DNA of 64,000 nucleotides from assembly GCA_001769535.1 (NCBI GenBank), contig MEOH01000010.1:192414-256413 (forward strand). The letters are read 5' to 3'. Of this stretch, positions 1 through 64,000 are shown in pieces (the stretch's first letter is position 1; every line of letters starts with the position of its first letter). Made by a program: the position numbers and the translations under genes. The stretch comes from Bacteroidetes bacterium GWF2_38_335. Its GTDB lineage: Bacteria; Bacteroidota; Bacteroidia; Bacteroidales; GWF2-38-335. The notes beneath the pieces are model-generated. The model was not told the origin of the DNA. It ran no database searches and was given only the letters and a program-made list of their open reading frames with translations.

Positions 1-149
1 TCGGGATATTCATTAAACAGATAAACAGCAACAACTACCAGAAAAGGTCCCATGTACATTCTCATAAAACCAATTAATCTGTTTTGCATAAAAAAATATT
101 GATAAAAAAAGAATTTTCTGAAATCGTGTTTTGTTAATGTCAGTTCCAT
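1..149 (-). CDS. Partial N-terminus of a membrane protein
   Basis: The leftward frame opens with ATG at 149-147 and stays open to the window edge, giving the first 49 residues of a longer protein. The start reads MELTLTKHDFRKFFF. A polar and aromatic segment is followed by a hydrophobic stretch (about residues 33-46, MGPFLVVVAVYLF) that looks like a first transmembrane helix. The layout recalls the N-terminus of YcxB-like membrane proteins, but too little is visible to assign a family. The gene is divergent from ftcD, and the region between them is AT-rich. Confidence 0.5.
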   Translation of the reverse strand, partial: MELTLTKHDFRKFFFYQYFFMQNRLIGFMRMYMGPFLVVVAVYLFNEYP

Positions 150-288
150 TTTGCTTTTTTAGTAAAGGTAAAGGGTTGAAGATAATAATATATTGTGAAA
201 ATGATCATTTTAGTTTCAATAAAAAAACAGATCAATATGTAATTTACAATAATTCAGCTATTTATATTTTTGTAATCTATGATGTAAA

Positions 289-321
289 TTGCATCAGTTA
301 ATGAATAATTTATTATTTTTG
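289..321 (+). promoter_or_regulatory. Candidate Bacteroidota promoter for ftcD
   Basis: A TTG (289-291) is followed after 22 nt by TATTTTTG (314-321), which matches the Bacteroidota -33/-7 pattern. Transcription would start near 328, leaving a leader of about 135 nt before the ATG at 463. A second TATTTTTG at 265-272 has no good upstream box. I see no gene or strong hairpin in the rest of the 150-462 gap. Confidence 0.4.
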
Positions 322-462
322 AAAGCATTAAATACAAACAGAATGGAATATTTTAAGAAGATTTTTATCAGAAGGATTTGCAGGATCAGATATCCATAAT
401 GGAGTTTGAAGTTTGGAGTTGAAAAGTTGAAAGTTTAAAAAATATTCAGTAAAAAATAATAT

Positions 463-2157
463 ATGAAACAGTTAATAGAATGTGTACCCAATATTAGTGA
501 AGGACGTGATCAGGAAATTATCAGGCAGGTTACTGATGAGATTGTAAAATCAGAAGGAGTCAAATTGCTTGATGTGGATCCGGGATATGCTACCAACCGT
601 ACAGTTATAACATTTGTCGGAACGCCGGATGCTGTTGTTGAAGCAGCGTTAAAACTGGTGAAAAAAGCTGCAGAGCTTATAGATATGAAAAAGCATAAAG
701 GTGAACATCCCCGTTTTGGTGCTACGGATGTCTGTCCGCTTGTTCCGGTGTCAAATATAACCATGGAAGAAACATCTGAGTATGCCAGAAAACTTGCCAA
801 ACGTATTGGCGAGGAGCTGAAAATCCCGGTTTATTGTTATGAGAACGCAGCGTTCGAACCCAAAAGGAAAAACCTGGCATATTGTCGTGCCGGTGAATAC
901 GAAGGACTTGCAGATAAACTGAGCAAGCCGGAAATGAAACCGGATTTTGGTCCGGCCGAATTCAACGAAAAAGTTGCTAAAACCGGAGCAACAGCTGTGA
1001 GCGCAAGAGATTTTCTTATTGCTGTCAACTATAATCTGAATACCACTTCGACCCGTCGTGCCAATGCCATTGCTTTTGATGTTCGCGAGGCAGGCAGGCC
1101 AAAGCGTGAAGGAAATCCTGTTACCGGAAAAATTGTTCTTGATGAAAAGGGCAATCAGGTTATGATTCCGGGATCCTTAAAAGCAACAAAAGCCATTGGT
1201 TGGTTTATTGATGAATATGGTATTGCCCAGGTTTCAATGAATATTACAAACATTGGTGTTACTCCATTGCATATTGCTTTTGAAGAAGTTAGTAAAAAAG
1301 CACAGGACCGTGGTTTAAGGGTAACCGGAGTAGAATTGGTAGGTTTGGTTCCTTTAAGAACCATTATTGATGCAGGAAAATATTTTCTGAAAAAGCAGCA
1401 ACGATCAGTGGGCATTGATGAAAAAGAAATTATAAAAATTGCTGTAAAATCGATGGGACTTGATGATCTAAAACCTTTTGTTCCTGAGGAAAAAATAATT
1501 GAATATCTGATTGCAGAAAAAGGAGGCAAAAAACTAATGGATATGACCTGCACAGGTTTTACCAACGAAACAGCTTCAGAATCACCAGCTCCGGGCGGCG
1601 GATCAATTTCTGCTTATTTGGGTGCCTTGGGTGTTGCACTGGGAACAATGGTAGCAAACCTTTCTTCACATAAGCCGGGTTGGGATGATCGTTGGGAGTG
1701 GTTTTCAAACTGGGCAGAAAAAGGCCAGAAACTTAAAGATGAATTACTGTATCTGGTTGATGAAGATACCAATGCATTTAATAAGATAATGTCTGCCATG
1801 GGATTGCCGAAGAAAACCGATGCCGAGAAAAAAGCCAGACAGGATGCCATGGAAGAAGCAACAAAATATGCAATCCATATTCCATTCAGGGTAATGGAAA
1901 CCTGCTTAAAAGGAATGGATGTGGCAAAAGCAATGGCTGAACACGGGAACCCTAATTCAGTTTCGGATGCAGGCGTTGGTGCATTGGCACTTCGTTCGGG
2001 TGTGATGGGGGCTTACCTGAATGTTAAGATCAATTCAGGCGGATTGGAAGATAAAAAATATGTTGAGGATGTAATTGAGAAAGGCAGAATAATTGAGGAA
2101 AAAGCAATCGCCCTTGAAAATGAAATCCTGGAAATTGTAAACTCAAAAATGAAATAA
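463..2157 (+). CDS. ftcD: Bifunctional glutamate formimidoyltransferase / formimidoyl-THF cyclodeaminase
   Basis: This enzyme transfers the formimino group of N-formimino-glutamate (from histidine breakdown) to tetrahydrofolate. It then deaminates the product to methenyl-THF plus ammonia. The N-terminus (MKQLIECVPNISEGRD) is the typical formiminotransferase start, and the two transferase subdomains fill roughly residues 1-330. The cyclodeaminase domain starts near residue 355 with a SPAPGGGSISAYLGALG motif and runs to the end. The length of 564 aa fits the fused two-domain enzyme. No other hut gene is in view, so it is not in a visible histidine operon. It ends at a strong hairpin shared with the convergent gene. 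Confidence 0.93.
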   Translation: MKQLIECVPNISEGRDQEIIRQVTDEIVKSEGVKLLDVDPGYATNRTVITFVGTPDAVVEAALKLVKKAAELIDMKKHKGEHPRFGATDVCPLVPVSNITMEETSEYARKLAKRIGEELKIPVYCYENAAFEPKRKNLAYCRAGEYEGLADKLSKPEMKPDFGPAEFNEKVAKTGATAVSARDFLIAVNYNLNTTSTRRANAIAFDVREAGRPKREGNPVTGKIVLDEKGNQVMIPGSLKATKAIGWFIDEYGIAQVSMNITNIGVTPLHIAFEEVSKKAQDRGLRVTGVELVGLVPLRTIIDAGKYFLKKQQRSVGIDEKEIIKIAVKSMGLDDLKPFVPEEKIIEYLIAEKGGKKLMDMTCTGFTNETASESPAPGGGSISAYLGALGVALGTMVANLSSHKPGWDDRWEWFSNWAEKGQKLKDELLYLVDEDTNAFNKIMSAMGLPKKTDAEKKARQDAMEEATKYAIHIPFRVMETCLKGMDVAKAMAEHGNPNSVSDAGVGALALRSGVMGAYLNVKINSGGLEDKKYVEDVIEKGRIIEEKAIALENEILEIVNSKMK

Positions 2158-2186
2158 CCCAAGCTTTAAGGTATGTGGTATTAAAA

Positions 2187-2216
2187 CAAAAAGCCCCGTT
2201 TATTCGGGGCTTTTTG
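2187..2216. terminator. Bidirectional terminator between ftcD and the response regulator
   Basis: A perfect 12-bp inverted repeat (CAAAAAGCCCCG / CGGGGCTTTTTG) encloses a 6-nt loop (TTTATT), with T-runs on both strands. It serves the rightward ftcD gene and the leftward response regulator. The regulator's stop codon (2202-2200) lies in the loop. Confidence 0.85.
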
Positions 2217-2586
2217 TTTGCAAGGTTTCAGTAATTGCAAACAAAAGTTCGTCCTTGTTAATGGGTTTTTTAATATAACCCTTGGCACCAATACTCATTG
2301 CATTTCGTACACTTTTTATTTCATGAATGGCAGTCACCATGATAACAGGAATGCTTCTTGTTTTGTCATTGGACTTAAGCAGCTCAAGAACTTCCATTCC
2401 GCTTATTCCTGGCATCAGAATATCAAGCAGGATCAAATCCAGACTTTCTTTTCTGATTATTTCCATGGCTTCATAACCACTGTAGGCAGATTTCACATTA
2501 AATCCGGCTTCCTGAAGAATATTCTGCAAAAGCAAAATATTGGTTTCAAAGTCATCAACTACCAATATGTTTCTGTTATTTTTCAT
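2200..2586 (-). CDS. Single-domain (CheY-like) response regulator
   Basis: This 128-aa protein is a lone receiver domain. It has the acidic pair D11-D12, the phospho-acceptor D55 in LILLDILMPG, T85 and K107 in a KKP motif, so all catalytic residues of an active receiver are present. No output domain is attached, so it probably acts through a partner protein or a phosphorelay, as stand-alone receivers do. No histidine kinase is adjacent, so its kinase is probably encoded elsewhere. It starts at ATG 2586, and its TAA falls inside the terminator loop shared with ftcD. Confidence 0.88.
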   Translation of the reverse strand: MKNNRNILVVDDFETNILLLQNILQEAGFNVKSAYSGYEAMEIIRKESLDLILLDILMPGISGMEVLELLKSNDKTRSIPVIMVTAIHEIKSVRNAMSIGAKGYIKKPINKDELLFAITETLQTKSPE

Positions 2587-2710
2587 AAGTCAAGCCGGAG
2601 AATACTATTTTATCTCAAAGGAGGATACGCTATGGTTTAAAACTAGTTACATTGATGCATTAAATAAGTTTAATTAATAGATGAACATCAATAATTATTT
2701 GACGAAAATA

Positions 2711-4864
2711 TTATTTGGGATATTCAATTCTTGTATGATAAATATTTTTAAGTTTAATTTTCAAAACTTCTTTGGCAATGGTGATGTCTTTAAAAGTGAT
2801 GTCAACGTTTTCGAATTGTTTTTCATTTAACTGATAATCAATAATTTTTTCAACCAGATCATTAATTGATTGTTCGGTTATCACCTTTAAACTGCGTGAT
2901 GCTGCTTCAACAGAGTCAGCCATCATAAGTACCACAGTTTCTTTTGAAAATGGCTTTGGTCCGGGATAAGTGAATTTGGTTAAATCAACAATTGATTCCG
3001 GAAATTTTTTAATGTAATTTTTGTAGAAATACTGTACTTTGGTATCACCGTGGTGTGTAAGGATAAAATCAGTAATCTGAGGCGGGAGGCGGTGCTTTTT
3101 AGCGAGTTCGACGCCGGCATTCACATGTGAGATAATAATTTCGGCACTTTGGTCAAATTCCAGCGCATCGTGTGGATTGCTTCCGTAATTTTGATTTTCA
3201 ATGAAATACAATGGCATATTTATTTTGCCAATGTCATGGTATAATGCCCCGGTACGCACAAGAAATGGATTTCCTCCGATTTTATAAATAACTTCTTCGG
3301 CCAATGCTGCAACCTGAAAAGAGTGTTGGAAAGTGCCAGGAGCTTTTTCAGCAAGTTTTCGTAGAAGTTTTGAATTTGTATCGGAAATCTCCATCAGCGA
3401 TACATCCGAAAGGAAACCGAAAAGTCTCTCGAACAGGTAAATAAGGGGATAGGAAATCAATACGAAAATTCCGTTTAGGCCATAATACCCAAACTTATCG
3501 TATACAATATTTTCAAGATTTCCTTCAATGGTTATTGAGATTGCAAAGTATAGGATGCTATAGGATAGAGAAATGAAAAGGGCGGCATAAAATATCTGAA
3601 CCCTTTTTCTTACATTGGCCAGACTAAATATTGAAACAATACCAGCTATAATCTGGATAAAAACAAATTCAAAGGGGTTTGATAGCTGTGTAATAAGGGC
3701 AATAATGAGAATGGTTATGATATGTACAAACAGAGCCAGTCTGGAATCATAAAATGTTCTTACAATAATCGGAAGAATAGTGAATGGGATCACATAGATT
3801 TCCACCTTAAAGTGAAACAACAATCGAGCCAGCGAAACAAACATCAGAACGATAATAAGAATAAAGGATGTTTTTCGGGCATGATGCAGGATGTCGCGTC
3901 TGAAATTATAAAGGAACAAAAAGATCACCAGAATAGAAAAGAAGATTAGCATGGTATGGCCCAAAAGAACCAGAAAGCTGCTTTCTGATTTTTTCATCCT
4001 GTTTTCAGATTCAATCTGAAATGATTCAAGTATTTTGAATTTTTCATCATCCACCAGGTCACCTTTTCTGATGATTTCTTCATTTAGCTGAATCATTCCT
4101 CTGGTTAATGACAGTTCATTTAGTGCGTTTTCCTTGAAATTATCCGTCAAAACTTCATCCATGGTCAAATTTGGAAGGATGAATTTATTGAATTCTATTT
4201 CGGAAAGAAAACCTGTTATGAATTTTTTATCATAAGCGACATTGGATATTTCCCATTCATTAATCTGATCCAAAATATAAGCCAGGGCTTTTTCCTCAGT
4301 AAAAACTTCCGATAAATCATATTCTTCAGAGGTGTTTCCCGAAACCACTCTGAATGCAAAATCTTTTTCAGCAACTATTAATTTATCAGGTAATTTTATG
4401 ATGCCGCGATTGTAAACATATCCGAATTGTTCCTCAAGAAATTTAATTACAAAATCGTGGTGGTTTTTAAAAAAGTTGGGATCCTTTTCGATTACGCGAT
4501 TGTAAAAATATCTGTTTTTTTCTTCAGTGTAATTTTGAGTATAGGATTTCCATTTTCGCTCGAGTGTTTCTGTAAAAGTAGTCAACTGACGGGTATAGAT
4601 CTTTTCATCAAGATTGAAATATGGTACCAGATTATTAACAATGCTGTCCTTTTCATAGGCTAGCTCAGCCTGGGTTTTATAAATGGGAAAATCAAATGGA
4701 GCAATCAGGGTTTCTCCGGTCCATGGTTTGTCTTTCTGATACTCATATTTAAATTTTGCCTCTTCAGGAAAAAGAAGGACAATGATAAAAATTGCAGTAA
4801 AAAAAAGAAATGCCACGTAAATTTCATGGTAGTTTCTTTTGATCCAGTTAATGGCTTTCCTCAT
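2711..4864 (-). CDS. pgpH: PgpH-type 7TM-HD cyclic-di-AMP phosphodiesterase
   Basis: The order of parts is: an N-terminal membrane helix (about residues 14-32), a large extracytoplasmic domain of the 7TMR-HDED type (about 45-295), a bundle of transmembrane helices (about 297-480) and a cytoplasmic HD domain (about 500-690). The HD motif residues are intact: H514, H543-D544 in YHDIGK, and further histidines in HVNAG and THHGD. Proteins of this architecture (PgpH/YqfF) hydrolyse cyclic di-AMP to pApA. That makes it the likely off-switch of c-di-AMP signalling, which controls osmolyte and cell-wall balance. A possible -7 box (CAAAGATA on the plus strand, 4888-4895) lies just upstream, without a clear -33. 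Confidence 0.9.
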   Translation of the reverse strand: MRKAINWIKRNYHEIYVAFLFFTAIFIIVLLFPEEAKFKYEYQKDKPWTGETLIAPFDFPIYKTQAELAYEKDSIVNNLVPYFNLDEKIYTRQLTTFTETLERKWKSYTQNYTEEKNRYFYNRVIEKDPNFFKNHHDFVIKFLEEQFGYVYNRGIIKLPDKLIVAEKDFAFRVVSGNTSEEYDLSEVFTEEKALAYILDQINEWEISNVAYDKKFITGFLSEIEFNKFILPNLTMDEVLTDNFKENALNELSLTRGMIQLNEEIIRKGDLVDDEKFKILESFQIESENRMKKSESSFLVLLGHTMLIFFSILVIFLFLYNFRRDILHHARKTSFILIIVLMFVSLARLLFHFKVEIYVIPFTILPIIVRTFYDSRLALFVHIITILIIALITQLSNPFEFVFIQIIAGIVSIFSLANVRKRVQIFYAALFISLSYSILYFAISITIEGNLENIVYDKFGYYGLNGIFVLISYPLIYLFERLFGFLSDVSLMEISDTNSKLLRKLAEKAPGTFQHSFQVAALAEEVIYKIGGNPFLVRTGALYHDIGKINMPLYFIENQNYGSNPHDALEFDQSAEIIISHVNAGVELAKKHRLPPQITDFILTHHGDTKVQYFYKNYIKKFPESIVDLTKFTYPGPKPFSKETVVLMMADSVEAASRSLKVITEQSINDLVEKIIDYQLNEKQFENVDITFKDITIAKEVLKIKLKNIYHTRIEYPK

Positions 4865-5014
4865 CGTTATCCTTTATTAATTGCGCACAAAGATATTAAT
4901 TGTTAATAGCTTTGTAAAATATCTCACAGTTGTTTTTAAAAAGTTTAGATTACTTTTTTACATTTGTAAAAGTATGGAAAAGAATTTATTTCCGGTAAAT
5001 TAATATGATTTTTA

Positions 5015-5797
5015 ATGAAATACGGGATTTCATCAATTAGTGTAATTCCTGTCAGAAAGGAATCTTCGGAACAAAGTGAAATGCTTACCCAGCTTTTATT
5101 CGGTGAGGTTTTTAAGATTATTCTTGAAAAGGAAAAATGGTGCAAAATTGAAACAGCTTTTGATAATTATCTGGGTTGGATTGATAAGAAAACAGCCACA
5201 TTTATCACTGAAACAGAATATGGGAAACACCTTTCAGCTAAAATTAATTACACCGGTAAATTAGTTAACCAGGCACGCAGGATTTCAGATGAATCAACTG
5301 TTTACCTGCCTTTTGGAGCAGTGTTGTATGATTTTAAAGTTCGAAAAAGCACATTTGTTTTTTTGGGCGAGGAGTATGAATTGCTGTCAGATGTATTTAA
5401 AAAGAAAGGATCTGTTCGCGATTCAGTGGTTGTCGCCGCCGGTTCCATGCTTAGTTGTCCGTATTTGTGGGGAGGCCGGAATCCATTTGGCATCGATTGT
5501 TCCGGATTTACACAATTGGTTTATAAAGTCAACGATGTGGCTTTGCCCCGTGATGCCTCGCAACAGGTTGAAATGGGACGAACACTGAATTTTTTGAATG
5601 AGGCCAAGCCCGGTGATCTGGCTTTTTTTGACAACGATGAGGGTGCCATTGTTCATGTTGGAATTTTGCTGGGGCATAATAAAATTATTCACTCTTCGGG
5701 AAAGGTAAGGACAGATGTGGTTGACCACCAGGGAATTTTTAATGTGGACTTGAAAAGGTATACGCACAAGCTAAGGGTGATAAAAACTGTGTTGTAG
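5015..5797 (+). CDS. NlpC/P60 peptidase with N-terminal SH3 domains
   Basis: This is a 260-aa cysteine peptidase. An N-terminal region of about 130 residues looks like two bacterial SH3 domains (a GWIDKKT strand near 54-60). The NlpC/P60 domain follows, with catalytic C162 in GIDCSG, H214 in IVHVG and H226 in IIHSSG. There is no signal peptide, which fits the cytoplasmic YkfC / dipeptidyl-peptidase VI group that cuts gamma-D-Glu-diamino acid bonds in imported muropeptides; this role is inferred from family and location. It is divergent from pgpH, and TACATTTG (4959-4966) is a possible -7 box. Confidence 0.88.
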   Translation: MKYGISSISVIPVRKESSEQSEMLTQLLFGEVFKIILEKEKWCKIETAFDNYLGWIDKKTATFITETEYGKHLSAKINYTGKLVNQARRISDESTVYLPFGAVLYDFKVRKSTFVFLGEEYELLSDVFKKKGSVRDSVVVAAGSMLSCPYLWGGRNPFGIDCSGFTQLVYKVNDVALPRDASQQVEMGRTLNFLNEAKPGDLAFFDNDEGAIVHVGILLGHNKIIHSSGKVRTDVVDHQGIFNVDLKRYTHKLRVIKTVL

Positions 5798-5893
5798 TTT
5801 TTTTGAGCAGTTTATCAATATTAAAAGAGCCAAAGATATAAGTGAGAGGGCGTTGGGAATTTGTGAAAATAAATAAAGGGTTTTTTCTCCAAT

Positions 5894-7291
5894 TTATGGA
5901 ATAAAAATTTTTCTGGTCATTACTGAATTGTTCCCGATGGCATATATATAATAAATCCCGCCTGGAAAATGTAATTTGTTTAAACTGACTTCATGATAAT
6001 CATCATAAATATTTATGTTCTTTGTCTCAATCAGTTTTCCTAATTGATCAAATAATTTTACCTCAAAGGAAGTATTTTGAAAATTGGAAAATTGAAGAAT
6101 AATGATATTTTCATTGTTGAAAAAAGCATTAAAGCTATTAAAGTTAGTTGAGAAACATTCAATAGAAATTATTTCTGAATAATAAGAGTAACCATCAAAG
6201 TCTGTTTGTTTAATCCGGTAAAACGATGAATTTTCAGTAAAGGTATTGTCTTCGAATAAATAACTTAGGGTTGTTGTGGAATTTCCAGCACCTTCAATAA
6301 TACCGATTGAATAAAAGTCAGTGCCATTTAAACTTTTTTGCACTTCAAAATAATCATTGTTGATTTCAGAAGATGTTTCCCAATTTAGCTCAATAATTCC
6401 ATTTTTACACTTTCCTGAAAATGATACCATTTCAACAGGTAGGGGTAAAAGAAAACTACCCAAAGTTACTCTAACGTTTGCTGTTAAAATATTATTTACA
6501 GTTGTCGCACTTGCTATTGGAGTCCCGTTAACTGTAATAAGGGGTTGCCAGTAAACAGGACCCGGAGTACCTCCCCATGAATATTGAACACTTTGAAATG
6601 CAATTAATGAACCGTCAACATGTCCGTTCAACTCCCATGCAGGGAAATAGCTGAAAGTAAAGTCAGTATTACTATAGGTTGTGGGGCGAATATCGTAATA
6701 TCTGAAAATACTACTATTGCCGGCAAAAGAACCTGATCCTGCCTGAACCTGATGACCACGGGCAATTATTGTATTACCAAGTGCGGCAGAGGGTGTGATA
6801 TTCAATCCGAGGTTTGCGACATTTCCCGAAGGATTCAACCGGGTAGCAAAAATTGTTCCGGTACCACCACCATCTGCTCCTACGGCATTTGTCGCTTTAA
6901 TTCTTTTGGCACTTGTTTCGCTGCCAATACTTCCGGTTGTACTTAAATCAATATTATAGTCTTTCAGGTCAAAATCTCCCTGAGACATTAATAAACTTGT
7001 AAAAACACTAATACTTGTGCCTAGCTGTAAACCGGTCGAAGAATTGTTTGCTTCAAGGTTTGAAAAAGCAGTGGTCGAGCTTCCCTGAACCATTTGTGTG
7101 GTATTTCCCGCCATTCTGACCCAACTGCCCGCAATGCAGTCTGCTGTTCCATTATTGGTCCAATGTCCGTTACCTGAAATAATTATGTTCGCTGTATTTT
7201 GGATGATAACATTACCGCCTTCGTTTCTTAATCCTTGTGAAATTGAAAGATTTGAAATCAAAATAGATACTATTACTATATATCTAATCAT
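5894..7291 (-). CDS. Secreted T9SS type A sorting-domain protein
   Basis: This 465-aa protein has a signal peptide (about residues 1-19, ending SISQG). A serine/threonine/asparagine-rich body of probable beta structure spans about residues 20-285. A fibronectin-like module follows (about 285-375, with WETSSEINNDYF). The C-terminal sorting domain occupies the last 80 or so residues and ends GGIYYIYAIGN...RKIFIP. The sorting domain predicts export by T9SS and surface attachment or release. The body has no enzyme motif I recognise. It starts 2 nt after the stop of the upstream tail-fibre-like gene, so the two are co-transcribed. Confidence 0.82.
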   Translation of the reverse strand: MIRYIVIVSILISNLSISQGLRNEGGNVIIQNTANIIISGNGHWTNNGTADCIAGSWVRMAGNTTQMVQGSSTTAFSNLEANNSSTGLQLGTSISVFTSLLMSQGDFDLKDYNIDLSTTGSIGSETSAKRIKATNAVGADGGGTGTIFATRLNPSGNVANLGLNITPSAALGNTIIARGHQVQAGSGSFAGNSSIFRYYDIRPTTYSNTDFTFSYFPAWELNGHVDGSLIAFQSVQYSWGGTPGPVYWQPLITVNGTPIASATTVNNILTANVRVTLGSFLLPLPVEMVSFSGKCKNGIIELNWETSSEINNDYFEVQKSLNGTDFYSIGIIEGAGNSTTTLSYLFEDNTFTENSSFYRIKQTDFDGYSYYSEIISIECFSTNFNSFNAFFNNENIIILQFSNFQNTSFEVKLFDQLGKLIETKNINIYDDYHEVSLNKLHFPGGIYYIYAIGNNSVMTRKIFIP

Positions 7292-7293
7292 CT

Positions 7294-9561
7294 TTAAAAT
7301 GGATTAATACTGTTCGATTTTGGTTTAAATTCACTTTTAATTGTTGGTATTTTTTTACTGTTTTTAACCATTGGTTGCTTATCTTGAGGAAAAGCTGAGT
7401 CAAAGCGTAGAGAATTCCCATCCCACCAAATCGGCAATGCACTTTCATTTGTATTACTTTCATTAAACATTACACCTTCCATTTTAGTATCATATTCAGT
7501 GGAAAGCAGCTCTTCAGGGTTTTCGGGGTTTTCGCATCCTTTTTTAGTGCCAATTGCAATGTAAGAAACTTTTAATACTGTAGATTTCGAAAAACTGCTC
7601 TGCTGAATTTCATTTGAATTTGTTGATTGAATTTCAACCACTTTAAATCCTGAGTTTCTGACATATTCCAAATATACTCCATTGGATTTGCCGATTGGTG
7701 TCACAGTTACAACAACAGGGGTTTCATCTGAGATCAATTGGGTAAAACTTTCTTCGAAGTTAACTATTGCAGAGCCATTGACCATTTCAATTACACCTTT
7801 GCAATAAATATCAACTGTTGTTGATGTTGGCACATAGGTTGCAATGCGCTCTGTATTGTTATTGCCGCTGTGAAGCTGTGAAATGGTATTATTTGTATAT
7901 TGTTTGCCATCAATATATAAAGTGTATCGCTCTCCTTTAATATTTAACCCATAAACATTTCCTCTTATCCAACCGCCCATAAGGTCGCCATACCCCCCCA
8001 TGCCAATATGGCCAGCCGGTGAACCAGATGATTTTCCTGCAGTGGTACTCCCACCAACATACATTAATCCATAAGCAGTCCCAGCACTGTTCATATATCC
8101 AAGTGCTCCAAAATCTGATGTCCAATAGGTTCCAAATACTCCTCCTGATCTTCTTCCTGAACCCGTCATCCTTCCGATGACACCAAAATTGTATGTTGTA
8201 GCACTCCATGCACCATTGCCTTCAACGGCACCAATATTGCTGCTATAATAATCAGAACCATTTGCATTATCAGAGCTTTCTCCGTAAACTCCAACACCCC
8301 ATGCGGTGCCGGTACATGAAGCAACATTAAACGAACCATAAGAATCCTGTGAACCACCAACCCCCATAAAATAACCACCGATTGAATATCCTGGGTTTCC
8401 GGCTGCGGTATATTCTGATCTTCCCCAGATGCCAGGTTGGAGATCAGCCACAGATACAGGAACATTCATTGAGCCATAGACAGCAGGCCTGCCAGAAAAA
8501 GCAGCATCAATATGGTCTCCATAGAAAAATCCGGGAATCCAAACATCAGAATAAGCAATATTTGCAGCGTAATCAGCAACCCCGGTTGTTCTAAAAAAAC
8601 CTGATGCACGCCCCGGGTCATCAACAACACCGTAAACCGCTGCACCGTATATTGAACCAAATCCTGCGGTTGGAGCAGTATAAGTGCCATTATAGCCCAA
8701 ATACCCATAGGTCTGATTTCCTGTAACATTTGAAAAACCTACAATTGCTGAAGTTGGTGAAGTTACAGAGGATGTCTGCGCATAAATTGCATATTGATTT
8801 ACATTACCATCATACCAGATTCCATATGTTTGCCCTGAATCATATACCCTGATTGCTGTATTTGCAATGGGGTGAATATATGAAGCAGCAGCAGGCCTGA
8901 TCCACCATTCTGTATTTGAAGGTGCTGCTGATAATCTTGTCCAAACTGCTCCGTCCCAATAGTAAAACCCGGTTGTCAGGTTTGTTTGGTATACAATCAA
9001 ACCTGTGGCAGGTGCAGCAATGGCAGTTCTCTGGACATCAGTCATTCTCGGTATGAGCAAACCGCTTCCTGTGGAAGTCAGATCCAATAAAGCGGATGTT
9101 GCAGGGCCAGTTGTACCAATGCCAATATTAGAATTGGTTATTCTCATTCGCTCAGATCCTCCTGTAGAAAAATTTAATATGTCAGCACCTGATGAAAAAA
9201 CACCTGTGTTGGGGTCTGCCGAAAATGAATAAAAAGGCAAAGCACTAGTGCCTAAACTCATTGCATGAACTTGATTGGCATTTGGAATTCTCAACCGCTC
9301 TGTATTACTGGTGAAAAAACCTATATAACCTGCTTCTCTGTTATTCATGCTGAAATCATTCCCGGTAGCAGAAAAAATCAAACCCCTGTTGGCTGCATTT
9401 GTTGTCGTGTTATTGGTGAGTTGAAGTAAATTGCCATTGGCACCATAATAAACATGCAACTGACTTTGTGGTGTAAAATTTGTATTGCCAATTCCGACAT
9501 TTTGTGCAAACACATTAAATTGTATCCAAATTATTGTGCTAAGAAGAAAAATCCTTTTCAT
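7294..9561 (-). CDS. Secreted tail-fibre-like repeat protein
   Basis: This 755-aa protein has a signal peptide (residues 1-19, ending VFAQ). The start of the mature protein (NVGIGNTNFTPQSQLHVYYG) is a pattern common in Bacteroidota proteins annotated as tail-fibre-domain or autotransporter-like. The middle (about 220-560) is rich in Gly, Ala, Tyr and Ser, with recurring short units that name GVYGESS/GVFGTYW-like strands, which suggests a stacked beta fold. There is no T9SS sorting domain and no visible C-terminal endosialidase-type chaperone motif. It is the first gene of a two-gene unit whose second gene does carry a sorting domain. Its function is unknown; adhesion or a surface fibre is a guess. 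Confidence 0.75.
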   Translation of the reverse strand: MKRIFLLSTIIWIQFNVFAQNVGIGNTNFTPQSQLHVYYGANGNLLQLTNNTTTNAANRGLIFSATGNDFSMNNREAGYIGFFTSNTERLRIPNANQVHAMSLGTSALPFYSFSADPNTGVFSSGADILNFSTGGSERMRITNSNIGIGTTGPATSALLDLTSTGSGLLIPRMTDVQRTAIAAPATGLIVYQTNLTTGFYYWDGAVWTRLSAAPSNTEWWIRPAAASYIHPIANTAIRVYDSGQTYGIWYDGNVNQYAIYAQTSSVTSPTSAIVGFSNVTGNQTYGYLGYNGTYTAPTAGFGSIYGAAVYGVVDDPGRASGFFRTTGVADYAANIAYSDVWIPGFFYGDHIDAAFSGRPAVYGSMNVPVSVADLQPGIWGRSEYTAAGNPGYSIGGYFMGVGGSQDSYGSFNVASCTGTAWGVGVYGESSDNANGSDYYSSNIGAVEGNGAWSATTYNFGVIGRMTGSGRRSGGVFGTYWTSDFGALGYMNSAGTAYGLMYVGGSTTAGKSSGSPAGHIGMGGYGDLMGGWIRGNVYGLNIKGERYTLYIDGKQYTNNTISQLHSGNNNTERIATYVPTSTTVDIYCKGVIEMVNGSAIVNFEESFTQLISDETPVVVTVTPIGKSNGVYLEYVRNSGFKVVEIQSTNSNEIQQSSFSKSTVLKVSYIAIGTKKGCENPENPEELLSTEYDTKMEGVMFNESNTNESALPIWWDGNSLRFDSAFPQDKQPMVKNSKKIPTIKSEFKPKSNSINPF

Positions 9562-9896
9562 AGAGTGTGTTTATTAAACTGGTAATTTGGTTTAATTTGT
9601 TTTTTACCAATGATAAATTCTTTGCTAAGTAAAATTACTTGCTATAATAAGCAAATATACTTATAAAGTCACTTCTTTGAAAAAAAAATATCAATTATTA
9701 TTAATAACTTGTTAAGTATTTTTGTGTTTTTGTCAATTTATTTTCGGCAAATAACCGAATATCCGACATTTAAGAAAGCCATTGACATATTAATCCTGAT
9801 TAAATGAAAAATTGAGGTTAATAAACAAAATTAATGATGATAACACATTGAAATTATATACTTTATTATTCTTAGTCAAATATAATACTAATTAAT
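9562..9896. other. AT-rich intergenic region, possible promoter
   Basis: This 335-nt gap holds no ORF I would call. CAAATATA (9652-9659, plus strand) is a -7 box in leftward orientation for the 755-aa gene, but no -33 box lies at the right distance. No hairpin with a T-tract is evident. Confidence 0.35.
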
Positions 9897-10418
9897 TTAC
9901 TCATTTAAAACAGCTAAAAGTTGAATGTTTAATTCAGGATGCTTAGAAATGTATTTTCGATAGAATTTGTAATTTCTAATTATTAATCTGTCAATTGTTT
10001 GCGGGTTCCAAAAGAAAATAATAACAAATTTTGCTTCACTTTCGATTACATCAGCCGCTTGAAAATCTTCTGAAAAAAATCTTAATGACAGGTTTTTCAA
10101 TGAATCGAATTTTACTGAATCTATATAATCCCCACTCCCTCTAATAACAACGCTTCCAACTGGAACTTTATAGGAAAGAAAATTATTTTCAAAATAAGAT
10201 TTGAATTCATTTCTATTGGTCGAAATACAACTCAAATATCCAACTGAATCTGGTTCCAAAATACTATATATTAAATCCCTCGGATAAAGAAGTATTTGCT
10301 CATGTGAAACAACAATATCCTGATTTTTAACGCCCAGTTTTTTCAAAGCTTTTTGTTCTTCCATTTGACAAAAAATAAGATAGGGGTACAGGGCTATTGT
10401 TAAAATTAAATACTTCAT
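9897..10418 (-). CDS. Secreted hypothetical protein, 173 aa
   Basis: The protein starts with a hydrophobic export signal (MKYLILTIALYPYLIFCQ) and is otherwise soluble and charged. The cysteine near residue 17 could be a lipobox cysteine, but the context (LIFC) is poor. I do not recognise a domain. It is separated by about 100 nt from the upstream metallopeptidase-like gene and reads the same way, so co-transcription is possible. The composition is typical of a real gene. Confidence 0.6.
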   Translation of the reverse strand: MKYLILTIALYPYLIFCQMEEQKALKKLGVKNQDIVVSHEQILLYPRDLIYSILEPDSVGYLSCISTNRNEFKSYFENNFLSYKVPVGSVVIRGSGDYIDSVKFDSLKNLSLRFFSEDFQAADVIESEAKFVIIFFWNPQTIDRLIIRNYKFYRKYISKHPELNIQLLAVLNE

Positions 10419-10524
10419 GTACTATATGTAATTATTTGTGGTTTTAAGTTTTAACAGTATTACAATATTTTTGGTAAAATAATGTCTATACATAACAAAA
10501 TTCAAAAATAAATAAAATCCTCAA

Positions 10525-11274
10525 TTATTCTTGAATCAATTTGATGAGTTCTTCATTGAAATTTTCATTCTTTGCTTTAACAATTAATTCTTTCAGAGGA
10601 ATTTTAGTCGTAAAATATCTAAAAATGTAATTGTATTTGATATAGCTTCCGCGGTCTGGATTTTCCATTATTTCCATTATTTCCTTTTTACTAAGAACAA
10701 TATCTGAATCTGAGAATTGATCTGCTACATAAATTGCAAAACCCTCATAGAACCAAATAGGACCCATGCCTTCTTCGTTCCCTTTTAATATTCTTATATG
10801 CAATTGGTGTGCAATTTCATGAGTGAGTAGTTTTTCAAAAGATCTTTCTTCGATTCCCTCAGGATAAACTTTAGAATAAAATTCCGGAGAAACAGATATT
10901 AAGGTCCTTTTTTCCAAAGCAGCGCAATACGTATCAGGCAGAATTATTGATGTGTCAGCTCCTGCAATTTTAAGCAGTGCGGTGTTAAATTTTTTTTTAT
11001 CATCAAAGATGATAACACTGTCCATAAATTCATCTATTGTTAATTCCCTCCAGCAATATTTTCTGGAAAAACTCTTAATGGTTTTTCTTGCTGCATATAT
11101 ATAGTTCTGAAATTCATGCCTTCTATCTTCTAAAGACTCTGGTAAAATCAACCGAATGGAAAGTGTTTCTTTTATTTCCAGTTGCGAACCGGCTTTTCTC
11201 ATGTCTTTGTCTTGTTTTGGATTATTACACGAAATCGTACCAAACAAAAATATATAAATAAAAAGTTGTCGCAT
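10525..11274 (-). CDS. Gluzincin-type metallopeptidase lipoprotein
   Basis: This 249-aa protein has a signal peptide with a probable lipobox cysteine at C16 (GTISC), which points to a membrane-anchored periplasmic or surface protein. The zinc motif HEIAH is at residues 152-156, and the third ligand E177 sits in WFYEGFA, 20 residues after the last His, as in gluzincins. The fold around it resembles small M1/MA-clan lipoproteins, but I cannot place it in a named family. The catalytic residues are intact, so peptidase activity is likely; the substrate is unknown. Confidence 0.72.
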   Translation of the reverse strand: MRQLFIYIFLFGTISCNNPKQDKDMRKAGSQLEIKETLSIRLILPESLEDRRHEFQNYIYAARKTIKSFSRKYCWRELTIDEFMDSVIIFDDKKKFNTALLKIAGADTSIILPDTYCAALEKRTLISVSPEFYSKVYPEGIEERSFEKLLTHEIAHQLHIRILKGNEEGMGPIWFYEGFAIYVADQFSDSDIVLSKKEIMEIMENPDRGSYIKYNYIFRYFTTKIPLKELIVKAKNENFNEELIKLIQE

Positions 11275-11532
11275 ATTTTTTTATTGTTTGACGAAACTCT
11301 ATAGCTATAAGTTACAGTTAACCTGTCAAATCATTTTTCGCTATATTTTTATATGGTAGTCCCTAACAATAAATAATCATGTGGAAGTCAATAATTTCAA
11401 ATTAGTTATTTTGTTGAAACAATATTTCTGAAAGGTCGAATTTATATTGATAAGCAATAGGCCAGCAACATTTTTGTTAAAAAAATAAGAATGAAAAGAA
11501 TCAAAAGATTAACTCTAAACTAGATTAATGAG

Positions 11533-11563
11533 TTGTAAAAACAAACATTTCTATATATTTTTG
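11533..11563 (+). promoter_or_regulatory. Bacteroidota promoter for the VOC lipoprotein
   Basis: TTG (11533-11535), a 20-nt spacer and TATTTTTG (11556-11563) match the Bacteroidota consensus. The predicted start of transcription (about 11570) lies downstream of the in-frame ATG at 11528, which rules out that start and supports ATG 11588. The rest of the 11275-11587 gap is AT-rich with nothing else notable. Confidence 0.6.
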
Positions 11564-11587
11564 CAGCGTAAAATAAAAAATAATAAC

Positions 11588-12118
11588 ATGAAAACACTAC
11601 TACTTTCAATTGTAATTATCTCATTAATTGCTTCCTGCAGTTCAGAAAAAAAAGAGGACTCAAAAAAAGACGCAAAACAAACAGATTCTGTTACTTCACA
11701 AACTGTGGCTTGTGAGTGGAACCATGTAATCAACTGGTTTGAAATTCCTGTGACCGATTTTGACCGTGCAAAACTGTTTTATGAAACCATTTTGGGCATC
11801 GAAATGCAAACAATGGTTGATTCATCTGATGTTGAAGCCGGACCATATTCCATGGGATTTTTCCGTGACATGAATGACTCGACAGCAGTAAGCGGAGCAA
11901 TTGTCAAATCAAATTTTTGCAAGCCAAACAAAGACGGTGGGGTTACCATTTATTTAAATGCCAATCCTGACTTAAGTGTTGTTCTTGGTAAAATAGAAAA
12001 AGCCGGTGGAAAAATAACCATGCCGAAAACCCCAATTGGTGAAAACCATGAGCATGGATTTATGGCCATGTTTATTGATACCGAAGGAAATGTTATGGCA
12101 TTACACTCAGCAAACTAA
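11588..12118 (+). CDS. VOC-fold (glyoxalase/bleomycin-resistance-like) lipoprotein
   Basis: I chose ATG 11588 because it begins a clean lipoprotein signal (MKTLLLSIVIISLIASC, cysteine 17) and follows the predicted promoter. After a charged Lys/Asp/Ser linker, a single vicinal-oxygen-chelate domain spans about residues 45-176. It opens with HVINWFEIPVTDFDRA and ends with FIDTEGNVMALHS, the usual start and end of this fold. Proteins of this type include glyoxalase and antibiotic-binding members; the substrate cannot be read from the sequence. Anchoring at the membrane is less usual for this fold. A strong hairpin terminator follows. Confidence 0.82.
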   Translation: MKTLLLSIVIISLIASCSSEKKEDSKKDAKQTDSVTSQTVACEWNHVINWFEIPVTDFDRAKLFYETILGIEMQTMVDSSDVEAGPYSMGFFRDMNDSTAVSGAIVKSNFCKPNKDGGVTIYLNANPDLSVVLGKIEKAGGKITMPKTPIGENHEHGFMAMFIDTEGNVMALHSAN

Positions 12119-12120
12119 AA

Positions 12121-12158
12121 AAAAATTGAGCCGTTTGGTTTCAGACGGCTCAATTTTT
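12121..12158. terminator. Bidirectional terminator
   Basis: The arms AAAAATTGAGCCGT (12121-12134) and ACGGCTCAATTTTT (12145-12158) are perfectly complementary. The stem can extend inward by three more pairs, one of them a G-U wobble, to a GTTT loop. T-runs on both strands serve the VOC gene and the convergent T9SS gene. Confidence 0.85.
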
Positions 12159-12178
12159 TAAACTTATAAACTCCCTTT

Positions 12179-14296
12179 TTAGAACCCCTGCTTTATCATT
12201 TTTTTTGATTTTACTTCATCTTCTCCAACAACAATAACACTAAAAAATGTTGTATTGATTGTCTCTTCGGGAATGTAAACCTTTTGGTTGTTTTCAACAA
12301 CTTCAACTTTTTTATTATATAACTCCCTTCCTGTTACATCAATAATTTTCAAAATGTAACTGCCTTTCTTATCTGAGAACCAGACTTCAATTTGGTTATC
12401 TGATCTGTTAATCAGTATTTCCCCAATATAAAAATCATTGCATTTCATAGCAATCGGGTCAAAAACTTCTCTGACTCCGTTAAAATCGGTTTGGGACAAC
12501 CTGTAATATTGTAAGGCTAATGGCTCAAAGTCGTCATATTTATATGTAAATGTAAACCCCTGGGTAGACCCGGCCCCTTTGATTGTGGCCATTGTTAAGT
12601 AATTTATACCATCAGTTGATTTTTCAAGGGTAAAATAGTCATTGTTTATTTCTGACGCTGTTTCCCATGTAAGTTCAACAACGGAATTGTTGCACTTTCC
12701 CCAAAAACCTGTTAGTTCAACAGGCAGACTTTCACAATCAAGTGATGCCCCGCCGGACAATGACCAGTCGAGGGTGTATGGGCTTGTTGTGGAATAGTAG
12801 TTGTCGACAAGAACCGTAAAAGTCTGTCCAGCGGTTACATTTAATTGGTTGACATACCCATCGTCCCAGATACCTTCGCTGTCGTCACCTGAACCGGACT
12901 TCAACCCTGTTGAAGCAAATGGGTTAATGCCATTTACGTATAAAAAAACCAATCCATCCCAGCCATCACCATAACTTTCCTCAAGACTGATCGAATATAA
13001 ACAGTCGCCGGATGGGCAATTTACTACGGTGTAGGAGATATCTCCGGGTGTCCAACCTGATGTTACAACAGCAACACTGTTATGGTCATAAATAATGTAC
13101 CTTTCCTCATCAGGAAATATATACGGTTGATAATCTGTTGTGATCACATCTCCATTATCAACGGTAAAATAATGCCTTTCCGGTCCATAACCAGTATAAA
13201 TTTGTTTATAGGCAGCTGCGTATGAACATCTTATTGGTGACGTAGAAGGTGGCGCAGTCAATCCTGACCAAATTGCAAAGTCATAATCATCTGTCCCGTT
13301 TTGAGGGACTATTGAAAGCTCAATTACTCCGTCGGTCTGGGCTTGAAAATAAAACCACTGTGACTGGTGCTCATCATCCAAAAGACACCCTCTGTTACTG
13401 GCATCTAAATCGGTAATATTGCCAGGCCCGTCACTATTTCCACTGATCTGAGCATCTGAACACACGGTAGGAGCCCAACCACAATCCTGCCCTTCCATTG
13501 GGACAACAGTTGAAGTATAAAAGTTGTAGGCAGAATTTCCCATCCCTGATGAGGCAAAGCTGCCACACTCAAACCAATACGATACTCCAGATGTTAATGT
13601 TAATGTGATTGTCGGGTCTGCATCCCCATAACCGTCATCATTAGAAGCGACCAATGTTCCGCAGCACGATCCGGAAAAAATTCTCAGATAAGTATCTCCG
13701 TTGCTATTTCTCATATCGAAGGTATATGATGCAGTGGTTGTGCAATCATATCTATAAAAAACATCATAATAACCCATTCCGGCACAGTTATCTGAACAAC
13801 CGAGGACACCTGAAGTATTATAGCTTGCTGCTATTTGGGCATAGGTAATTGATATTGCACCGGCACAGGCATCATTTGCCGGTGAGGCACATGCGGCAGA
13901 ACAAGTTACCGCTTTTGTCCTGCTTGAGGCAGCTTCACCACACGATGAATTTGTATGGGTGTAAAAACGTATGTTCCCTGATAATGTAGCGGTCCAGTTT
14001 ACCGGTGTGGTGCTCCAAGCATAAGAAACTGTACCCGTTGAATTGCTGATTGTAATAAAATCAGTTGCAATTGAACTGGTAAACGTATAATTGTTACCGT
14101 TAACTACCGTCACAACTGAATATTCACCTGCATATCCAGCTGATGTTATTGTTTCCGGTGACCCACTACAGGCAGGAACATAGGTGGTGGAAGGATATTG
14201 CCCATAAGTTGCGGTGAGACACTGCGAAAAAGCTTCCTGCAATGTGGCAATTATAACCAATATGATAACAAGCAGTATTTGTTTTAAGAAACCCAC
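12179..14296 (-). CDS. Secreted T9SS protein with pre-peptidase-like domain
   Basis: The frame is open from a TTG at 14341, but GTG 14296 gives a canonical signal peptide (GFLKQILLVIILVIIATLQEAFSQ region) and is preferred; no ATG is available. The mature part carries a domain near residues 150-270 (ANDACAG start, GDTYLRIFSG, FECGS) resembling bacterial pre-peptidase C-terminal domains. More Cys-rich beta modules follow, then a fibronectin-like module (WETASEINNDYF) and a C-terminal T9SS sorting domain. It is likely an exported surface or extracellular protein without a visible catalytic domain. The exact start is uncertain. Confidence 0.8.
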   Translation of the reverse strand: MGFLKQILLVIILVIIATLQEAFSQCLTATYGQYPSTTYVPACSGSPETITSAGYAGEYSVVTVVNGNNYTFTSSIATDFITISNSTGTVSYAWSTTPVNWTATLSGNIRFYTHTNSSCGEAASSRTKAVTCSAACASPANDACAGAISITYAQIAASYNTSGVLGCSDNCAGMGYYDVFYRYDCTTTASYTFDMRNSNGDTYLRIFSGSCCGTLVASNDDGYGDADPTITLTLTSGVSYWFECGSFASSGMGNSAYNFYTSTVVPMEGQDCGWAPTVCSDAQISGNSDGPGNITDLDASNRGCLLDDEHQSQWFYFQAQTDGVIELSIVPQNGTDDYDFAIWSGLTAPPSTSPIRCSYAAAYKQIYTGYGPERHYFTVDNGDVITTDYQPYIFPDEERYIIYDHNSVAVVTSGWTPGDISYTVVNCPSGDCLYSISLEESYGDGWDGLVFLYVNGINPFASTGLKSGSGDDSEGIWDDGYVNQLNVTAGQTFTVLVDNYYSTTSPYTLDWSLSGGASLDCESLPVELTGFWGKCNNSVVELTWETASEINNDYFTLEKSTDGINYLTMATIKGAGSTQGFTFTYKYDDFEPLALQYYRLSQTDFNGVREVFDPIAMKCNDFYIGEILINRSDNQIEVWFSDKKGSYILKIIDVTGRELYNKKVEVVENNQKVYIPEETINTTFFSVIVVGEDEVKSKKMIKQGF

Positions 14297-14480
14297 AACT
14301 CTTTTTTTATAAAATATACGGCCATGTTGTGCAGAAGTCAATGGATTTATACCCGGGTAATTTTACCTTTTTACATTTTATGTAACAAAACGACGGACAA
14401 AAGTTAACTTTTTATTGATTAAAGCACTTATATTTTAAAAAATAAGTGCGAATTTTTTTTATGACGGTTAAATAAGGCAA

Positions 14481-14798
14481 TTGTCTGACACTAAAAATTA
14501 CTTTTTGGATATTGAGAAATTTTGCACAAGGGACTATATTAAATTAAGATTGCCCTTTGAAGGTCAAATTTCTTTTATTGAAAACCCTGAATTGACCCAT
14601 TCAATGATCTCAGATGAAATAAACAAACATCTTCATTCATCGACCACAATTACAACATCAGGTTACCTAAAAAATGTAAAACTGCATAATGATTTCAAGA
14701 GTTCCTATTCATCAAGCCATAAAAGGAACTTTCTGAAAAATGAACGATTCTCTATTTATCATCTGATGTTTGATTATTCCGGAGTGGTTTCGGATTAA
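14481..14798 (+). CDS. Doubtful small hypothetical ORF
   Basis: This 105-codon frame has no early ATG; it would start at TTG 14481 just after an in-frame stop at 14469. The product has no signal peptide, domain or recognisable motif, although its composition (charged and aromatic, not low-complexity) is not absurd for a protein. It sits between two secreted-protein genes. It could be a real small gene, a decayed fragment or chance. Without it, the 14297-14986 stretch would be an AT-rich gap with no other feature I can name. Confidence 0.25.
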   Translation: MSDTKNYFLDIEKFCTRDYIKLRLPFEGQISFIENPELTHSMISDEINKHLHSSTTITTSGYLKNVKLHNDFKSSYSSSHKRNFLKNERFSIYHLMFDYSGVVSD

Positions 14799-14986
14799 TA
14801 AGTGATAAGTCACAAAAATAATTTATGTTTTTGTTTCCGCCTTCCTCAATGTTTGAAAATGAAACCTTTATAATTTACTGCTTTATCAAAAAAAATACTA
14901 TTTTTGAATACTAAGTTTTAAATCAAAACTTTTATTGGTAAATTTAAAAGAAATATTGCTGATGTATTTGTCTAAAATTATTTGTC

Positions 14987-16597
14987 ATGATTAAAAAAAT
15001 GCTACTCGTTGTTTTAGTTATTGTTGTCAACGAAACCCATGCCCAAAGCCCTGTTAGGTTAGGACTTAATTTTCCTTTTAGGAATCCCGAACTGACAAGT
15101 ATTGATAACTATATGTCCCACATACAGGAAAGCGGAGCTCAAATTTATCGCCAAATGACTTATGCCGACTTGTTATGGAGGCAGGTTGAGCCAACAAACA
15201 ACAATTGGCAATTCGGTTATGCCGATAGCATTTTTTTAAATTATACGGATTTTGAATTCGTTGGTAACTTGTTTTGCTTTTCAATAGCAAGTAGTGATAC
15301 CAATAATGTTGGCTATCAGGTCCCTTGGAGAGCTTGTGATGGGTTGCCTGTTTGTGGATGGAATTATGATTTGGATAGTTCAGATACAAAGGATTACTTA
15401 TCAACCTGCATAAGCAGGTATTCAAACATTCATTACTGGGAGCTTGGAAATGAAAGCGAAAACAGTTCCTACCCTCTTGGTATCCCAAATATGGATTTTA
15501 TTGATTTCACAAGATATAATTATAATTGGATTAAGGAACTTGATTCACAGGCAAAAGTATTGTTGCCCGGTACCCTGGGTACGTATGATGTCCCCTTTAC
15601 AAGCAAATATAATTGGTACCATACAGTTTTTGCCAACGATATAGGTAACTATTTTGACATTTTCAGCTTTCATGACTATAATGCATGGTGGACCACCCCC
15701 GTGCATATTGATAGCATAATAGCAATACGTGACAATTACGGGCTGCAACCAAAAGAAATATGGATAACCGAGAGTTCAGTTTCATCACTTTACGATTCAA
15801 TTAGTCCAAATTATGTGAGTATAGATGAACAGGCAGCAGATGTGTGGAGGCGGACAACAATTGCCTGGGCAAAAGGTATCAATACTTTTATTTGGCATGG
15901 GTGCTGGAGCAGTGGGATGCCTTCTGAATGGGCCGAATTTGGCCTTCTTGACCATACAGGCAAAAAGAAAAAATCTTTCCATTCATTTAAATTGCTTTCT
16001 GAAAAAATTATTTCATTTGATTCGGCACAGGTTGTAAGTCAGGGAATTGCTGTTGATGACAATAATTCTGAAACAGGTGGGAATGGTGTCTGGGTTATGA
16101 AATTTATAGTTAATGATGAAAACAAATATGTAATGTGGAGCAGGGACAACCAGTCTTTTCAACTGACCCCCTCTTCTAATGCAACATATAAGATTACCAG
16201 TGTTGTCCCTTACTTCATTTCGTTAGATGGAGAGACTGTTTCATTTGAAATAGACTCTGTTGATGTTGCATCCGGCAATTCACATGTTTTTAATTTATCA
16301 TCGCTGCCAATATTGGTGGAAGAAACAAATGCCGACCCCATTAATGAAATATCAGAAAAAATATTTGTTAAAGTTTTTCCTAATCCTGCAAATGAATCCA
16401 TTGAAATTGTTAATTTACTGAGTTTTCAAACAGAGTTTATTATACTTGATATTAACGGAAAAGTGTTTTATAAAATACTCCTTGACCCATTGGAAAATAA
16501 GAGTTTACCGGTTGATGGAGCTTCAAAAGGTACTTATATTTATAAAATACTTAATAATAGAACAATTATTCAGGAAGGAAAATTAATCATTAACTAA
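14987..16597 (+). CDS. Secreted clan GH-A glycoside hydrolase with T9SS sorting domain
   Basis: This 536-aa protein has a signal peptide (residues 1-19, ending THAQ). The TIM-barrel domain (about 24-335) has the clan GH-A hallmarks: acid/base E156 in YWELGNES and nucleophile E262 in IWITESS. A small beta-sandwich (about 345-450) follows, then a T9SS sorting domain (about 455-536, FPNPANESIEI). It is thus an exported retaining glycosidase. The family (GH5, GH30, GH39 or a relative) and the sugar cannot be fixed by eye. No sus-type transport genes are adjacent. Confidence 0.8.
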   Translation: MIKKMLLVVLVIVVNETHAQSPVRLGLNFPFRNPELTSIDNYMSHIQESGAQIYRQMTYADLLWRQVEPTNNNWQFGYADSIFLNYTDFEFVGNLFCFSIASSDTNNVGYQVPWRACDGLPVCGWNYDLDSSDTKDYLSTCISRYSNIHYWELGNESENSSYPLGIPNMDFIDFTRYNYNWIKELDSQAKVLLPGTLGTYDVPFTSKYNWYHTVFANDIGNYFDIFSFHDYNAWWTTPVHIDSIIAIRDNYGLQPKEIWITESSVSSLYDSISPNYVSIDEQAADVWRRTTIAWAKGINTFIWHGCWSSGMPSEWAEFGLLDHTGKKKKSFHSFKLLSEKIISFDSAQVVSQGIAVDDNNSETGGNGVWVMKFIVNDENKYVMWSRDNQSFQLTPSSNATYKITSVVPYFISLDGETVSFEIDSVDVASGNSHVFNLSSLPILVEETNADPINEISEKIFVKVFPNPANESIEIVNLLSFQTEFIILDINGKVFYKILLDPLENKSLPVDGASKGTYIYKILNNRTIIQEGKLIIN

Positions 16598-16644
16598 CAA
16601 TAATGAATTCAGCAATTGTTTTCAACTGCTCTTAAAACCCTGTT

Positions 16645-16986
16645 TCATCTCACTTTCCCAAATGGTTTCCTCATCACATAGTCCAAAGCCATTTCTTCCA
16701 ATTGGCTGTCGGTTTTTACATCCCCTTCAAGTATCCATTTTTCAAGTTCTGCACGGATAAAATACAGTTTATTGCCCTTCTTTTTGTGGGGGATCATGTT
16801 TTTTGATGTCTTGTCGTAGATCGTGGCCATGGCAAGGTTAAGGAAATCTGATGCCTGTTCCACGTTCATCATATCAAGTGCCTTTTTTCCGAAAGAGTTA
16901 CTGTTTTTTGCAAATGCCTTATCAACGGACTCTTCAATAAGCTGTTCAAGGTCTTGTTTTGTTGCGATAAAAATTTTATTCTCCAT
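16645..16986 (-). CDS. Small helix-turn-helix DNA-binding protein
   Basis: I start it at ATG 16986 (MENKIFIATK); the longer frame would add 18 unlikely residues. The 113-aa product has an amphipathic N-terminus. It then has a helix-turn-helix of the excisionase/MerR-like HTH_17 type (VEQASDFLNLAMATIYD, then IPHKKKGNKLYFIRAELEKWI). Such proteins are frequent in Bacteroidota near mobile elements and act as excisionase-like or regulatory factors. No integrase or plasmid gene is visible here, so its target is unknown. Confidence 0.72.
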   Translation of the reverse strand: MENKIFIATKQDLEQLIEESVDKAFAKNSNSFGKKALDMMNVEQASDFLNLAMATIYDKTSKNMIPHKKKGNKLYFIRAELEKWILEGDVKTDSQLEEMALDYVMRKPFGKVR

Positions 16987-17084
16987 GCTTTTATTTATAA
17001 GGTTATCCTTTGTTTTTTTTAAGTGCAAATTAAAAAACATGCAATTTACTTAAACAATCCATGCTGGTACAAACTATTTCTCAA

Positions 17085-17897
17085 TCATGGCACAACTACA
17101 GTTTTTGATTTTGAAGAGTATGCACTGAAATATCCCAACGCCCCATTACTGAAGTTTGATTTTGGGTTTGCCGGGGTTGATGAGTGCATTCCGCCACCCG
17201 ACTGGCTTAAAGATAAAAAGTAATCATAAACACTTTTATCAATACATTGAGCCATTATCTCAACAGCATCCCCGGATAATATTTTGTTGCTTGCATCTCC
17301 ACTTCCGGGATCAGTAAAAAGTGGGGCTGTTATTGATTTCCCATCATCAAAACGATCTTCAAAAATAAAAATATTGTTTTGTGTTTGTCCATTGATGATT
17401 TCAACAAACCGGTAATAATTTTTAATCCCCATCGGGTCTAAAAGTTCTACACTTGCCATATTTGTTTTGTGGCTTAAAGCCCCAATACTTGTAAATGTAA
17501 TCGTGTCAATAGCAACAGGATATGGCATAGATGAAATTGCTGTATATGTTTTTTCATCAACTGTTACCTTAAGTGTGTATGTATTGCCCGGAATACCAAT
17601 TATTGAAAATGAAGAATAAATACCTGCTGAAGTTTCGGTCAGGGTTTCAAAATTGCCGTAATTATCACGAAGGGTTATTACTGCACCCGATATTTCGGGG
17701 AATGTATTTGTTTCATCAAAATTGACTGTTTCAGAAAGCTTGACCTGACAATTTGCAGAATCAGTCATTTTTGCTTCAATAACTAACTTGGGATCTGATG
17801 AATTTAGGTTGACATCAATGACTTTCTCGCATGAACTTAGTATCAATATGCCAAAGCTTGTCAGCAACATTATTATTTTTAAGCTATATTTTTTCAT
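17085..17897 (-). CDS. DUF4249-family lipoprotein, partner of the TonB receptor
   Basis: I start it at ATG 17897, which begins a lipoprotein signal (MKKYSLKIIML...ILSSC, cysteine 23). The frame extends further upstream, but that would overlap the receptor gene. The 270-aa product has an early beta domain (DVNLNSSDPKLVIEA, then SGAVITLRDNYGNFETL) typical of DUF4249 proteins, which are regularly encoded just after TonB-dependent receptors with an N-terminal carboxypeptidase-like domain. The receptor stops 4 nt upstream. By context it is a surface-exposed accessory protein for substrate capture; the ligand is unknown. Confidence 0.8.
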   Translation of the reverse strand: MKKYSLKIIMLLTSFGILILSSCEKVIDVNLNSSDPKLVIEAKMTDSANCQVKLSETVNFDETNTFPEISGAVITLRDNYGNFETLTETSAGIYSSFSIIGIPGNTYTLKVTVDEKTYTAISSMPYPVAIDTITFTSIGALSHKTNMASVELLDPMGIKNYYRFVEIINGQTQNNIFIFEDRFDDGKSITAPLFTDPGSGDASNKILSGDAVEIMAQCIDKSVYDYFLSLSQSGGGMHSSTPANPKSNFSNGALGYFSAYSSKSKTVVVP

Positions 17898-17901
17898 GGT
17901 T

Positions 17902-20229
17902 TTAAAATTTAAAATTGTAAGTGAATGAAGGTATCCAGCGGAAAAGGGTTGTCTGGACAGCTTGTGTTTTTGTAGGATCATCAGGGTCTTGCTGAAATGT
18001 AATAGTATAGGCATTTTCCCTTCCGTAAACATTATATAAAGAAAAGTTCCAGCTTGATTCAAAATTTTTAGTTTTTTTCCTTTGCCATGTAACACCTAAA
18101 TCCAACCTGTGATAATCGGGCATACGGTAACCGTTGCGTTCTGTGTAATAATTCAATACCTGACCTGCAATTTCATATTTTCCGCTTGGAAATGTCACGG
18201 CATTCCCTGTATAATAAATCCATGAGGCAGAAAAGGTCAGCTTTTCAGACAATTCGTACATTCCTACAACAGCAATATCATGCGTTCGGTCTTGCTTTGC
18301 CGGGAAATAGTCACCATTGTTTATTCCTTCTATTTTCTTTTCAGTGCGCGACAAAGTGTATCCAATCCAACCATTTAGCCGCCCGTGTTTTTTCTTTAAA
18401 AAGAACTCAATTCCATAAGCCCTTCCATCGCCAAAAAGCAGTTGTGACTCTGCATTGTTGTTAAAATTTATTTCTGCTCCGTCTTTATAATCAATTTGAT
18501 TTTGTAAGTCTTTGTAATACACCTCTGTCGAAAACTCGTAAGTGTTTTCTTTAAAATTCCTGAAATAACCCAGAGATATCTGGTCAGATACCTCAGGTTT
18601 TACTATTTTGCTGCTTGGTATCCAAACATCAGTGGGACTGCTTGATGTTGAATTCGATAAAAGATGAAGGTTCTGTGTATTCCTTCCACAGGAAAATTTT
18701 ATGGAACTTTTTTCGTTGATGTTCAAATTTGCTGATAAGCGGGGTTCTGCATTATAATATGTTTTAATGATATTTCCTGTGTTGTAGGTCGAAGTATCTG
18801 TTGTTTCACCATCAATATTGTAGGTATAGAAATCACCCGGACCTAAAATGCTGAAGGAAGTAATCCTTAGACCATATTCAAGACCAAAATTTTTATAAGG
18901 TTTGTATTCATGTGAAATGTACACAGCATTTTCCCATGCGTATTTATCATCAAGTTTAAGTTGACTGATGGATGAATTGGTTTCGGCAGTGACTTCACCA
19001 GGGATTACTTTATGGTAAATGGAATTGAACCCATATTTTATTTTACTTTTTGTACTTGCAAAAAACTGAAAATCCTGTTTGATGTTATAATCCTGTATTC
19101 GTGAAATAAGGTTTATCCCGTTACCACCAACATTCAAATTGATTTTATAATTGTAATTGCTGAAAATTATTGAAGTATTTGAAAACAACTTATCAGAAAA
19201 CAAATGGACCCATCGCAAAGTACCGGTTGCATTCCCCCAATTGATGCCAAATGAATTCCCCATTCCCAAAACATCCTTTCCGAAATAGCCCGACAAGTAA
19301 ATTCTGTTTTTGCTATTTATTGTGTAATTTGCTTTGGCATTAATATCATAGAAATACAGTTTTGCCTCTTTTAAAGCACTGTCATTTGACAGTTTTAGAA
19401 ACAAATCAGCATAGGTTCTTCGTGCTGAAATTGAGAATGAACCTTTTTCTTTTACCAGTGGCCCTTCCAGATTAAGCCGTGATGAAATAAGCCCAATGCC
19501 ACCGCTGACATGGTATTTTTTATCATTTCCTTCATTCATTTTAATATCAAGGACAGAGGATAACCTTCCGCCATATTCAGCAGGTTGTCCGCCTTTATAA
19601 ACAGTTAAATCCTTAACTGCATCTGAATTGAATACAGAGAAAAAACCAAGTAAATGTGATGCGTTATAGACAGTTGCTTCATCAAGCATGATCAGATTTT
19701 GGTCTGCAGCCCCTCCTCTGACATAAAAGCCACTGTTTCCTTCTCCCGCTGATTTTATACCTGGTAAAAGCTGGACAATTTTCATCACATCTTTTTCTCC
19801 CAAAAGAACAGGTATGGTTTGAATTTCTTTGATATTCATTTTTTCAATTCCGGGCGAAATCCTTGTAATGTTTTCTCCTTTTTTCTCGCTTGTGACAACG
19901 ACTTCTTTAAGAGTGTTTATTTTCTCACTTAGGATAAAATCGTGTTTTATACTTTGCTTCAACTCAATTCTCACCGAAATGACTTCATAACCGATAAACT
20001 GGGAGGATACTGTGTAAGATCCCTCCGGAACAGTAAGCGAGTAAAAGCCGTAAGCATTGGTACTTGTGCCGGTGGTTGTCAGTTCTTTTATATAAACCGA
20101 AGCTCCAATCAGCGCTTCTCCGGTTTGTGAATCCTTAACATACCCGCTGATTGTAAATTTATTCTGGGCATTTACTGTAAATGAAAATGCAAGCAGAATG
20201 AAAAGCATTATTGTTTTTGATTTTTTCAT
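17902..20229 (-). CDS. TonB-dependent outer-membrane receptor
   Basis: This 775-aa protein has a signal peptide (residues 1-21, ending VNAQ), a carboxypeptidase-regulatory-like domain (about 26-105), a plug domain (about 130-225, with GFYVRGGAADQNLIMLDEA and YGGRLSSVLDIKM) and a long beta-barrel ending in an aromatic C-terminus (TYNFKF). It would import a ligand across the outer membrane with TonB energy. It lacks a SusD partner and instead pairs with the DUF4249 lipoprotein. A LytS/LytTR system lies upstream in the same orientation but is separated by a 245-nt gap holding a repeat, so co-transcription is doubtful. Confidence 0.9.
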   Translation of the reverse strand: MKKSKTIMLFILLAFSFTVNAQNKFTISGYVKDSQTGEALIGASVYIKELTTTGTSTNAYGFYSLTVPEGSYTVSSQFIGYEVISVRIELKQSIKHDFILSEKINTLKEVVVTSEKKGENITRISPGIEKMNIKEIQTIPVLLGEKDVMKIVQLLPGIKSAGEGNSGFYVRGGAADQNLIMLDEATVYNASHLLGFFSVFNSDAVKDLTVYKGGQPAEYGGRLSSVLDIKMNEGNDKKYHVSGGIGLISSRLNLEGPLVKEKGSFSISARRTYADLFLKLSNDSALKEAKLYFYDINAKANYTINSKNRIYLSGYFGKDVLGMGNSFGINWGNATGTLRWVHLFSDKLFSNTSIIFSNYNYKINLNVGGNGINLISRIQDYNIKQDFQFFASTKSKIKYGFNSIYHKVIPGEVTAETNSSISQLKLDDKYAWENAVYISHEYKPYKNFGLEYGLRITSFSILGPGDFYTYNIDGETTDTSTYNTGNIIKTYYNAEPRLSANLNINEKSSIKFSCGRNTQNLHLLSNSTSSSPTDVWIPSSKIVKPEVSDQISLGYFRNFKENTYEFSTEVYYKDLQNQIDYKDGAEINFNNNAESQLLFGDGRAYGIEFFLKKKHGRLNGWIGYTLSRTEKKIEGINNGDYFPAKQDRTHDIAVVGMYELSEKLTFSASWIYYTGNAVTFPSGKYEIAGQVLNYYTERNGYRMPDYHRLDLGVTWQRKKTKNFESSWNFSLYNVYGRENAYTITFQQDPDDPTKTQAVQTTLFRWIPSFTYNFKF

Positions 20230-20341
20230 GTTTAATTAATTTGATCTATGCAAATATCTTAACACAGCATTAAATTCTTAAATGAAACATGACCGAAACG
20301 GACAAAATGAAAGGTGAAGGCTAAAGTGAAAGTAATTAGGC

Positions 20342-20481
20342 TTGCAAGAAAACATAAGTGTCTGATAAGAAAAGTCCAAATTAGGCTTGCGAAGCATGAA
20401 AAGCGGAGTTTACTGATGTAAATGAGTATTTTTCAGGCAAGCGTAACGCAGAAGTTGGGCTTTTCTTGCTGACACTAATTT
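20342..20481. repeat. Inverted-repeat-ended dispersed element, copy A
   Basis: This element of about 140 bp shares its left end (TTGCAAGAAAAC, then GATAAGAAAA, CCAAATT) and right end (GGCAAGC, TAACGCAGAAGTTGGG, TTTTCTTGCTGACACTAATT) with a copy at 45364-45584. The two ends are themselves imperfect inverted repeats (AGTGTCTGATAAGAAAAG against AGTGTCAGCAAGAAAAG). There is no coding frame. It overlaps the end of the LytTR regulator gene, whose TAG (20477-20475) lies inside the right end. Confidence 0.7.
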
Positions 20482-21239
20482 GCAGAAAGCCAGTTTAAAA
20501 ATTCAGTTGTTTTTTCCCTGCTGATAGTAATGGATTCTTTGAACGGAATAGTAAGTGAAACAGAAAGTTTGCGGGCAAAATACTGTGAAGCATCTTTAAC
20601 AGCTTTCCTGTTTATCAGATATTGTCTGTTTGCCCTGAAATAATTATCTGAAGTGATCTTTTCAAGTTCTTCAAGTGTTTTATTGATCACATATTTGGTA
20701 TTATCAAGGGTAATCAGATAGGTAATTTCGTTTTCAATATAAAAAAGGGCAATGGCTTCAATTTTTACCGGTACAATTTTATCTTTTTGATAAACAAGGA
20801 CTGACCCTGATTTATTATTTTTTTGTGATTCGAACAACTTTATAATATTTTCATATTGAGTATTGTCCTTTGAAAAATTATCCTTCAGATTTTTATATTT
20901 TAACAGGGCATCATTTATGGATTTTTTATTGAAAGGTTTTAAAATATAATCAATGCCGTTTGCTTTAAAAGCGTTTAAGGCATACTCATCATAAGCTGTG
21001 CAAAAAATAACGGGAAATGAGTGCTGTACAGAATTGAATATTTCAAAGCTTAACCCGTCCCCCAGTTGAATATCGCTAAAAATCAGGTCAGGATTAATAT
21101 CTGATTTTTTAAAAAAAGCTTGAGCCTCTTTAACCGATTTTAAAATAGAAATAATCTCGGTATTTGGCTCAACTTTTAAAATAGTTTCAGCAAGGTCATT
21201 TGCTGTTAATTCTTCATCTTCGATTATTACAATTTTCAT
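20475..21239 (-). CDS. LytTR-family response regulator
   Basis: This 254-aa protein has a receiver domain (about 1-120) with acidic E7-D8, phospho-acceptor D56 in IFSDIQLG, and K in ILKPF. A LytTR DNA-binding domain (about 145-250) follows, with FYIENEITYLITLDN and FRANRQYLINRKAV. It is the output partner of the kinase that overlaps it by 4 nt (ATGA at 21239-21236), so the two are translationally coupled. The final codons and stop come from the dispersed repeat (20342-20481), so the C-terminus may have been altered by its insertion. Confidence 0.92.
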   Translation of the reverse strand: MKIVIIEDEELTANDLAETILKVEPNTEIISILKSVKEAQAFFKKSDINPDLIFSDIQLGDGLSFEIFNSVQHSFPVIFCTAYDEYALNAFKANGIDYILKPFNKKSINDALLKYKNLKDNFSKDNTQYENIIKLFESQKNNKSGSVLVYQKDKIVPVKIEAIALFYIENEITYLITLDNTKYVINKTLEELEKITSDNYFRANRQYLINRKAVKDASQYFARKLSVSLTIPFKESITISREKTTEFLNWLSAN

Positions 21240-22279
21240 TGCGGAAGTATTTTAATGCTTACACTAAAATGTTTTTCATCTGATATAATTAGAATGTCGT
21301 TACCTGACAATATTTTGTAGCGCTCAGATAAATTTGCCAGACCCAGTCCGGTTGTTTCTTCATGGGTTGATTTAGGATGAATGTTATTGCTAACTGTAAT
21401 TACCCCGTTATGAGAAACAATATTGATTTTCAATGGCGAATCAACTGTTAATGAATTATGCTTTATGGCGTTTTCAAGTAACAATTGGATTGAAAAAACC
21501 GGCACACAACCCTGATTTTTTATTTCTTCGGAAATATTGATGGTATATTCAAGTGATTTGCCAAAACGCACCTTTTGCATATCTAAAAAATCATGGCACA
21601 ATTTTAATTCATCAGCCAGTTTAACAGTGTTTGCGTCTGTCGAAGAAATAGATACCCTCAAAAAATCGGATAATTTCACAAGATAGTCCTCAGCTGTATC
21701 AGGGTCTTTTCTAATAAGGGTTTTTAGAATATTCAATGAATTGAACAGAAAATGCGGATGAATCTGCTGTTTAAGCTGCCGATAATATGCTTCTGTGTTT
21801 TTTACTCTGAGCTGGGCATTTTCAAGCTCTATTTGGTTTTTTTTGTTCTTTAACAGGATTACTTCTTGAATAATCAGGATTATTGAATTTAGAAAAACAC
21901 AAAGGATTATTGGTGAAAAAACGGGGTCGTATACTGTCTTATGTATTTCAGCAGGAATACTTTGCGGTTCTAACAGTAAAAAGGTTTTAAAAAAAACAAA
22001 TATTATAACCGTAAAGGAGACATTTATCAGATAACTAAACAAATATCTTAACCCATTACCAAATTTTTTGACTGTTTTTTTTTCGCTTAAATAAACAAGA
22101 AGAATATTTATTGACCAATTTATCAATAAGATAGAAATTGCAAAAGCAGTACTTTTCAGAAATACATCAACCGGAAATGAACCCCGCATATATAATGGCA
22201 TGTTGATTAAAACACCCAGAATAAACGATGTTAAAACAGCTATTGTAATCAGGTTTTTATAAAGACTATTTGTGTTCAA
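21236..22279 (-). CDS. LytS-type sensor histidine kinase
   Basis: This 347-aa protein has four predicted membrane helices (about residues 10-30, 38-62, 78-102 and 120-143), then a His_kinase domain with the conserved histidine H176 in HPHFLFNSLN. The ATPase part has LLENAIKHN and GLGLANLSERY motifs. It would phosphorylate the coupled LytTR regulator. The start at 22279 is a TTG; no ATG is near, and a weak promoter (CAAATTTA 22302-22309 with CAAA 22335-22338, spacer 25) fits it. The sensory signal is unknown; the sensor part is all membrane. Confidence 0.9.
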   Translation of the reverse strand: MNTNSLYKNLITIAVLTSFILGVLINMPLYMRGSFPVDVFLKSTAFAISILLINWSINILLVYLSEKKTVKKFGNGLRYLFSYLINVSFTVIIFVFFKTFLLLEPQSIPAEIHKTVYDPVFSPIILCVFLNSIILIIQEVILLKNKKNQIELENAQLRVKNTEAYYRQLKQQIHPHFLFNSLNILKTLIRKDPDTAEDYLVKLSDFLRVSISSTDANTVKLADELKLCHDFLDMQKVRFGKSLEYTINISEEIKNQGCVPVFSIQLLLENAIKHNSLTVDSPLKINIVSHNGVITVSNNIHPKSTHEETTGLGLANLSERYKILSGNDILIISDEKHFSVSIKILPQ

Positions 22280-22558
22280 TTTCTTCTGTCCTTTTTACAA
22301 ACAAATTTATCCATTTTATTTAATTGATTCTACACAAATTAGATGAAATGGTTTTATTTTTTGTTTAAACGGACAATTATTGAGCGGAATCGGTTTTTTG
22401 TAAACCCATCCATGTAATTCCTCAAAGCTGGTATTGGTTTAACTTCTGCATATCAATTTGTCCATTGATTTTTCACAAATTGTTGTTGACTGGATATTTC
22501 TGTACCATTGAAAGTTTGAAGCTGTATATTAATCTGTTCAAATAACAGACATAACAAA

Positions 22559-23169
22559 TTATAATATAAAATTATTTTCTTCCAAGATAATTCCAATTCC
22601 AAAAAACAGCTTTGAATAATCAATACCATAAAAAATCATCCAGTCGTTGAATGAATTATATGCAGTCAATTGCAAGCCAATATGCTTTTTCAGGTAGAAG
22701 GTCAAAGCAAATCGGGTTCCACGGTTGAAATATGTTTTTGATACCTGTATTTATCCTGAGTAAAGTTAAGATGTGAACTGGTATATTTTCCCTGCCGCCT
22801 AAGCAGGTATGCTCCGGCAAACAAATCCAACCCCAATTGAATTTTGCCGTTTATAAGCACATAAGTTATTCCTGAGTTTAAATTAAAATGTGGATCATAC
22901 AAAACACCCTTCCTAACGTAGATTGTTGAAGTCAGGGAATTAGACTCCATGAAAAAAGCCGTTGAAATTGCCGTTTGGAAATTTAGTTTGTCTTTCTCAG
23001 TTCACTGATGATTTGCCTTGGCAAACAATCCGTATGCTCCACCACCAAAAGCATAATCCATTTCTGTCTCAAAGGAGGAAACAATATTTTTCTGTGCTGA
23101 TGCCTGAAAACCAAAAAGCAACAACAAAACTGCGAATAATATCTGTCCTGGTTTATTGTAAAGCTTCAT
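22559..23169 (-). pseudogene. Broken gene for a small outer-membrane beta-barrel protein
   Basis: ATG 23169 begins a good signal peptide (MKLYNKPGQILFAVLL, ending ASAQ) followed by a short barrel-like start. An in-frame TGA at 23004-23002 interrupts it. The same frame then reads on for more than 80 codons with sensible beta-strand pattern (GITYVLINGKIQLGLDLFAGAY) to 22702. Near 22730 the coding signal moves to another frame (NRGTRFALTFYLKKHIGLQL, ending ENNFIL) and stops at 22559. Adding one A to the five-A run there would restore it. This is one substitution plus one 1-nt indel, in a gene that overlaps the GH10 gene by 17 nt. It could be true decay or a consensus error. Confidence 0.65.
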
Positions 23170-24232
23170 ATACAGAAAAATAGCATGGTTTGGGAACGAA
23201 GTTTTCATCAAATAAAAGAGGAAACTCATCAGGTCCATAGTAATTATGACCATCTGTCAATCCCCAGAAAATAAGTGCATCAACATTGGGCTTGGTTAAA
23301 AGTAAATCCATAATTTCCTTGACGATTTGAGCTTGCCGTTGAAACCTTTCGCTATTCAGACCTTTTTTATCATTATTTATCTGAATTGTCATTTCAGGGA
23401 TTTGAAAATTCAAGCCATGGCTGGCAAAAATATCAATGGATTCTGACCAAAATTGCATATCCTGGGGAGTATGATAATCGGGATTGACCATATATTCAGT
23501 TGTTAAATGCGCCTGCTCGGCAACTCCGTCAATATGCACACCATCGTTGATAAGATCGGTAACAAGCTGCACCATATAATCTCTTTTGACAAGATTATCG
23601 TTTTCATTTCCAAGTATATCATACTCACAAATGTAAAGTCTGGCCGTAGAGTCAGCATGATGTGCCCAAATAAATGCTTTTTTCACAAAATCGGGGCCTA
23701 ATTTCTCAAGGAAAATGGTTGGCCTTAATGAATTCTCCCCGTCGGGATTAATAACCTCGTTTACCACATTGTAATCATAAACGACACCCGGAAAATATGC
23801 TTTGCAGTGATGCATGACAGTATCAACATATTTGTGAAAGGCATTTTCAATTTCGGCATTTGGCATATCTTCAAAACCGTCCCAAACAGGCAAGCTGTCA
23901 TGCCAGATCAGGTGTGTCCATTTAACCTTAATGTTGTGATCTTGTGCAAACTGTAATAAAATATCAGCGTAGGTAAAATCATATTTATATGGGCCTTTCC
24001 ATATTTTCTCCATGCTCAGTTCAAACTCCCCGCTCATAATGTTGAACTCATTGGCCAAGGTACTTGCGAATTTTTCATGTCCGGGGAGATCGCGCACACA
24101 AGCCATATTGAAAAGTGAACCTATATAGAAATGTCCATTTTTTTCAGAAAATTCCCTTAGTGAATATTCCTTTTCCCACAACAGGATATAGCGGTTCCTT
24201 GTTGCAGGATGACAAAAATAGCAGTAAAGCAA
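23153..24232 (-). CDS. GH10 family endo-beta-xylanase-like glycoside hydrolase, N-terminus frameshifted
   Basis: A GH10 catalytic domain fills most of the protein. The acid/base E159 is in YNVVNEVIN, the nucleophile E280 is in FQIPEMTIQIN, WTHLIWHDSLP is the conserved strand-3 region, and FWGLTDGHNY lies near the end. Family members cleave beta-1,4-xylan internally, or related glucans. There is no ATG in this frame before the domain; the listed start is a TTG. An ATG at 24258-24256 in the neighbouring frame, plus one added base, would give a normal signal peptide (...FLVFFLLYCYFC). A 1-nt deletion is therefore likely. It follows the propeller-like gene by about 65 nt, in one long transcription unit. 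Confidence 0.8.
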   Translation of the reverse strand: MLYCYFCHPATRNRYILLWEKEYSLREFSEKNGHFYIGSLFNMACVRDLPGHEKFASTLANEFNIMSGEFELSMEKIWKGPYKYDFTYADILLQFAQDHNIKVKWTHLIWHDSLPVWDGFEDMPNAEIENAFHKYVDTVMHHCKAYFPGVVYDYNVVNEVINPDGENSLRPTIFLEKLGPDFVKKAFIWAHHADSTARLYICEYDILGNENDNLVKRDYMVQLVTDLINDGVHIDGVAEQAHLTTEYMVNPDYHTPQDMQFWSESIDIFASHGLNFQIPEMTIQINNDKKGLNSERFQRQAQIVKEIMDLLLTKPNVDALIFWGLTDGHNYYGPDEFPLLFDENFVPKPCYFSVYEALQ

Positions 24233-24298
24233 AAAAAAGACTAAAAATTTACTTTCATTTTTTGTAATTGATATGTCACTTCTTTCAAAAATAACAGG

Positions 24299-25900
24299 CT
24301 ATAATACAACTAATTTCTCAAAGAAAACTTTTTTATCGTTTCTAATCTTCAAAATATAATAGCCCTTTGGTAAGTTATGAAAAATGCTTTGACCTTCATG
24401 ACAATTTTGAGTTTTTATGAGTTTGCCCGATGAATTATAGAAACTGATTTCTGTAATTTCATTCATGCCTTGGGGCAATGCCAAAGTAAAGCTGCCTGAA
24501 GAGGGATTGGGGTAAATATTTACTTCTTCAATCAATTGAGTTTGTTCGGCAAGCACATAAGGATTTTCAAATTTTGCTACCCATAAATCCTTTAATCCGT
24601 AGTTCTGATGAAGGAATAAGTCACTGGATTCGGATCTTCCTGTAACAAAAATGTTTCCGTTGTTTACGGCAATATCCGTAAGGATATCGGATTGTGTACC
24701 GCCTTGTTTTAAAGTCCAGAGCGTGTCCAGTTGCATGTTCATGGAAAGCACCCAGAAATCGGCAACGGTTGTTGTATCGCCCTGTCCGTAAAAATCAACC
24801 GACCGGGTAAATCCCGAAAGCAGGAGGTGTCCATTGCCATCATTATTAACTTTGTAGATGGTTTCGCTTTGCGTGCCACCGATGATTTTTTGGTTAATGA
24901 TATTACCTGACGAATCGGCTTCGGCAATCCAGATATCTCCATAGCCACCGATGACGGGCTCTGTTACGTCTCCATCAGACGAATAAATAATTCCGGTAAA
25001 CACAATGGTAGCAGAATCTGTTTCGGTCATAGAATAAGCCGAGTTTTGTCCCAGACAGCCCAATTCCTTTTGCCATACCACTTCCCAATCAGGTGACATT
25101 TTTATCAGCCAAAAAAAGTCAGCGCCTGAAAAAGTATGTGTTGACAGTCCCAAAAAATAGTAACCCGAATCATCGGATGCCTCAACCCCTTCGATTATTT
25201 CGTCGGTATTCCATTCATCATGTCCAGTCCATGCGATTTTCTTTGTATCTGCGATTTCACCGTCATACAATTCAATTTCAAGAACCCAGCCCACATAGAA
25301 ATAATCAAAGTTTGCCTCAAACACCAAATCGCCGTTTTGGGAGTTTGTCTGGCCGAGTGCCATAACATTTCCATTTTTCAGTAGAATGATATCATAAATA
25401 TAATCCTCACCTGCCACACCCATAAACTCGCTTCCGCCATAAAGTTCATTCCACATCAGGTTTCCATCGTTGTCAAGGCGCATAATAAAGCCGTCCGATT
25501 CGCCGTCAACACCATGGTTTCCCGAAAAATCAAGGTCATCGGAATAAGTATATCCGGCAACCAGACAGCCCCCGTCTTCCAAGACAGTGATATCCTGCGG
25601 AAACTCGGCATTTGTTCCGCCATAAACCTTTGACCAGAGGGTATTGCCGTTCTCATCAAGTTTTACTATCCAGCAATCGGCACTGCCTTTGTTCATTCCA
25701 ACCATTCCGTCGGTTGAAACCGTTGCGCATACCACATACGTTTCGCCGAAATCATTTACAGCAATGCGTGCGCGGTAGTCAAATCCGTAGCCCGGACATT
25801 CATCACCGGAGCCACCTAAGGTTTTAGTCCACAAAGTATCAGGTGTCTGAGAAAGCGAAGTGATAATTCCAATAAATAAAAAAGCGAAAGTCAATTTCAT
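24299..25900 (-). CDS. Secreted propeller-like T9SS protein
   Basis: This 533-aa protein has a signal peptide (about residues 1-18). It has repeated units of about 50 residues with the pattern DxWIVKLDENGNTLWSKVYGG, as in delta-60/SBBP-type beta-propellers (about 20-440). A T9SS type A sorting domain follows (about 450-533, with YPNPSSGSFTL). It is presumably exported to the surface; such propellers bind ligands but seldom catalyse. It starts 3 nt after the stop of the 2427-aa gene, so it belongs to the same operon as the giant protein and the GH10 enzyme. Confidence 0.85.
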   Translation of the reverse strand: MKLTFAFLFIGIITSLSQTPDTLWTKTLGGSGDECPGYGFDYRARIAVNDFGETYVVCATVSTDGMVGMNKGSADCWIVKLDENGNTLWSKVYGGTNAEFPQDITVLEDGGCLVAGYTYSDDLDFSGNHGVDGESDGFIMRLDNDGNLMWNELYGGSEFMGVAGEDYIYDIILLKNGNVMALGQTNSQNGDLVFEANFDYFYVGWVLEIELYDGEIADTKKIAWTGHDEWNTDEIIEGVEASDDSGYYFLGLSTHTFSGADFFWLIKMSPDWEVVWQKELGCLGQNSAYSMTETDSATIVFTGIIYSSDGDVTEPVIGGYGDIWIAEADSSGNIINQKIIGGTQSETIYKVNNDGNGHLLLSGFTRSVDFYGQGDTTTVADFWVLSMNMQLDTLWTLKQGGTQSDILTDIAVNNGNIFVTGRSESSDLFLHQNYGLKDLWVAKFENPYVLAEQTQLIEEVNIYPNPSSGSFTLALPQGMNEITEISFYNSSGKLIKTQNCHEGQSIFHNLPKGYYILKIRNDKKVFFEKLVVL

Positions 25901-25903
25901 AAA

Positions 25904-28900
25904 CTACATTTTTTTAATAATGATTTTTTGATTAAAAAGGACCAATCCTGATTTTAAATCAGCTATTTGCAGATGATAAATTCCATCCGACAATCCATCG
26001 GTCAGGTATGTGAGGGAAACTTTTTGGTTATCGGGATATACCATTTCAGAAATTACCGTTCTTGAAACCACATCGGTTAGTTTAACTTCGACACAATCCG
26101 ATAAAACATTGATTCCTTCAATGTTAAAATAAGTGTTTGCGGGATTTGGAAATACAGTGTATTCAGTTTCTGTTTTAAAATTATTAACTGCAACCACATC
26201 AGAATATGAAAAGCTTCCATCATAATCGGTTTGTTTCAGGCGATAATAGGATATTCCTTCATAAGGTTGTTTATCCAAAGCATAATACTTTATGTTTTCG
26301 GTGGAATTCCCGGCACCATCAACCACTGCAAACAATTCAAATTCAAGTCCGTCAACAGATTTCTCCACATTAAAATAATCGTTGTTGATTTCGGCAGCAG
26401 TTTCCCATTGTATGTTCACCAGATTGTTGTTCATTTCCGCCGCAAACTTGAGCAGTTCAATGGGAAGGGAAATAGCACCGCTGATGCCCATAAAGAAATC
26501 GCAATCGTTGTTTGCATAACCATCTATGGCAATATAATAAGTTGTATTGGGAGGAAGTGAAGTTCCATTCCAGACAATATCATTTTCGTTTCCTGATGCT
26601 TCACAAAAAACATTGGTATAATTTACCGGATCGCAGGGTGTACCTGTAATCTGGTCAATGGAAACCTGTATTCCATTGGCTGATGGTGAACAGTTAGTGC
26701 CTGTAAAGGTTAATGTCACATCTCCGCCTGCATCCGTGGTAGTAAAATAATACCAAACCGTATTTTCGACTGTTAAAGAGCCACAGCCCAAATAATCGGG
26801 ATCTTCTGATGCATCGGGGGTTGCATAGGATGTTTGGGATGCAGATATTGTTCCCCAGGTAAGTTCAATGGCGTTGCTGCAATGGTCGTTGCAATTTGAC
26901 CAGATTACCGAAGTATTCCACGCTGTATCGTTGATGTAAATCTGGTCGGCAATGCTATTGGGAAAAGTGCACCATATCTGTACATTGGTTGAATTATCAG
27001 GAATGGTAACATTAGGCACCGATACTATATCCGTTGCGCCGGGCAGTATGTTTAATCCGGTAATGGTTGATGTTACCGGGGCACCTCCGTCAATGGAATA
27101 GGTGATATTTAAACTGGTTATCACCGGTGGCACAACACAAGAGTTGTTTCTGTTGGTGATCTGCACATCCATGCTGTATTCACTGCCATAGCAACCTGAG
27201 ATGAAAATGGCCTCGGCATCAATGGGTGCATCGGTAATGCAAATATTGTCAAAAGCAAAATAATTTCTATCTCTGTAATCGGTTGCTCCTGAAATACCAT
27301 AATAGGCATACCCAACAATCCTGAATTTGACACAGGTTTGGTTGATTAGCGGACATAATTTATGCTCAACATAAGTCCATTCGTCAACCGGGGCAGAATA
27401 GTTATCGTACCACCAGTTGGTGTTTCCGGCATACCAATCCATATCGGCACTGGTGCCCAGCTGGGTCCAGTTTACACCTCCGTTGGTTGAATATTCAACA
27501 TGGAATTGTGTGTAATATGAAGAAAGCTGATATTTTACATGAAACGAAAGCATTGGATTTGTTAATCCGGTGAAATCGAAAACCGGACTTTCCACCCAAA
27601 TCAAATCATATTGTCCGTGGGTTGTGACATCAACATAATAGGAATCATCCATATTCTCAGGACCGTTTAGATAAGGCAATTGCCCCAATACAAATTTTCT
27701 TCCGTGGTTTGCAGGAGGATTGGCCCCTGTGGATACCCAGTAACCTGAGCCCGAATTGAAATTTTCATAGTACGGGAAGGTTGTAATTAATGGATATAAA
27801 ACATTGATTGTTTGATATATCGTATCATTTAACCTATTATAGTCGGTAGGCAAATCACAATAAACAGTAAAATTATAAGTTCCAAGGGCCGTCATATCGA
27901 CAGTAGTTGGAAAAGTATAATTCAAAGTGCTCCTTGCATTAATCGACACCAAGCCATTGATGGTCTGGGTAATTTGTCCGGTGATTTGGCAGACAATGGG
28001 CACATTGACCAGGTTCGAACAGAAGGGATTTTTAACGGTCACCGTTATTTCCTGGGCACCTGAGAAAGTGCAGAATTCCTGTGCCTGAAGCGGCTCAATA
28101 AATGCAGTCACAGCCACATCATCAACATTATCAACAATTTCAATATTATCAACGGCAAAATAATTGTAATTCCGGTAATCAGTAGCCCCTGAAATCCCAT
28201 AATAGGCATATCCGATAATCCTCAGTTTGACGCAAGGCAGTCCGGCCAGATTGCACAAATCATGCTCAACATGTTCCCATGATGTTACAGGGCTTGACAG
28301 ATTATTGTACCACCAGTTTGTATTCCCCAGGTACCAGCTTGGATCGGCATCTGTGCCCAGCTGAGTCCATGTTGTGCCACCGTTTGTGGAATATTCAACA
28401 TGCATTTGGGTATAATAGGAAGAGAACTGATACTTGATATCCATGAACATAGAAGGAGCTGAAAGGGAGGAAAAATTGAAAACCGGACTTTCAATCCAGA
28501 ATTTATAATATTCGCCATGTCTTGTCACATCCACATACCATGAACTGCCTTCACCATCGGGTCCTCCCAGATAAGGCAAGCTACCCCATACAAATTCCCT
28601 TCCCCTGTCGGCATCAGGGGCAACCGGATTTTCGCCGGATGCCACCCAATACCCATTATTGGCATTGAAATCTTCTGCGTATGGAAAACTTGAAATAAGC
28701 GGATAATTCACATTGATGGAAAGAAATGCCGAATCGTTCAGGGTATTGATATCGCCCGGCATGGTAGAATAAGCTGTAAAGTCATAAGTCCCGAGGGCTG
28801 TCATATTGAAAGTCCCGGGCAAAGTATAATCGATATAGGAATGAGCCGGAACTGACGGAACTGTGCCAGTGAGGGTAGTTGTAACCGGACCTGTAACTTC

Positions 28901-31900
28901 GCAAGAAACAGGCACGTTCAGGGCATTGGTGCAACTCCAGTTATAAACCCTCAAAATAATTTGCTGGTTTGCCGAATATAAACAGCCAATATCAGCGGGG
29001 TCGGGTTCACGAATGGCGGTAACCCCCAAATCCTGTGTGTTGGAAATCCTGAAATTGTCAACTGCAAAATAGTTGTAATTACGATAATCGGTTGTTCCCG
29101 ACAATCCATAATAAGCATAACCCATAATCCTGAATTTCACGCATGCTTGCCCTGCCAGATTGCAAAGATCATGCTGAACCTGAGTCCATTCATCCACCGG
29201 TGATGCCAGATTGTTGTACCACCAGTTGGTATTTCCCTGATACCAGTATGGGTCGGCGCTTGTACCCAACTGAGTCCATGAACTGCCCCCATTGGTGGAA
29301 TATTCCACATGAAACTGAGTGTAGTATGACGAAAGCTGGTATTTGATATCCATGTACAGCATTGGGTTGGCTGTTGCCGATAAATTAAAAACAGGACTTT
29401 CAAGGGTAAAAATGTCGTACTTTCCATGCTCGGTGACCTCAACATACCAGGAATCACCTTCACCTTCGGGGCCGTCAAGATACGGAAGCTGTCCGAGCAG
29501 GAAATGCCTGCCTGCCTGGGGTGTATTGGAAACCCAGCCCCCGTTTCCCGTGTTAAAATCCTGAATGTATGGAAAAGTATTGATGGGTGTGTTGTTGATC
29601 CGGGTTTCGGTCAGATTATTATTGGTCACATCCCCATCGGTAGGCAGATTTACCGTTGCCGACAAAGTATGGTTTCCGGCACCCGAAAGATTTGCTGAAG
29701 CAGTAAAAGTGTACAGATAACTGCCAAACCGAGGAATGGGTCCGGGCATGACATCATTGATTACAGCACCTCCGTCAATCTGCAGTGAAATGGGTACATT
29801 ATATAAAGGTCTGCATTTATTGTTGTTGACCAAAATCTGAACTGTTTCGGTTGCCGTATAATTGCCGCAAACACCTGCTTTTGGCAAGGTAAAGCAAATG
29901 GGCTCGGCATCATCGGATTCGCCGGCCGATATCTGAAAATTATCGAAGGCAAAATAATTATAATGCCGGTAATCGGTAGCCCCTGAAATCCCATAGTAAG
30001 CATAACCAAGAATCCTGATTTTCACGCAAGGTTCGCCCGAAAGATTACAAAGATCGTGTTGAACATGTGTCCAAACATTCACCGGTGCAGAAAGGTTGTT
30101 GTACCACCAGTTGGTATTTCCGGCATACCATTGAGGGTCGGCATTGGTTCCCAACTGCGTCCATACCGTACCCCCGTCGGTTGAATATTCCACATGAACC
30201 TGTGTATAATAGGAACTCAGCTGGTATTTGATATCCATTGAAAGAACGGGGTTGGTATTGTTGGAGAAGTCAAAAACCGGACTTTCTGCCCAAATTTTGT
30301 AGTATTCACCATGGCGTGTAACGTCAATGTACCAGCTGTTTCCAAAACCCTCGGGACCGTTAAGATAGGGTAAACTTCCCAGGACAAATTCCCTTCCCCT
30401 GTCAACATCAGGTGCGGTTGGTGCTTCGCCGGAGGCAGTCCAGTAAGCAGCCCCGCTGTTAAAAGTTTCAAGATAAGGGTAAACAGTGATTTTGGGGAAG
30501 TTCACATCAATGGTAACAGCCGTTGTATCGTTGGAAACATCAAAATCGCCCGGAAGCTGGGTATAAGCTTCAATATGATATGTTCCAAGCGGGGTCATAT
30601 CAAAGATTCCCGGAAAAGTATACAATACACTTGAATAAGCGGGGATTGATGGGACCAGACCTGAAAATACAGCAGTAGCAGCACCGGAAACGTTACATTG
30701 GGCTGGAACATTGGTAATGGTTGAACAAGAGTAATTATGCACCCTTACTGTTACCTGTTGTGACGAGGAGTATAAACAGCCCGATGCAGTTTCGTCAGGA
30801 TCAACAATTTCGGTCACTGCAACATCCACATTATTGGTTACCTTGATGTTGTCAAGGGCAAAATAATTATAGTGACTGTAGTCGGTGTTTTCATTCAGAT
30901 AAGTATTGTAACCTGAATGTCCATAATAAGCATAGCCGTTTATTCTAAATTTCACACAAGCCATTCCCGACAGGTTGCACAAATCGTGTACAACTGTTAT
31001 CCATTCATCCTGAGGAGCAGAAAGGTTGTTATACCACCAGTTTGTATTTCCGGTGTACCAGTTGGGATCGGCATCGGTACCAAGCTGTGTCCAGGTAGTG
31101 CCACCATTGGTGGAATATTCAACATGAAACTGGGAGTAATAGGAACTCAGACTGAATTTGATGTCCATATAAAACATGGGATTGGTCACTCCGGTAAAGT
31201 TAAAAACCGGACTTTCCAGTGAAAAGATGTCATATTTTCCATGTTCAGTAACCTCAACATACCACGACTGCCCCTGTCCTTCGGGTCCATTGAGATAAGG
31301 CAGGGGATCGAGCCGGAAATGCCGTCCGGCCTGTGGAGTATTGGACACCCAGCCGTTATTGCCTGTTTCAAAATTCTGGATATACGGGAATGTATTGATG
31401 TGGATATTGTTTCTTCTTGTTTCTGTTACCGTGTTATTTGAAACATCCCCATCAGTAACAAGGTTTGTAACGGCAACCAGGGTATGAGTGCCGGGGGCCG
31501 ACAGATTTGCCGTTGCAGTGAAAGTAAATAAATAGCTTCCAAAACGAGGAATTGGCCCGGGCATGATTTCATTAATTACCGGTCCGCCGTCAATTTGCAA
31601 TGATACAGGAACATTGGTAAGTGGCCGACAGGTATTGTTGTTTACCAGAAGCTGGACTTGTTCGGTGGCTGTATAATTACCGCAAACACCGGCTTTGGGA
31701 AGGTTGAACGAAAGAGGTTCGATATCATCGGGACTGCCATTGGAGATGGTAAAATTATCAAAGGCAAAGTAATTGTAATGTCTGTAATCGGTAGCACCCG
31801 AAACACCGTAATAGGCATAAGCCAGAACTCTGAATTTCACGCAAGAATTTCCAGACAACAAACAAAGATTCCTTTCCACATGAGCCCATGCATTGACCGG

Positions 31901-33187
31901 TGAAGCAAGGTTGTTGTACCACCAGTTTGTATTTCCCGAATACCAGTTAGGGTTGGCATCGGTGCCGAGCTGGTACCAGTTTGTTCCGCCATTGGTTGAA
32001 TACTGTACCTGTGCCTGGGTATAGTATGAGCTAAACTGATATTTAATGTCCATTGAAAGAACAGGAGCTGTATTTTGTGAAAAATCAAAAACAGGGCTTT
32101 CCACCCAAATCTGGTAATATTCGCCGTGCCTTGTCACATCAATATACCAACTGTTGCCTTCACCCTGCGGCCCGTTCAGGTATGGCAGGGCTCCAATGGC
32201 AAACTCCCTGCCCCTGTTCAGATCGGGTGCAGTAAAAGCATCCCCGGTATTCAGCCAGCCAAATGTGCCCGAATTAAAATCGGCAGTATAAGGGTAATGC
32301 TGCACCAGTTGTTGCCTGCCGGTGATCCAGGCATTATTGGCAGTATAGGCATCCCCGGCGTAAGTAGTGTAAATGTTGAAGTGATAGTAAGTATCGGCCG
32401 TCATGTTGATGGTTGGCGTAAAAGTATAGTCAACATACGATTCAGCGGGGATTGTTCCTGTATATGTTTCTGAATAGGTCAGGGTCAATCCCCCGGTAAT
32501 ATCAATTGTTACAGGAACATTTGAGATAGGTTCATGGCTGAAATTCTTAATACGAATGGTAATGGCCTGACTGCCGTTGTACATTTGGCCACAGCCCAGA
32601 TAACCCGGCTCAACCAGTTCAATGACACCCACATCGGGGTCGGAGTAGATGGTAACATCATCAATATACCAGTATTTGCCGGCAAAACCGCCGTCAGTAT
32701 ATCTGAACCGAACTTTCACATTTGATTGTCCGGCAGCTATGGCAGAGACATCAAGTAATGTATCCTGGGGAGCAGACAAGGATCCACGGGTAATCTTATG
32801 GTAATTCATTACAGTTGTCCATGAAGTGCCTCCATTAATACTCAATTCCACATATCCATGAGTTCCCTCAACACCTTGCCAAAAGTGGTGATAATTTATT
32901 CTGACATTGGTCCTTCCCGTGCAATTGAAAGTAGCTGAGGAAAGAGCTGCTTCGTTTGGAGTAACAGCGGAACCCAAAGCATTATCATCAAAAACAGCAT
33001 AATAATTTCCAGATGGACTGGAAAGCGATGGAGAATTACGGAAAGACCAACCTTGAGAACCCTGTATTATTGTGTTTGTCCAGCTTGTTGGAAGAGTAGA
33101 AGAAAAAGTTTCGTGAAGAAGGATGTCAGAAAATCCATATTTTGAAACAATGAAAAAAAATAGAAATACAAAAAATTGCTTTACCAC
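25904..33187 (-). CDS. Giant T9SS surface protein with six alternating long repeats
   Basis: This 2427-aa protein begins at GTG 33187 with a signal peptide (VKQFFVFLFFFIVSKYGFS). Residues 25-185 look like a MAM/jelly-roll domain (ending KYWYIDDVTIYS). Six long modules follow, each about 300 aa. Each has a block of about 155 aa, running from GREF or GRHF through LPYLNGPEG, WWYNNL and YAYYG to YNYFAFDNF. A CARDB-like linker (VTEIVDPDE type) joins the blocks. Blocks start near residues 327, 623, 931, 1226, 1528 and 1828. The C-terminus has a Cys-rich module, the WETAAEINNDYF module and a T9SS sorting domain. The repeats suggest a long surface adhesin or a carbohydrate-binding fibre. No catalytic motif is visible. 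Confidence 0.88.
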   Translation of the reverse strand: MVKQFFVFLFFFIVSKYGFSDILLHETFSSTLPTSWTNTIIQGSQGWSFRNSPSLSSPSGNYYAVFDDNALGSAVTPNEAALSSATFNCTGRTNVRINYHHFWQGVEGTHGYVELSINGGTSWTTVMNYHKITRGSLSAPQDTLLDVSAIAAGQSNVKVRFRYTDGGFAGKYWYIDDVTIYSDPDVGVIELVEPGYLGCGQMYNGSQAITIRIKNFSHEPISNVPVTIDITGGLTLTYSETYTGTIPAESYVDYTFTPTINMTADTYYHFNIYTTYAGDAYTANNAWITGRQQLVQHYPYTADFNSGTFGWLNTGDAFTAPDLNRGREFAIGALPYLNGPQGEGNSWYIDVTRHGEYYQIWVESPVFDFSQNTAPVLSMDIKYQFSSYYTQAQVQYSTNGGTNWYQLGTDANPNWYSGNTNWWYNNLASPVNAWAHVERNLCLLSGNSCVKFRVLAYAYYGVSGATDYRHYNYFAFDNFTISNGSPDDIEPLSFNLPKAGVCGNYTATEQVQLLVNNNTCRPLTNVPVSLQIDGGPVINEIMPGPIPRFGSYLFTFTATANLSAPGTHTLVAVTNLVTDGDVSNNTVTETRRNNIHINTFPYIQNFETGNNGWVSNTPQAGRHFRLDPLPYLNGPEGQGQSWYVEVTEHGKYDIFSLESPVFNFTGVTNPMFYMDIKFSLSSYYSQFHVEYSTNGGTTWTQLGTDADPNWYTGNTNWWYNNLSAPQDEWITVVHDLCNLSGMACVKFRINGYAYYGHSGYNTYLNENTDYSHYNYFALDNIKVTNNVDVAVTEIVDPDETASGCLYSSSQQVTVRVHNYSCSTITNVPAQCNVSGAATAVFSGLVPSIPAYSSVLYTFPGIFDMTPLGTYHIEAYTQLPGDFDVSNDTTAVTIDVNFPKITVYPYLETFNSGAAYWTASGEAPTAPDVDRGREFVLGSLPYLNGPEGFGNSWYIDVTRHGEYYKIWAESPVFDFSNNTNPVLSMDIKYQLSSYYTQVHVEYSTDGGTVWTQLGTNADPQWYAGNTNWWYNNLSAPVNVWTHVQHDLCNLSGEPCVKIRILGYAYYGISGATDYRHYNYFAFDNFQISAGESDDAEPICFTLPKAGVCGNYTATETVQILVNNNKCRPLYNVPISLQIDGGAVINDVMPGPIPRFGSYLYTFTASANLSGAGNHTLSATVNLPTDGDVTNNNLTETRINNTPINTFPYIQDFNTGNGGWVSNTPQAGRHFLLGQLPYLDGPEGEGDSWYVEVTEHGKYDIFTLESPVFNLSATANPMLYMDIKYQLSSYYTQFHVEYSTNGGSSWTQLGTSADPYWYQGNTNWWYNNLASPVDEWTQVQHDLCNLAGQACVKFRIMGYAYYGLSGTTDYRNYNYFAVDNFRISNTQDLGVTAIREPDPADIGCLYSANQQIILRVYNWSCTNALNVPVSCEVTGPVTTTLTGTVPSVPAHSYIDYTLPGTFNMTALGTYDFTAYSTMPGDINTLNDSAFLSINVNYPLISSFPYAEDFNANNGYWVASGENPVAPDADRGREFVWGSLPYLGGPDGEGSSWYVDVTRHGEYYKFWIESPVFNFSSLSAPSMFMDIKYQFSSYYTQMHVEYSTNGGTTWTQLGTDADPSWYLGNTNWWYNNLSSPVTSWEHVEHDLCNLAGLPCVKLRIIGYAYYGISGATDYRNYNYFAVDNIEIVDNVDDVAVTAFIEPLQAQEFCTFSGAQEITVTVKNPFCSNLVNVPIVCQITGQITQTINGLVSINARSTLNYTFPTTVDMTALGTYNFTVYCDLPTDYNRLNDTIYQTINVLYPLITTFPYYENFNSGSGYWVSTGANPPANHGRKFVLGQLPYLNGPENMDDSYYVDVTTHGQYDLIWVESPVFDFTGLTNPMLSFHVKYQLSSYYTQFHVEYSTNGGVNWTQLGTSADMDWYAGNTNWWYDNYSAPVDEWTYVEHKLCPLINQTCVKFRIVGYAYYGISGATDYRDRNYFAFDNICITDAPIDAEAIFISGCYGSEYSMDVQITNRNNSCVVPPVITSLNITYSIDGGAPVTSTITGLNILPGATDIVSVPNVTIPDNSTNVQIWCTFPNSIADQIYINDTAWNTSVIWSNCNDHCSNAIELTWGTISASQTSYATPDASEDPDYLGCGSLTVENTVWYYFTTTDAGGDVTLTFTGTNCSPSANGIQVSIDQITGTPCDPVNYTNVFCEASGNENDIVWNGTSLPPNTTYYIAIDGYANNDCDFFMGISGAISLPIELLKFAAEMNNNLVNIQWETAAEINNDYFNVEKSVDGLEFELFAVVDGAGNSTENIKYYALDKQPYEGISYYRLKQTDYDGSFSYSDVVAVNNFKTETEYTVFPNPANTYFNIEGINVLSDCVEVKLTDVVSRTVISEMVYPDNQKVSLTYLTDGLSDGIYHLQIADLKSGLVLFNQKIIIKKM
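27230..32340 (-). repeat. Six tandem coding repeats of about 900 bp
   Basis: Within the giant gene the segment encoding LPYLNGPEG recurs at about 32190, 31290, 30370, 29480, 28575 and 27675, a spacing of 885-925 bp. Blocks 1, 3 and 5 share the GREF...VTRHGEYY type. Blocks 2 and 4 share GRHF...VTEHGKYD, and block 6 is intermediate (GRKF...VTTHGQYD). The pattern implies duplication of a two-block unit of about 1.8 kb. Confidence 0.85.
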
Positions 33188-33200
33188 GTTTTTTTTAATT

Positions 33201-33232
33201 CAAAGTTATCCTCCCAAAGAACCGATAACAAA
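33201..33232 (-). promoter_or_regulatory. Strong Bacteroidota promoter of the giant-protein operon
   Basis: On the minus strand TTTG (33232-33229), a 20-nt spacer and TAACTTTG (33208-33201) match the consensus exactly. The transcription start should fall near 33195, only about 8 nt before the GTG at 33187, so the messenger would be almost leaderless. Confidence 0.6.
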
Positions 33233-33590
33233 AAAAATATGTATTAATGAGGAAAACTTTCCAAAATGATACTAAAAAAGTGTACAGATTTAGAAATCTT
33301 CACAAGAACATACCGTTCTTGTCTAAAGACTGTCATTATTAATTTTCTTTTTTGTAATACCCAATATGTTTAAGCTGTATTAATTGAAAAAAAGAAAAGT
33401 AAAAGTTAAAAGAAATTAATTTTTCAATATTAGCCAAATATCACTATGTGCTGCCACAAAATAAATTGCAGATTCACGGATTATATGCCGACATGTTTTC
33501 CTGATTGGCAACTTGATTTTGAATGAATTTTCCTTCCAAATGGATTAAAATTTTTTAATTCTTTTTTCTCCAAGGAAAAAATGGTTTTTT
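33233..33590. other. Non-coding AT-rich stretch
   Basis: I see no gene here. A short perfect hairpin (CAAGAAC 33303-33309, GTTCTTG 33315-33321, 5-nt loop) is the only local structure. It lacks a T-tract and could be an operator or chance. Confidence 0.3.
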
Positions 33591-34002
33591 AGGGCCTGCT
33601 GATTAAGTCAATCAATCCAAAGAATCGTTTTTTGGCACAAAAAGTTTAATTATAAACGTAAATCCAAATTGCCTGAAAGGCATACATAATTCAGCCCTGG
33701 GCAACGCCCAGGGAATAATAATGCAGAGCAAAACCGCCGCCCACAATCCTTGTTTGAGAGAAAATAAGTTGCGGCGGAATTGTAAAAAAGAATCAAAACA
33801 AAACCATTAATTATTTTTATGAAAGAAGTTTAAACGCACCGAAAAAAATCTCGTCCTCCACAGCGATAGCGAAGGAGGAAATGAAAACGATTATCAATGC
33901 ATGGAAAAACGAAGGAATGTCGCAGGAACCTTGCATTTTATTTGGACAAATTTGCAATAAAGATTTATAAAACAATTTGTTACAAGTCTATCAGTAGGCC
34001 CT
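33591..34002. mobile_element. MITE-like non-coding element with TA-flanked inverted ends
   Basis: The ends AGGGCCTGCTGAT (33591-33603) and ATCAGTAGGCCCT (33990-34002) are inverted repeats with one mismatch. Read as GGGCC...GGCCC, the element is flanked by TA on both sides, as expected for insertion at TA. The 410-bp interior has no open gene but carries strong hairpins: CCCTGGGC-AAC-GCCCAGGG (33695-33713), CCGCCGC paired with GCGGCGG further on, and TCCTCC paired with GGAGGA. It is probably a non-autonomous transposon or the shrunken remains of an insertion sequence. No matching transposase gene is in the window. Confidence 0.55.
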
Positions 34003-34068
34003 ATTTAATCTCTGGAAGGATATGGAAAATATTGATGTGGCTCTTTATGTGGAAAGTGTAACTATAAA

Positions 34069-34099
34069 AAAATTAGCCAACAATTTGTTGGCTAATTTT
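34069..34099 (-). terminator. Terminator of the 436-aa T9SS gene
   Basis: The 15-nt arms AAAATTAGCCAACAA and TTGTTGGCTAATTTT are perfectly complementary around one central T. On the minus strand the hairpin is followed by TTTTTATAG. It lies 20 nt past the TAA of the gene. Confidence 0.8.
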
Positions 34100-34118
34100 A
34101 GAATAAGACATATATATA

Positions 34119-35429
34119 CTACTTTTCAATCAACAGTTTAAAATTCATGCTTTCAGTACCACATACGATTTTAACAAAATACACACCCTCCGGGTTACCC
34201 GAAAGGTCTATGGCTTTATTTGAAATGTTGTTTATTTGAACTACAGTATTGCCAATAATATCTGTAACTATCAAACCGTCAGCTGAGCCCTGAAAATAAA
34301 CGATTCCTTTTGAAGGATTTGGATATAAAGCTGATATCGATCTATGATTATGAGATATACCTGATGGTTCAACTGTAACAGTTACCAGCCAATCTTGTTC
34401 GTTAACACCATCTTCTGCCGTTACAGTATAGGTAACAGGTGCAATAAAGTTGTTTGGGGTGGTCCCGCTTACCTGTGCAATACCGCTGATATCTGCAGCA
34501 GCGCCATCAGATAGAGTAAAATCAGGAACAAGGGCATTTAAAGAGGTTCCGTTTTCAACCTCAATATCAATGGTGTGCAAAGTTGTATTTATGTTGGCAG
34601 GTCCAGTTTGCACATCAAATGAGAATGTCAGGAAATCAGTTTCATCATTCAAAACAGGGGTTGAGAAATTTAATGGTTGATAACGAAGTACCTCAGATTG
34701 CTGTGAACCATCAAGTGAGGTGGTTCCATAAATCATGACAGCAAAGGGTATGGTGTCATGAAACCAGTAATAGTAGTCATCTTCAACGACATTGTCCATG
34801 ACAGCCATTTCCATCATCCATGCTTTAATGTGGAAGGTTTCAACCACGTGTACCCTCAATACATTTGTTAATGTTCCGGTAGGTAGCATCAAAGTTCCCT
34901 GCATATCTGCCTGAATACTTATTGAACCATCCGAGATAGTTACTGAATCTTCGCCTACTCCGAAAGGGTTCATTGTACCGGAATATGATGAGCTAAAATT
35001 GTTTCCTGCGGTAATTGGAAAATGGAATTCTGTTCCGGGCGAATGATAGATTCCATAATTGGTGGCTGAACCATACCAACCCCATCTTTTGTGGTCGTTG
35101 CCGTCGCAGTCATAATAAAAATAGCCGGCTTCACCGCTGTTACCCCTGGCCATATTGGCCGATGGAAAAGTGGCTGCTTGAGGTGTCGATGCGGCATCTT
35201 CCCAAAAATAATAGAAATTGGTCCCCGCGTCCATTAATGTTGCAAAGTCCCATGTCTTTGCTGTTACTGTACCAGTTCCAGCTGCGTCAAAACCAAAGGT
35301 ATTGGCGTCTTTGTAATAAATGGTGTCACCATCAGTGGGTGATTGGTGTGTGTTTGAGATGGTTATCAATTGGGAAAATCCCCAACCAGTTAGAAGCATG
35401 AACACAAAAAGAAAAGAATTTTTTTTCAT
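34119..35429 (-). CDS. Secreted T9SS sorting-domain protein
   Basis: This 436-aa protein has a signal peptide (residues 1-19, ending GFSQ). The body (about 20-270) is rich in aromatics and Gly/Ser with no enzyme motif I recognise. A domain near 275-355 (PVTYTVTAEDGVNEQDWLVTV) resembles DUF5018/cadherin-like Ig modules. The C-terminus is a T9SS sorting domain (LYPNPSKGIVYF, ending SMNFKLLIEK). It is a single-gene unit with its own terminator. The function is unknown. Confidence 0.82.
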   Translation of the reverse strand: MKKNSFLFVFMLLTGWGFSQLITISNTHQSPTDGDTIYYKDANTFGFDAAGTGTVTAKTWDFATLMDAGTNFYYFWEDAASTPQAATFPSANMARGNSGEAGYFYYDCDGNDHKRWGWYGSATNYGIYHSPGTEFHFPITAGNNFSSSYSGTMNPFGVGEDSVTISDGSISIQADMQGTLMLPTGTLTNVLRVHVVETFHIKAWMMEMAVMDNVVEDDYYYWFHDTIPFAVMIYGTTSLDGSQQSEVLRYQPLNFSTPVLNDETDFLTFSFDVQTGPANINTTLHTIDIEVENGTSLNALVPDFTLSDGAAADISGIAQVSGTTPNNFIAPVTYTVTAEDGVNEQDWLVTVTVEPSGISHNHRSISALYPNPSKGIVYFQGSADGLIVTDIIGNTVVQINNISNKAIDLSGNPEGVYFVKIVCGTESMNFKLLIEK

Positions 35430-35629
35430 ATCATTTAAAATTTGAAGTTTTATCCAAAAATACTAATCAAATATTACCCATTAAAAAATTATCTGTTCAG
35501 ATTTAGATATTTTTCTGTTTTAATACTCCATTGGTAGTTATTATCGCCAGATTCGCACAAAAGAATTTCATGGTAATGCTTTTCGTTTATCAATTAATAT
35601 TTATCTTTAAAAATCAAAACTTTTTTAAT

Positions 35630-36748
35630 ATGTATACATTCAATAACATACTTCACTTCCTGCTAATTTTCCAACCCTTAATATTTGCATTGCAATTACT
35701 TACTTACAAACATGTCAAATCTAAAGCAAATAATTTTTTGGGAACTTTAATGATTTTGGTTTCTGTTTTTTATTTTATTAATGCCCAATTTTTAATTGAG
35801 CCACTTCAGATTATTTCCATTTCACCTTATTTTGTTTTTCCAATGTTGCTTACCATTAATCCATTTTACTATTTCTATACCAGATCTTTAACAGTTGAAG
35901 ATAATAAGTTTTGCACGATTGACTTATTTCATTTTATCCCCGCGGTTCTATTTATTCCTTTGAGTATCATCGCTTTTTCAGCAGAATCATCCATTTTAAC
36001 ACCAAAACTAATTAAATCCATTGCTACAGCTTTATATAACGGTCAGGTTTTTCTATATGCTTTATTGATGATTCTCTTACTTAAAAAACACCATATAAAC
36101 CTTAAAAACTATTTTTCTTTCAAAGAAAGCATCACCCTGAACTGGTTAAAAATTTTTGTGATCATTTATATATTGATATCTGTTATTGACCTTATCATCT
36201 TTCATATTCACAAATTTAACGAATATGAGTCCTTTTATTTTATCCTAATGGTTCTGTTTTTCAATTTTTTGGGTTATTTTGGGATCAAACAGACCAAAAT
36301 ATATGTTTTTGAAAATCCTGTCCATGAAAACACTTCGATAATTCAGGAAATCAAACAAAAAGCAGATGAAAAGAACAGCAAACCTATTTTGACCAATGAA
36401 CGCAAGGAAAAATTAATGTTGGAGATATTGGATTTAATGGAAAAGAAAAAAATGTATCTTAATCCAAGCTTGACTATTTATGATTTAAGTAAAGAATTGA
36501 ATATAAATAAAACATATATCTCACTTGTGGTCAATGAAAACCTTCAGGAGAATTTTAATAATTTCATTAATCGATATAGGGTAAATGAGGCAAAAATACT
36601 TTTACTATCTCCTGATTATCAAAATCTGACAATTGAAGGAATTGCTAATATGGTGGGCTTTAATTCTAAAACATCTTTTAATGCGGCATTTAAAAAAATT
36701 ACAGGAAACACACCATCTGATTATAAAACCAAAAACCAGGAGAAATAG
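35630..36748 (+). CDS. Membrane-anchored AraC-family transcription regulator
   Basis: I start it at ATG 35630 (MYTFNNILHFLL), which opens the first membrane helix; the longer frame adds an improbable 33 residues. About seven hydrophobic helices span residues 5-235. A linker follows, then an AraC-type double helix-turn-helix (about 285-365), with LTIYDLSKELNINKTYIS and IANMVGFNSKTSFNAAFKK. Regulators of this layout sense a signal in or across the membrane and bind DNA directly. It is transcribed alone and ends in a clear terminator, so its target may be the adjacent T9SS gene or lie elsewhere. Confidence 0.85.
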   Translation: MYTFNNILHFLLIFQPLIFALQLLTYKHVKSKANNFLGTLMILVSVFYFINAQFLIEPLQIISISPYFVFPMLLTINPFYYFYTRSLTVEDNKFCTIDLFHFIPAVLFIPLSIIAFSAESSILTPKLIKSIATALYNGQVFLYALLMILLLKKHHINLKNYFSFKESITLNWLKIFVIIYILISVIDLIIFHIHKFNEYESFYFILMVLFFNFLGYFGIKQTKIYVFENPVHENTSIIQEIKQKADEKNSKPILTNERKEKLMLEILDLMEKKKMYLNPSLTIYDLSKELNINKTYISLVVNENLQENFNNFINRYRVNEAKILLLSPDYQNLTIEGIANMVGFNSKTSFNAAFKKITGNTPSDYKTKNQEK

Positions 36749-36826
36749 TTTTAATAATCTCAATTGAATTAATGTGCAAAACAAATTTCAATGCCATTGG
36801 CTGAAATAATCTAATCCTGAAATAAA

Positions 36827-36849
36827 AAACCCCGGCATCACCGGGGTTT
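36827..36849. terminator. Terminator between the AraC regulator and the 265-aa gene
   Basis: The arms AAACCCCGG and CCGGGGTTT form a perfect 9-bp stem with loop CATCA. A-rich and T-rich flanks allow use in both directions. Confidence 0.75.
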
Positions 36850-36907
36850 AAAACAAGCAGAAAACACGAGTTGTAACCAACCCTTGTATTGTTTGCTTAA
36901 TTTGGTC

Positions 36908-37705
36908 TTAAAAAACTTTTACCACTCTCATGGCATTGTCTGTGGCAAGCAGGAAAAGCTCACTGTTAATTTCCTGATAGAACTCTATGGCAACTGTGGA
37001 AATTACTCCGGCACTGGCCGCAATGACAGGGAGCCCGGGCAATGATGCAACCAGGTTCAGTTCACTTCCGCTGGTTCCTCCCAAAGGTATTTCCGGACTC
37101 ATGGCAAACGCACTCAGTTCATTCACCGACGGATTAACCGGCTCATATTTTTTGCTCGTTGGTACTTTTGTGAAATCCGAAAGTACGGCAATGGCACAAA
37201 TCAATTTGAAATGGCTCGCTCCCTCAGGTGCTGTCATCCATGCATCTGTGCTGAACTCAGGGACAACCAGTGTCACTTCGTTCCTCCCGGCATTGGCCGA
37301 GATAGAGTAGGGGGCATTAAAGAAATTCTGCAGTTTGTCCTTACTGTTAAACTCAAACCCTTCTAACAAGTCTTTGTTTGCTACCACATTATAGGACCGC
37401 TCACCCCTTTTTCCTGCACCTCTGGCAATAATGGCGTGCATAATCGCGACAACCCTGCCAATCAGGTTGTCGCCGCCAAACCTTCTGGCAAACATGCCAA
37501 ACCCCAACCTGAAGGATTTGCCAATGGTGGCACTCCCCCCGAACTCCGCCATGTTCTCGCGGGTACGCTTATAGGCAGGGTCTTTCAATATCCTGCTTTT
37601 GTCAACATCGTTGGCAAGCTTTACAATGTTCTTGCCTTTACGGTTATAAAAGGTCATATCTCCGATTTTGCCTTTTATTTTAATTAAACCAATATTTTTG
37701 CTCAT
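36908..37705 (-). CDS. Conserved-looking cytoplasmic hypothetical protein
   Basis: This 265-aa protein has no signal peptide. Its basic N-terminus (KIKGKIGDMTFYNRKGKN) and the following KRTRENMAEFGGSA motif belong to a type of hypothetical protein I have seen in many Bacteroidota. The C-terminal half looks like a beta-rich domain with hydrophobic strands. I do not know its function and assign no name. It stands alone in a 1.4-kb interval that includes a tandem repeat upstream. Confidence 0.6.
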   Translation of the reverse strand: MSKNIGLIKIKGKIGDMTFYNRKGKNIVKLANDVDKSRILKDPAYKRTRENMAEFGGSATIGKSFRLGFGMFARRFGGDNLIGRVVAIMHAIIARGAGKRGERSYNVVANKDLLEGFEFNSKDKLQNFFNAPYSISANAGRNEVTLVVPEFSTDAWMTAPEGASHFKLICAIAVLSDFTKVPTSKKYEPVNPSVNELSAFAMSPEIPLGGTSGSELNLVASLPGLPVIAASAGVISTVAIEFYQEINSELFLLATDNAMRVVKVF

Positions 37706-37950
37706 GGCTTTTTTAGTTTGTGCCTCAGGGATGCTTTAAAATGGACAATCACCCTTCCGGAAGAATGACGAACATAATATTGCACCCTGAAACGATTTAA
37801 CAAATGGTTTCAAAACAACATGTGCACAATTTCTTCAATGGTGATTATTTCTCCGTAGGTTTTCCGCTTGCTTGTTAGTTAAAAACGCAACACATATCTT
37901 AATATTGTATTATGTTGTGTATTTTTTCAAAAATTTGTTATTTCCTTCGT

Positions 37951-38016
37951 CTCTCCTTAACCTCTCCTTAACCTCACCCTAACCTCACCCTAACCTCACC
38001 CTAACCTCTCCTTGCT
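37951..38016. repeat. Six-copy 11-bp tandem repeat
   Basis: Three units of CTCACCCTAAC are preceded by two of CTCTCCTTAAC and followed by a final CTCTCCTTGCT, in perfect register. The array is purely pyrimidine/adenine on this strand apart from the last unit. It sits in the 437-nt gap between the 265-aa gene and the porin-like gene; the rest of that gap is AT-rich with no gene I can support. Confidence 0.85.
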
Positions 38017-38088
38017 CTTTGGGGTATTTTAATATACAAGCTAAAAATATGTATGATGGAATAGAATTTGAAATTAAAATTTGGAAAA

Positions 38089-38123
38089 AATAAAACCCGG
38101 AAGTTTCCTTGCCGGGTTTTATT
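38089..38123 (-). terminator. Terminator of the porin-like gene
   Basis: The arms AATAAAACCCGG and CCGGGTTTTATT form a perfect 12-bp stem with an 11-nt loop, 20 nt beyond the stop of the leftward gene. On the minus strand the second arm is T-rich. Confidence 0.8.
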
Positions 38124-38142
38124 ATCCTATGACTATCAACAA

Positions 38143-39483
38143 TTAGAAATCATATTTAAAAGAGCAAAGCACTTTAATGTTGTTGGCAGTTTCCCAATTG
38201 GTAACTTTACCTGTCTCATCTATTCCACCCGGATCACCATCTGGGTCAACTGAGCCATTATCCAATAATTTTTGTGTGGCATAACCTGCAGAAGTATATT
38301 CTAATTCAAGTCCGATGGTTGATTTACCTGAAAACCAGGCAATCCTCGGAGCTACGCGCATGGCAGACTTAACATTGCCCCAGCGGCCTACGTAAGCGGC
38401 TGCAATTTCCTGGTGGGCTGCTAATTTTGCACCCATATTTGATGAGTAACCAGCAAATAAACCGACCTGCATTTTTTCTCCATTGGTGTGAACTTCAAAC
38501 CATGTGGTCAATGCAGTGATGGGAGTATAGGTAATATATTCATTTTCAAGGTCAGCGAGAGTCAGTGTTGTGTCAATCATCGGATAGTAGCCACCCATCA
38601 TAACCATATTGTCATTTAACTGGCCATACAGTCCCCACCATTTAATGGTAACGGGTTTCAATTTCATTTTGAAATAACCTAAAAAGGATAAGCCGGTTAC
38701 ATTTTCTTTTGAAACAATAGTTGTTGAAAAGTCATCAAGTGAATCAGCAGGGTTGTACACATCAAAAGTTGTTGCTGGGCGCAGTGACTGGAAGTTAATT
38801 CCTAAGCCTGCTGCCATATTATCCTTTTTGTATTGAAACTGAGCATGTATTTCGGGTAATCCTGATTGTTTCTGAGTGAAATCTCCATTAACACCGCTAC
38901 TTTTGAACATTCCCTGACTAAGGATTGCGCCATAAACGCTCATTGATTCATCTAACTTGTAAGTATAACGAATCTGAGGGTTTCTTGAAAGGGGATTAAA
39001 GGGAACGCCTGCGCCGAAAGCCAAAGTTGCAGGGAAACAATCGGTAACAAATGTTGGGTGCCAGTACTGGCCTGCCATTAACTGGGTTTTTTCCCAATCA
39101 AATTTCATCATGGCATGGCGCATTCTGAAAAGAAATTTATATGCTGCACCTGATCCGTAGAAGTCACCTTCGATCAGACCTGAAGTTTTTGCTCCAAAAG
39201 CATCCGGGCCGGTAATTTTTCCAGTTAAGCGAGTGTCAAAACCAATCATGTTAAAGGTTGGAACTGCATTGATGTCATCATCAAATTCATTTAATAAAAT
39301 TGGGTAAGGCAGCAGGTTAAGCTCTCCTTCACCACGGGCAGAGGTTATCAGACGGGTATTGTAAATAACGTCATTTTTTACATATCCGCTCCATTTAATT
39401 CCAAAATCTTTGTTTTCATCCTGTGCATTTGATGCAAAAGGAATCATCAATGAAAGAGCTAAAGCGATAAATAAATATTTCAT
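38143..39483 (-). CDS. Porin-like outer-membrane protein of the organic acid uptake locus
   Basis: This 446-aa protein has a signal peptide (residues 1-20, ending SNAQ), then alternating amphipathic strands throughout and an aromatic C-terminal strand (LCSFKYDF), as expected of a beta-barrel. It lies 60 nt downstream of the ActP-like symporter gene in the same orientation, separated by a hairpin. By context it may let short-chain acids through the outer membrane. The sequence itself does not identify the substrate. Confidence 0.75.
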   Translation of the reverse strand: MKYLFIALALSLMIPFASNAQDENKDFGIKWSGYVKNDVIYNTRLITSARGEGELNLLPYPILLNEFDDDINAVPTFNMIGFDTRLTGKITGPDAFGAKTSGLIEGDFYGSGAAYKFLFRMRHAMMKFDWEKTQLMAGQYWHPTFVTDCFPATLAFGAGVPFNPLSRNPQIRYTYKLDESMSVYGAILSQGMFKSSGVNGDFTQKQSGLPEIHAQFQYKKDNMAAGLGINFQSLRPATTFDVYNPADSLDDFSTTIVSKENVTGLSFLGYFKMKLKPVTIKWWGLYGQLNDNMVMMGGYYPMIDTTLTLADLENEYITYTPITALTTWFEVHTNGEKMQVGLFAGYSSNMGAKLAAHQEIAAAYVGRWGNVKSAMRVAPRIAWFSGKSTIGLELEYTSAGYATQKLLDNGSVDPDGDPGGIDETGKVTNWETANNIKVLCSFKYDF

Positions 39484-39509
39484 AAGTACTAATTTTTGGT
39501 TATAAAAAA

Positions 39510-39536
39510 GAAGTTGGACTTTTTTTGTCCAACTTC
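39510..39536 (-). terminator. Intergenic hairpin between symporter and porin genes
   Basis: GAAGTTGGAC (39510-39519) and GTCCAACTTC (39527-39536) form a perfect 10-bp stem with a T7 loop (A7 on the transcript). On the minus strand it is followed by a T-rich run. It may reduce read-through from the symporter to the porin gene or protect the upstream messenger. Confidence 0.65.
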
Positions 39537-39543
39537 CGTTGAT

Positions 39544-41481
39544 TTATCTTATATCAATTTTTGTAGAATTGTCCTTTTGGCTACCTAAAGACACAAAGAC
39601 TAAGGTCAATAATGCCAGGGTAAATGAAATGATGGCAGGATTGTCAAGAGGCTGAATGGCTTTTTCTGCAGGAATGCCGAAAAATTCGGTACCAATGGTC
39701 GGACCAGTGAGAATGATTGCCAGAGCAGTAAAAGCACCAACAATAATTGACCATGCAACACCTTTTGCAGTTGTCTTTTTCCAGAAAAGAACCATTAAAA
39801 TTGCAGGAAGGTTAGCTGAAGCTGCAACGGCAAAAGCCCATCCAACAAGATAAGAAACGTTCATTCCTTCGAAAAGAATACCTAAAATAATAGCAACCAA
39901 ACCAACGGCAAAAGCAGCTATTTTACCGGCACGGACCTTTGCTTTATCGGTAAGGTTTTTACCAAGGTATCTGTCAATAAAGTCGTGAGCAATTGCTCCG
40001 GATGATGCAACAATCAAACCTGATACTGTTCCGAGAACAGTGGCAAATGCAATTGCTGAAATGATGGCAAACAAGCCAATGCCAAATGCTTTTGCAAGCA
40101 GCGGTCCTGACATGTTGTCATTAGTAACATCAAGAACACCATTAACAGCAGCACCTAATCCCATAAATAAAGTGAGAACATAGAAGAAGCCAATGGCAGC
40201 AATGGCCACAATGGTTGATTTACGTGCAGCTTTTTGACTGGCAACAGTGTAATATCTGATCAAAATATGAGGCAATGATGCTGTTCCAAGGAACAAAGCA
40301 AGCATGAGGGAAATGAAATTTAAACGATCCCAAAATCCTGCACCTTCACCGATTTTAAATTTCAATCCGGGAGACAACATGGCTGCACCCGCGGTTTTTG
40401 ACTGATAATAAGCAGTTACATCAGAGCCGTCTTTGTCTTTAAATGTTTGTTTAATAAATCTGACAAATTCACTTTGACTAAGAACAGATAAAAATTTCAT
40501 TGGGTTCAGGAATCCTGAATTTTCGTTAGGTCCAAGTTCTTTGCCATCAATAACAATTTTGCTCAGATGCCCAACCTGGAAAAATGCCCTGTCTTCTTTA
40601 AGTTTCCCATTGTATAAAGTTTTATCGCCTTTTTTTGTAATGTCAAGCATTTCCTCATAAGTTACAAGGCTGTCTTCAGAAACTTTTTTATTAAACCATC
40701 TGTCAAAACCATCTTTGTTGAATTTTGCATAAGTAAATTTTACTTTGGTTTCATCTTTCGGATCGAGAATTGGCATTTCGTAAACCAGCTCATATCCCTG
40801 CAGATTGTCATCAGTCAAAGTGGCAAATTCATGATGTTTTAAATTATCATGATCTGGATTTAAAGAAAGACCATTGTCAAGGATGTAAAAAGTCAGGATT
40901 GTTGAGAAAACAATAAGCAAACTGCCTTTAATAAACTGTACATAGGTTGTTGAGGTCATACCAGCGGTGGCAACTATAAAAATTACAATCGCACCAACGA
41001 TTACCACACCTACCCAATGATCAAAACCCAGAAGCGGGGTAACCAGTGAACCGGCACCAACCATCTGAGGAATCAGGTAAAACAATGAAACAACCAGGGT
41101 ACTGATTGAAGCAGAAAGCTGAATTGCTTTTGAGTTGAATTTAGCATCCAAAGCATCAGCAAAAGTGTACTTGCCCAAACGCTTTAAGGGTTCGGCAACA
41201 AGAAATAATGCTACAATCCAGCCGGCAAGATAACCAATTGAATATAAAAATCCATCATATCCCTGAAATGCGATCATACCGCAAATACCAAGAAATGAAG
41301 CAGCTGAAAGATAATCGCCTGCAAACGCTATACCGTTAACAGCCCAGTGAATATTACCGCCTGCAGCAAAATAACCGCTGGCAGATTTTGTTTTCGCAGC
41401 AAAGTAGAATGATAGCCCTAATACAAGAGCCACAAATACGAAAAACAGAACAATAGCTATGGTCGATGCTTCGTAAATCAT
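39544..41481 (-). CDS. actP: ActP-like sodium/organic acid symporter with large insertion
   Basis: A sodium:solute symporter with the usual helices: the N-terminal half includes GYFAAGGNIHWAVNGIAFAG and AGDYLSAASFLG, and the C-terminal half includes WAFAVAASANLPAILM. The best match by eye is the acetate/glycolate permease ActP. At 645 aa it is about 100 longer than typical E. coli-type ActP. The excess is a soluble, charged segment of about 160 residues (about 210-370, PDHDNLKHHEF to KFKIGEGAG) between membrane helices. It overlaps the yjcH-like gene by 4 nt (ATGA), the standard yjcH-actP arrangement. Acetate or propionate import is inferred. Confidence 0.88.
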   Translation of the reverse strand: MIYEASTIAIVLFFVFVALVLGLSFYFAAKTKSASGYFAAGGNIHWAVNGIAFAGDYLSAASFLGICGMIAFQGYDGFLYSIGYLAGWIVALFLVAEPLKRLGKYTFADALDAKFNSKAIQLSASISTLVVSLFYLIPQMVGAGSLVTPLLGFDHWVGVVIVGAIVIFIVATAGMTSTTYVQFIKGSLLIVFSTILTFYILDNGLSLNPDHDNLKHHEFATLTDDNLQGYELVYEMPILDPKDETKVKFTYAKFNKDGFDRWFNKKVSEDSLVTYEEMLDITKKGDKTLYNGKLKEDRAFFQVGHLSKIVIDGKELGPNENSGFLNPMKFLSVLSQSEFVRFIKQTFKDKDGSDVTAYYQSKTAGAAMLSPGLKFKIGEGAGFWDRLNFISLMLALFLGTASLPHILIRYYTVASQKAARKSTIVAIAAIGFFYVLTLFMGLGAAVNGVLDVTNDNMSGPLLAKAFGIGLFAIISAIAFATVLGTVSGLIVASSGAIAHDFIDRYLGKNLTDKAKVRAGKIAAFAVGLVAIILGILFEGMNVSYLVGWAFAVAASANLPAILMVLFWKKTTAKGVAWSIIVGAFTALAIILTGPTIGTEFFGIPAEKAIQPLDNPAIISFTLALLTLVFVSLGSQKDNSTKIDIR

Positions 41482-41759
41482 GATTTGTCCTCCTTATTCA
41501 TTTTGTTTTCATAACCTGTACAAACCCAATTGTAAATCAAACCCATAATAACAGCAAGAACGATGAGTCCGAAACCAAAAACTATCGCAAGATTCTGATT
41601 CCCGAGTGCCGGTTTTGCCATCAATTCGAAATTTGTTAACGCAATTGCAACGAATATTGCATACACAACCGTGTACACAATAAATAACCAAACCCCAAGG
41701 CGTTGTTTTTTCTTTTGGGCATGGTCAACTCCTAATTTTACTGCTGGTCCGTGATCCAT
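41478..41759 (-). CDS. yjcH: DUF485 family membrane protein (YjcH-like)
   Basis: This 93-aa protein has two hydrophobic helices (about 22-46 and 56-80) and a charged tail. The motif WLFIVYTVVYAIFV and the tail IYNWVCTGYENKMN are typical of the small DUF485 proteins encoded just before actP. Its end overlaps the actP start, so translation is coupled. It is thought to assist the symporter, but its role is not established. Confidence 0.85.
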   Translation of the reverse strand: MDHGPAVKLGVDHAQKKKQRLGVWLFIVYTVVYAIFVAIALTNFELMAKPALGNQNLAIVFGFGLIVLAVIMGLIYNWVCTGYENKMNKEDKS

Positions 41760-41823
41760 AATGTAATTTTTAAGTTGTTAATTAAGGTATTGTTCAATTC
41801 AAATAACTTATATTTGAAGATGG

Positions 41824-41854
41824 CAAATCTATAAAATATTATAATATATTCAAA
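41824..41854 (-). promoter_or_regulatory. Bacteroidota promoter of yjcH-actP
   Basis: On the minus strand TTTG (41854-41851), a 19-nt spacer and TAGATTTG (41831-41824) match the consensus exactly. This puts the transcription start near 41817 and gives a leader of about 58 nt. Confidence 0.65.
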
Positions 41855-42027
41855 TAAAAAAATGTGATAACAATTTATCAATCAGACTGTTTGAGAAGTT
41901 AAAGTGCTTATTATCAGTAAATAACATGATAATTATCACTGTTTTTTAATAGTGTTTTTTAATATGAAAAGATATTAACAGTGATGTTTAGTGACTTTGC
42001 ATATTGTTATGAAGGATTTTATTTTTT

Positions 42028-42831
42028 ATGGTTAAAAACATTTTTAAGGGAGCCACAGCTGTTTTAATCACAGCCGGTGCCGGTATGGGGGTTGATTCCG
42101 GATTGCCCGATTTCAGAGGAACACAGGGCTTTTGGAAGGCATATCCGCCTGTGGCAAAACTTGGTTTGTCATTCAGTGATATGGCCAATCCCATATGGTT
42201 TTTAAAGCGCCCCCGTCTTGCCTGGGCTTTTTATGGTCACCGGCTTAATCTTTATAGAGAAACTATTCCACATGATGGATTTGAACTTTTATTGAGGGAA
42301 ATTGAAAATAAACCCGGAGGTTATTTTGTTTCCACTTCAAATGTTGACGGACAGTTTCAGAAAGCCGGGTTTGATGAAAAACGGATAGTTGAAGTACATG
42401 GATCTATTCACCATTTGCAATGCTCACAGCCTTGTTGTGAAAAAATTTGGGAAGCAGGAGCGGAGAAGGTTGAGGTCGATCCTGAAAGGTTTGAGGCTCT
42501 TGGGACACTGCCTGTTTGCAGGGTTTGCGGAGCACTGGCCCGACCAAATATTCTGATGTTTGGTGATTGGTCGTGGATTTCGGATCGGAGTTCTGATCAG
42601 GAAGAAAAACTTGAGGAGTGGCTTGAAATGGTCAAATCAAAGGGTTCACGTCTTGTTGTGGTGGAAATTGGAGCCGGACTATCTGTTCCAACGGTCAGGT
42701 TCAAATCAGAATCGGTAGTCCGTAATTATAATGCAAGTTTGATAAGAATCAATCCGCGCGATTTTCAGGTTCCCCCGGGGCAATATTCAATAGCTGCCGG
42801 TGCACTGGAAGGGATAAAAAAGATTCTTTAA
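42028..42831 (+). CDS. SIR2-family NAD-dependent protein (sirtuin-like)
   Basis: This 267-aa protein carries the sirtuin signatures: NAD-binding GAGMGVDSGLPDFRG (residues 17-31), an NVD motif at 105-107, catalytic H124 in EVHGS, and a zinc site with C132 and C136/C137, then C164 and C167. Canonical sirtuins have TQN-I-D; here it is TSNVDGQF, so the glutamine that touches NAD is replaced by serine (S104). Deacylase or ADP-ribosyl transfer activity is likely but not certain. It reads toward the radical SAM gene, and the two coding regions overlap by 4 nt (42828-42831). Confidence 0.85.
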   Translation: MVKNIFKGATAVLITAGAGMGVDSGLPDFRGTQGFWKAYPPVAKLGLSFSDMANPIWFLKRPRLAWAFYGHRLNLYRETIPHDGFELLLREIENKPGGYFVSTSNVDGQFQKAGFDEKRIVEVHGSIHHLQCSQPCCEKIWEAGAEKVEVDPERFEALGTLPVCRVCGALARPNILMFGDWSWISDRSSDQEEKLEEWLEMVKSKGSRLVVVEIGAGLSVPTVRFKSESVVRNYNASLIRINPRDFQVPPGQYSIAAGALEGIKKIL

Positions 42832-43931
42832 TTTGTCAGCGGTTGATTTTTTTTGAAATCCACAGGTGTTTTTCTGCCTGCTTCAAAAACGGGATCGTTG
42901 CAAATGAGTTTTCCCCTGTAAACATGTGCTGCTTCACGGCATCCGCCGTCACAGTTGAAAAGTAAACCGCATTCTTTACACATTTCAGGATGATATTCCT
43001 TAAAAACAAAATGTTTCCAGTAATCGTTGTGCTTGAGATTTTCAATGTCTGAAATATGGTTGAGCTGACGGGGCGAATGATTGCAAGTGCGTATATTTCC
43101 TTCTGGCCCAACGACAAAAAATTCCCTTGCAGCCGAACACATTGTGCCCACGCGAAGGTTGACGAATTTTTTTCCAAAGATGATACACCTGGGTAATTCA
43201 GTGCCCACACTTCCTTTTCGGTTTGCTTTTACCAAAACGTTTTCTGCAGTTTCAAGCGCCTCAATGATTTCTTTTTCATTTAGCATCAGTTCTGATAAAT
43301 ACTCCAGTCCCCTTCCACCGGGCAAAAACCGGTTAAGCAACAGGTTGTCAGCTCCGGCAATCATGGCATTTGAAATGGTTTCAAACAGTTCATGCAGGTT
43401 GATTCGTGTTACTGAAATATTTACGGTGGTTTTTATTCCCATGGCATGGGCTTTTGAAAAAAGCTGAAGTATTTTTTCCGGTGAACCGCTTTGTGTATGC
43501 CGGTTGTATGTTTTTAGTCCGGGCAAACTCATGCTCAAACTAACATTCAATTCCTTTAGCAAGCTAAGAATTTCTTCGTCCACCAATTGTCCGTTTGATA
43601 TCAAAAAGAGATCCGGTGCCCGGTAAGATTTATTCAGATTTTTATCATGAAAAAGGCATTTTTGTGAGGATGCAAATTTTAAGATTTCTTTAAAATCTTT
43701 TTTCAGAAGAGGTTCGCCTCCGGTAAATGAAAAGCTGTTAACGCCCATTTCGCATAGCTTTTCGATGCAGTTTTTCCATTCATCTGTGTCAAGTTCTTCA
43801 CTGCGAATGTAATTGGACGATGGAGCTTCCCACGGGCAGGAGCAAAACAGACACTGGTGGTTGCACCTGTAAGTCATTTCAAGTACAGCTGCTTCGGGTA
43901 GAAAAGAGGGGGCTAATACGGATGCGGGCAT
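42828..43931 (-). CDS. Radical SAM/SPASM maturase-type enzyme
   Basis: This 367-aa protein has the radical SAM cluster motif C23, C27, C30 (YRCNHQCLFC), the SAM-binding FTGGEPLLKK and a TIM-barrel core. A C-terminal SPASM domain (about 260-355) follows, with the spacing MCSAARE, RTCNH, then CX2CX5CX3C (CKECGLLFNCDGGC) and a final IC. It should hold one SAM cluster and two auxiliary [4Fe-4S] clusters, the layout used by enzymes that modify peptides or proteins. It starts 2 nt after the stop of a Cys-rich lipoprotein gene and is the third gene of that operon. The obvious candidate substrates are the two lipoproteins. No peptide-recognition (RRE) domain is visible. Confidence 0.9.
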   Translation of the reverse strand: MPASVLAPSFLPEAAVLEMTYRCNHQCLFCSCPWEAPSSNYIRSEELDTDEWKNCIEKLCEMGVNSFSFTGGEPLLKKDFKEILKFASSQKCLFHDKNLNKSYRAPDLFLISNGQLVDEEILSLLKELNVSLSMSLPGLKTYNRHTQSGSPEKILQLFSKAHAMGIKTTVNISVTRINLHELFETISNAMIAGADNLLLNRFLPGGRGLEYLSELMLNEKEIIEALETAENVLVKANRKGSVGTELPRCIIFGKKFVNLRVGTMCSAAREFFVVGPEGNIRTCNHSPRQLNHISDIENLKHNDYWKHFVFKEYHPEMCKECGLLFNCDGGCREAAHVYRGKLICNDPVFEAGRKTPVDFKKNQPLTN

Positions 43932-43933
43932 TT

Positions 43934-44587
43934 TTATTTTTTTAGGCTAACTCCAAGCATTTCTTCAATCCTGTTGATGTGATCTTTAAGGGCTTCCTCT
44001 GATTCACGCTCTCCTTTGTGGATTTTTTCATCATTCAAAAATTCCATCAGTATTCCCAAATCTTCATAAGAAATATAGCATACTCTGGTTGATTTTTCTT
44101 CGCCTGGAATCTTTGTTGTAAGGCAGAGTTGGGGGTTGGTCACATTGGGACTGCATTTTCGGCAATACTGTGATTCGTCGAGTGAAACATTGATTCCTTT
44201 AATTTTTTTAACCATTTCACGGCATGCTCCGATATCATATAGTACTTTTTCAATTATTTCATATCCATTTTCGAACTTGTCACGTTCGTAAAGAGTTTTT
44301 TCACTGCATTTTGGACAAATATATGCTGCTGTTTCAGGCGGCATGGCCATGTCATAACACATGGCTCCGCGTGATAGGTCTTCCGGGGCAGGTGTCATAG
44401 AAAGTTTCAGCAGTTTACGCATGATATCTTCACGCGAATATTCGGGTATGATGGAATCCTTCAAAGCATTTGTTCCGGGCAAAATACTGTCCTTGCCATT
44501 AGATTCTGATGCAATTTTCTTTGATTTTGAAGTGCACCCGAGAATTATTCCGGTCACTGCAATAATCCCAATTATAAAATACCACAT
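43934..44587 (-). CDS. Cysteine-rich lipoprotein A of the radical SAM operon
   Basis: This 217-aa protein has a lipoprotein signal (MWYFIIGIIAVTGIILGC, lipid-anchored C18), a disordered Ser/Lys linker to about residue 45 and a folded part to the end. Cysteines are at 77 (GAMCY), 91 and 94 (CPKCSEKTLY), 122 (ACREM), 142 and 145 (CRKCSP), 155 (PQLCL) and 170. All but C170 have a counterpart in the paralogue just upstream. Paired CX2C motifs suggest metal or cluster binding, or sites for modification by the neighbouring radical SAM enzyme. I know no family name for it. Confidence 0.8.
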   Translation of the reverse strand: MWYFIIGIIAVTGIILGCTSKSKKIASESNGKDSILPGTNALKDSIIPEYSREDIMRKLLKLSMTPAPEDLSRGAMCYDMAMPPETAAYICPKCSEKTLYERDKFENGYEIIEKVLYDIGACREMVKKIKGINVSLDESQYCRKCSPNVTNPQLCLTTKIPGEEKSTRVCYISYEDLGILMEFLNDEKIHKGERESEEALKDHINRIEEMLGVSLKK

Positions 44588-44606
44588 AGTCTATGTTTTT
44601 TAATTT

Positions 44607-45254
44607 TTAATTTTTAATTTTTATTCCGAGCATCCGTTCAATTTGCGGGATGTAATTTTTAAGTGGGGTTTGCTCGTCCCTGTCGCCCGAATGAATCAGT
44701 TTGCCACTAAGAAATTCCTGCAATATTTCAAGATCGTCGGCCGAGATGCTGCTGACTTTAATGGTGTCTTCTTCTCCGTGTATATGAGTGTAAAGGCAGA
44801 GTTGGGGGGATACAACATCCGGACTGCATTTTTTGCAGAACTGTTTTTCGTCGATTCTGAGGTCAAGTCCTTTTATTTTTTCTGCCATGGAACGGCATGA
44901 ATGAATATTGTATCTGACGATATTGCTGATTTGGTAAAAATCTTTATCTGAAATGGTATACAGGGTCTTTTCACTGCATTGAGGACAGATATATGAAACC
45001 GAGTCGGGTTCCCTCATCGCACTGTAACACATGGCTCCCTGCTGAAGGTTTTCAGGTACCGGACTCATAGATAAATGGATGAGCTTTCTTATAAGGTCTT
45101 CTTTCGAAAAAGAAGGAATGATTGAGTCGTTGGGGTTGTCAGAACCAGAATTGACTTTAGTGGAGTCTTTTTCAGTATTATTGCCCCTGGATTTCACGGT
45201 GCATCCCCAAATAACTCCTCCGGCAATTAGAACAAGCAATCCGATTTGCCACAT
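44607..45254 (-). CDS. Cysteine-rich lipoprotein B of the radical SAM operon
   Basis: I start it at ATG 45254 (MWQIGLLVLIAGGVIWGC, anchored C18), which aligns exactly with lipoprotein A; the longer frame is rejected. The 215-aa product keeps the same blocks in the same order: SIIPSFSKEDLIRKL, GAMCY, CPQCSEKTLY, SCRSM, FCKKCSP, PQLCL, a C-terminal helix with IERMLG. So it is a tandem duplicate that has diverged elsewhere. It is the first gene of the operon, 19 nt ahead of lipoprotein A. Confidence 0.8.
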   Translation of the reverse strand: MWQIGLLVLIAGGVIWGCTVKSRGNNTEKDSTKVNSGSDNPNDSIIPSFSKEDLIRKLIHLSMSPVPENLQQGAMCYSAMREPDSVSYICPQCSEKTLYTISDKDFYQISNIVRYNIHSCRSMAEKIKGLDLRIDEKQFCKKCSPDVVSPQLCLYTHIHGEEDTIKVSSISADDLEILQEFLSGKLIHSGDRDEQTPLKNYIPQIERMLGIKIKN

Positions 45255-45274
45255 AGTTTTTGTTTTTAGTTGAA

Positions 45275-45282
45275 CAAATATA
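45275..45282 (-). promoter_or_regulatory. Candidate -7 box for the lipoprotein/radical SAM operon
   Basis: TATATTTG on the minus strand (CAAATATA on plus) lies about 20 nt before the ATG at 45254. A CAA at 45308-45310 could be the -33 element, but the spacer (25 nt) is long. Confidence 0.4.
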
Positions 45283-45363
45283 ATGAAAATCATTTTCTTA
45301 ATGGAAACAAGCAGTTAAAATCTTAATAACTTGATTCTATTTGTAAATTTGAATAATTATTAT

Positions 45364-45584
45364 TTGCAAGAAAACCCAAGTGGCAGATAAGAAAAACCCA
45401 AATTCAAGGGTTACTCCCTTTGGTCGTGAGCTCCGCTTCGCTACGGTTGCGTACTTAGCCGAAGGCGCTCATGAGCGAAGCGAATAACCCCCAAAAAGCG
45501 GAGCCCCGACTTTTAAAGTCGTGGATGAGCATTTTTGGGGCAAGCATAACGCAGAAGTTGGGGTTTTCTTGCTGACACTAATTT
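45364..45584. repeat. Inverted-repeat-ended dispersed element, copy B
   Basis: This is the second copy of the element at 20342-20481, about 220 bp long. The ends match copy A (TTGCAAGAAAAC, GATAAGAAAA, CCCAAATT on the left; GCAAGCATAACGCAGAAG and TTTTCTTGCTGACACTAATT on the right). The centre is longer and holds GC-rich palindromes such as CGCTCATGAGCG (45466-45477) and GACTTTTAAAGTC. It occupies most of the divergent 45255-45648 gap and separates the lipoprotein operon from the TPR-CAP gene. No coding frame is present. Confidence 0.7.
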
Positions 45585-45648
45585 TAATTTTTACATTTAC
45601 ACAATATTGATTAATTAATACCATTATAATAATATGGTACTGAAAAAA

Positions 45649-46959
45649 ATGAAAAATATTCTAATTGTCATATCCGCTTTCGTTTCATTTTCTCTGAATG
45701 CACAGAGCATCAGCTATAAATTTTTGGAAACTGATTTTGAAGCAAGGGAATATACAAAGTGTCTTTCAAAAGCTGAAAAGGCAATTGAAAAGGGTACTGA
45801 TGATCCAATGCCCTATTTTTTTAAGGCATTATCCTTAAACAAGCTTTTTGCCGATGAAAAAACCGGAAAGCAATATATTGACATGTACAGGGAATGTTTG
45901 GGTGCTCTGAAAACAGCAAAAACAAAAAGCAGTAATTATGATCTTTTTAATGCTTACCGCAAAGAACTTGAGAAACTTCAGCAAAAAATAATTCAATACA
46001 TTTCTAAAATTTATAAAAAGGGATTGCTGAATGAGGCAGATGTTTACCTGAAGTTGCTCAGGGAAGTTTATGATGATAAAGATCCTGCTTTCAGATTCAA
46101 TTATTTTGCAGACATTAATAATATTTACTATGAAGGTGCAGTGCAATTAATTGAAGCAAAAAACTATGAGAAGGCCAACGAAGAGCTTGAAAAAATAAAA
46201 AAGGTTTCGGGTGATACAGCCTTGCAAAGTTATTTTCTTGTTCTTATGGATGTTTATAAAGATAAAGCACGCAACTTTTTTGACGCTGGGGAAAATCAAC
46301 AGGCAGAACTTTGCTTTGATCAGTATGTCAGGTACCGCAATTTAGTATATCCCGATCAGTACGGTTCATTATCGGTTAATAAAGTAGCTGATGGCTGGAG
46401 TGAATCAGATTTTAACAAAGCCAATACGGCGGCAGAGGCAGGTTATCTGACAAAACAGGAAAAATTATTGGTGTTTTACCTTAATCTTGCACGAATCCAG
46501 CCGAAACTGTTTTGTGAAACAATACTTGATCCATATATAAAAAAGATGTTCGGTGATGAAAAAACCATAACAATTGATGGTAAGAAATACAATTATACCG
46601 ACCTGATTAAAAAAGAAAAATATGTTTCTTCATTATATGAAAAACTGAATAAAATGTCACCCTTAAATCCGTTGATTCCTGATAAAAAATTGTACCTGCT
46701 TGCCGAATGTTGGGCAATTGAAGCCGGGTCAAAGGGAATTGTCGGACACGACCGGGTTACATGCAAGAAAGGCGCGTTTGCCGAATGTTGTCAGTATGGA
46801 TTCAGCGATGCGCTGGATATTTTGCTTGATCTTTTAATTGACAGGGATATCAGTTCATTTGGGCATCGTAATATTTGTCTTGACTCCTATGAAATTATAG
46901 GTGTATCAATTGCTCCGCATACTGAATATCGCTACAATGCAGTAATGGATTTTGAATGA
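45649..46959 (+). CDS. Secreted TPR-like and CAP-domain protein
   Basis: ATG 45649 opens a clear signal peptide (MKNILIVISAFVSFSLNAQ); an in-frame ATG 15 nt upstream is possible. Residues 25-250 are helical repeats resembling TPRs. The C-terminal part (about 270-436) is a CAP/SCP-like domain with GHDRV, ECCQYG, SSFGHRNICL and IGVSIAPHTEYRYNAVMDF. CAP domains occur in secreted proteins with varied roles, including lipid binding and envelope functions. The helical repeat half suggests a protein partner. No operon partner is evident. Confidence 0.82.
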   Translation: MKNILIVISAFVSFSLNAQSISYKFLETDFEAREYTKCLSKAEKAIEKGTDDPMPYFFKALSLNKLFADEKTGKQYIDMYRECLGALKTAKTKSSNYDLFNAYRKELEKLQQKIIQYISKIYKKGLLNEADVYLKLLREVYDDKDPAFRFNYFADINNIYYEGAVQLIEAKNYEKANEELEKIKKVSGDTALQSYFLVLMDVYKDKARNFFDAGENQQAELCFDQYVRYRNLVYPDQYGSLSVNKVADGWSESDFNKANTAAEAGYLTKQEKLLVFYLNLARIQPKLFCETILDPYIKKMFGDEKTITIDGKKYNYTDLIKKEKYVSSLYEKLNKMSPLNPLIPDKKLYLLAECWAIEAGSKGIVGHDRVTCKKGAFAECCQYGFSDALDILLDLLIDRDISSFGHRNICLDSYEIIGVSIAPHTEYRYNAVMDFE

Positions 46960-47129
46960 TTTTCAATGCATTGGTGAGATCCTGAAAATTTTTGAATACT
47001 TTAAGTTTTTAATTATCAATTAGATAATACAATCTGTTATTATTTTTTCTTTTTTCTTTATGGAATTTACCCTGGCTATGAATCATGTTGGTGAAAGCAA
47101 ATTAGTAATTAACTCAAAAAACCAATATT

Positions 47130-49022
47130 ATGAAAGCCATACTAACAGCAATAATGATTCTGGCCATCTCACAAACAGTGATTTTTGCCCAGTCAGGCAC
47201 TTTAAGCGGAAAAATTTCCGATGCCATATCCGGTGACCCGGTAGTTGCCGCAGATGTTGTACTTATTAAAGGTGGATTTGCCTTTACTTCAGCAAAAACC
47301 GATGCTTCGGGTAAATATGAATTCACTAAAATTGTATCCGGTACTTTTGATTTGAAAGTAACTCATAAAAACTACAAAACTTTCACAAAATCCTCGATTA
47401 CTTTAAACTCAAATCAGAGTACAAAACTTGATTTTGTGCTTGAACCAAAGGCAGTAACAACTGTTGTGATAACAGAACCCGAAAGCAAGGAGGAAACAAT
47501 TACAGTTTCAGATTGCAATCGTTCATATGAAAAAGTAAAGTGTACAGGAGGAATCGCATACAGTCCCGCCGGAACAGGATATTATGCAGCTCCGGATGAT
47601 GCAGGATACGTTGATTTTAATACCGAAGACTATGACAAAATAAATGAAAATGTATTTAAGGAAGTACTGAATGATCCACTGAGTACTTTTTCTGTGGATG
47701 TTGACCGTGCCGCCTATTCGAATGTGCGCAGATTCCTGAATCAAAATACCATTCCTCATAAAGATGTGGTCAGAATTGAAGAAATGATCAACTATTTCGA
47801 TTATGAGTATCCACAGCCTAAAGATGAACACCCTTTTTCGGTAAACACCGAAATGCATGATTGTCCATGGAATCCCGAACATGAACTTGTTATGATAGGT
47901 ATCCAGGGTGAAGAATTGCAATCAGAATCTATTCCCGCCTGCAATCTCACATTTCTGATTGATGTTTCAGGTTCAATGGATTCTCCTGAAAAACTTCCAT
48001 TGCTTAAACAGGCATTTAAAGTGCTGGTTGAGAACCTAAGACCTCAGGACCGCGTTGCAATTGTGGTTTATGCAGGAGCAGCAGGCTGTGTGCTCGAGTC
48101 AACACCCGGAACAAAAAAGGAAACCATTCTTGCCTCACTTAATCAATTGCAGGCAGGCGGCTCAACTGCCGGAGGAGCAGGTATCAATCTGGCATACAAA
48201 ATTGCTATGGAAAACTTTGTTAAAGGAGGGAATAACCGTGTTATTCTTGCCACTGATGGAGACTTTAATATTGGTGCATCCAGTAATGCCGAAATGGTTA
48301 GTCTGATCGAAGAAAAAAGAAAAAGCGGTGTATTTCTTACCATCCTTGGATTTGGTATGGGTAATTATAAAGATTCCAGAATGGAGCAGATATCCAATGC
48401 CGGAAATGGTAACTATGCCTACATTGACAATATCCTTGAAGCAAAGAAAATGTTTGGAAAAGAATTATGGGGAACACTATACACAATTGCAAAAGATGTG
48501 AAAATTCAGATTGAATTCAATCCAGCACAGGTAAAAGCATACAGACTGATTGGCTATGAAAACAGACTTCTCAATAAAGAAGATTTCAATAATGACAAAA
48601 AAGATGCCGGTGAGATAGGTGCAGGTCATACAGTTACAGCTCTTTATGAATTGATTCCGTCAGATTCAAAAGAAGATGTAAATAATATTGATCCCCTTGA
48701 ATACCAAACCACTAATGTGAAATCAAGCGGAAATCTTATGACAGTAAAGCTCAGATACAAGGAACCCGATGCTGATTCATCAAAATTAATTGCCTGCAGA
48801 TACAAAAGAGACGATATTAAAAAATCAAAAATCAGTGAAAATTTCAAACTTGCTGCTTCTGTTGCATCATTTGGAATGCTTCTCAGAGACTCTGAAAACA
48901 AAGGGACAGCAACCTATGAAGCAACGCTTGCTATGGCAAAAGATGCAAAAGGTGAAGATAAATATGGTTACCGTGAAGAGTATATAAAACTGGTAGAAAT
49001 TGCTGAATTGCTTAAAAAATAA
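47130..49022 (+). CDS. Secreted von Willebrand factor A domain protein (YfbK-like)
   Basis: This 630-aa protein has a signal peptide (residues 1-20, ending IFAQ). An N-terminal carboxypeptidase-regulatory-like domain (about 22-105) is followed by a conserved pre-VWA segment (FSVDVDRAAYSNVRRFLN), a VWA domain (about 270-440) and a C-terminal DUF3520-type region ending EYIKLVEIAELLKK. The metal-ion-dependent adhesion site is intact (D278, S280, S282 in DVSGSMDS). Such proteins are common in Bacteroidota envelopes, possibly in assembly or adhesion. A strong terminator follows. Confidence 0.87.
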   Translation: MKAILTAIMILAISQTVIFAQSGTLSGKISDAISGDPVVAADVVLIKGGFAFTSAKTDASGKYEFTKIVSGTFDLKVTHKNYKTFTKSSITLNSNQSTKLDFVLEPKAVTTVVITEPESKEETITVSDCNRSYEKVKCTGGIAYSPAGTGYYAAPDDAGYVDFNTEDYDKINENVFKEVLNDPLSTFSVDVDRAAYSNVRRFLNQNTIPHKDVVRIEEMINYFDYEYPQPKDEHPFSVNTEMHDCPWNPEHELVMIGIQGEELQSESIPACNLTFLIDVSGSMDSPEKLPLLKQAFKVLVENLRPQDRVAIVVYAGAAGCVLESTPGTKKETILASLNQLQAGGSTAGGAGINLAYKIAMENFVKGGNNRVILATDGDFNIGASSNAEMVSLIEEKRKSGVFLTILGFGMGNYKDSRMEQISNAGNGNYAYIDNILEAKKMFGKELWGTLYTIAKDVKIQIEFNPAQVKAYRLIGYENRLLNKEDFNNDKKDAGEIGAGHTVTALYELIPSDSKEDVNNIDPLEYQTTNVKSSGNLMTVKLRYKEPDADSSKLIACRYKRDDIKKSKISENFKLAASVASFGMLLRDSENKGTATYEATLAMAKDAKGEDKYGYREEYIKLVEIAELLKK

Positions 49023-49042
49023 ATCTAACCCATCCTTATGTT

Positions 49043-49080
49043 CCGGCCTTGAAGAACTTTCTTCAGGGCCGGTTTTTTTT
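49043..49080 (+). terminator. Terminator of the VWA gene
   Basis: CCGGCCTTGAAG and CTTCAGGGCCGG form a 12-bp stem (one T-G pair) with loop AACTTT, followed by T8. It ends before the ATG of the next lipoprotein gene at 49111, which argues against the longer frame for that gene. Confidence 0.88.
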
Positions 49081-49110
49081 GAAATACTTTTCTTACTTTT
49101 ACACAGCAAT

Positions 49111-49638
49111 ATGATTATGGTTTTCTCTAGATATTTGAAGTGTGTACTTTTTTTTGCTGCAGTTTTTTCAATGCAGTCATGTTTTCATGCACAGGAAGAA
49201 GAAAAAGTTGATGCCGATGGTTACGCATTGGGCCGTGAAATGGGCTATAGTCAGCTGAGATGCAATATTGAACTGGATAAAACGCTCAGAAAAGATCTTC
49301 CGGTTCCCAAGCTGGAATTTGAAATTGAAACTCTGAAGGAAAAGTTTTTCAACGAATATGTTGAACTTTTAGCCAAAAGGCAGAAACTTGAAAAGGAGGA
49401 ACTTTCATTGTGCGACAAAAAATATATGGAGGTTCTTGAAACAGCAGATACTTCAAGAATAAATTTCATAAATATGAAGGCTGCGTCTCTTTATAATATA
49501 AACCCTAAATTGGCTAATGATATCGCAGGACTCAATATTAATTTCAGATATTCTGATTACACCGGACTTATAGAAAAGCCCGAAATTATAAATTCTTTTT
49601 TTTCCTTCAATCAGAAGGATTACGAAGTGAAATGGTAA
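49111..49638 (+). CDS. Hypothetical lipoprotein, 175 aa
   Basis: ATG 49111 is chosen because the longer frame would begin inside the preceding gene and run through its terminator. A signal peptide with lipobox cysteine (FSMQSC, about residue 24) precedes a charged, helical middle (about 65-115, many Glu/Lys) with coiled-coil character. The C-terminus is about 50 aromatic and polar residues. I do not recognise a family. It ends at a bidirectional terminator. Confidence 0.7.
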   Translation: MIMVFSRYLKCVLFFAAVFSMQSCFHAQEEEKVDADGYALGREMGYSQLRCNIELDKTLRKDLPVPKLEFEIETLKEKFFNEYVELLAKRQKLEKEELSLCDKKYMEVLETADTSRINFINMKAASLYNINPKLANDIAGLNINFRYSDYTGLIEKPEIINSFFSFNQKDYEVKW

Positions 49639-49656
49639 CATCTGCTTAGAAATACT

Positions 49657-49696
49657 AAAGCCACAGTATCGCTTTTTTAAGCAAAACTGTGGCTTT
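49657..49696. terminator. Bidirectional terminator before mutB
   Basis: AAAGCCACAGT (49657-49667) and ACTGTGGCTTT (49686-49696) form a perfect 11-bp stem with an 18-nt loop. It lies between convergent genes that end at 49638 and 49715. Confidence 0.8.
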
Positions 49697-49714
49697 GTTT
49701 ATTGATGAAATCCT

Positions 49715-51859
49715 CTATTCTTCGTCCTCTGAATGAGTCAGTATTTCAAGGATTTTAATAGCAGCTTTTGAAATGGAAGTTCCCGGACCAAATATGGCTA
49801 CCACTCCGGCGTCATAAAGAAACTGATAATCCTGTGGAGGAATTACTCCGCCAGCAATTACCATAATATCTTCGCGACCAAGGTCTTTCAATTCCTGTAT
49901 AACCTGTGGAATCAGGGTTTTGTGACCGGCAGCCAGACTGCTTACACCCAAAATGTGAACGTCATTTTCGTTTGCCTGTTTGGCAGCTTCAGCGGGCGTT
50001 TGAAATAATGGTCCGATATCCACGTCGAATCCAATATCGGCGTAACCTGTAGCCACTACTTTTGCTCCGCGGTCATGCCCGTCCTGTCCCATTTTAGCAA
50101 CCATTATCCTTGGTTGACGGCCTTCCTGTTGTGCGAATTTTTCAACAAGTTCGCGGGCTTTTTTATAATCATTGTCTTTCATAGATTCAGATGAATAAAC
50201 TCCTGATACGGATCTTATTACTGCTTTATATCTTCCTACAATTTTTTCGCAGGCAGTGGAAATTTCGCCAAGACTTGCCCTTTTCTTTGCGGCATCAACT
50301 GCAAGTTCAAGTAAGTTGCCTTTTCCTGTCTCAACTGCTTTGGTAATTGCGTCAAGTGCAGCAGTTACTTCTGCTTCATTTCTGTTTGCTCTGAGTTCTT
50401 TGAGTCTTAATAGCTGGGCTTCACGGACAGCAGTGTTGTCAACATCAAGAATGTCAATGGGATCTTCCTTATCACATTTGTATTTATTTACACCGACAAT
50501 AACATCTTTTCCGGTGTCAATTCGGGCCTGTTTGCGTGCAGCAGCCTCCTCGATCCTCATTTTTGGCAGTCCGGTTTCAATGGCTTTTGCCATACCACCC
50601 AATTTTTCAACCTCCTGAATTAGTTCCCAAGCTTTGTGAGCCAATTCATTTGTGAGATATTCAATATAATATGAGCCTGCCCATGGGTCAACAGATTTGC
50701 AAATATTGGTTTCTTCCTGAATGAAAATCTGTGTATTCCTTGCAATACGCGCAGAAAAATCAGTAGGAAGTGCGATGGCTTCATCAAGCGCATTGGTGTG
50801 CAATGACTGGGTATGGCCCAGGGTAGCAGCCATGGCTTCGATACAGGTTCTTGCCACATTGTTGAATGGATCTTGTTCAGTCAGACTCCAACCCGAAGTT
50901 TGAGTGTGTGTGCGTAAAGCAAGTGATTTGGGATTTTTCGGGTTGAACTGAGAAACAATTTTAGCCCAGAGCATACGGGCAGCCCTCATTTTTGCAATTT
51001 CCATGAAATGGTTCATGCCCGAAGCCCAGAAAAATGAAAGTCTGGGAGCAAATGCATCAATATCAAGTCCGATTTTTATTCCGGCCCTCAGGTATTCCAT
51101 TCCGTCGGCCAATGTATAAGCCAATTCAATATCATTGGTAGCACCGGCTTCCTGCATGTGATAACCCGATATTGAAATTGAGTTGAACTTGGGCATATTT
51201 TTGGAAGTGTACTCAAAAATGTCAGCAATGATTTTCATTGAGAATTCGGGCGGGTAAATATAAGTATTACGCACCATGAACTCTTTCAGGATGTCATTTT
51301 GAATTGTTCCGGAAAGTTCTTCAAGTTTTGCTCCCTGTTCCAGTCCGGCCACAATATAAAAAGCCAATATAGGTAATACTGCTCCGTTCATGGTCATTGA
51401 AACCGACATTTTATTAAGGGGGATCTGGTCGAACAGAATTTTCATGTCGAGTATTGAATCAACTGCAACACCAGCTTTACCCACATCACCAACCACTCTT
51501 TCATGGTCGGAGTCATAACCCCGGTGGGTAGCCAGGTCGAAAGCAACTGACAAACCTTTTTGTCCTGAAGCAAGATTTCTGCGATAAAATGCATTGGATT
51601 CCTCGGCAGTTGAAAAACCTGCATATTGCCTGATGGTCCAGGGGTTCATTACGTACATGGTCGAGTAGGGGCCACGCAGGTAAGGTGGAATTCCTGCTGC
51701 ATAGTTCAGATGTTCCATTCCTTCGAGATCGTCTTTGTAATATACATTTCTAACAGCGATCAATTCAGGTGTGACCCAATCTTTCTGTCCATTTTTCTTT
51801 GCAGCATTTCCGGAATTTACCGGAGCTTTGATGTCTATATGATCGAATTTTGGTCTCAT
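49715..51859 (-). CDS. mutB: Methylmalonyl-CoA mutase large subunit
   Basis: This 714-aa catalytic subunit interconverts succinyl-CoA and R-methylmalonyl-CoA with adenosylcobalamin. The substrate-binding TIM barrel fills about residues 1-560, with [20 protein letters not shown] and the conserved [20 protein letters not shown]. The C-terminal cobalamin domain carries DGHDRG, whose H595 would be the lower cobalt ligand. The length and motifs are complete. It follows mutA by 21 nt in one operon. No epimerase or MeaB-type chaperone is adjacent. It supports propionate production or use. Confidence 0.95.
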
Positions 51860-51880
51860 AATTTCTTTTTTTGACGGTGA

Positions 51881-53743
51881 TTAAATTCCAAGAAGTTCCT
51901 GAAATCCTTTTAATTCTTCAAGTACATTTGATTTAACATGAATGAAATGTTTAAGGCCTGCTGCTTTAAGATCTTCCATACAGGCAGGTGCGCCGGCAAC
52001 AACCACAATGGTATTTTTACCGATTTTTTCAAATATTTCGGGTGCAATGGTTGCATATTCATCATCAGAGCTGCAGATAACAGTTATCTCAGATTTTGAT
52101 GCAAGGCAAGCTTTAATTCCTTCATCTACCGAGCTGAAACCGTTATTGTCAATTGTATTGAACCCTGCGCAACCAAAGAAATTGGCGGCAAATTGTGCTC
52201 TGGCCCGTCGAAATGTTACATTACCGATTGTAAACAAGAATACCGAAGGAGTTTTTGCCTTTTTCTCGGTTTTCATCCTGATAACTTCAAACTCTTTGGC
52301 ACCCCGGGTAACTTTAAGTGGTCTGGCCCACTGACCGGTAACCTCTTTATCTCCTTTGTACATGCCAGTGAGGTGCATGGTGCTGTTGAATTTTTCAGAA
52401 AAATTAGGATACTGGTTGGTTCCCAAAAGTATTTCTTTGCGGTTTGCAATATTCATCTTCCGGGTTTTTACTGTATTTTCAATCTGATCCTGAATAAAGC
52501 CTGCTTTGAAAGCTTCAATATATCCACCCTTTTTTTCAACTTCAAGGAAAAGTTTCCATGCTTCGGATGCCAGATTATCGGTAAGGTTTTCAATGTAGTA
52601 AGATCCGGCTCCCGGGTCAACGACTTTGTCAAAATGGGATTCTTCTTTTAAGATTAGCTGAACATTACGTGCTATACGAAGTGAAAAATCGCCGGGGGTA
52701 TTGAAAACAGCGTCATACGGAACAACAGTGATCGAGTTTGCTCCGCCTATTGCCGCAGCCATTGCTTCTGTGGTTCCTCTGAGAATGTTCACGTTGTAAT
52801 CATACACGGTTTTGTTGAAACGTGTTGTTTCAGCATGAATAAATATTTTAGTGCATTCTGGGTTTTCAGGTTTATAGTTTTCAACTATTTTAGCCCACAA
52901 CATTCGGGCAGCCCTGAATTTAGCAATTTCAAGAAAATAATCAGAACCCACTGCAAAAGACAGTTTCATTGTCTTGGCTATTTTGTCAATTTTTGCCCCA
53001 TATTCAGTGATTTTTGCAAGGTATTCATTTCCCATTGACAGAGTGAATGCAAGTTCCTGAACTATGGAACCTCCGAAATTAGAGAAGTATTCACCGTTAA
53101 CAGTCACTATTTTAAATTTGGGCAGACTTTGAGTTCCGATTTCAATCATTTTGTTGATTCTGAAGAGTGTGCGTTCTTCGGAATCATAGTAAAATCTACC
53201 GTTTAAGTTGAGATGTCTCAGCGGATCAAAGTCAAGCGACCCTTCTATTTTGTTCTTGTCAAACCATCCTTTTTCAGCAAAGTTGGCAAGCATGGCAAGA
53301 AAGTCGGGACTGGAATGCCCGCTGACAAAATTTATTTTTGTTTCATTTAAATCAATACCTCTTATCAAACGATTGAAAATCTGCTGGTTGTTTATCAGTT
53401 CGCGATGGTCAATAAATCCGATTGAATTTACTCCGTTCGAAACAGCATCGTAAGCAAGTGAGTTTGTCAGGTCAACATCGGTTATTCTAATATCCTGCCT
53501 TATATCCCATGCATTGGTCATTTTGTTTGACCTCACATAAGGGAAAATTCCGGGGTGAACATCAAGATATGAAAGATTTTCAAGGTGTTCGGCCCTGTAA
53601 TAGGGCTTTAATTTTAATCCTTCAATGGTCTTCCAGATTAACTTCTTTTCATAATCGGCGCCCTTGAGGTCCCTGTTTATGACATTTTCCCATTCCTCAG
53701 TAGATACCGGAGGAAATGTGGAAAAAAGTTTTTCTTTACTCAT
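51881..53743 (-). CDS. mutA: Methylmalonyl-CoA mutase small subunit
   Basis: This 620-aa protein is related to MutB over its length (EWENVINRDLKGADYEKKLIWKT, then [22 protein letters not shown]). Its C-terminal cobalamin-like domain is degenerate and lacks the DxHxxG motif, as expected of the non-catalytic subunit. It pairs with the large subunit encoded 21 nt downstream. A -7 box (CAAAATTA on plus, 53769-53776) lies just before the ATG without a clear -33. I see no cobalamin riboswitch in the 232-nt upstream gap. Confidence 0.93.
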   Translation of the reverse strand: MSKEKLFSTFPPVSTEEWENVINRDLKGADYEKKLIWKTIEGLKLKPYYRAEHLENLSYLDVHPGIFPYVRSNKMTNAWDIRQDIRITDVDLTNSLAYDAVSNGVNSIGFIDHRELINNQQIFNRLIRGIDLNETKINFVSGHSSPDFLAMLANFAEKGWFDKNKIEGSLDFDPLRHLNLNGRFYYDSEERTLFRINKMIEIGTQSLPKFKIVTVNGEYFSNFGGSIVQELAFTLSMGNEYLAKITEYGAKIDKIAKTMKLSFAVGSDYFLEIAKFRAARMLWAKIVENYKPENPECTKIFIHAETTRFNKTVYDYNVNILRGTTEAMAAAIGGANSITVVPYDAVFNTPGDFSLRIARNVQLILKEESHFDKVVDPGAGSYYIENLTDNLASEAWKLFLEVEKKGGYIEAFKAGFIQDQIENTVKTRKMNIANRKEILLGTNQYPNFSEKFNSTMHLTGMYKGDKEVTGQWARPLKVTRGAKEFEVIRMKTEKKAKTPSVFLFTIGNVTFRRARAQFAANFFGCAGFNTIDNNGFSSVDEGIKACLASKSEITVICSSDDEYATIAPEIFEKIGKNTIVVVAGAPACMEDLKAAGLKHFIHVKSNVLEELKGFQELLGI

Positions 53744-53975
53744 AATTAAAAATCTTTTGTTAAGAATGCAAAATTAACTATTAATGCCGTTATATTTTAT
53801 GAGAATTATCACTGCTTAACAGCACTTGATGTTTATAGATTGCAGGTTTATGCAGCAGTCCTGACTTATGTGGTTATTAAGTTGTGAATAACTTATAGAC
53901 AACTAATTTCGTTTACCAGTCATTTAAATATTAATTAGTAATAATTTTATTGACCGGATTTTAATTTGATTAACT

Positions 53976-55943
53976 ATGATAAAGTATTTGATAATCAGTT
54001 TAATATTGACTTTGAGCTGTAACACTTATGCTCAACTTCAGGAAGTTGAAAAAGGAAACGGTGATACCCTGATAACCACCTTTAAGTACAAAAGCGGAAA
54101 AATCCAGAGTAAAGGAAAAATGAGATTTGGAAAAGAGGTCGGACATTGGGCGTATTTTAATGAAACAGGAGCAGTTGTTCAGGAAATGGATTATGATGAC
54201 GGGTATGTGCATGGTGATGTAATATATTATTACCCGAATGGAAAGATTGAAAGCAAAAGTTCCTATTTCTATGGTGTTCAGACTGGCAAATATTGTTTGT
54301 ATTCAGATGAAGGCAAACCCGAAATCGAAGGTTATTATAAGCAGGGTTTGAAAGATAGTTTGTGGACTTATTGGTACGAAAGCGGAAATAAAAAGAAACA
54401 GCTTTATTATTATCCTGATGATCTGAAAGTAATAAATTACTGGAAGAAATCAGGTGAAGCAATGGTTTCAAATGGAAACGGACTGCTTGACCTTAATTTT
54501 CCTGATGGCAAACTAATGGAACGTGGATATTATGTCGATGGCCGTGAAGATGGGGAGTGGGTGTATGGTTATGAAAACGGACAGACAATGTCAAAGGGTA
54601 CCTTTAAAGCAGGAAAAGAATCGGGAAAATGGCTTTCCTGGTTTGAAGATGGTGCGAAAAAAAGCGAGTTGAATTACGATAATGGCGACAATACTGTTTG
54701 GTACAGAAATGGCAATATTGAAATGAAGGGCAAGCTCGTTGATTCCAAAAAGGAAGGTCTTTGGATCTTTAACTATGAGGATGGCACAAAGAAAATGGAA
54801 GGTACATATTCCAACGATCTGAAAAATGGAAAAATAACAAAATGGTATCCAACTGGCCAAAAGGAACTTGAAATGGAATTTCAAAACGGGAAACAAAACG
54901 GTAAGGCAATCTGGTGGCATGCAAATGGCAGTCTGGATATGGAGGGATATTTCGTAAATGATCTTCAGCATGGCAAATGGACTTATTATCGAAAAAATGG
55001 AAAAATTGGCAATGAAGGAAATTATTTTGAAGGGAAAATGGATGGTGAATGGGTTTATTGGTATAATTATGACCGGATAGTTACCGATAGGGGAAGAACC
55101 CTGATTTTTTATAATCAGGATACATCCATATTAATTGGTGAATATCAGATCAGCCCCGATCAACTATGGAAAAAATGTAATTATAACAAAGGTGTTAAAG
55201 AAGGCCTTTGGACGGTGTATTATGAAAACGGACAGTTATTTCATGAAGGAAATTTTAGTGATGCAAAAGAAGATGGCGTTTGGAAATCGTGGTTTGAAAA
55301 CGGACAACTGAAATCTGAAGGAGAATTTGTGGGGGGCATAATGAACGGACTCTGGAAGCAATGGCACAGGAACGGGAAAATTCTTTCTGAAATTGAAATG
55401 AACATGGGACTGAAAAGCGGAAAGGCTGCATATTGGAATGAATTTGGTTTTCTTGAAAAAGAAGAAAATTATATTGTGGTGGAAATGAAGAAAAATACCA
55501 AAAAAATCTATGTGGATGAAAATACTGTTGAAAGAAAATCTATAGTTCATGGTCCATATCTAACCAATTTTCCCAATGGAAAAACAAATCTGAAAGGCAA
55601 ATATAATTTTGGAAATAAGGATGGGGTTTGGGAATACTATGCCGCACTTGGCAGAGTAAATTTCAAAAAAATAAATGAAAGCAATTATTCAAAAATTGAA
55701 ACCAGACTGGTCAGAACCGAAGAGTACAAAAATGGCAGTCCGGTTGGCAAATGGCTCAGCTATTACGACGAAGGACCTATTGAAAGCGAAGTAAACTACA
55801 AGGATGGTGCCCGTAATGGCAAAACAGTCTATTATGAAAAAAATGGTAAAGTCATATATGAGGCAACTTATAAAATGAATGAGGTTAAGAAAGTTATTAC
55901 GGATAACAGAAAAGGTGAGCAAATGAATATGCCGGGCAGGTAG
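53976..55943 (+). CDS. MORN/YwqK-repeat secreted protein
   Basis: This 655-aa protein has a signal peptide (residues 1-19, ending TYAQ). Some twenty repeats of 22-25 residues follow, with pattern YENGQ...EGxFxxGKExGxWxxWxxNG, the MORN_2/YwqK type. Databases often label these as antitoxins of a two-component toxin system. Here it has an export signal and no toxin neighbour, so that label is unsafe. The repeats form an elongated beta-hairpin sheet, probably in the periplasm or on the surface. Its stop codon lies in the loop of a small hairpin. Confidence 0.82.
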   Translation: MIKYLIISLILTLSCNTYAQLQEVEKGNGDTLITTFKYKSGKIQSKGKMRFGKEVGHWAYFNETGAVVQEMDYDDGYVHGDVIYYYPNGKIESKSSYFYGVQTGKYCLYSDEGKPEIEGYYKQGLKDSLWTYWYESGNKKKQLYYYPDDLKVINYWKKSGEAMVSNGNGLLDLNFPDGKLMERGYYVDGREDGEWVYGYENGQTMSKGTFKAGKESGKWLSWFEDGAKKSELNYDNGDNTVWYRNGNIEMKGKLVDSKKEGLWIFNYEDGTKKMEGTYSNDLKNGKITKWYPTGQKELEMEFQNGKQNGKAIWWHANGSLDMEGYFVNDLQHGKWTYYRKNGKIGNEGNYFEGKMDGEWVYWYNYDRIVTDRGRTLIFYNQDTSILIGEYQISPDQLWKKCNYNKGVKEGLWTVYYENGQLFHEGNFSDAKEDGVWKSWFENGQLKSEGEFVGGIMNGLWKQWHRNGKILSEIEMNMGLKSGKAAYWNEFGFLEKEENYIVVEMKKNTKKIYVDENTVERKSIVHGPYLTNFPNGKTNLKGKYNFGNKDGVWEYYAALGRVNFKKINESNYSKIETRLVRTEEYKNGSPVGKWLSYYDEGPIESEVNYKDGARNGKTVYYEKNGKVIYEATYKMNEVKKVITDNRKGEQMNMPGR

Positions 55944-55953
55944 GCTGTCCGGC
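55931..55953 (+). terminator. Weak hairpin at the end of the MORN-repeat gene
   Basis: GCCGGGCAG and CTGTCCGGC pair over 9 bp (one G-T) around a 5-nt loop that contains most of the TAG stop. The following sequence has A- and T-rich runs but no immediate T-tract, so termination is uncertain. Confidence 0.4.
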
Positions 55954-55981
55954 AAATGAAAAAAAGCATTTTTGTATTAAT

Positions 55982-56326
55982 TTACAGTTTGCTTTTTATT
56001 TCTTCAATTTCTTCTTTGGTATAGTGTTCGCAGCTTTCAAGAGCGGAAATAATGTCTTCGAGTGTTTTCTTGAATTCTTCAGGATTTTCTTCTTTCATAG
56101 CTTCAAGCTTGTCGCTTTCGGTTTTCAACTGACTGTTCAGTTTTTCAATTTTTTTGCTGATGGCTTCAATTTCTTCGTCGTTGATGTCGTCCATTGCTTT
56201 TTGAAGATCGGCCTGTTGAGCTTTAATTTCACACATGATGTCTGCAATGTCGTTGGCGTCTTTACTGCCACAGGAGGAAATAATAAGTATAATTGTCAGC
56301 GCAAGAAGAGATAATACTTTTTTCAT
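55982..56326 (-). CDS. Small helical lipoprotein, 114 aa
   Basis: A lipoprotein signal (MKKVLSLLALTIILIISSC, cysteine 19) is followed by an almost wholly helical, very acidic/lysine-rich chain (about 30-110) with heptad-like spacing, so it is probably a coiled coil. Two further cysteines, in DIMCEIK and ALESCEHY, are conserved in position with the next gene's product. The function is unknown. A possible -7 box (CAAACCTA on plus, 56356-56363) suggests its own promoter. Confidence 0.72.
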   Translation of the reverse strand: MKKVLSLLALTIILIISSCGSKDANDIADIMCEIKAQQADLQKAMDDINDEEIEAISKKIEKLNSQLKTESDKLEAMKEENPEEFKKTLEDIISALESCEHYTKEEIEEIKSKL

Positions 56327-56394
56327 AATTACTGGTGTTTTTATTGTTGTTAGTGCAAACCTATTAAAAAATATGAATTGATTTGCAGTATAAA

Positions 56395-56721
56395 CTAATT
56401 ATTTTCACATTTTTCCATGGCATCCTTGTATGCCTGTTCAGCCTTTTTGTTTCCTTCTTCATCGGCTTTGTACTTTTCTTTAATCTCATTGCCCAGATCA
56501 ATCATTTCCTTTTCAAGATCCTTTAGTTCCCCGGTAAGTGTTTTAATTGTTTCCTGATCATCGTTTTCATATGCCTTGGTGAGATCCTTTTCAAAGCCTT
56601 TTAGTTTGCACATCAAGTCGGCATATTTTTTACCGTCGGCTTCTGGTCCGCCCGAACACGCTGAAATATTTACCAAAACTACTGAAAACAAAAGTGCAGA
56701 AATAATTTTCAATCTTTTCAT
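56395..56721 (-). CDS. Small helical lipoprotein, paralogue
   Basis: I start it at ATG 56721 (MKRLKIISALLFSVVLVNISAC, cysteine 22); the longer frame would begin inside lpxH. The 108-aa product has the same plan as its neighbour: one cysteine early in the helix (DLMCKLKGFEKDL) and one at the C-terminus (EKCENN), with a charged coiled-coil helix between. The two Cys-bracketed helices may close into a disulfide-linked hairpin. A -7 box lies at 56739-56746. Confidence 0.7.
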   Translation of the reverse strand: MKRLKIISALLFSVVLVNISACSGGPEADGKKYADLMCKLKGFEKDLTKAYENDDQETIKTLTGELKDLEKEMIDLGNEIKEKYKADEEGNKKAEQAYKDAMEKCENN

Positions 56722-56770
56722 TTGTATAAATTTTGCTGCAAATATATATAAAAGGGATTTTTTTTGATGC

Positions 56771-57523
56771 TTAACCCGTGAATTTTTCAAGATGAAATTT
56801 TTCACCATCCCAAATTCCATAGGAAAAATTATTGATCCAGTCTCCCAGGTTGATCATGGTGCTTTTTTCATCAAGTTTATATTGCATGGGAATATGTCTG
56901 TGACCGAAAACAAAATAATCAACAGACTGCGTTTTTAAAACAGTCCGCGAGTACATTACCAGCCATTCTTCTTCATGAACGATCTTTTCTTTCATTGGAT
57001 CGGGTTTTGAATACCTGCTTTTTCTTGACCATGAATGGGCAATGGTAATGCCAAAGTTGGGATGAAACCTGTGAAACAGCCATTGAAAAAATTTTCCTTT
57101 GAAAATCCATTTTAATCTTTTAAAGGCTTTGTCATAAGGGCCCAATCCATCACCGTGGCCTATAAAAAATGTCTTGCCGTCAAACTCTTTTACAACCGGT
57201 TCGGTTTGTTTGATGATGCCTGTTTCTTCAGGCAGGTATTTGAAAACCCAGATGTCATGGTTGCCGGTAAAAAAATAAACCGGGATGCCTGCATCGGTGA
57301 ACTCGGCAATTTTTCCAAGAAACCTGGTGAATCCTCGTGGCACTACTTTTTTATACTCAAACCAAAAATCGAAAATATCTCCCATCAGATATAATTCCTT
57401 TGTCTGGTTTTTAATGGAATCGAGCCACCTGACAAGTTTTTTTTCACGTTCCATGCTTGCTTTGGCGTTGGGAAAGCCAAGGTGTGCATCCGATACAAAA
57501 TATATGTTTTTGCCTGTATTCAA
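56771..57523 (-). CDS. lpxH: UDP-2,3-diacylglucosamine hydrolase (LpxH-like)
   Basis: This 250-aa calcineurin-like phosphoesterase has the full metal-binding set: D12 and H14 in SDAHLG, D49 in MGDIFDFW, a GNHD motif, GHGD, and GHRH near the C-terminus. LpxH removes UMP from UDP-2,3-diacylglucosamine to give lipid X in lipid A synthesis at the inner membrane. The start at 57523 is a TTG that directly follows the TAA of the peptidase gene, so the two are co-transcribed and perhaps coupled. The protein name follows from the whole motif set and length. Confidence 0.88.
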   Translation of the reverse strand: MNTGKNIYFVSDAHLGFPNAKASMEREKKLVRWLDSIKNQTKELYLMGDIFDFWFEYKKVVPRGFTRFLGKIAEFTDAGIPVYFFTGNHDIWVFKYLPEETGIIKQTEPVVKEFDGKTFFIGHGDGLGPYDKAFKRLKWIFKGKFFQWLFHRFHPNFGITIAHSWSRKSRYSKPDPMKEKIVHEEEWLVMYSRTVLKTQSVDYFVFGHRHIPMQYKLDEKSTMINLGDWINNFSYGIWDGEKFHLEKFTG

Positions 57524-60500
57524 TTAAAATTCAATTTCTTTTACCAGTTTAACCGGATTAATTCCTGCCAAATTTAACGTAAAACGTATTTTCTGCCAAT
57601 AATAATATCCATTAGTTTCAAAGTAGTTATCAATATCTTTCGACAAAACAACAGGAAAATACACGGAACAGAACTTTCTGATTAATACAAACTCCACTCC
57701 AAGTTCAGCCGCAGTCATTGTTTCGACATATTCCCTTTTATTTGTAGCGTCATACATGTCTTGTGAAAAGATTCCAAAACTACCGTATATTTTCAAAGGA
57801 AGAGCAAAGGGCAAACCGGCTGAAAAATTGCCCGAAATCAACCATCGGTCGGTATTTCCAATAGGCGAACCAACTGCAAAACCACCATCGGCAGTCATAA
57901 ACTGTTGTGACAATAAGTGGTTATGACCGTCTTTATATGATACTTCATGACGGCCAGGAAAAACACCTTCGTATTGATAGTCTTCAATACCTTTCCATCC
58001 GCTTAATCTGAAATTTCCGAAGTGAGCCTCTTCCGAAGAATGAATAAAACAACCTCCAAATAACCGAAGGTCAAAACTCTTCTTTTTGTTTTTGTAAGTT
58101 TTACTGTATTTGATTTCGGTAAATGTTTTTGCGAAATCTTCATTCAGCTCAACAGTCAACATATAACCAAAAGGATCAAATTTTCTTTTGTTTTGGTGTG
58201 AAAACTTAACCGAGTAATAATTGCTTAAGTTGTTTTTCCCAAAGTAAGCCAGATCAATGGGATTTGTAGCGCTGATAGCTGAAAGGATTATTTTGTTGCC
58301 CACCGGAACCGGCTGCTTGTTATCTATTAACTCCAAAGTAAATTCTGCTTTCATTTTATCGAAGTGGTTTTCGCGCGGCAGGCCGAATTTTGAGCCTGAA
58401 AGATTAACATTCGCTGACTGAATCAGATTGCGAAAAGGAAAAAATGTAAATTGAAACTGTCCGGTTCCCGAAAGGTCACTATTTTCAAAGCTGTACAACG
58501 GTAAAAGCATGTATTCAAATTGTTTCTGCTGTATGGAGAGGTTGTAAATGGCCAATCCGGGCATAAATTTGTCATAGTAATTATATGCGATTACCGGAAA
58601 ATAATAAAACTGAGTATAATTATGGCTTTCTATTGAGGTGAGCAATTGAAAGTGAAGCGGCTCCATTTTTCTAAAAAGGCCATTTTTTCTGATGGTGTTG
58701 TTCTTCCTGTTCAGCTCGGGCATGGCATACAAATGATCAATTCTAACCAGATCAAAATCCTCCTGGGGGAGTGAAAGTTTTTTCTTTCCCTGAAACCCTT
58801 CGAACCATATGGTGTCTTTTACACTGTCGTTTTTTAACAGTGTTATATTCAATGGTGATGCCACATCTCCGGTGTTTTTAAGTTTCAGAACTATTTCACC
58901 GTTTTTATTTTTTTTAAGTCCGGATATTTTATAATCCAACCGCCTGGTGGTTTTAATAAGGTTGTTGAAAAGCCAATCACTTTTTCCGGGAGCCATTTTA
59001 TTGAAAATGTGCTGAATATCTTCCGGACCGGGATGTTTGAATTTCCATTCTTTATAAAATGCCTGAATGATATTGTCAAATTCTTTTTCTCCCAGATAGC
59101 TCATCAGGTAATAGAAATTGAATGCCGTTTTCAGATAAATGCCTGTAAAATAATTTGTTCCGGTATATTTTTCTGATGTGAGGTTTAATGGCTGATCCTG
59201 ATTGTTTCGGGCCGTGATGTTACAGGCAAAATCATAAAATCCCTGATATGGCAGGTTTTTGATTAGGAAGAATTCTGCAACCTTTGGTGTCAGTCCCAAA
59301 TACTCTGTTCCGCTGTAATCCGGATATTTGGTTTTCATGTAGCGAAGCTCATAAAAGGTGTTGAGGCCTTCATCAATCCAGGGAAAATCACGCTCATTGG
59401 AGCCCAGAATCCCATACCACCAGTTGTGACCCACTTCGTGCATGATCACCTCCTCCAGACTTTTATCGGACCCGGCACTCCCGATTAATGTAATATTCGG
59501 GTATTCCATTCCGCCTCCCATTCCCTCAGTGGACTGAATAGCAGTGCAGTAGTTGTAAGGATAATCGCCAATCCATAGGGAATAGTAATAAACTGCATCG
59601 TTGATGTATTCACTGGCTTTTTTCCATAAACCGGCTTCCTCATTGGTGAACATGACATAGGTAGTTACTTTTCTTTTTGATCCGGGCAGGGTTACATGTG
59701 ACTTTAATACATGATATCGTTTATCGGCAAACCAGGCAAAATCATGAATGTGTTTCTCTGTATACCTGATTGTTTTAAGTTTGCTTGATGAATTGGGAAA
59801 GGATAATGCAGTTGTGTCGAATTGCATTATTTTGGCGGTTTCAGCAGCTTTTTTGTCCAGAAATATTTTTTCATTTTCAGTGTATAATTCTCCGGTTGCC
59901 CCAACAACATAGTTTTCAGGTAAAGTGAGCGTCACATCAAAGGAACCATATTCAGAATAAAATTCACCCAAATCAAGATAAGGCATCGGGTGCCATCCAT
60001 CACGGTCGTAAACTGCCGGCTTTGGATACCATTGTGTAATCTGGTATGATTGCTCATAATGGCCTAGTCGCGAGAACTGAGAGGAAGGAATTTTAACAAA
60101 AAAGGGTGTCTGGATATAGGTTTTTTCACCGGGCAACAATGGCTTATTCAGAAAAACCCTGCAAATATCAATGTGTTTTTGATCGGATTCCCATTTCAGG
60201 TGTTCTCCGTTTATCGTAAAATCCAGACTGTCAATGTAACCAAGATCTGATTGAACTGCAGTTTGCAGACTGTTATCTCCAAACATCAGTTTTTGATTTG
60301 CCAATGCTGTTTCGCCGTTTTTGTAAGCATTTGGCCAAAGGTGAAACCATATAAAATTAAGTGTGTCTGGGGAATTATTTACATATTCGATGGTTTCTTT
60401 TGCGCTGATGGTATGCTTTTTATCATCCAGACTTGCATTGATTTTGTAGTTTACTTCCTGCTGGAAGTAACTTTGGGCAAATGAACCGGAGCATCCGGCA

Positions 60501-60538
60501 AAAAAAAACAGGCCAAAAATATATCTGAAAAAATTCAA
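57524..60538 (-). CDS. Secreted M1-family metallopeptidase
   Basis: There is no ATG at the start. TTG 60538 gives a compact signal peptide (NFFRYIFGLFFFAGCSGSFAQ) and lies downstream of a good promoter, so it is preferred over TTG 60586, 48 nt earlier. The zinc site HEVGH, followed 18 residues later by DE, is the gluzincin M1 pattern (H383, E384, H387, E406 if numbered from 60586). GGGMEYP precedes it like the aminopeptidase exopeptidase motif. The long C-terminal part (about 600-1020) is beta-rich and membrane-strand-like. Peptidase activity is likely; the substrate is unknown. Confidence 0.85.
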   Translation of the reverse strand: MNFFRYIFGLFFFAGCSGSFAQSYFQQEVNYKINASLDDKKHTISAKETIEYVNNSPDTLNFIWFHLWPNAYKNGETALANQKLMFGDNSLQTAVQSDLGYIDSLDFTINGEHLKWESDQKHIDICRVFLNKPLLPGEKTYIQTPFFVKIPSSQFSRLGHYEQSYQITQWYPKPAVYDRDGWHPMPYLDLGEFYSEYGSFDVTLTLPENYVVGATGELYTENEKIFLDKKAAETAKIMQFDTTALSFPNSSSKLKTIRYTEKHIHDFAWFADKRYHVLKSHVTLPGSKRKVTTYVMFTNEEAGLWKKASEYINDAVYYYSLWIGDYPYNYCTAIQSTEGMGGGMEYPNITLIGSAGSDKSLEEVIMHEVGHNWWYGILGSNERDFPWIDEGLNTFYELRYMKTKYPDYSGTEYLGLTPKVAEFFLIKNLPYQGFYDFACNITARNNQDQPLNLTSEKYTGTNYFTGIYLKTAFNFYYLMSYLGEKEFDNIIQAFYKEWKFKHPGPEDIQHIFNKMAPGKSDWLFNNLIKTTRRLDYKISGLKKNKNGEIVLKLKNTGDVASPLNITLLKNDSVKDTIWFEGFQGKKKLSLPQEDFDLVRIDHLYAMPELNRKNNTIRKNGLFRKMEPLHFQLLTSIESHNYTQFYYFPVIAYNYYDKFMPGLAIYNLSIQQKQFEYMLLPLYSFENSDLSGTGQFQFTFFPFRNLIQSANVNLSGSKFGLPRENHFDKMKAEFTLELIDNKQPVPVGNKIILSAISATNPIDLAYFGKNNLSNYYSVKFSHQNKRKFDPFGYMLTVELNEDFAKTFTEIKYSKTYKNKKKSFDLRLFGGCFIHSSEEAHFGNFRLSGWKGIEDYQYEGVFPGRHEVSYKDGHNHLLSQQFMTADGGFAVGSPIGNTDRWLISGNFSAGLPFALPLKIYGSFGIFSQDMYDATNKREYVETMTAAELGVEFVLIRKFCSVYFPVVLSKDIDNYFETNGYYYWQKIRFTLNLAGINPVKLVKEIEF

Positions 60539-60555
60539 AGTATTATTATATACCA

Positions 60556-60586
60556 CAAATCTAATAATATCTCCTAATATAAACAA
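60556..60586 (-). promoter_or_regulatory. Bacteroidota promoter of the M1 peptidase-lpxH unit
   Basis: On the minus strand TTG (60586-60584), a 20-nt spacer and TAGATTTG (60563-60556) match the consensus. The start of transcription would be near 60549, which fixes the translation start at TTG 60538. Confidence 0.55.
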
Positions 60587-60610
60587 TAGCTGTAAAGATG
60601 CGCTGCGTGC

Positions 60611-60765
60611 GTCTTATACAAATTGTAATTATAAAACAGTCCAAACTGTTTTATAATTTTACAATGGTTAATACTCGAAATGCATTACAAAATAATTAGT
60701 CAATGGACTATTTTATAATTCATTTCGGTATTACTATGCGAATCACACCGTGATACGCATAAGAC
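60611..60765. repeat. Structured palindromic element with three hairpins
   Basis: Three inverted repeats lie head to tail. The first is TTATAAAACAG (60629-60639) with CTGTTTTATAA (60646-60656), perfect. The second, 60676-60727, has imperfect arms from CGAAATG to CATTTCG. The third is TATGCG-A-ATCAC-ACC-GTGAT-A-CGCATA (60735-60761). The outer ends GTCTTAT and ATAAGAC are also inverted. There is no coding frame. It lies in the 546-nt gap upstream of the M1 gene. Confidence 0.6.
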
Positions 60766-60780
60766 ATCAGTTATACAAAA

Positions 60781-60949
60781 AAAAAGCCCCCACACCCGAA
60801 GAAGATTATTTGGACCGTTTGAATCTGGGTGTGGGGTTCTTTTTATCCCCGTAAGTATTATGAAAAAGACGCGTTAACCAATGCTAAGATACATATATAG
60901 GATAGCCGTTTCCAATAAACGATTTTCCTACGGTAGTTTTAATTTTATC
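60781..60949. repeat. Direct repeat copy 1 with terminator-like hairpin
   Basis: This unit of about 170 bp recurs at 61801-61969, exactly 1020 bp away with no net gap in alignment; 60829-60903 is identical. It opens with CCCCACACCC ... GGGTGTGGGG (10-bp stem, long loop including GATTATTTGGACCG) followed by TTCTTTTT. The rest (GTAAGTATTATG, GACGCGTTAACC, ACATATATAGGAT) is unstructured by eye. It precedes the DUF2007 gene. It may be a small RNA, a transcription stop or an inserted element. Confidence 0.75.
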
Positions 60950-61084
60950 AACGGTTAAGAATCGATGTTTTTAGGAGATTTCTGAAAAGCTAATCTATTA
61001 TTTTTACTTCTGAATCTCTATAAAAGTTAAAATTATGGGTTTTGACAAAATTTATTCTTAATTTTATATTTTTAGCATGTTTAA

Positions 61085-61468
61085 ATGACCAGCTGGCAAA
61101 CCATATTGACCTTTACTTATCCCCATGAAGCACACATGGCAAAGCTTTTGCTTGAATCTGAGGATATTGAAACAATGATCACCGATGAACTTACGGTACA
61201 GGTAGATAATTTTTATTCGAATGCTATTGGGGGAGTAAAGCTGAAAGTCATGGAGGGAGATGTTGAGAAGTCAATCATTTTACTAAAAGAAGGCGGATAT
61301 ATTGTTGAGATTGAAAAGACTGAAAGCAGGTTTATGAAGAGGTTTGACCAATTTACCAATAAAATTCCCTTGATTGGAAAACACTTACTGGTTGTCAGAT
61401 TATTTATTGTATTGACATTGTTTGTTACAGTTGCCGGCTTGCTGGTTTTTATTTTTTTTGAAAACTGA
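61085..61468 (+). CDS. DUF2007-domain membrane protein
   Basis: In this 127-aa protein residues 1-80 form a small alpha/beta domain (ILTFTYPHEAHMAKLLLES) of the DUF2007 type, a putative signalling or PII-like fold. A single membrane helix follows near residues 102-125 (LVVRLFIVLTLFVTVAGLLVFIFF). The gene starts 4 nt before nothing else upstream and ends 4 nt before the next ATG, so the pair is translated together. The whole pair is bracketed by the two 170-bp direct repeats. The function is unknown. Confidence 0.75.
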   Translation: MTSWQTILTFTYPHEAHMAKLLLESEDIETMITDELTVQVDNFYSNAIGGVKLKVMEGDVEKSIILLKEGGYIVEIEKTESRFMKRFDQFTNKIPLIGKHLLVVRLFIVLTLFVTVAGLLVFIFFEN

Positions 61469-61472
61469 AAGA

Positions 61473-61694
61473 ATGGTAAAAAAAGACCTTCTTTGCCCCT
61501 TTTGTGGGTCTGATAATATAGTTCGAAAGAAAAAAGTATCATGGGTTACCCTGATTTTTATATTTGTATTGAGTTTTTTAGTGCCAATTTTTAAGAAATC
61601 ATATTATTGTTTTGATTGCGACCGTGAATGGAAATATGATAAAAAAGGAAATGCCATATTAAAAAAAAAATCTGAGAAAATAACCCAACCATAA
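61473..61694 (+). CDS. Small zinc-ribbon protein with inserted hydrophobic helix
   Basis: I start it at ATG 61473, 4 nt after the DUF2007 stop and preceded by GAAAG. The 73-aa product has CX2C at residues 8-11 (CPFC) and 46-49 (CFDC), a zinc-ribbon pair. A strongly hydrophobic segment (24-40, WVTLIFIFVLSFLVPIF) lies between them. If that segment crosses the membrane, the two halves of the ribbon would be on opposite sides; a re-entrant or peripheral helix is more likely. The basic tail (KKKSEK) is cytoplasmic in type. Confidence 0.68.
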   Translation: MVKKDLLCPFCGSDNIVRKKKVSWVTLIFIFVLSFLVPIFKKSYYCFDCDREWKYDKKGNAILKKKSEKITQP

Positions 61695-61800
61695 ACCATT
61701 ATTTCCCCGGGCATCAATACCGGAAAATTCCTGAAAGAAATTATTAAAAAGAGGTTTTTTAAGATGTGTGTTTGTTGTGAGGAATCTAAGTAGTGTGTAA

Positions 61801-61969
61801 AAAAAAGTCCCCACACCCTTGAAGATTATTTGGACCGTTTGAATCAGAGTGTGGGGTTCTTTTTATCCCCGTAAGTATTATGAAAAAGACGCGTTAACCA
61901 ATGCTAAGATACATATATAGGATCACCGTTTCCAACAGACAATTTCCCTGAGGTCAATTTTAATTTATA
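61801..61969. repeat. Direct repeat copy 2 with terminator-like hairpin
   Basis: This is the second copy of 60781-60949. Its hairpin stem is CCCCACAC with GTGTGGGG, plus a mismatch and two further pairs. T-runs occur on both strands, so it can terminate the zinc-ribbon gene and the convergent T9SS gene. It occupies most of the 61695-62000 gap. Confidence 0.75.
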
Positions 61970-62000
61970 ATCGGTTTATTTTACTGATTAACGGTTTGTT

Positions 62001-64000
62001 TTAATTCTTAATGAACTTTTTAATGATCATTTGATTTTCAATTTGAATGGTCAGAAAATAGGTGCCCGGTGAATAATCAATTTCATCAATGATCATTCTG
62101 CTCTCGTGCTGAACATTTTTCTGCACCATCTGATATAGTTTTTTTCCGTTTATATCAAGGATACTGATAGTTGCCGGCACTGGTTTTTCTGTATCAAATT
62201 CAATGATTAACCTGTCGGTGACCGGATTTGGAAAAACCTTTATAATGGACAAAGGTTCACTGTTTTCAATCCCCGTTCCTCCGACTGCATATATTCCGTA
62301 TCCTTTTGCCGAGCCCGAGGTGTCAACTAAAAAATTATAGTTTTCGAACAGCAAACTGGTTTCGCTGACTTCAAAATCATGGTAGCTGATTAAGGGCAAA
62401 CCTGGTATATCGGCCATGATGCTGTATTCTCCCGTAGGTATTTCCTGAAAATAATAGTATCCGGTGTCATTGGTGGTGCTATAATTGAATATGTCATTTT
62501 CATTGACCTGACTAACCAAAAACACGCTCATCCCTGAAACCGGGTCAGTGGTGTCTTTTGTCATGGTGTCGTAAAATGCATATCCCGAGATAAATCCCAG
62601 ACCTGTAGTTAAGGGCAGTTCTTCAATCATGGTGAACACCACATTGACTTCATCATGACAGCCAAGATTCAAATAGTCAACATCAGCGCATAAGTATTGC
62701 TGGTCATAATAAGTGGGAACCATATTGGGATAAGCCGCTTCGTTGATGACAGATGCCTTCAGGAAGAAATTTCCGCTTGAAGTGGGGTTGAACTGAAAAT
62801 AACCGCTTTCTCCATTGGTTTTGGATTCTACAAAAATACTCTCCAAATCATCATTATATAGTTCAATTTCAACTTCTCCCGAATTAAAGGGAATGCTTGA
62901 ATGTTCGATAACACCTGTGATTTCAATCTGGCTATCCTCAATGATTGAGACGGTATCTGTCAACGAGCAGTTGTTAATGTCGGTAATCAAAACAGGATAA
63001 TCTCCTACCGGAAGTCCGGATACATTGATAGAATCTTCATATGCGTTCACTATTCCGGTGCTGGAAAGCCATTGGATTTGGTGAGGCGACAATGGGGAAG
63101 TGCCTCCGGCTCCTGCCAAATTGACCCAGCCGTTATCCATTTCCAGACATGGATTGAAAACCGATAATATTTCTGCATAATTGGCTGCCGGTTCATAAAG
63201 CGTGTCCTGATAAGGAACGGAAGAACAACCATAGCTGTTGGTTGTAACAAGTTCTACAACGTGGTAGGTCTCTTCATTGGTCCAATTAATGGAGTCTAAA
63301 TAGGTTCCTCCAGCCGTGTTGGTGGCTGTGTAGCCAATTTCATAATCGCCAATGTCGCCAAAATTCCACTGATAAGATGGAAATGAATCATAAGGTGTGG
63401 ATACCATCCATGTTCCCCCAAAACACTCAGGTGCTTCAAATTCAAATAGACCATAGGGGACTCCTGCAAATCTTATGGCAATAGTTGATTGGACCGCACA
63501 CCGGTTGTCATAGGGATAGTATTCTGTCAGGTAAATGATTCTTGTGGTGTCTATGATGGTAACACAAACCTCGTCATTAATAGAGGTTCCGACAGCCGAA
63601 CCGGTAGATGAAAAAGTCAGGCCTGATGGTGAAAGTGAACTCCAGGTAACCACCGTACTGTCCATTGATTGCTCTCCAACCAAATCATAACAGTTGCCAC
63701 AACTAGTGTCTGTTGGGTTTACATAAGGTTCGGGCCATTCATAGAAAGTGAGGAAAAGCGGGCCGGCTGAATCGGCGCATACATATAAATTTTCATTAAA
63801 AGTCACATGGTTTTCTGCAATCAAGTACATCTGATGCTGTCCATAAATGCTTACATGAATAGTGTCATGAACATTTAAAGGATCAGTTAATCCTGATACA
63901 CTATTGTTAATAAAATCGGTTCCGGCATGGGTTGCATCAAACCAGTAAGCGGTGTCAGCGTCAAAAACAGAACCATTAATGTTAATATATTCTGGACCGC
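62001..64000 (-). CDS. Large T9SS sorting-domain protein, N-terminus beyond the window
   Basis: The frame is open from the right edge (no stop between 63831 and 64000), so the first internal ATG at 63830 is not the true start and the gene is cut off. The 666 visible codons contain a PKD-like region (QWNFGDIGDYEIGY), two SdrD_B/CNA-B-like beta modules (GESGYFQFNPTSSG and DTGYYYFQEIPTGEYSI) and a C-terminal T9SS sorting domain (FPNPVTDRLIIEFD, ending IKKFIKN). It is an exported surface protein of unknown function. Confidence 0.85.
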   Translation of the reverse strand, partial: GPEYININGSVFDADTAYWFDATHAGTDFINNSVSGLTDPLNVHDTIHVSIYGQHQMYLIAENHVTFNENLYVCADSAGPLFLTFYEWPEPYVNPTDTSCGNCYDLVGEQSMDSTVVTWSSLSPSGLTFSSTGSAVGTSINDEVCVTIIDTTRIIYLTEYYPYDNRCAVQSTIAIRFAGVPYGLFEFEAPECFGGTWMVSTPYDSFPSYQWNFGDIGDYEIGYTATNTAGGTYLDSINWTNEETYHVVELVTTNSYGCSSVPYQDTLYEPAANYAEILSVFNPCLEMDNGWVNLAGAGGTSPLSPHQIQWLSSTGIVNAYEDSINVSGLPVGDYPVLITDINNCSLTDTVSIIEDSQIEITGVIEHSSIPFNSGEVEIELYNDDLESIFVESKTNGESGYFQFNPTSSGNFFLKASVINEAAYPNMVPTYYDQQYLCADVDYLNLGCHDEVNVVFTMIEELPLTTGLGFISGYAFYDTMTKDTTDPVSGMSVFLVSQVNENDIFNYSTTNDTGYYYFQEIPTGEYSIMADIPGLPLISYHDFEVSETSLLFENYNFLVDTSGSAKGYGIYAVGGTGIENSEPLSIIKVFPNPVTDRLIIEFDTEKPVPATISILDINGKKLYQMVQKNVQHESRMIIDEIDYSPGTYFLTIQIENQMIIKKFIKN

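Follow-up and report, generated by a model that had tools for sequence, protein, structure and literature searches.

Three adjoining genes in a 64,000-nucleotide window of the Bacteroidetes bacterium GWF2_38_335 genome might form a new two-component protein-modification cassette, in which a radical SAM/SPASM enzyme would modify a small partner protein near an invariant Cys-Tyr, on a domain that would mostly face the cytoplasm (probability roughly 0.55). The enzyme and its partner are a real dedicated unit. The pair was matched by no NCBIfam, Pfam or PDB comparison tried and is without a name there. Radical SAM/SPASM enzymes with a dedicated protein have been a repeated source of new chemistry, and this pair stands out for its spread over at least ten phyla, a partner that always adjoins the enzyme, and one invariant cysteine beyond the putative metal site.

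The three open reading frames lie on the minus strand and encode proteins of 215, 217 and 367 aa, in that order (Table 1). Their coordinates bear out the head-to-tail arrangement described in the sequence-only reading, with gaps of 19 nt between partners A and B (44588-44606) and 2 nt between partner B and the enzyme (43932-43933). The longest possible frame for partner A begins at 45293; its start was taken as 45254 because the family start MW(Y/Q) is conserved there. The two small proteins are paralogues, as that reading also held, with 48% identity across 219 columns (E=7e-73). A convergent sirtuin-like gene shares 4 nt at its 3' end with the 3' end of the enzyme gene.

Table 1. Coordinates of the genes and motifs of the cassette within the window.
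Feature	Position	Strand	Description
Partner A (P0003, 215 aa)	44607..45254	-	First gene of the operon; N-terminal hydrophobic anchor and Cys-rich domain
Anchor of A (MWQIGLLVLIAGGVIWG)	45204..45254	-	N-terminal; K/R absent before, K/R-rich after; lipobox-like GC at end
Cys-Tyr of A (C76-Y77, GAMCY)	45024..45029	-	Invariant 58/58, also in P0005; candidate modification site
First zinc-knuckle-like CPxC of A (C90-C93)	44976..44987	-	Family alignment
Second CxxC of A (C140-C143)	44826..44837	-	Family alignment
Partner B (P0002, 217 aa)	43934..44587	-	Paralogue of A, 48% identity; AlphaFold2 model of domain 51-217
Anchor of B (MWYFIIGIIAVTGIILG)	44537..44587	-	N-terminal; K/R absent before, GCTSKSKK after
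Cys-Tyr of B (C77-Y78, GAMCY)	44354..44359	-	Invariant 58/58, also in P0005; candidate modification site
First zinc-knuckle-like CPxC of B (C91-C94)	44306..44317	-	Family alignment
Second CxxC of B (C142-C145)	44153..44164	-	Family alignment
Radical SAM/SPASM enzyme (P0001, 367 aa)	42828..43931	-	Without N-terminal RRE domain
CX3CX2C radical SAM motif and invariant extension (C23NHxCLFCSCPW34)	43830..43865	-	Family alignment
SPASM region	42939..43187	-	Invariant C249 (linker), C265-X12-G-X4-C283, C318-X2-C321-X5-C327-X3-C331

The class assigned to the enzyme from sequence alone stands. P0001 scores 85.6 bits against PF04055 (Pfam gathering score 29.5), placing it in the radical SAM superfamily, and 39.8 bits against the SPASM model TIGR04085 (cut-off 27). 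C23, C27 and C30 are invariant, and C32 is an additional invariant cysteine. The full SPASM motif reads CX9-15GX4C-gap-CX2CX5CX3C-gap-C (PMC6231123). The first six of these cysteines are invariant in the enzyme family, but conservation does not extend to the seventh: the invariant residue there is an aspartate, D346 (42894-42896). The linker carries an extra invariant cysteine, C249. The radical SAM core starts after only some 13 residues, and there is no N-terminal RRE domain. By fold, most of the nearest solved structures belong to enzymes that modify peptides or proteins (SkfB, SuiB, CteB, anSME, TigE and PqqE), with SkfB the best match. The best NCBIfam equivalog, PqqE, reaches 91.9 bits, far below its cut-off of 381.

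Among 393 genomes sampled at the level of the order, the partner occurs in seven and the enzyme in the same seven plus one other, G079 (hypergeometric p=3e-14). In G079 the neighbouring partner is divergent, and its frame overlaps that of the enzyme by 1 nt, so that all eight enzyme genomes have a partner. Across at least ten phyla, the partner adjoins the enzyme in 40 of 40 distinct cases, in hosts that are almost all metagenome-assembled genomes. The sequence-only reading had held that the enzyme and the cysteine proteins belong together, had called for a count of their co-occurrence and had named wide occurrence of the enzyme without the lipoproteins as evidence against a substrate relation; the pairing is strict, and no partner-free family enzyme was seen among the 40. 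Partners are present in one to five tandem copies per locus, outnumbering the enzyme, and reading frames overlap by 1-14 nt at 44 of 53 loci when duplicates are counted, or about 28 of 40 distinct loci. Where partner loci are solitary, the enzyme lies elsewhere in the same genome in five of six tested. One partner-bearing genome (L065) yields an enzyme match of only 109 bits. No further gene family recurs across phyla at these loci.

The enzyme family is rare, since in a phylum-wide sample of 395 genomes it was found in its own genome only. A 160-bit match in G428 proved to be a different enzyme, with a CLYCYNVW motif and no partner. Mobile or viral carriage was rejected: no relative was found on viral contigs, and the plasmid matches listed for the enzyme are PqqE-like at 26% identity.

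Partners A and B have seven cysteines in common beyond the anchor (GAMC, CPxC, CR, CxKC and QLC), and P0002 has an eighth, C170, absent from P0003. The seven noted at the outset are thus all present in both proteins, but only five are invariant across 58 homologues: a CxxC...CxxC pair and the single Cys-Tyr of GAMCY. In B numbering, C77, Y78, Y89, C91, C94, E138, C142 and C145 are invariant in 58/58. The ACR cysteine (38/58) and the QLC cysteine (20/58) are, on this alignment, lineage-specific. A signal-less partner, P0005, retains the five invariant cysteines and Y78. Matches to the zinc-binding family PF07754 occur in 30 of 58 members and are weak (best E 2e-5); both CxxC pairs are invariant in all 58. 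The CPxC...CxxC cysteines thus probably make up a zinc-ribbon-like site, with zinc as the likely metal. Metal binding and enzymatic modification need not compete in this family: of the five invariant cysteines, four look like a zinc ribbon, which leaves one free.

Domain 51-217 of partner B is predicted by AlphaFold2 at a pLDDT of about 97. Foldseek returned no match to this model at E<0.001 in the PDB (best E 0.24) or in a viral structure library, and neither P0002 nor P0003 matched an NCBIfam model or a Pfam family above cut-off. Being small and predicted with confidence, the domain can be produced together with the enzyme from a pair of neighbouring genes, which makes the substrate relation directly testable.

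Strict pairing fits a substrate, a subunit or an electron donor alike and cannot separate them. That partner copies outnumber the enzyme is, however, as expected of substrates, and the partner is quite probably the substrate of the enzyme. An unlikely alternative casts the partner as a membrane tether, scaffold or rubredoxin-like electron donor, with the enzyme acting on something else. The four cysteines in CxxC pairs could bind iron, a cytoplasm-facing anchor would bring the enzyme to the membrane, and an obligate subunit would be paired just as strictly; yet up to five tandem partner copies, plus solitary loci, exceed the enzyme, no candidate pathway genes are conserved near the loci, P0005 has no anchor, and this role gives no reason for an invariant Cys-Tyr apart from the metal site.

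The odds are about even that the enzyme modifies the partner at or near this invariant Cys-Tyr. A thioether formed from the free cysteine is a first guess at the bond, and a doubtful one. Anaerobic sulfatase-maturase (anSME)-like formylglycine formation was rejected, as neither P nor R is conserved at positions +2/+4 from C77 in the partner alignment. A further alternative treats the partner as the precursor of a RiPP, with the modified core excised and released as a peptide. In its favour, a SPASM enzyme encoded beside a small Cys-rich protein often turns out to be a RiPP maturase, and SkfB tops the structural matches of the enzyme. This reading is very improbable: the entire 165-residue domain is conserved and predicted at a pLDDT of about 97, and none of a leader/core division, an RRE, a peptidase or an exporter is conserved. 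SPASM enzymes do not usually take a folded substrate of about 165 residues with neither leader nor RRE, although large proteins are the substrates of anSME. In its most specific form, held only tentatively, the proposal is of an undescribed radical SAM modification at the invariant Cys-Tyr of a stably folded, membrane-tethered zinc-ribbon domain of new fold that is not released as a RiPP. If true, a housekeeping-like protein of uncultured bacteria would contain a built-in modified-residue (redox or metal) centre.

The sequence-only reading took the partners for lipoproteins, either periplasmic or exposed on the outer surface, and here the family evidence points elsewhere. A lysine or arginine precedes the hydrophobic segment in only 6 of 47 partners; among neighbouring proteins the figure is 88 of 99 (p=1e-19). 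The charge pattern favours an N-out/C-in orientation in 44 of 54 partners, with net positive charge after the segment in most; a lipobox is absent from 39 of 58 homologues, and P0005 has no signal at all. Partners A and B themselves have the GC but no positive n-region, and the lipobox is not conserved in the family. The lipoprotein label for A and B therefore appears weak, and the charges resemble those of a reverse signal anchor in most partners. With no lipobox and reverse-anchor charges in most partners, and no signal in one, the domain is somewhat more likely to face the cytoplasm, the compartment of the enzyme, than not.

True lipoproteins would instead be modified in the cytoplasm, exported by Sec, lipidated and displayed in the periplasm or at the surface. 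There is a precedent in anSME, which modifies sulfatases before export. A lipobox-like GC ends the hydrophobic segment in A and B, in 15 of 58 homologues by a loose pattern, and in all four partner copies of L039. Ordinary-looking signal peptides occur in a few partners: a classical MKK...VGC signal in G001 (L030), secretory-looking signals in three of the four L034 copies, and another in L048. Together with the recurrent GC, they suggest that some lineages, and possibly A and B too, do lipidate their partners. As an account of the family, export is nevertheless improbable, given that 41 of 47 segments have no preceding K/R, that the stretch directly after the segment is K/R-rich, and that five invariant cysteines in a zinc-ribbon pattern are better suited to a reducing compartment. 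The anchor analysis is a caution that a GC after a hydrophobic stretch is insufficient for calling a lipoprotein.

Under the preferred reading, modification on the cytoplasmic side, the enzyme, which has no RRE, would bind the partner, which has no leader peptide, directly through its domain, either folded or still folding. Radical chemistry would then alter the partner at or near the Cys-Tyr in the GAMCY loop, and the four other invariant cysteines (CPxC...CxxC) would form a zinc-ribbon-like metal site holding the fold. In most members, probably including A and B, the modified domain would sit on the cytoplasmic membrane face behind an uncleaved N-terminal anchor (N-out/C-in); in a few lineages the anchor may have been swapped for a cleavable signal or for none. 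Multiple partner paralogues per enzyme would provide variants of one modified domain.

A literature search within open-licence PMC did not find these motifs or this pairing. The sequence-only reading had not recognised the sequences as a known radical SAM/lipoprotein pair and had asked for comparison with TIGR04133 and TIGR04134, which upholds it. That system resembles the cassette in its general layout, a Bacteroidota SPASM enzyme of about 350 aa beside small, N-terminally anchored putative lipoproteins, and both occur in this genome. Identity with it is rejected: the window locus scores 28.1 bits against TIGR04133 (rSAM_w_lipo; cut-off 425), the genuine enzyme (537 bits) lies on another contig of the same genome, and the partners match neither an NCBIfam model nor, in an own-genome search, TIGR04134 (lipo_with_rSAM; cut-off 39.8 bits). 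The two systems thus differ in enzyme family and have unrelated partners, those of the window having a folded zinc-ribbon-like domain.

PqqE shares the SPASM architecture with the window enzyme and, like it, has no long N-terminal domain, but there is no PqqA or PqqD near the window enzyme. HVO_2753-type and other zinc ribbons (PF07754) share the CPxCG knuckle with the partner, at the level of the weak matches in 30/58, whereas the domain of the partner spans about 165 aa and matched no PDB fold. anSME likewise belongs to the SPASM enzymes, has no RRE and acts on a cysteine within a large protein, and its structure aligns with the window enzyme at a TM score of 0.68; the partner, however, has neither a sulfatase fold nor a conserved CxPxR-type motif, and in the enzyme an invariant Asp replaces the non-conserved seventh SPASM cysteine. 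The RiPP maturases SkfB, CteB, SuiB and TigE are the best sequence and fold matches of the window enzyme. SkfB, CteB and SuiB have an N-terminal RRE (PMC6231123), whereas the window enzyme has its radical SAM core right at the start and a partner predicted to be a stable domain rather than a leader and core peptide.

Partner A (P0003) and partner B (P0002) are paralogues sharing 48% identity (E=7e-73), and they precede a radical SAM/SPASM enzyme (P0001). The ORF coordinates bear out the three-gene, head-to-tail operon of the sequence-only reading, with gaps of 19 nt (A to B) and 2 nt (B to enzyme). For partner A, a start at 45254 is preferred over 45293 and is backed by the family's conserved MW start. 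A putative sirtuin-like gene converges on the enzyme gene, their 3' ends overlapping by 4 nt. The palindrome-rich element directly upstream of the operon is probably a MITE/REP-like repeat: it is 96% identical to C26:103039 over 212 bases, recurs at four more places at 72-87%, and has shorter pieces elsewhere.

Features of the operon and its flanks (window coordinates)
Feature	Coordinates	Strand	Position
Partner A, 215 aa	45254-44607	minus	first of three genes
Partner B, 217 aa	44587-43934	minus	middle gene
Radical SAM enzyme, 367 aa	43931-42828	minus	third gene
Sirtuin-like gene (putative)	42028-42831		convergent with enzyme gene
Palindrome-rich element	45370-45600		intergenic, upstream of operon

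The sequence-only reading had tied the enzyme to the Cys-rich proteins, and co-occurrence establishes them as a real pair. Among 393 genomes from the window's order, seven encode the partner and eight the enzyme, namely those seven and G079 (chance of such overlap, 3e-14). The gene that directly precedes the enzyme gene in G079, with a one-base overlap, codes for P0005, a divergent partner in which the Cys-Tyr and both CxxC motifs are retained. This pair (L079:7673-9216) is a soluble version without a signal and is the easiest to express. A scan of named genomes, whose titled records are all MAGs, gave 42 partner loci, and the enzyme is present in 20 of 42 sampled Fermentibacterota genomes; with these included, a partner directly adjoins every one of the 40 distinct family enzymes. 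Enzyme loci carry one to five tandem partners, with reading frames overlapping by 1-14 nt in 44/53 loci (duplicates counted; ~28 of the 40). The partner usually lies 5' of the enzyme, lies 3' in G027 (L029), and flanks it on both sides at locus L044. Genomes with partner-only loci carry the enzyme elsewhere, L065 excepted. The window's own genome has a third, solitary paralogue (L028:6957-7634, contig C11) without adjoining enzyme or lipobox. No other gene family recurred beside the pair across phyla in the loci compared. The tree spans ten phyla (Bacteroidota, Fermentibacterota, Melainabacteria, Lentisphaerota, Planctomycetota, Thermodesulfobacteriota, Armatimonadota, Fibrobacterota, Verrucomicrobiota and Myxococcota), and the family is rare, since it was found in one of 395 genomes sampled phylum-wide.

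Seven cysteines beyond the anchor are indeed common to A and B, but not all belong to the family core. Invariant in 58 homologues (P0002 numbering) are C77, Y78, Y89, C91, C94, E138, C142 and C145; because the cysteines of ACR (38/58), QLC (20/58) and C170 (19/58) vary, the core reduces to a CPxC...CxxC zinc-ribbon pattern, with weak Pfam support, plus one Cys-Tyr. AlphaFold2 models partner B at pLDDT ~97 from residue 51 onward, predicting a folded domain and not a floppy precursor; Foldseek found no similar fold in the PDB or a viral library. In an Armatimonadia MAG, two partner domains are fused into one polypeptide that has just one anchor at its front (L041:9143-10507).

The proposed surface location fared less well. 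Both window partners lack K/R before the hydrophobic stretch and have K/R immediately after it; K/R precedes the stretch in 6/47 partners versus 88/99 other same-locus proteins that likewise contain one (Fisher's test, p=1e-19), and the charge pattern favours N-out/C-in in 44/54 partners. A simple lipobox pattern, loose and missing the WGC of P0003, matches 15/58, P0005 has neither anchor nor signal, and secreted-looking members are few (L030, three copies in L034, L048). Judging from charge patterns, the partner is therefore more probably a membrane-anchored protein with its domain in the cytoplasm than a lipoprotein at the surface, and a reducing compartment would suit unpaired cysteines and a zinc ribbon.

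Both PF04055 and the SPASM model TIGR04085 recognise the enzyme; no equivalog model does, PqqE coming closest with 91.9 bits (cut-off 381). Its model (pLDDT 92.9) has SkfB, SuiB, CteB, anSME, TigE and PqqE as nearest folds. Invariant cysteines are the radical SAM C23, C27 and C30, an extra C32 (CSCPW), and C249, C265, C283, C318, C321, C327 and C331. The seventh cysteine of the SPASM motif (PMC6231123) is not conserved and an invariant D346 sits at that place, so one auxiliary cluster may have a non-Cys ligand or an open site; since PqqE has an Asp ligand and CteB and SkfB have open sites (PMC6231123), this leaves the chemistry undecided. Elsewhere, the enzyme frame at L036:10612-11613 stops ahead of the last SPASM cysteines, as in G090, and the L036 frame is probably an assembly frameshift or decayed copy. 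Genome G428 encodes a related but distinct SPASM enzyme (L085:1492-2595; CLYCYNVW, 160 bits), whose gene overlaps that of another radical SAM protein; no partner of the window's family was found with this enzyme.

Most likely, the enzyme modifies its partner in the cytoplasm. The four invariant cysteines of CPxC...CxxC would bind a putative metal, an obvious role; the fifth has none, and the modification would most plausibly fall on it and the adjacent Tyr, any bond type being conjectural. Having several partner paralogues to one enzyme is more in keeping with substrates than with a subunit of fixed stoichiometry.

The open-access literature yielded no paper describing this pair. Comparison with TIGR04133/TIGR04134, raised by the sequence-only reading, sets it apart: the window enzyme scores 28.1 bits against 425 and was rejected as TIGR04133, and the same genome has a genuine TIGR04133 enzyme elsewhere, on contig C11 (L080, C11:96279-97331; 537 bits). 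Ahead of that enzyme come several short proteins, putatively lipoproteins, bearing a KYGV/YGI motif, and contigs C26 and C2 carry TIGR04134 proteins. A second TIGR04133-like enzyme of this genome (L081, C27:18548-19579; 346.6 bits, below cut-off) lies directly downstream of a pair of small lipoprotein-like genes, of which one weakly matches TIGR04134; enzyme and genes together are perhaps a sister family. The window's radical SAM core begins ~13 residues from the N-terminus and the enzyme therefore has no RRE, a likeness to anSME; by analogy, the pair would work like other SPASM enzyme/partner cassettes.
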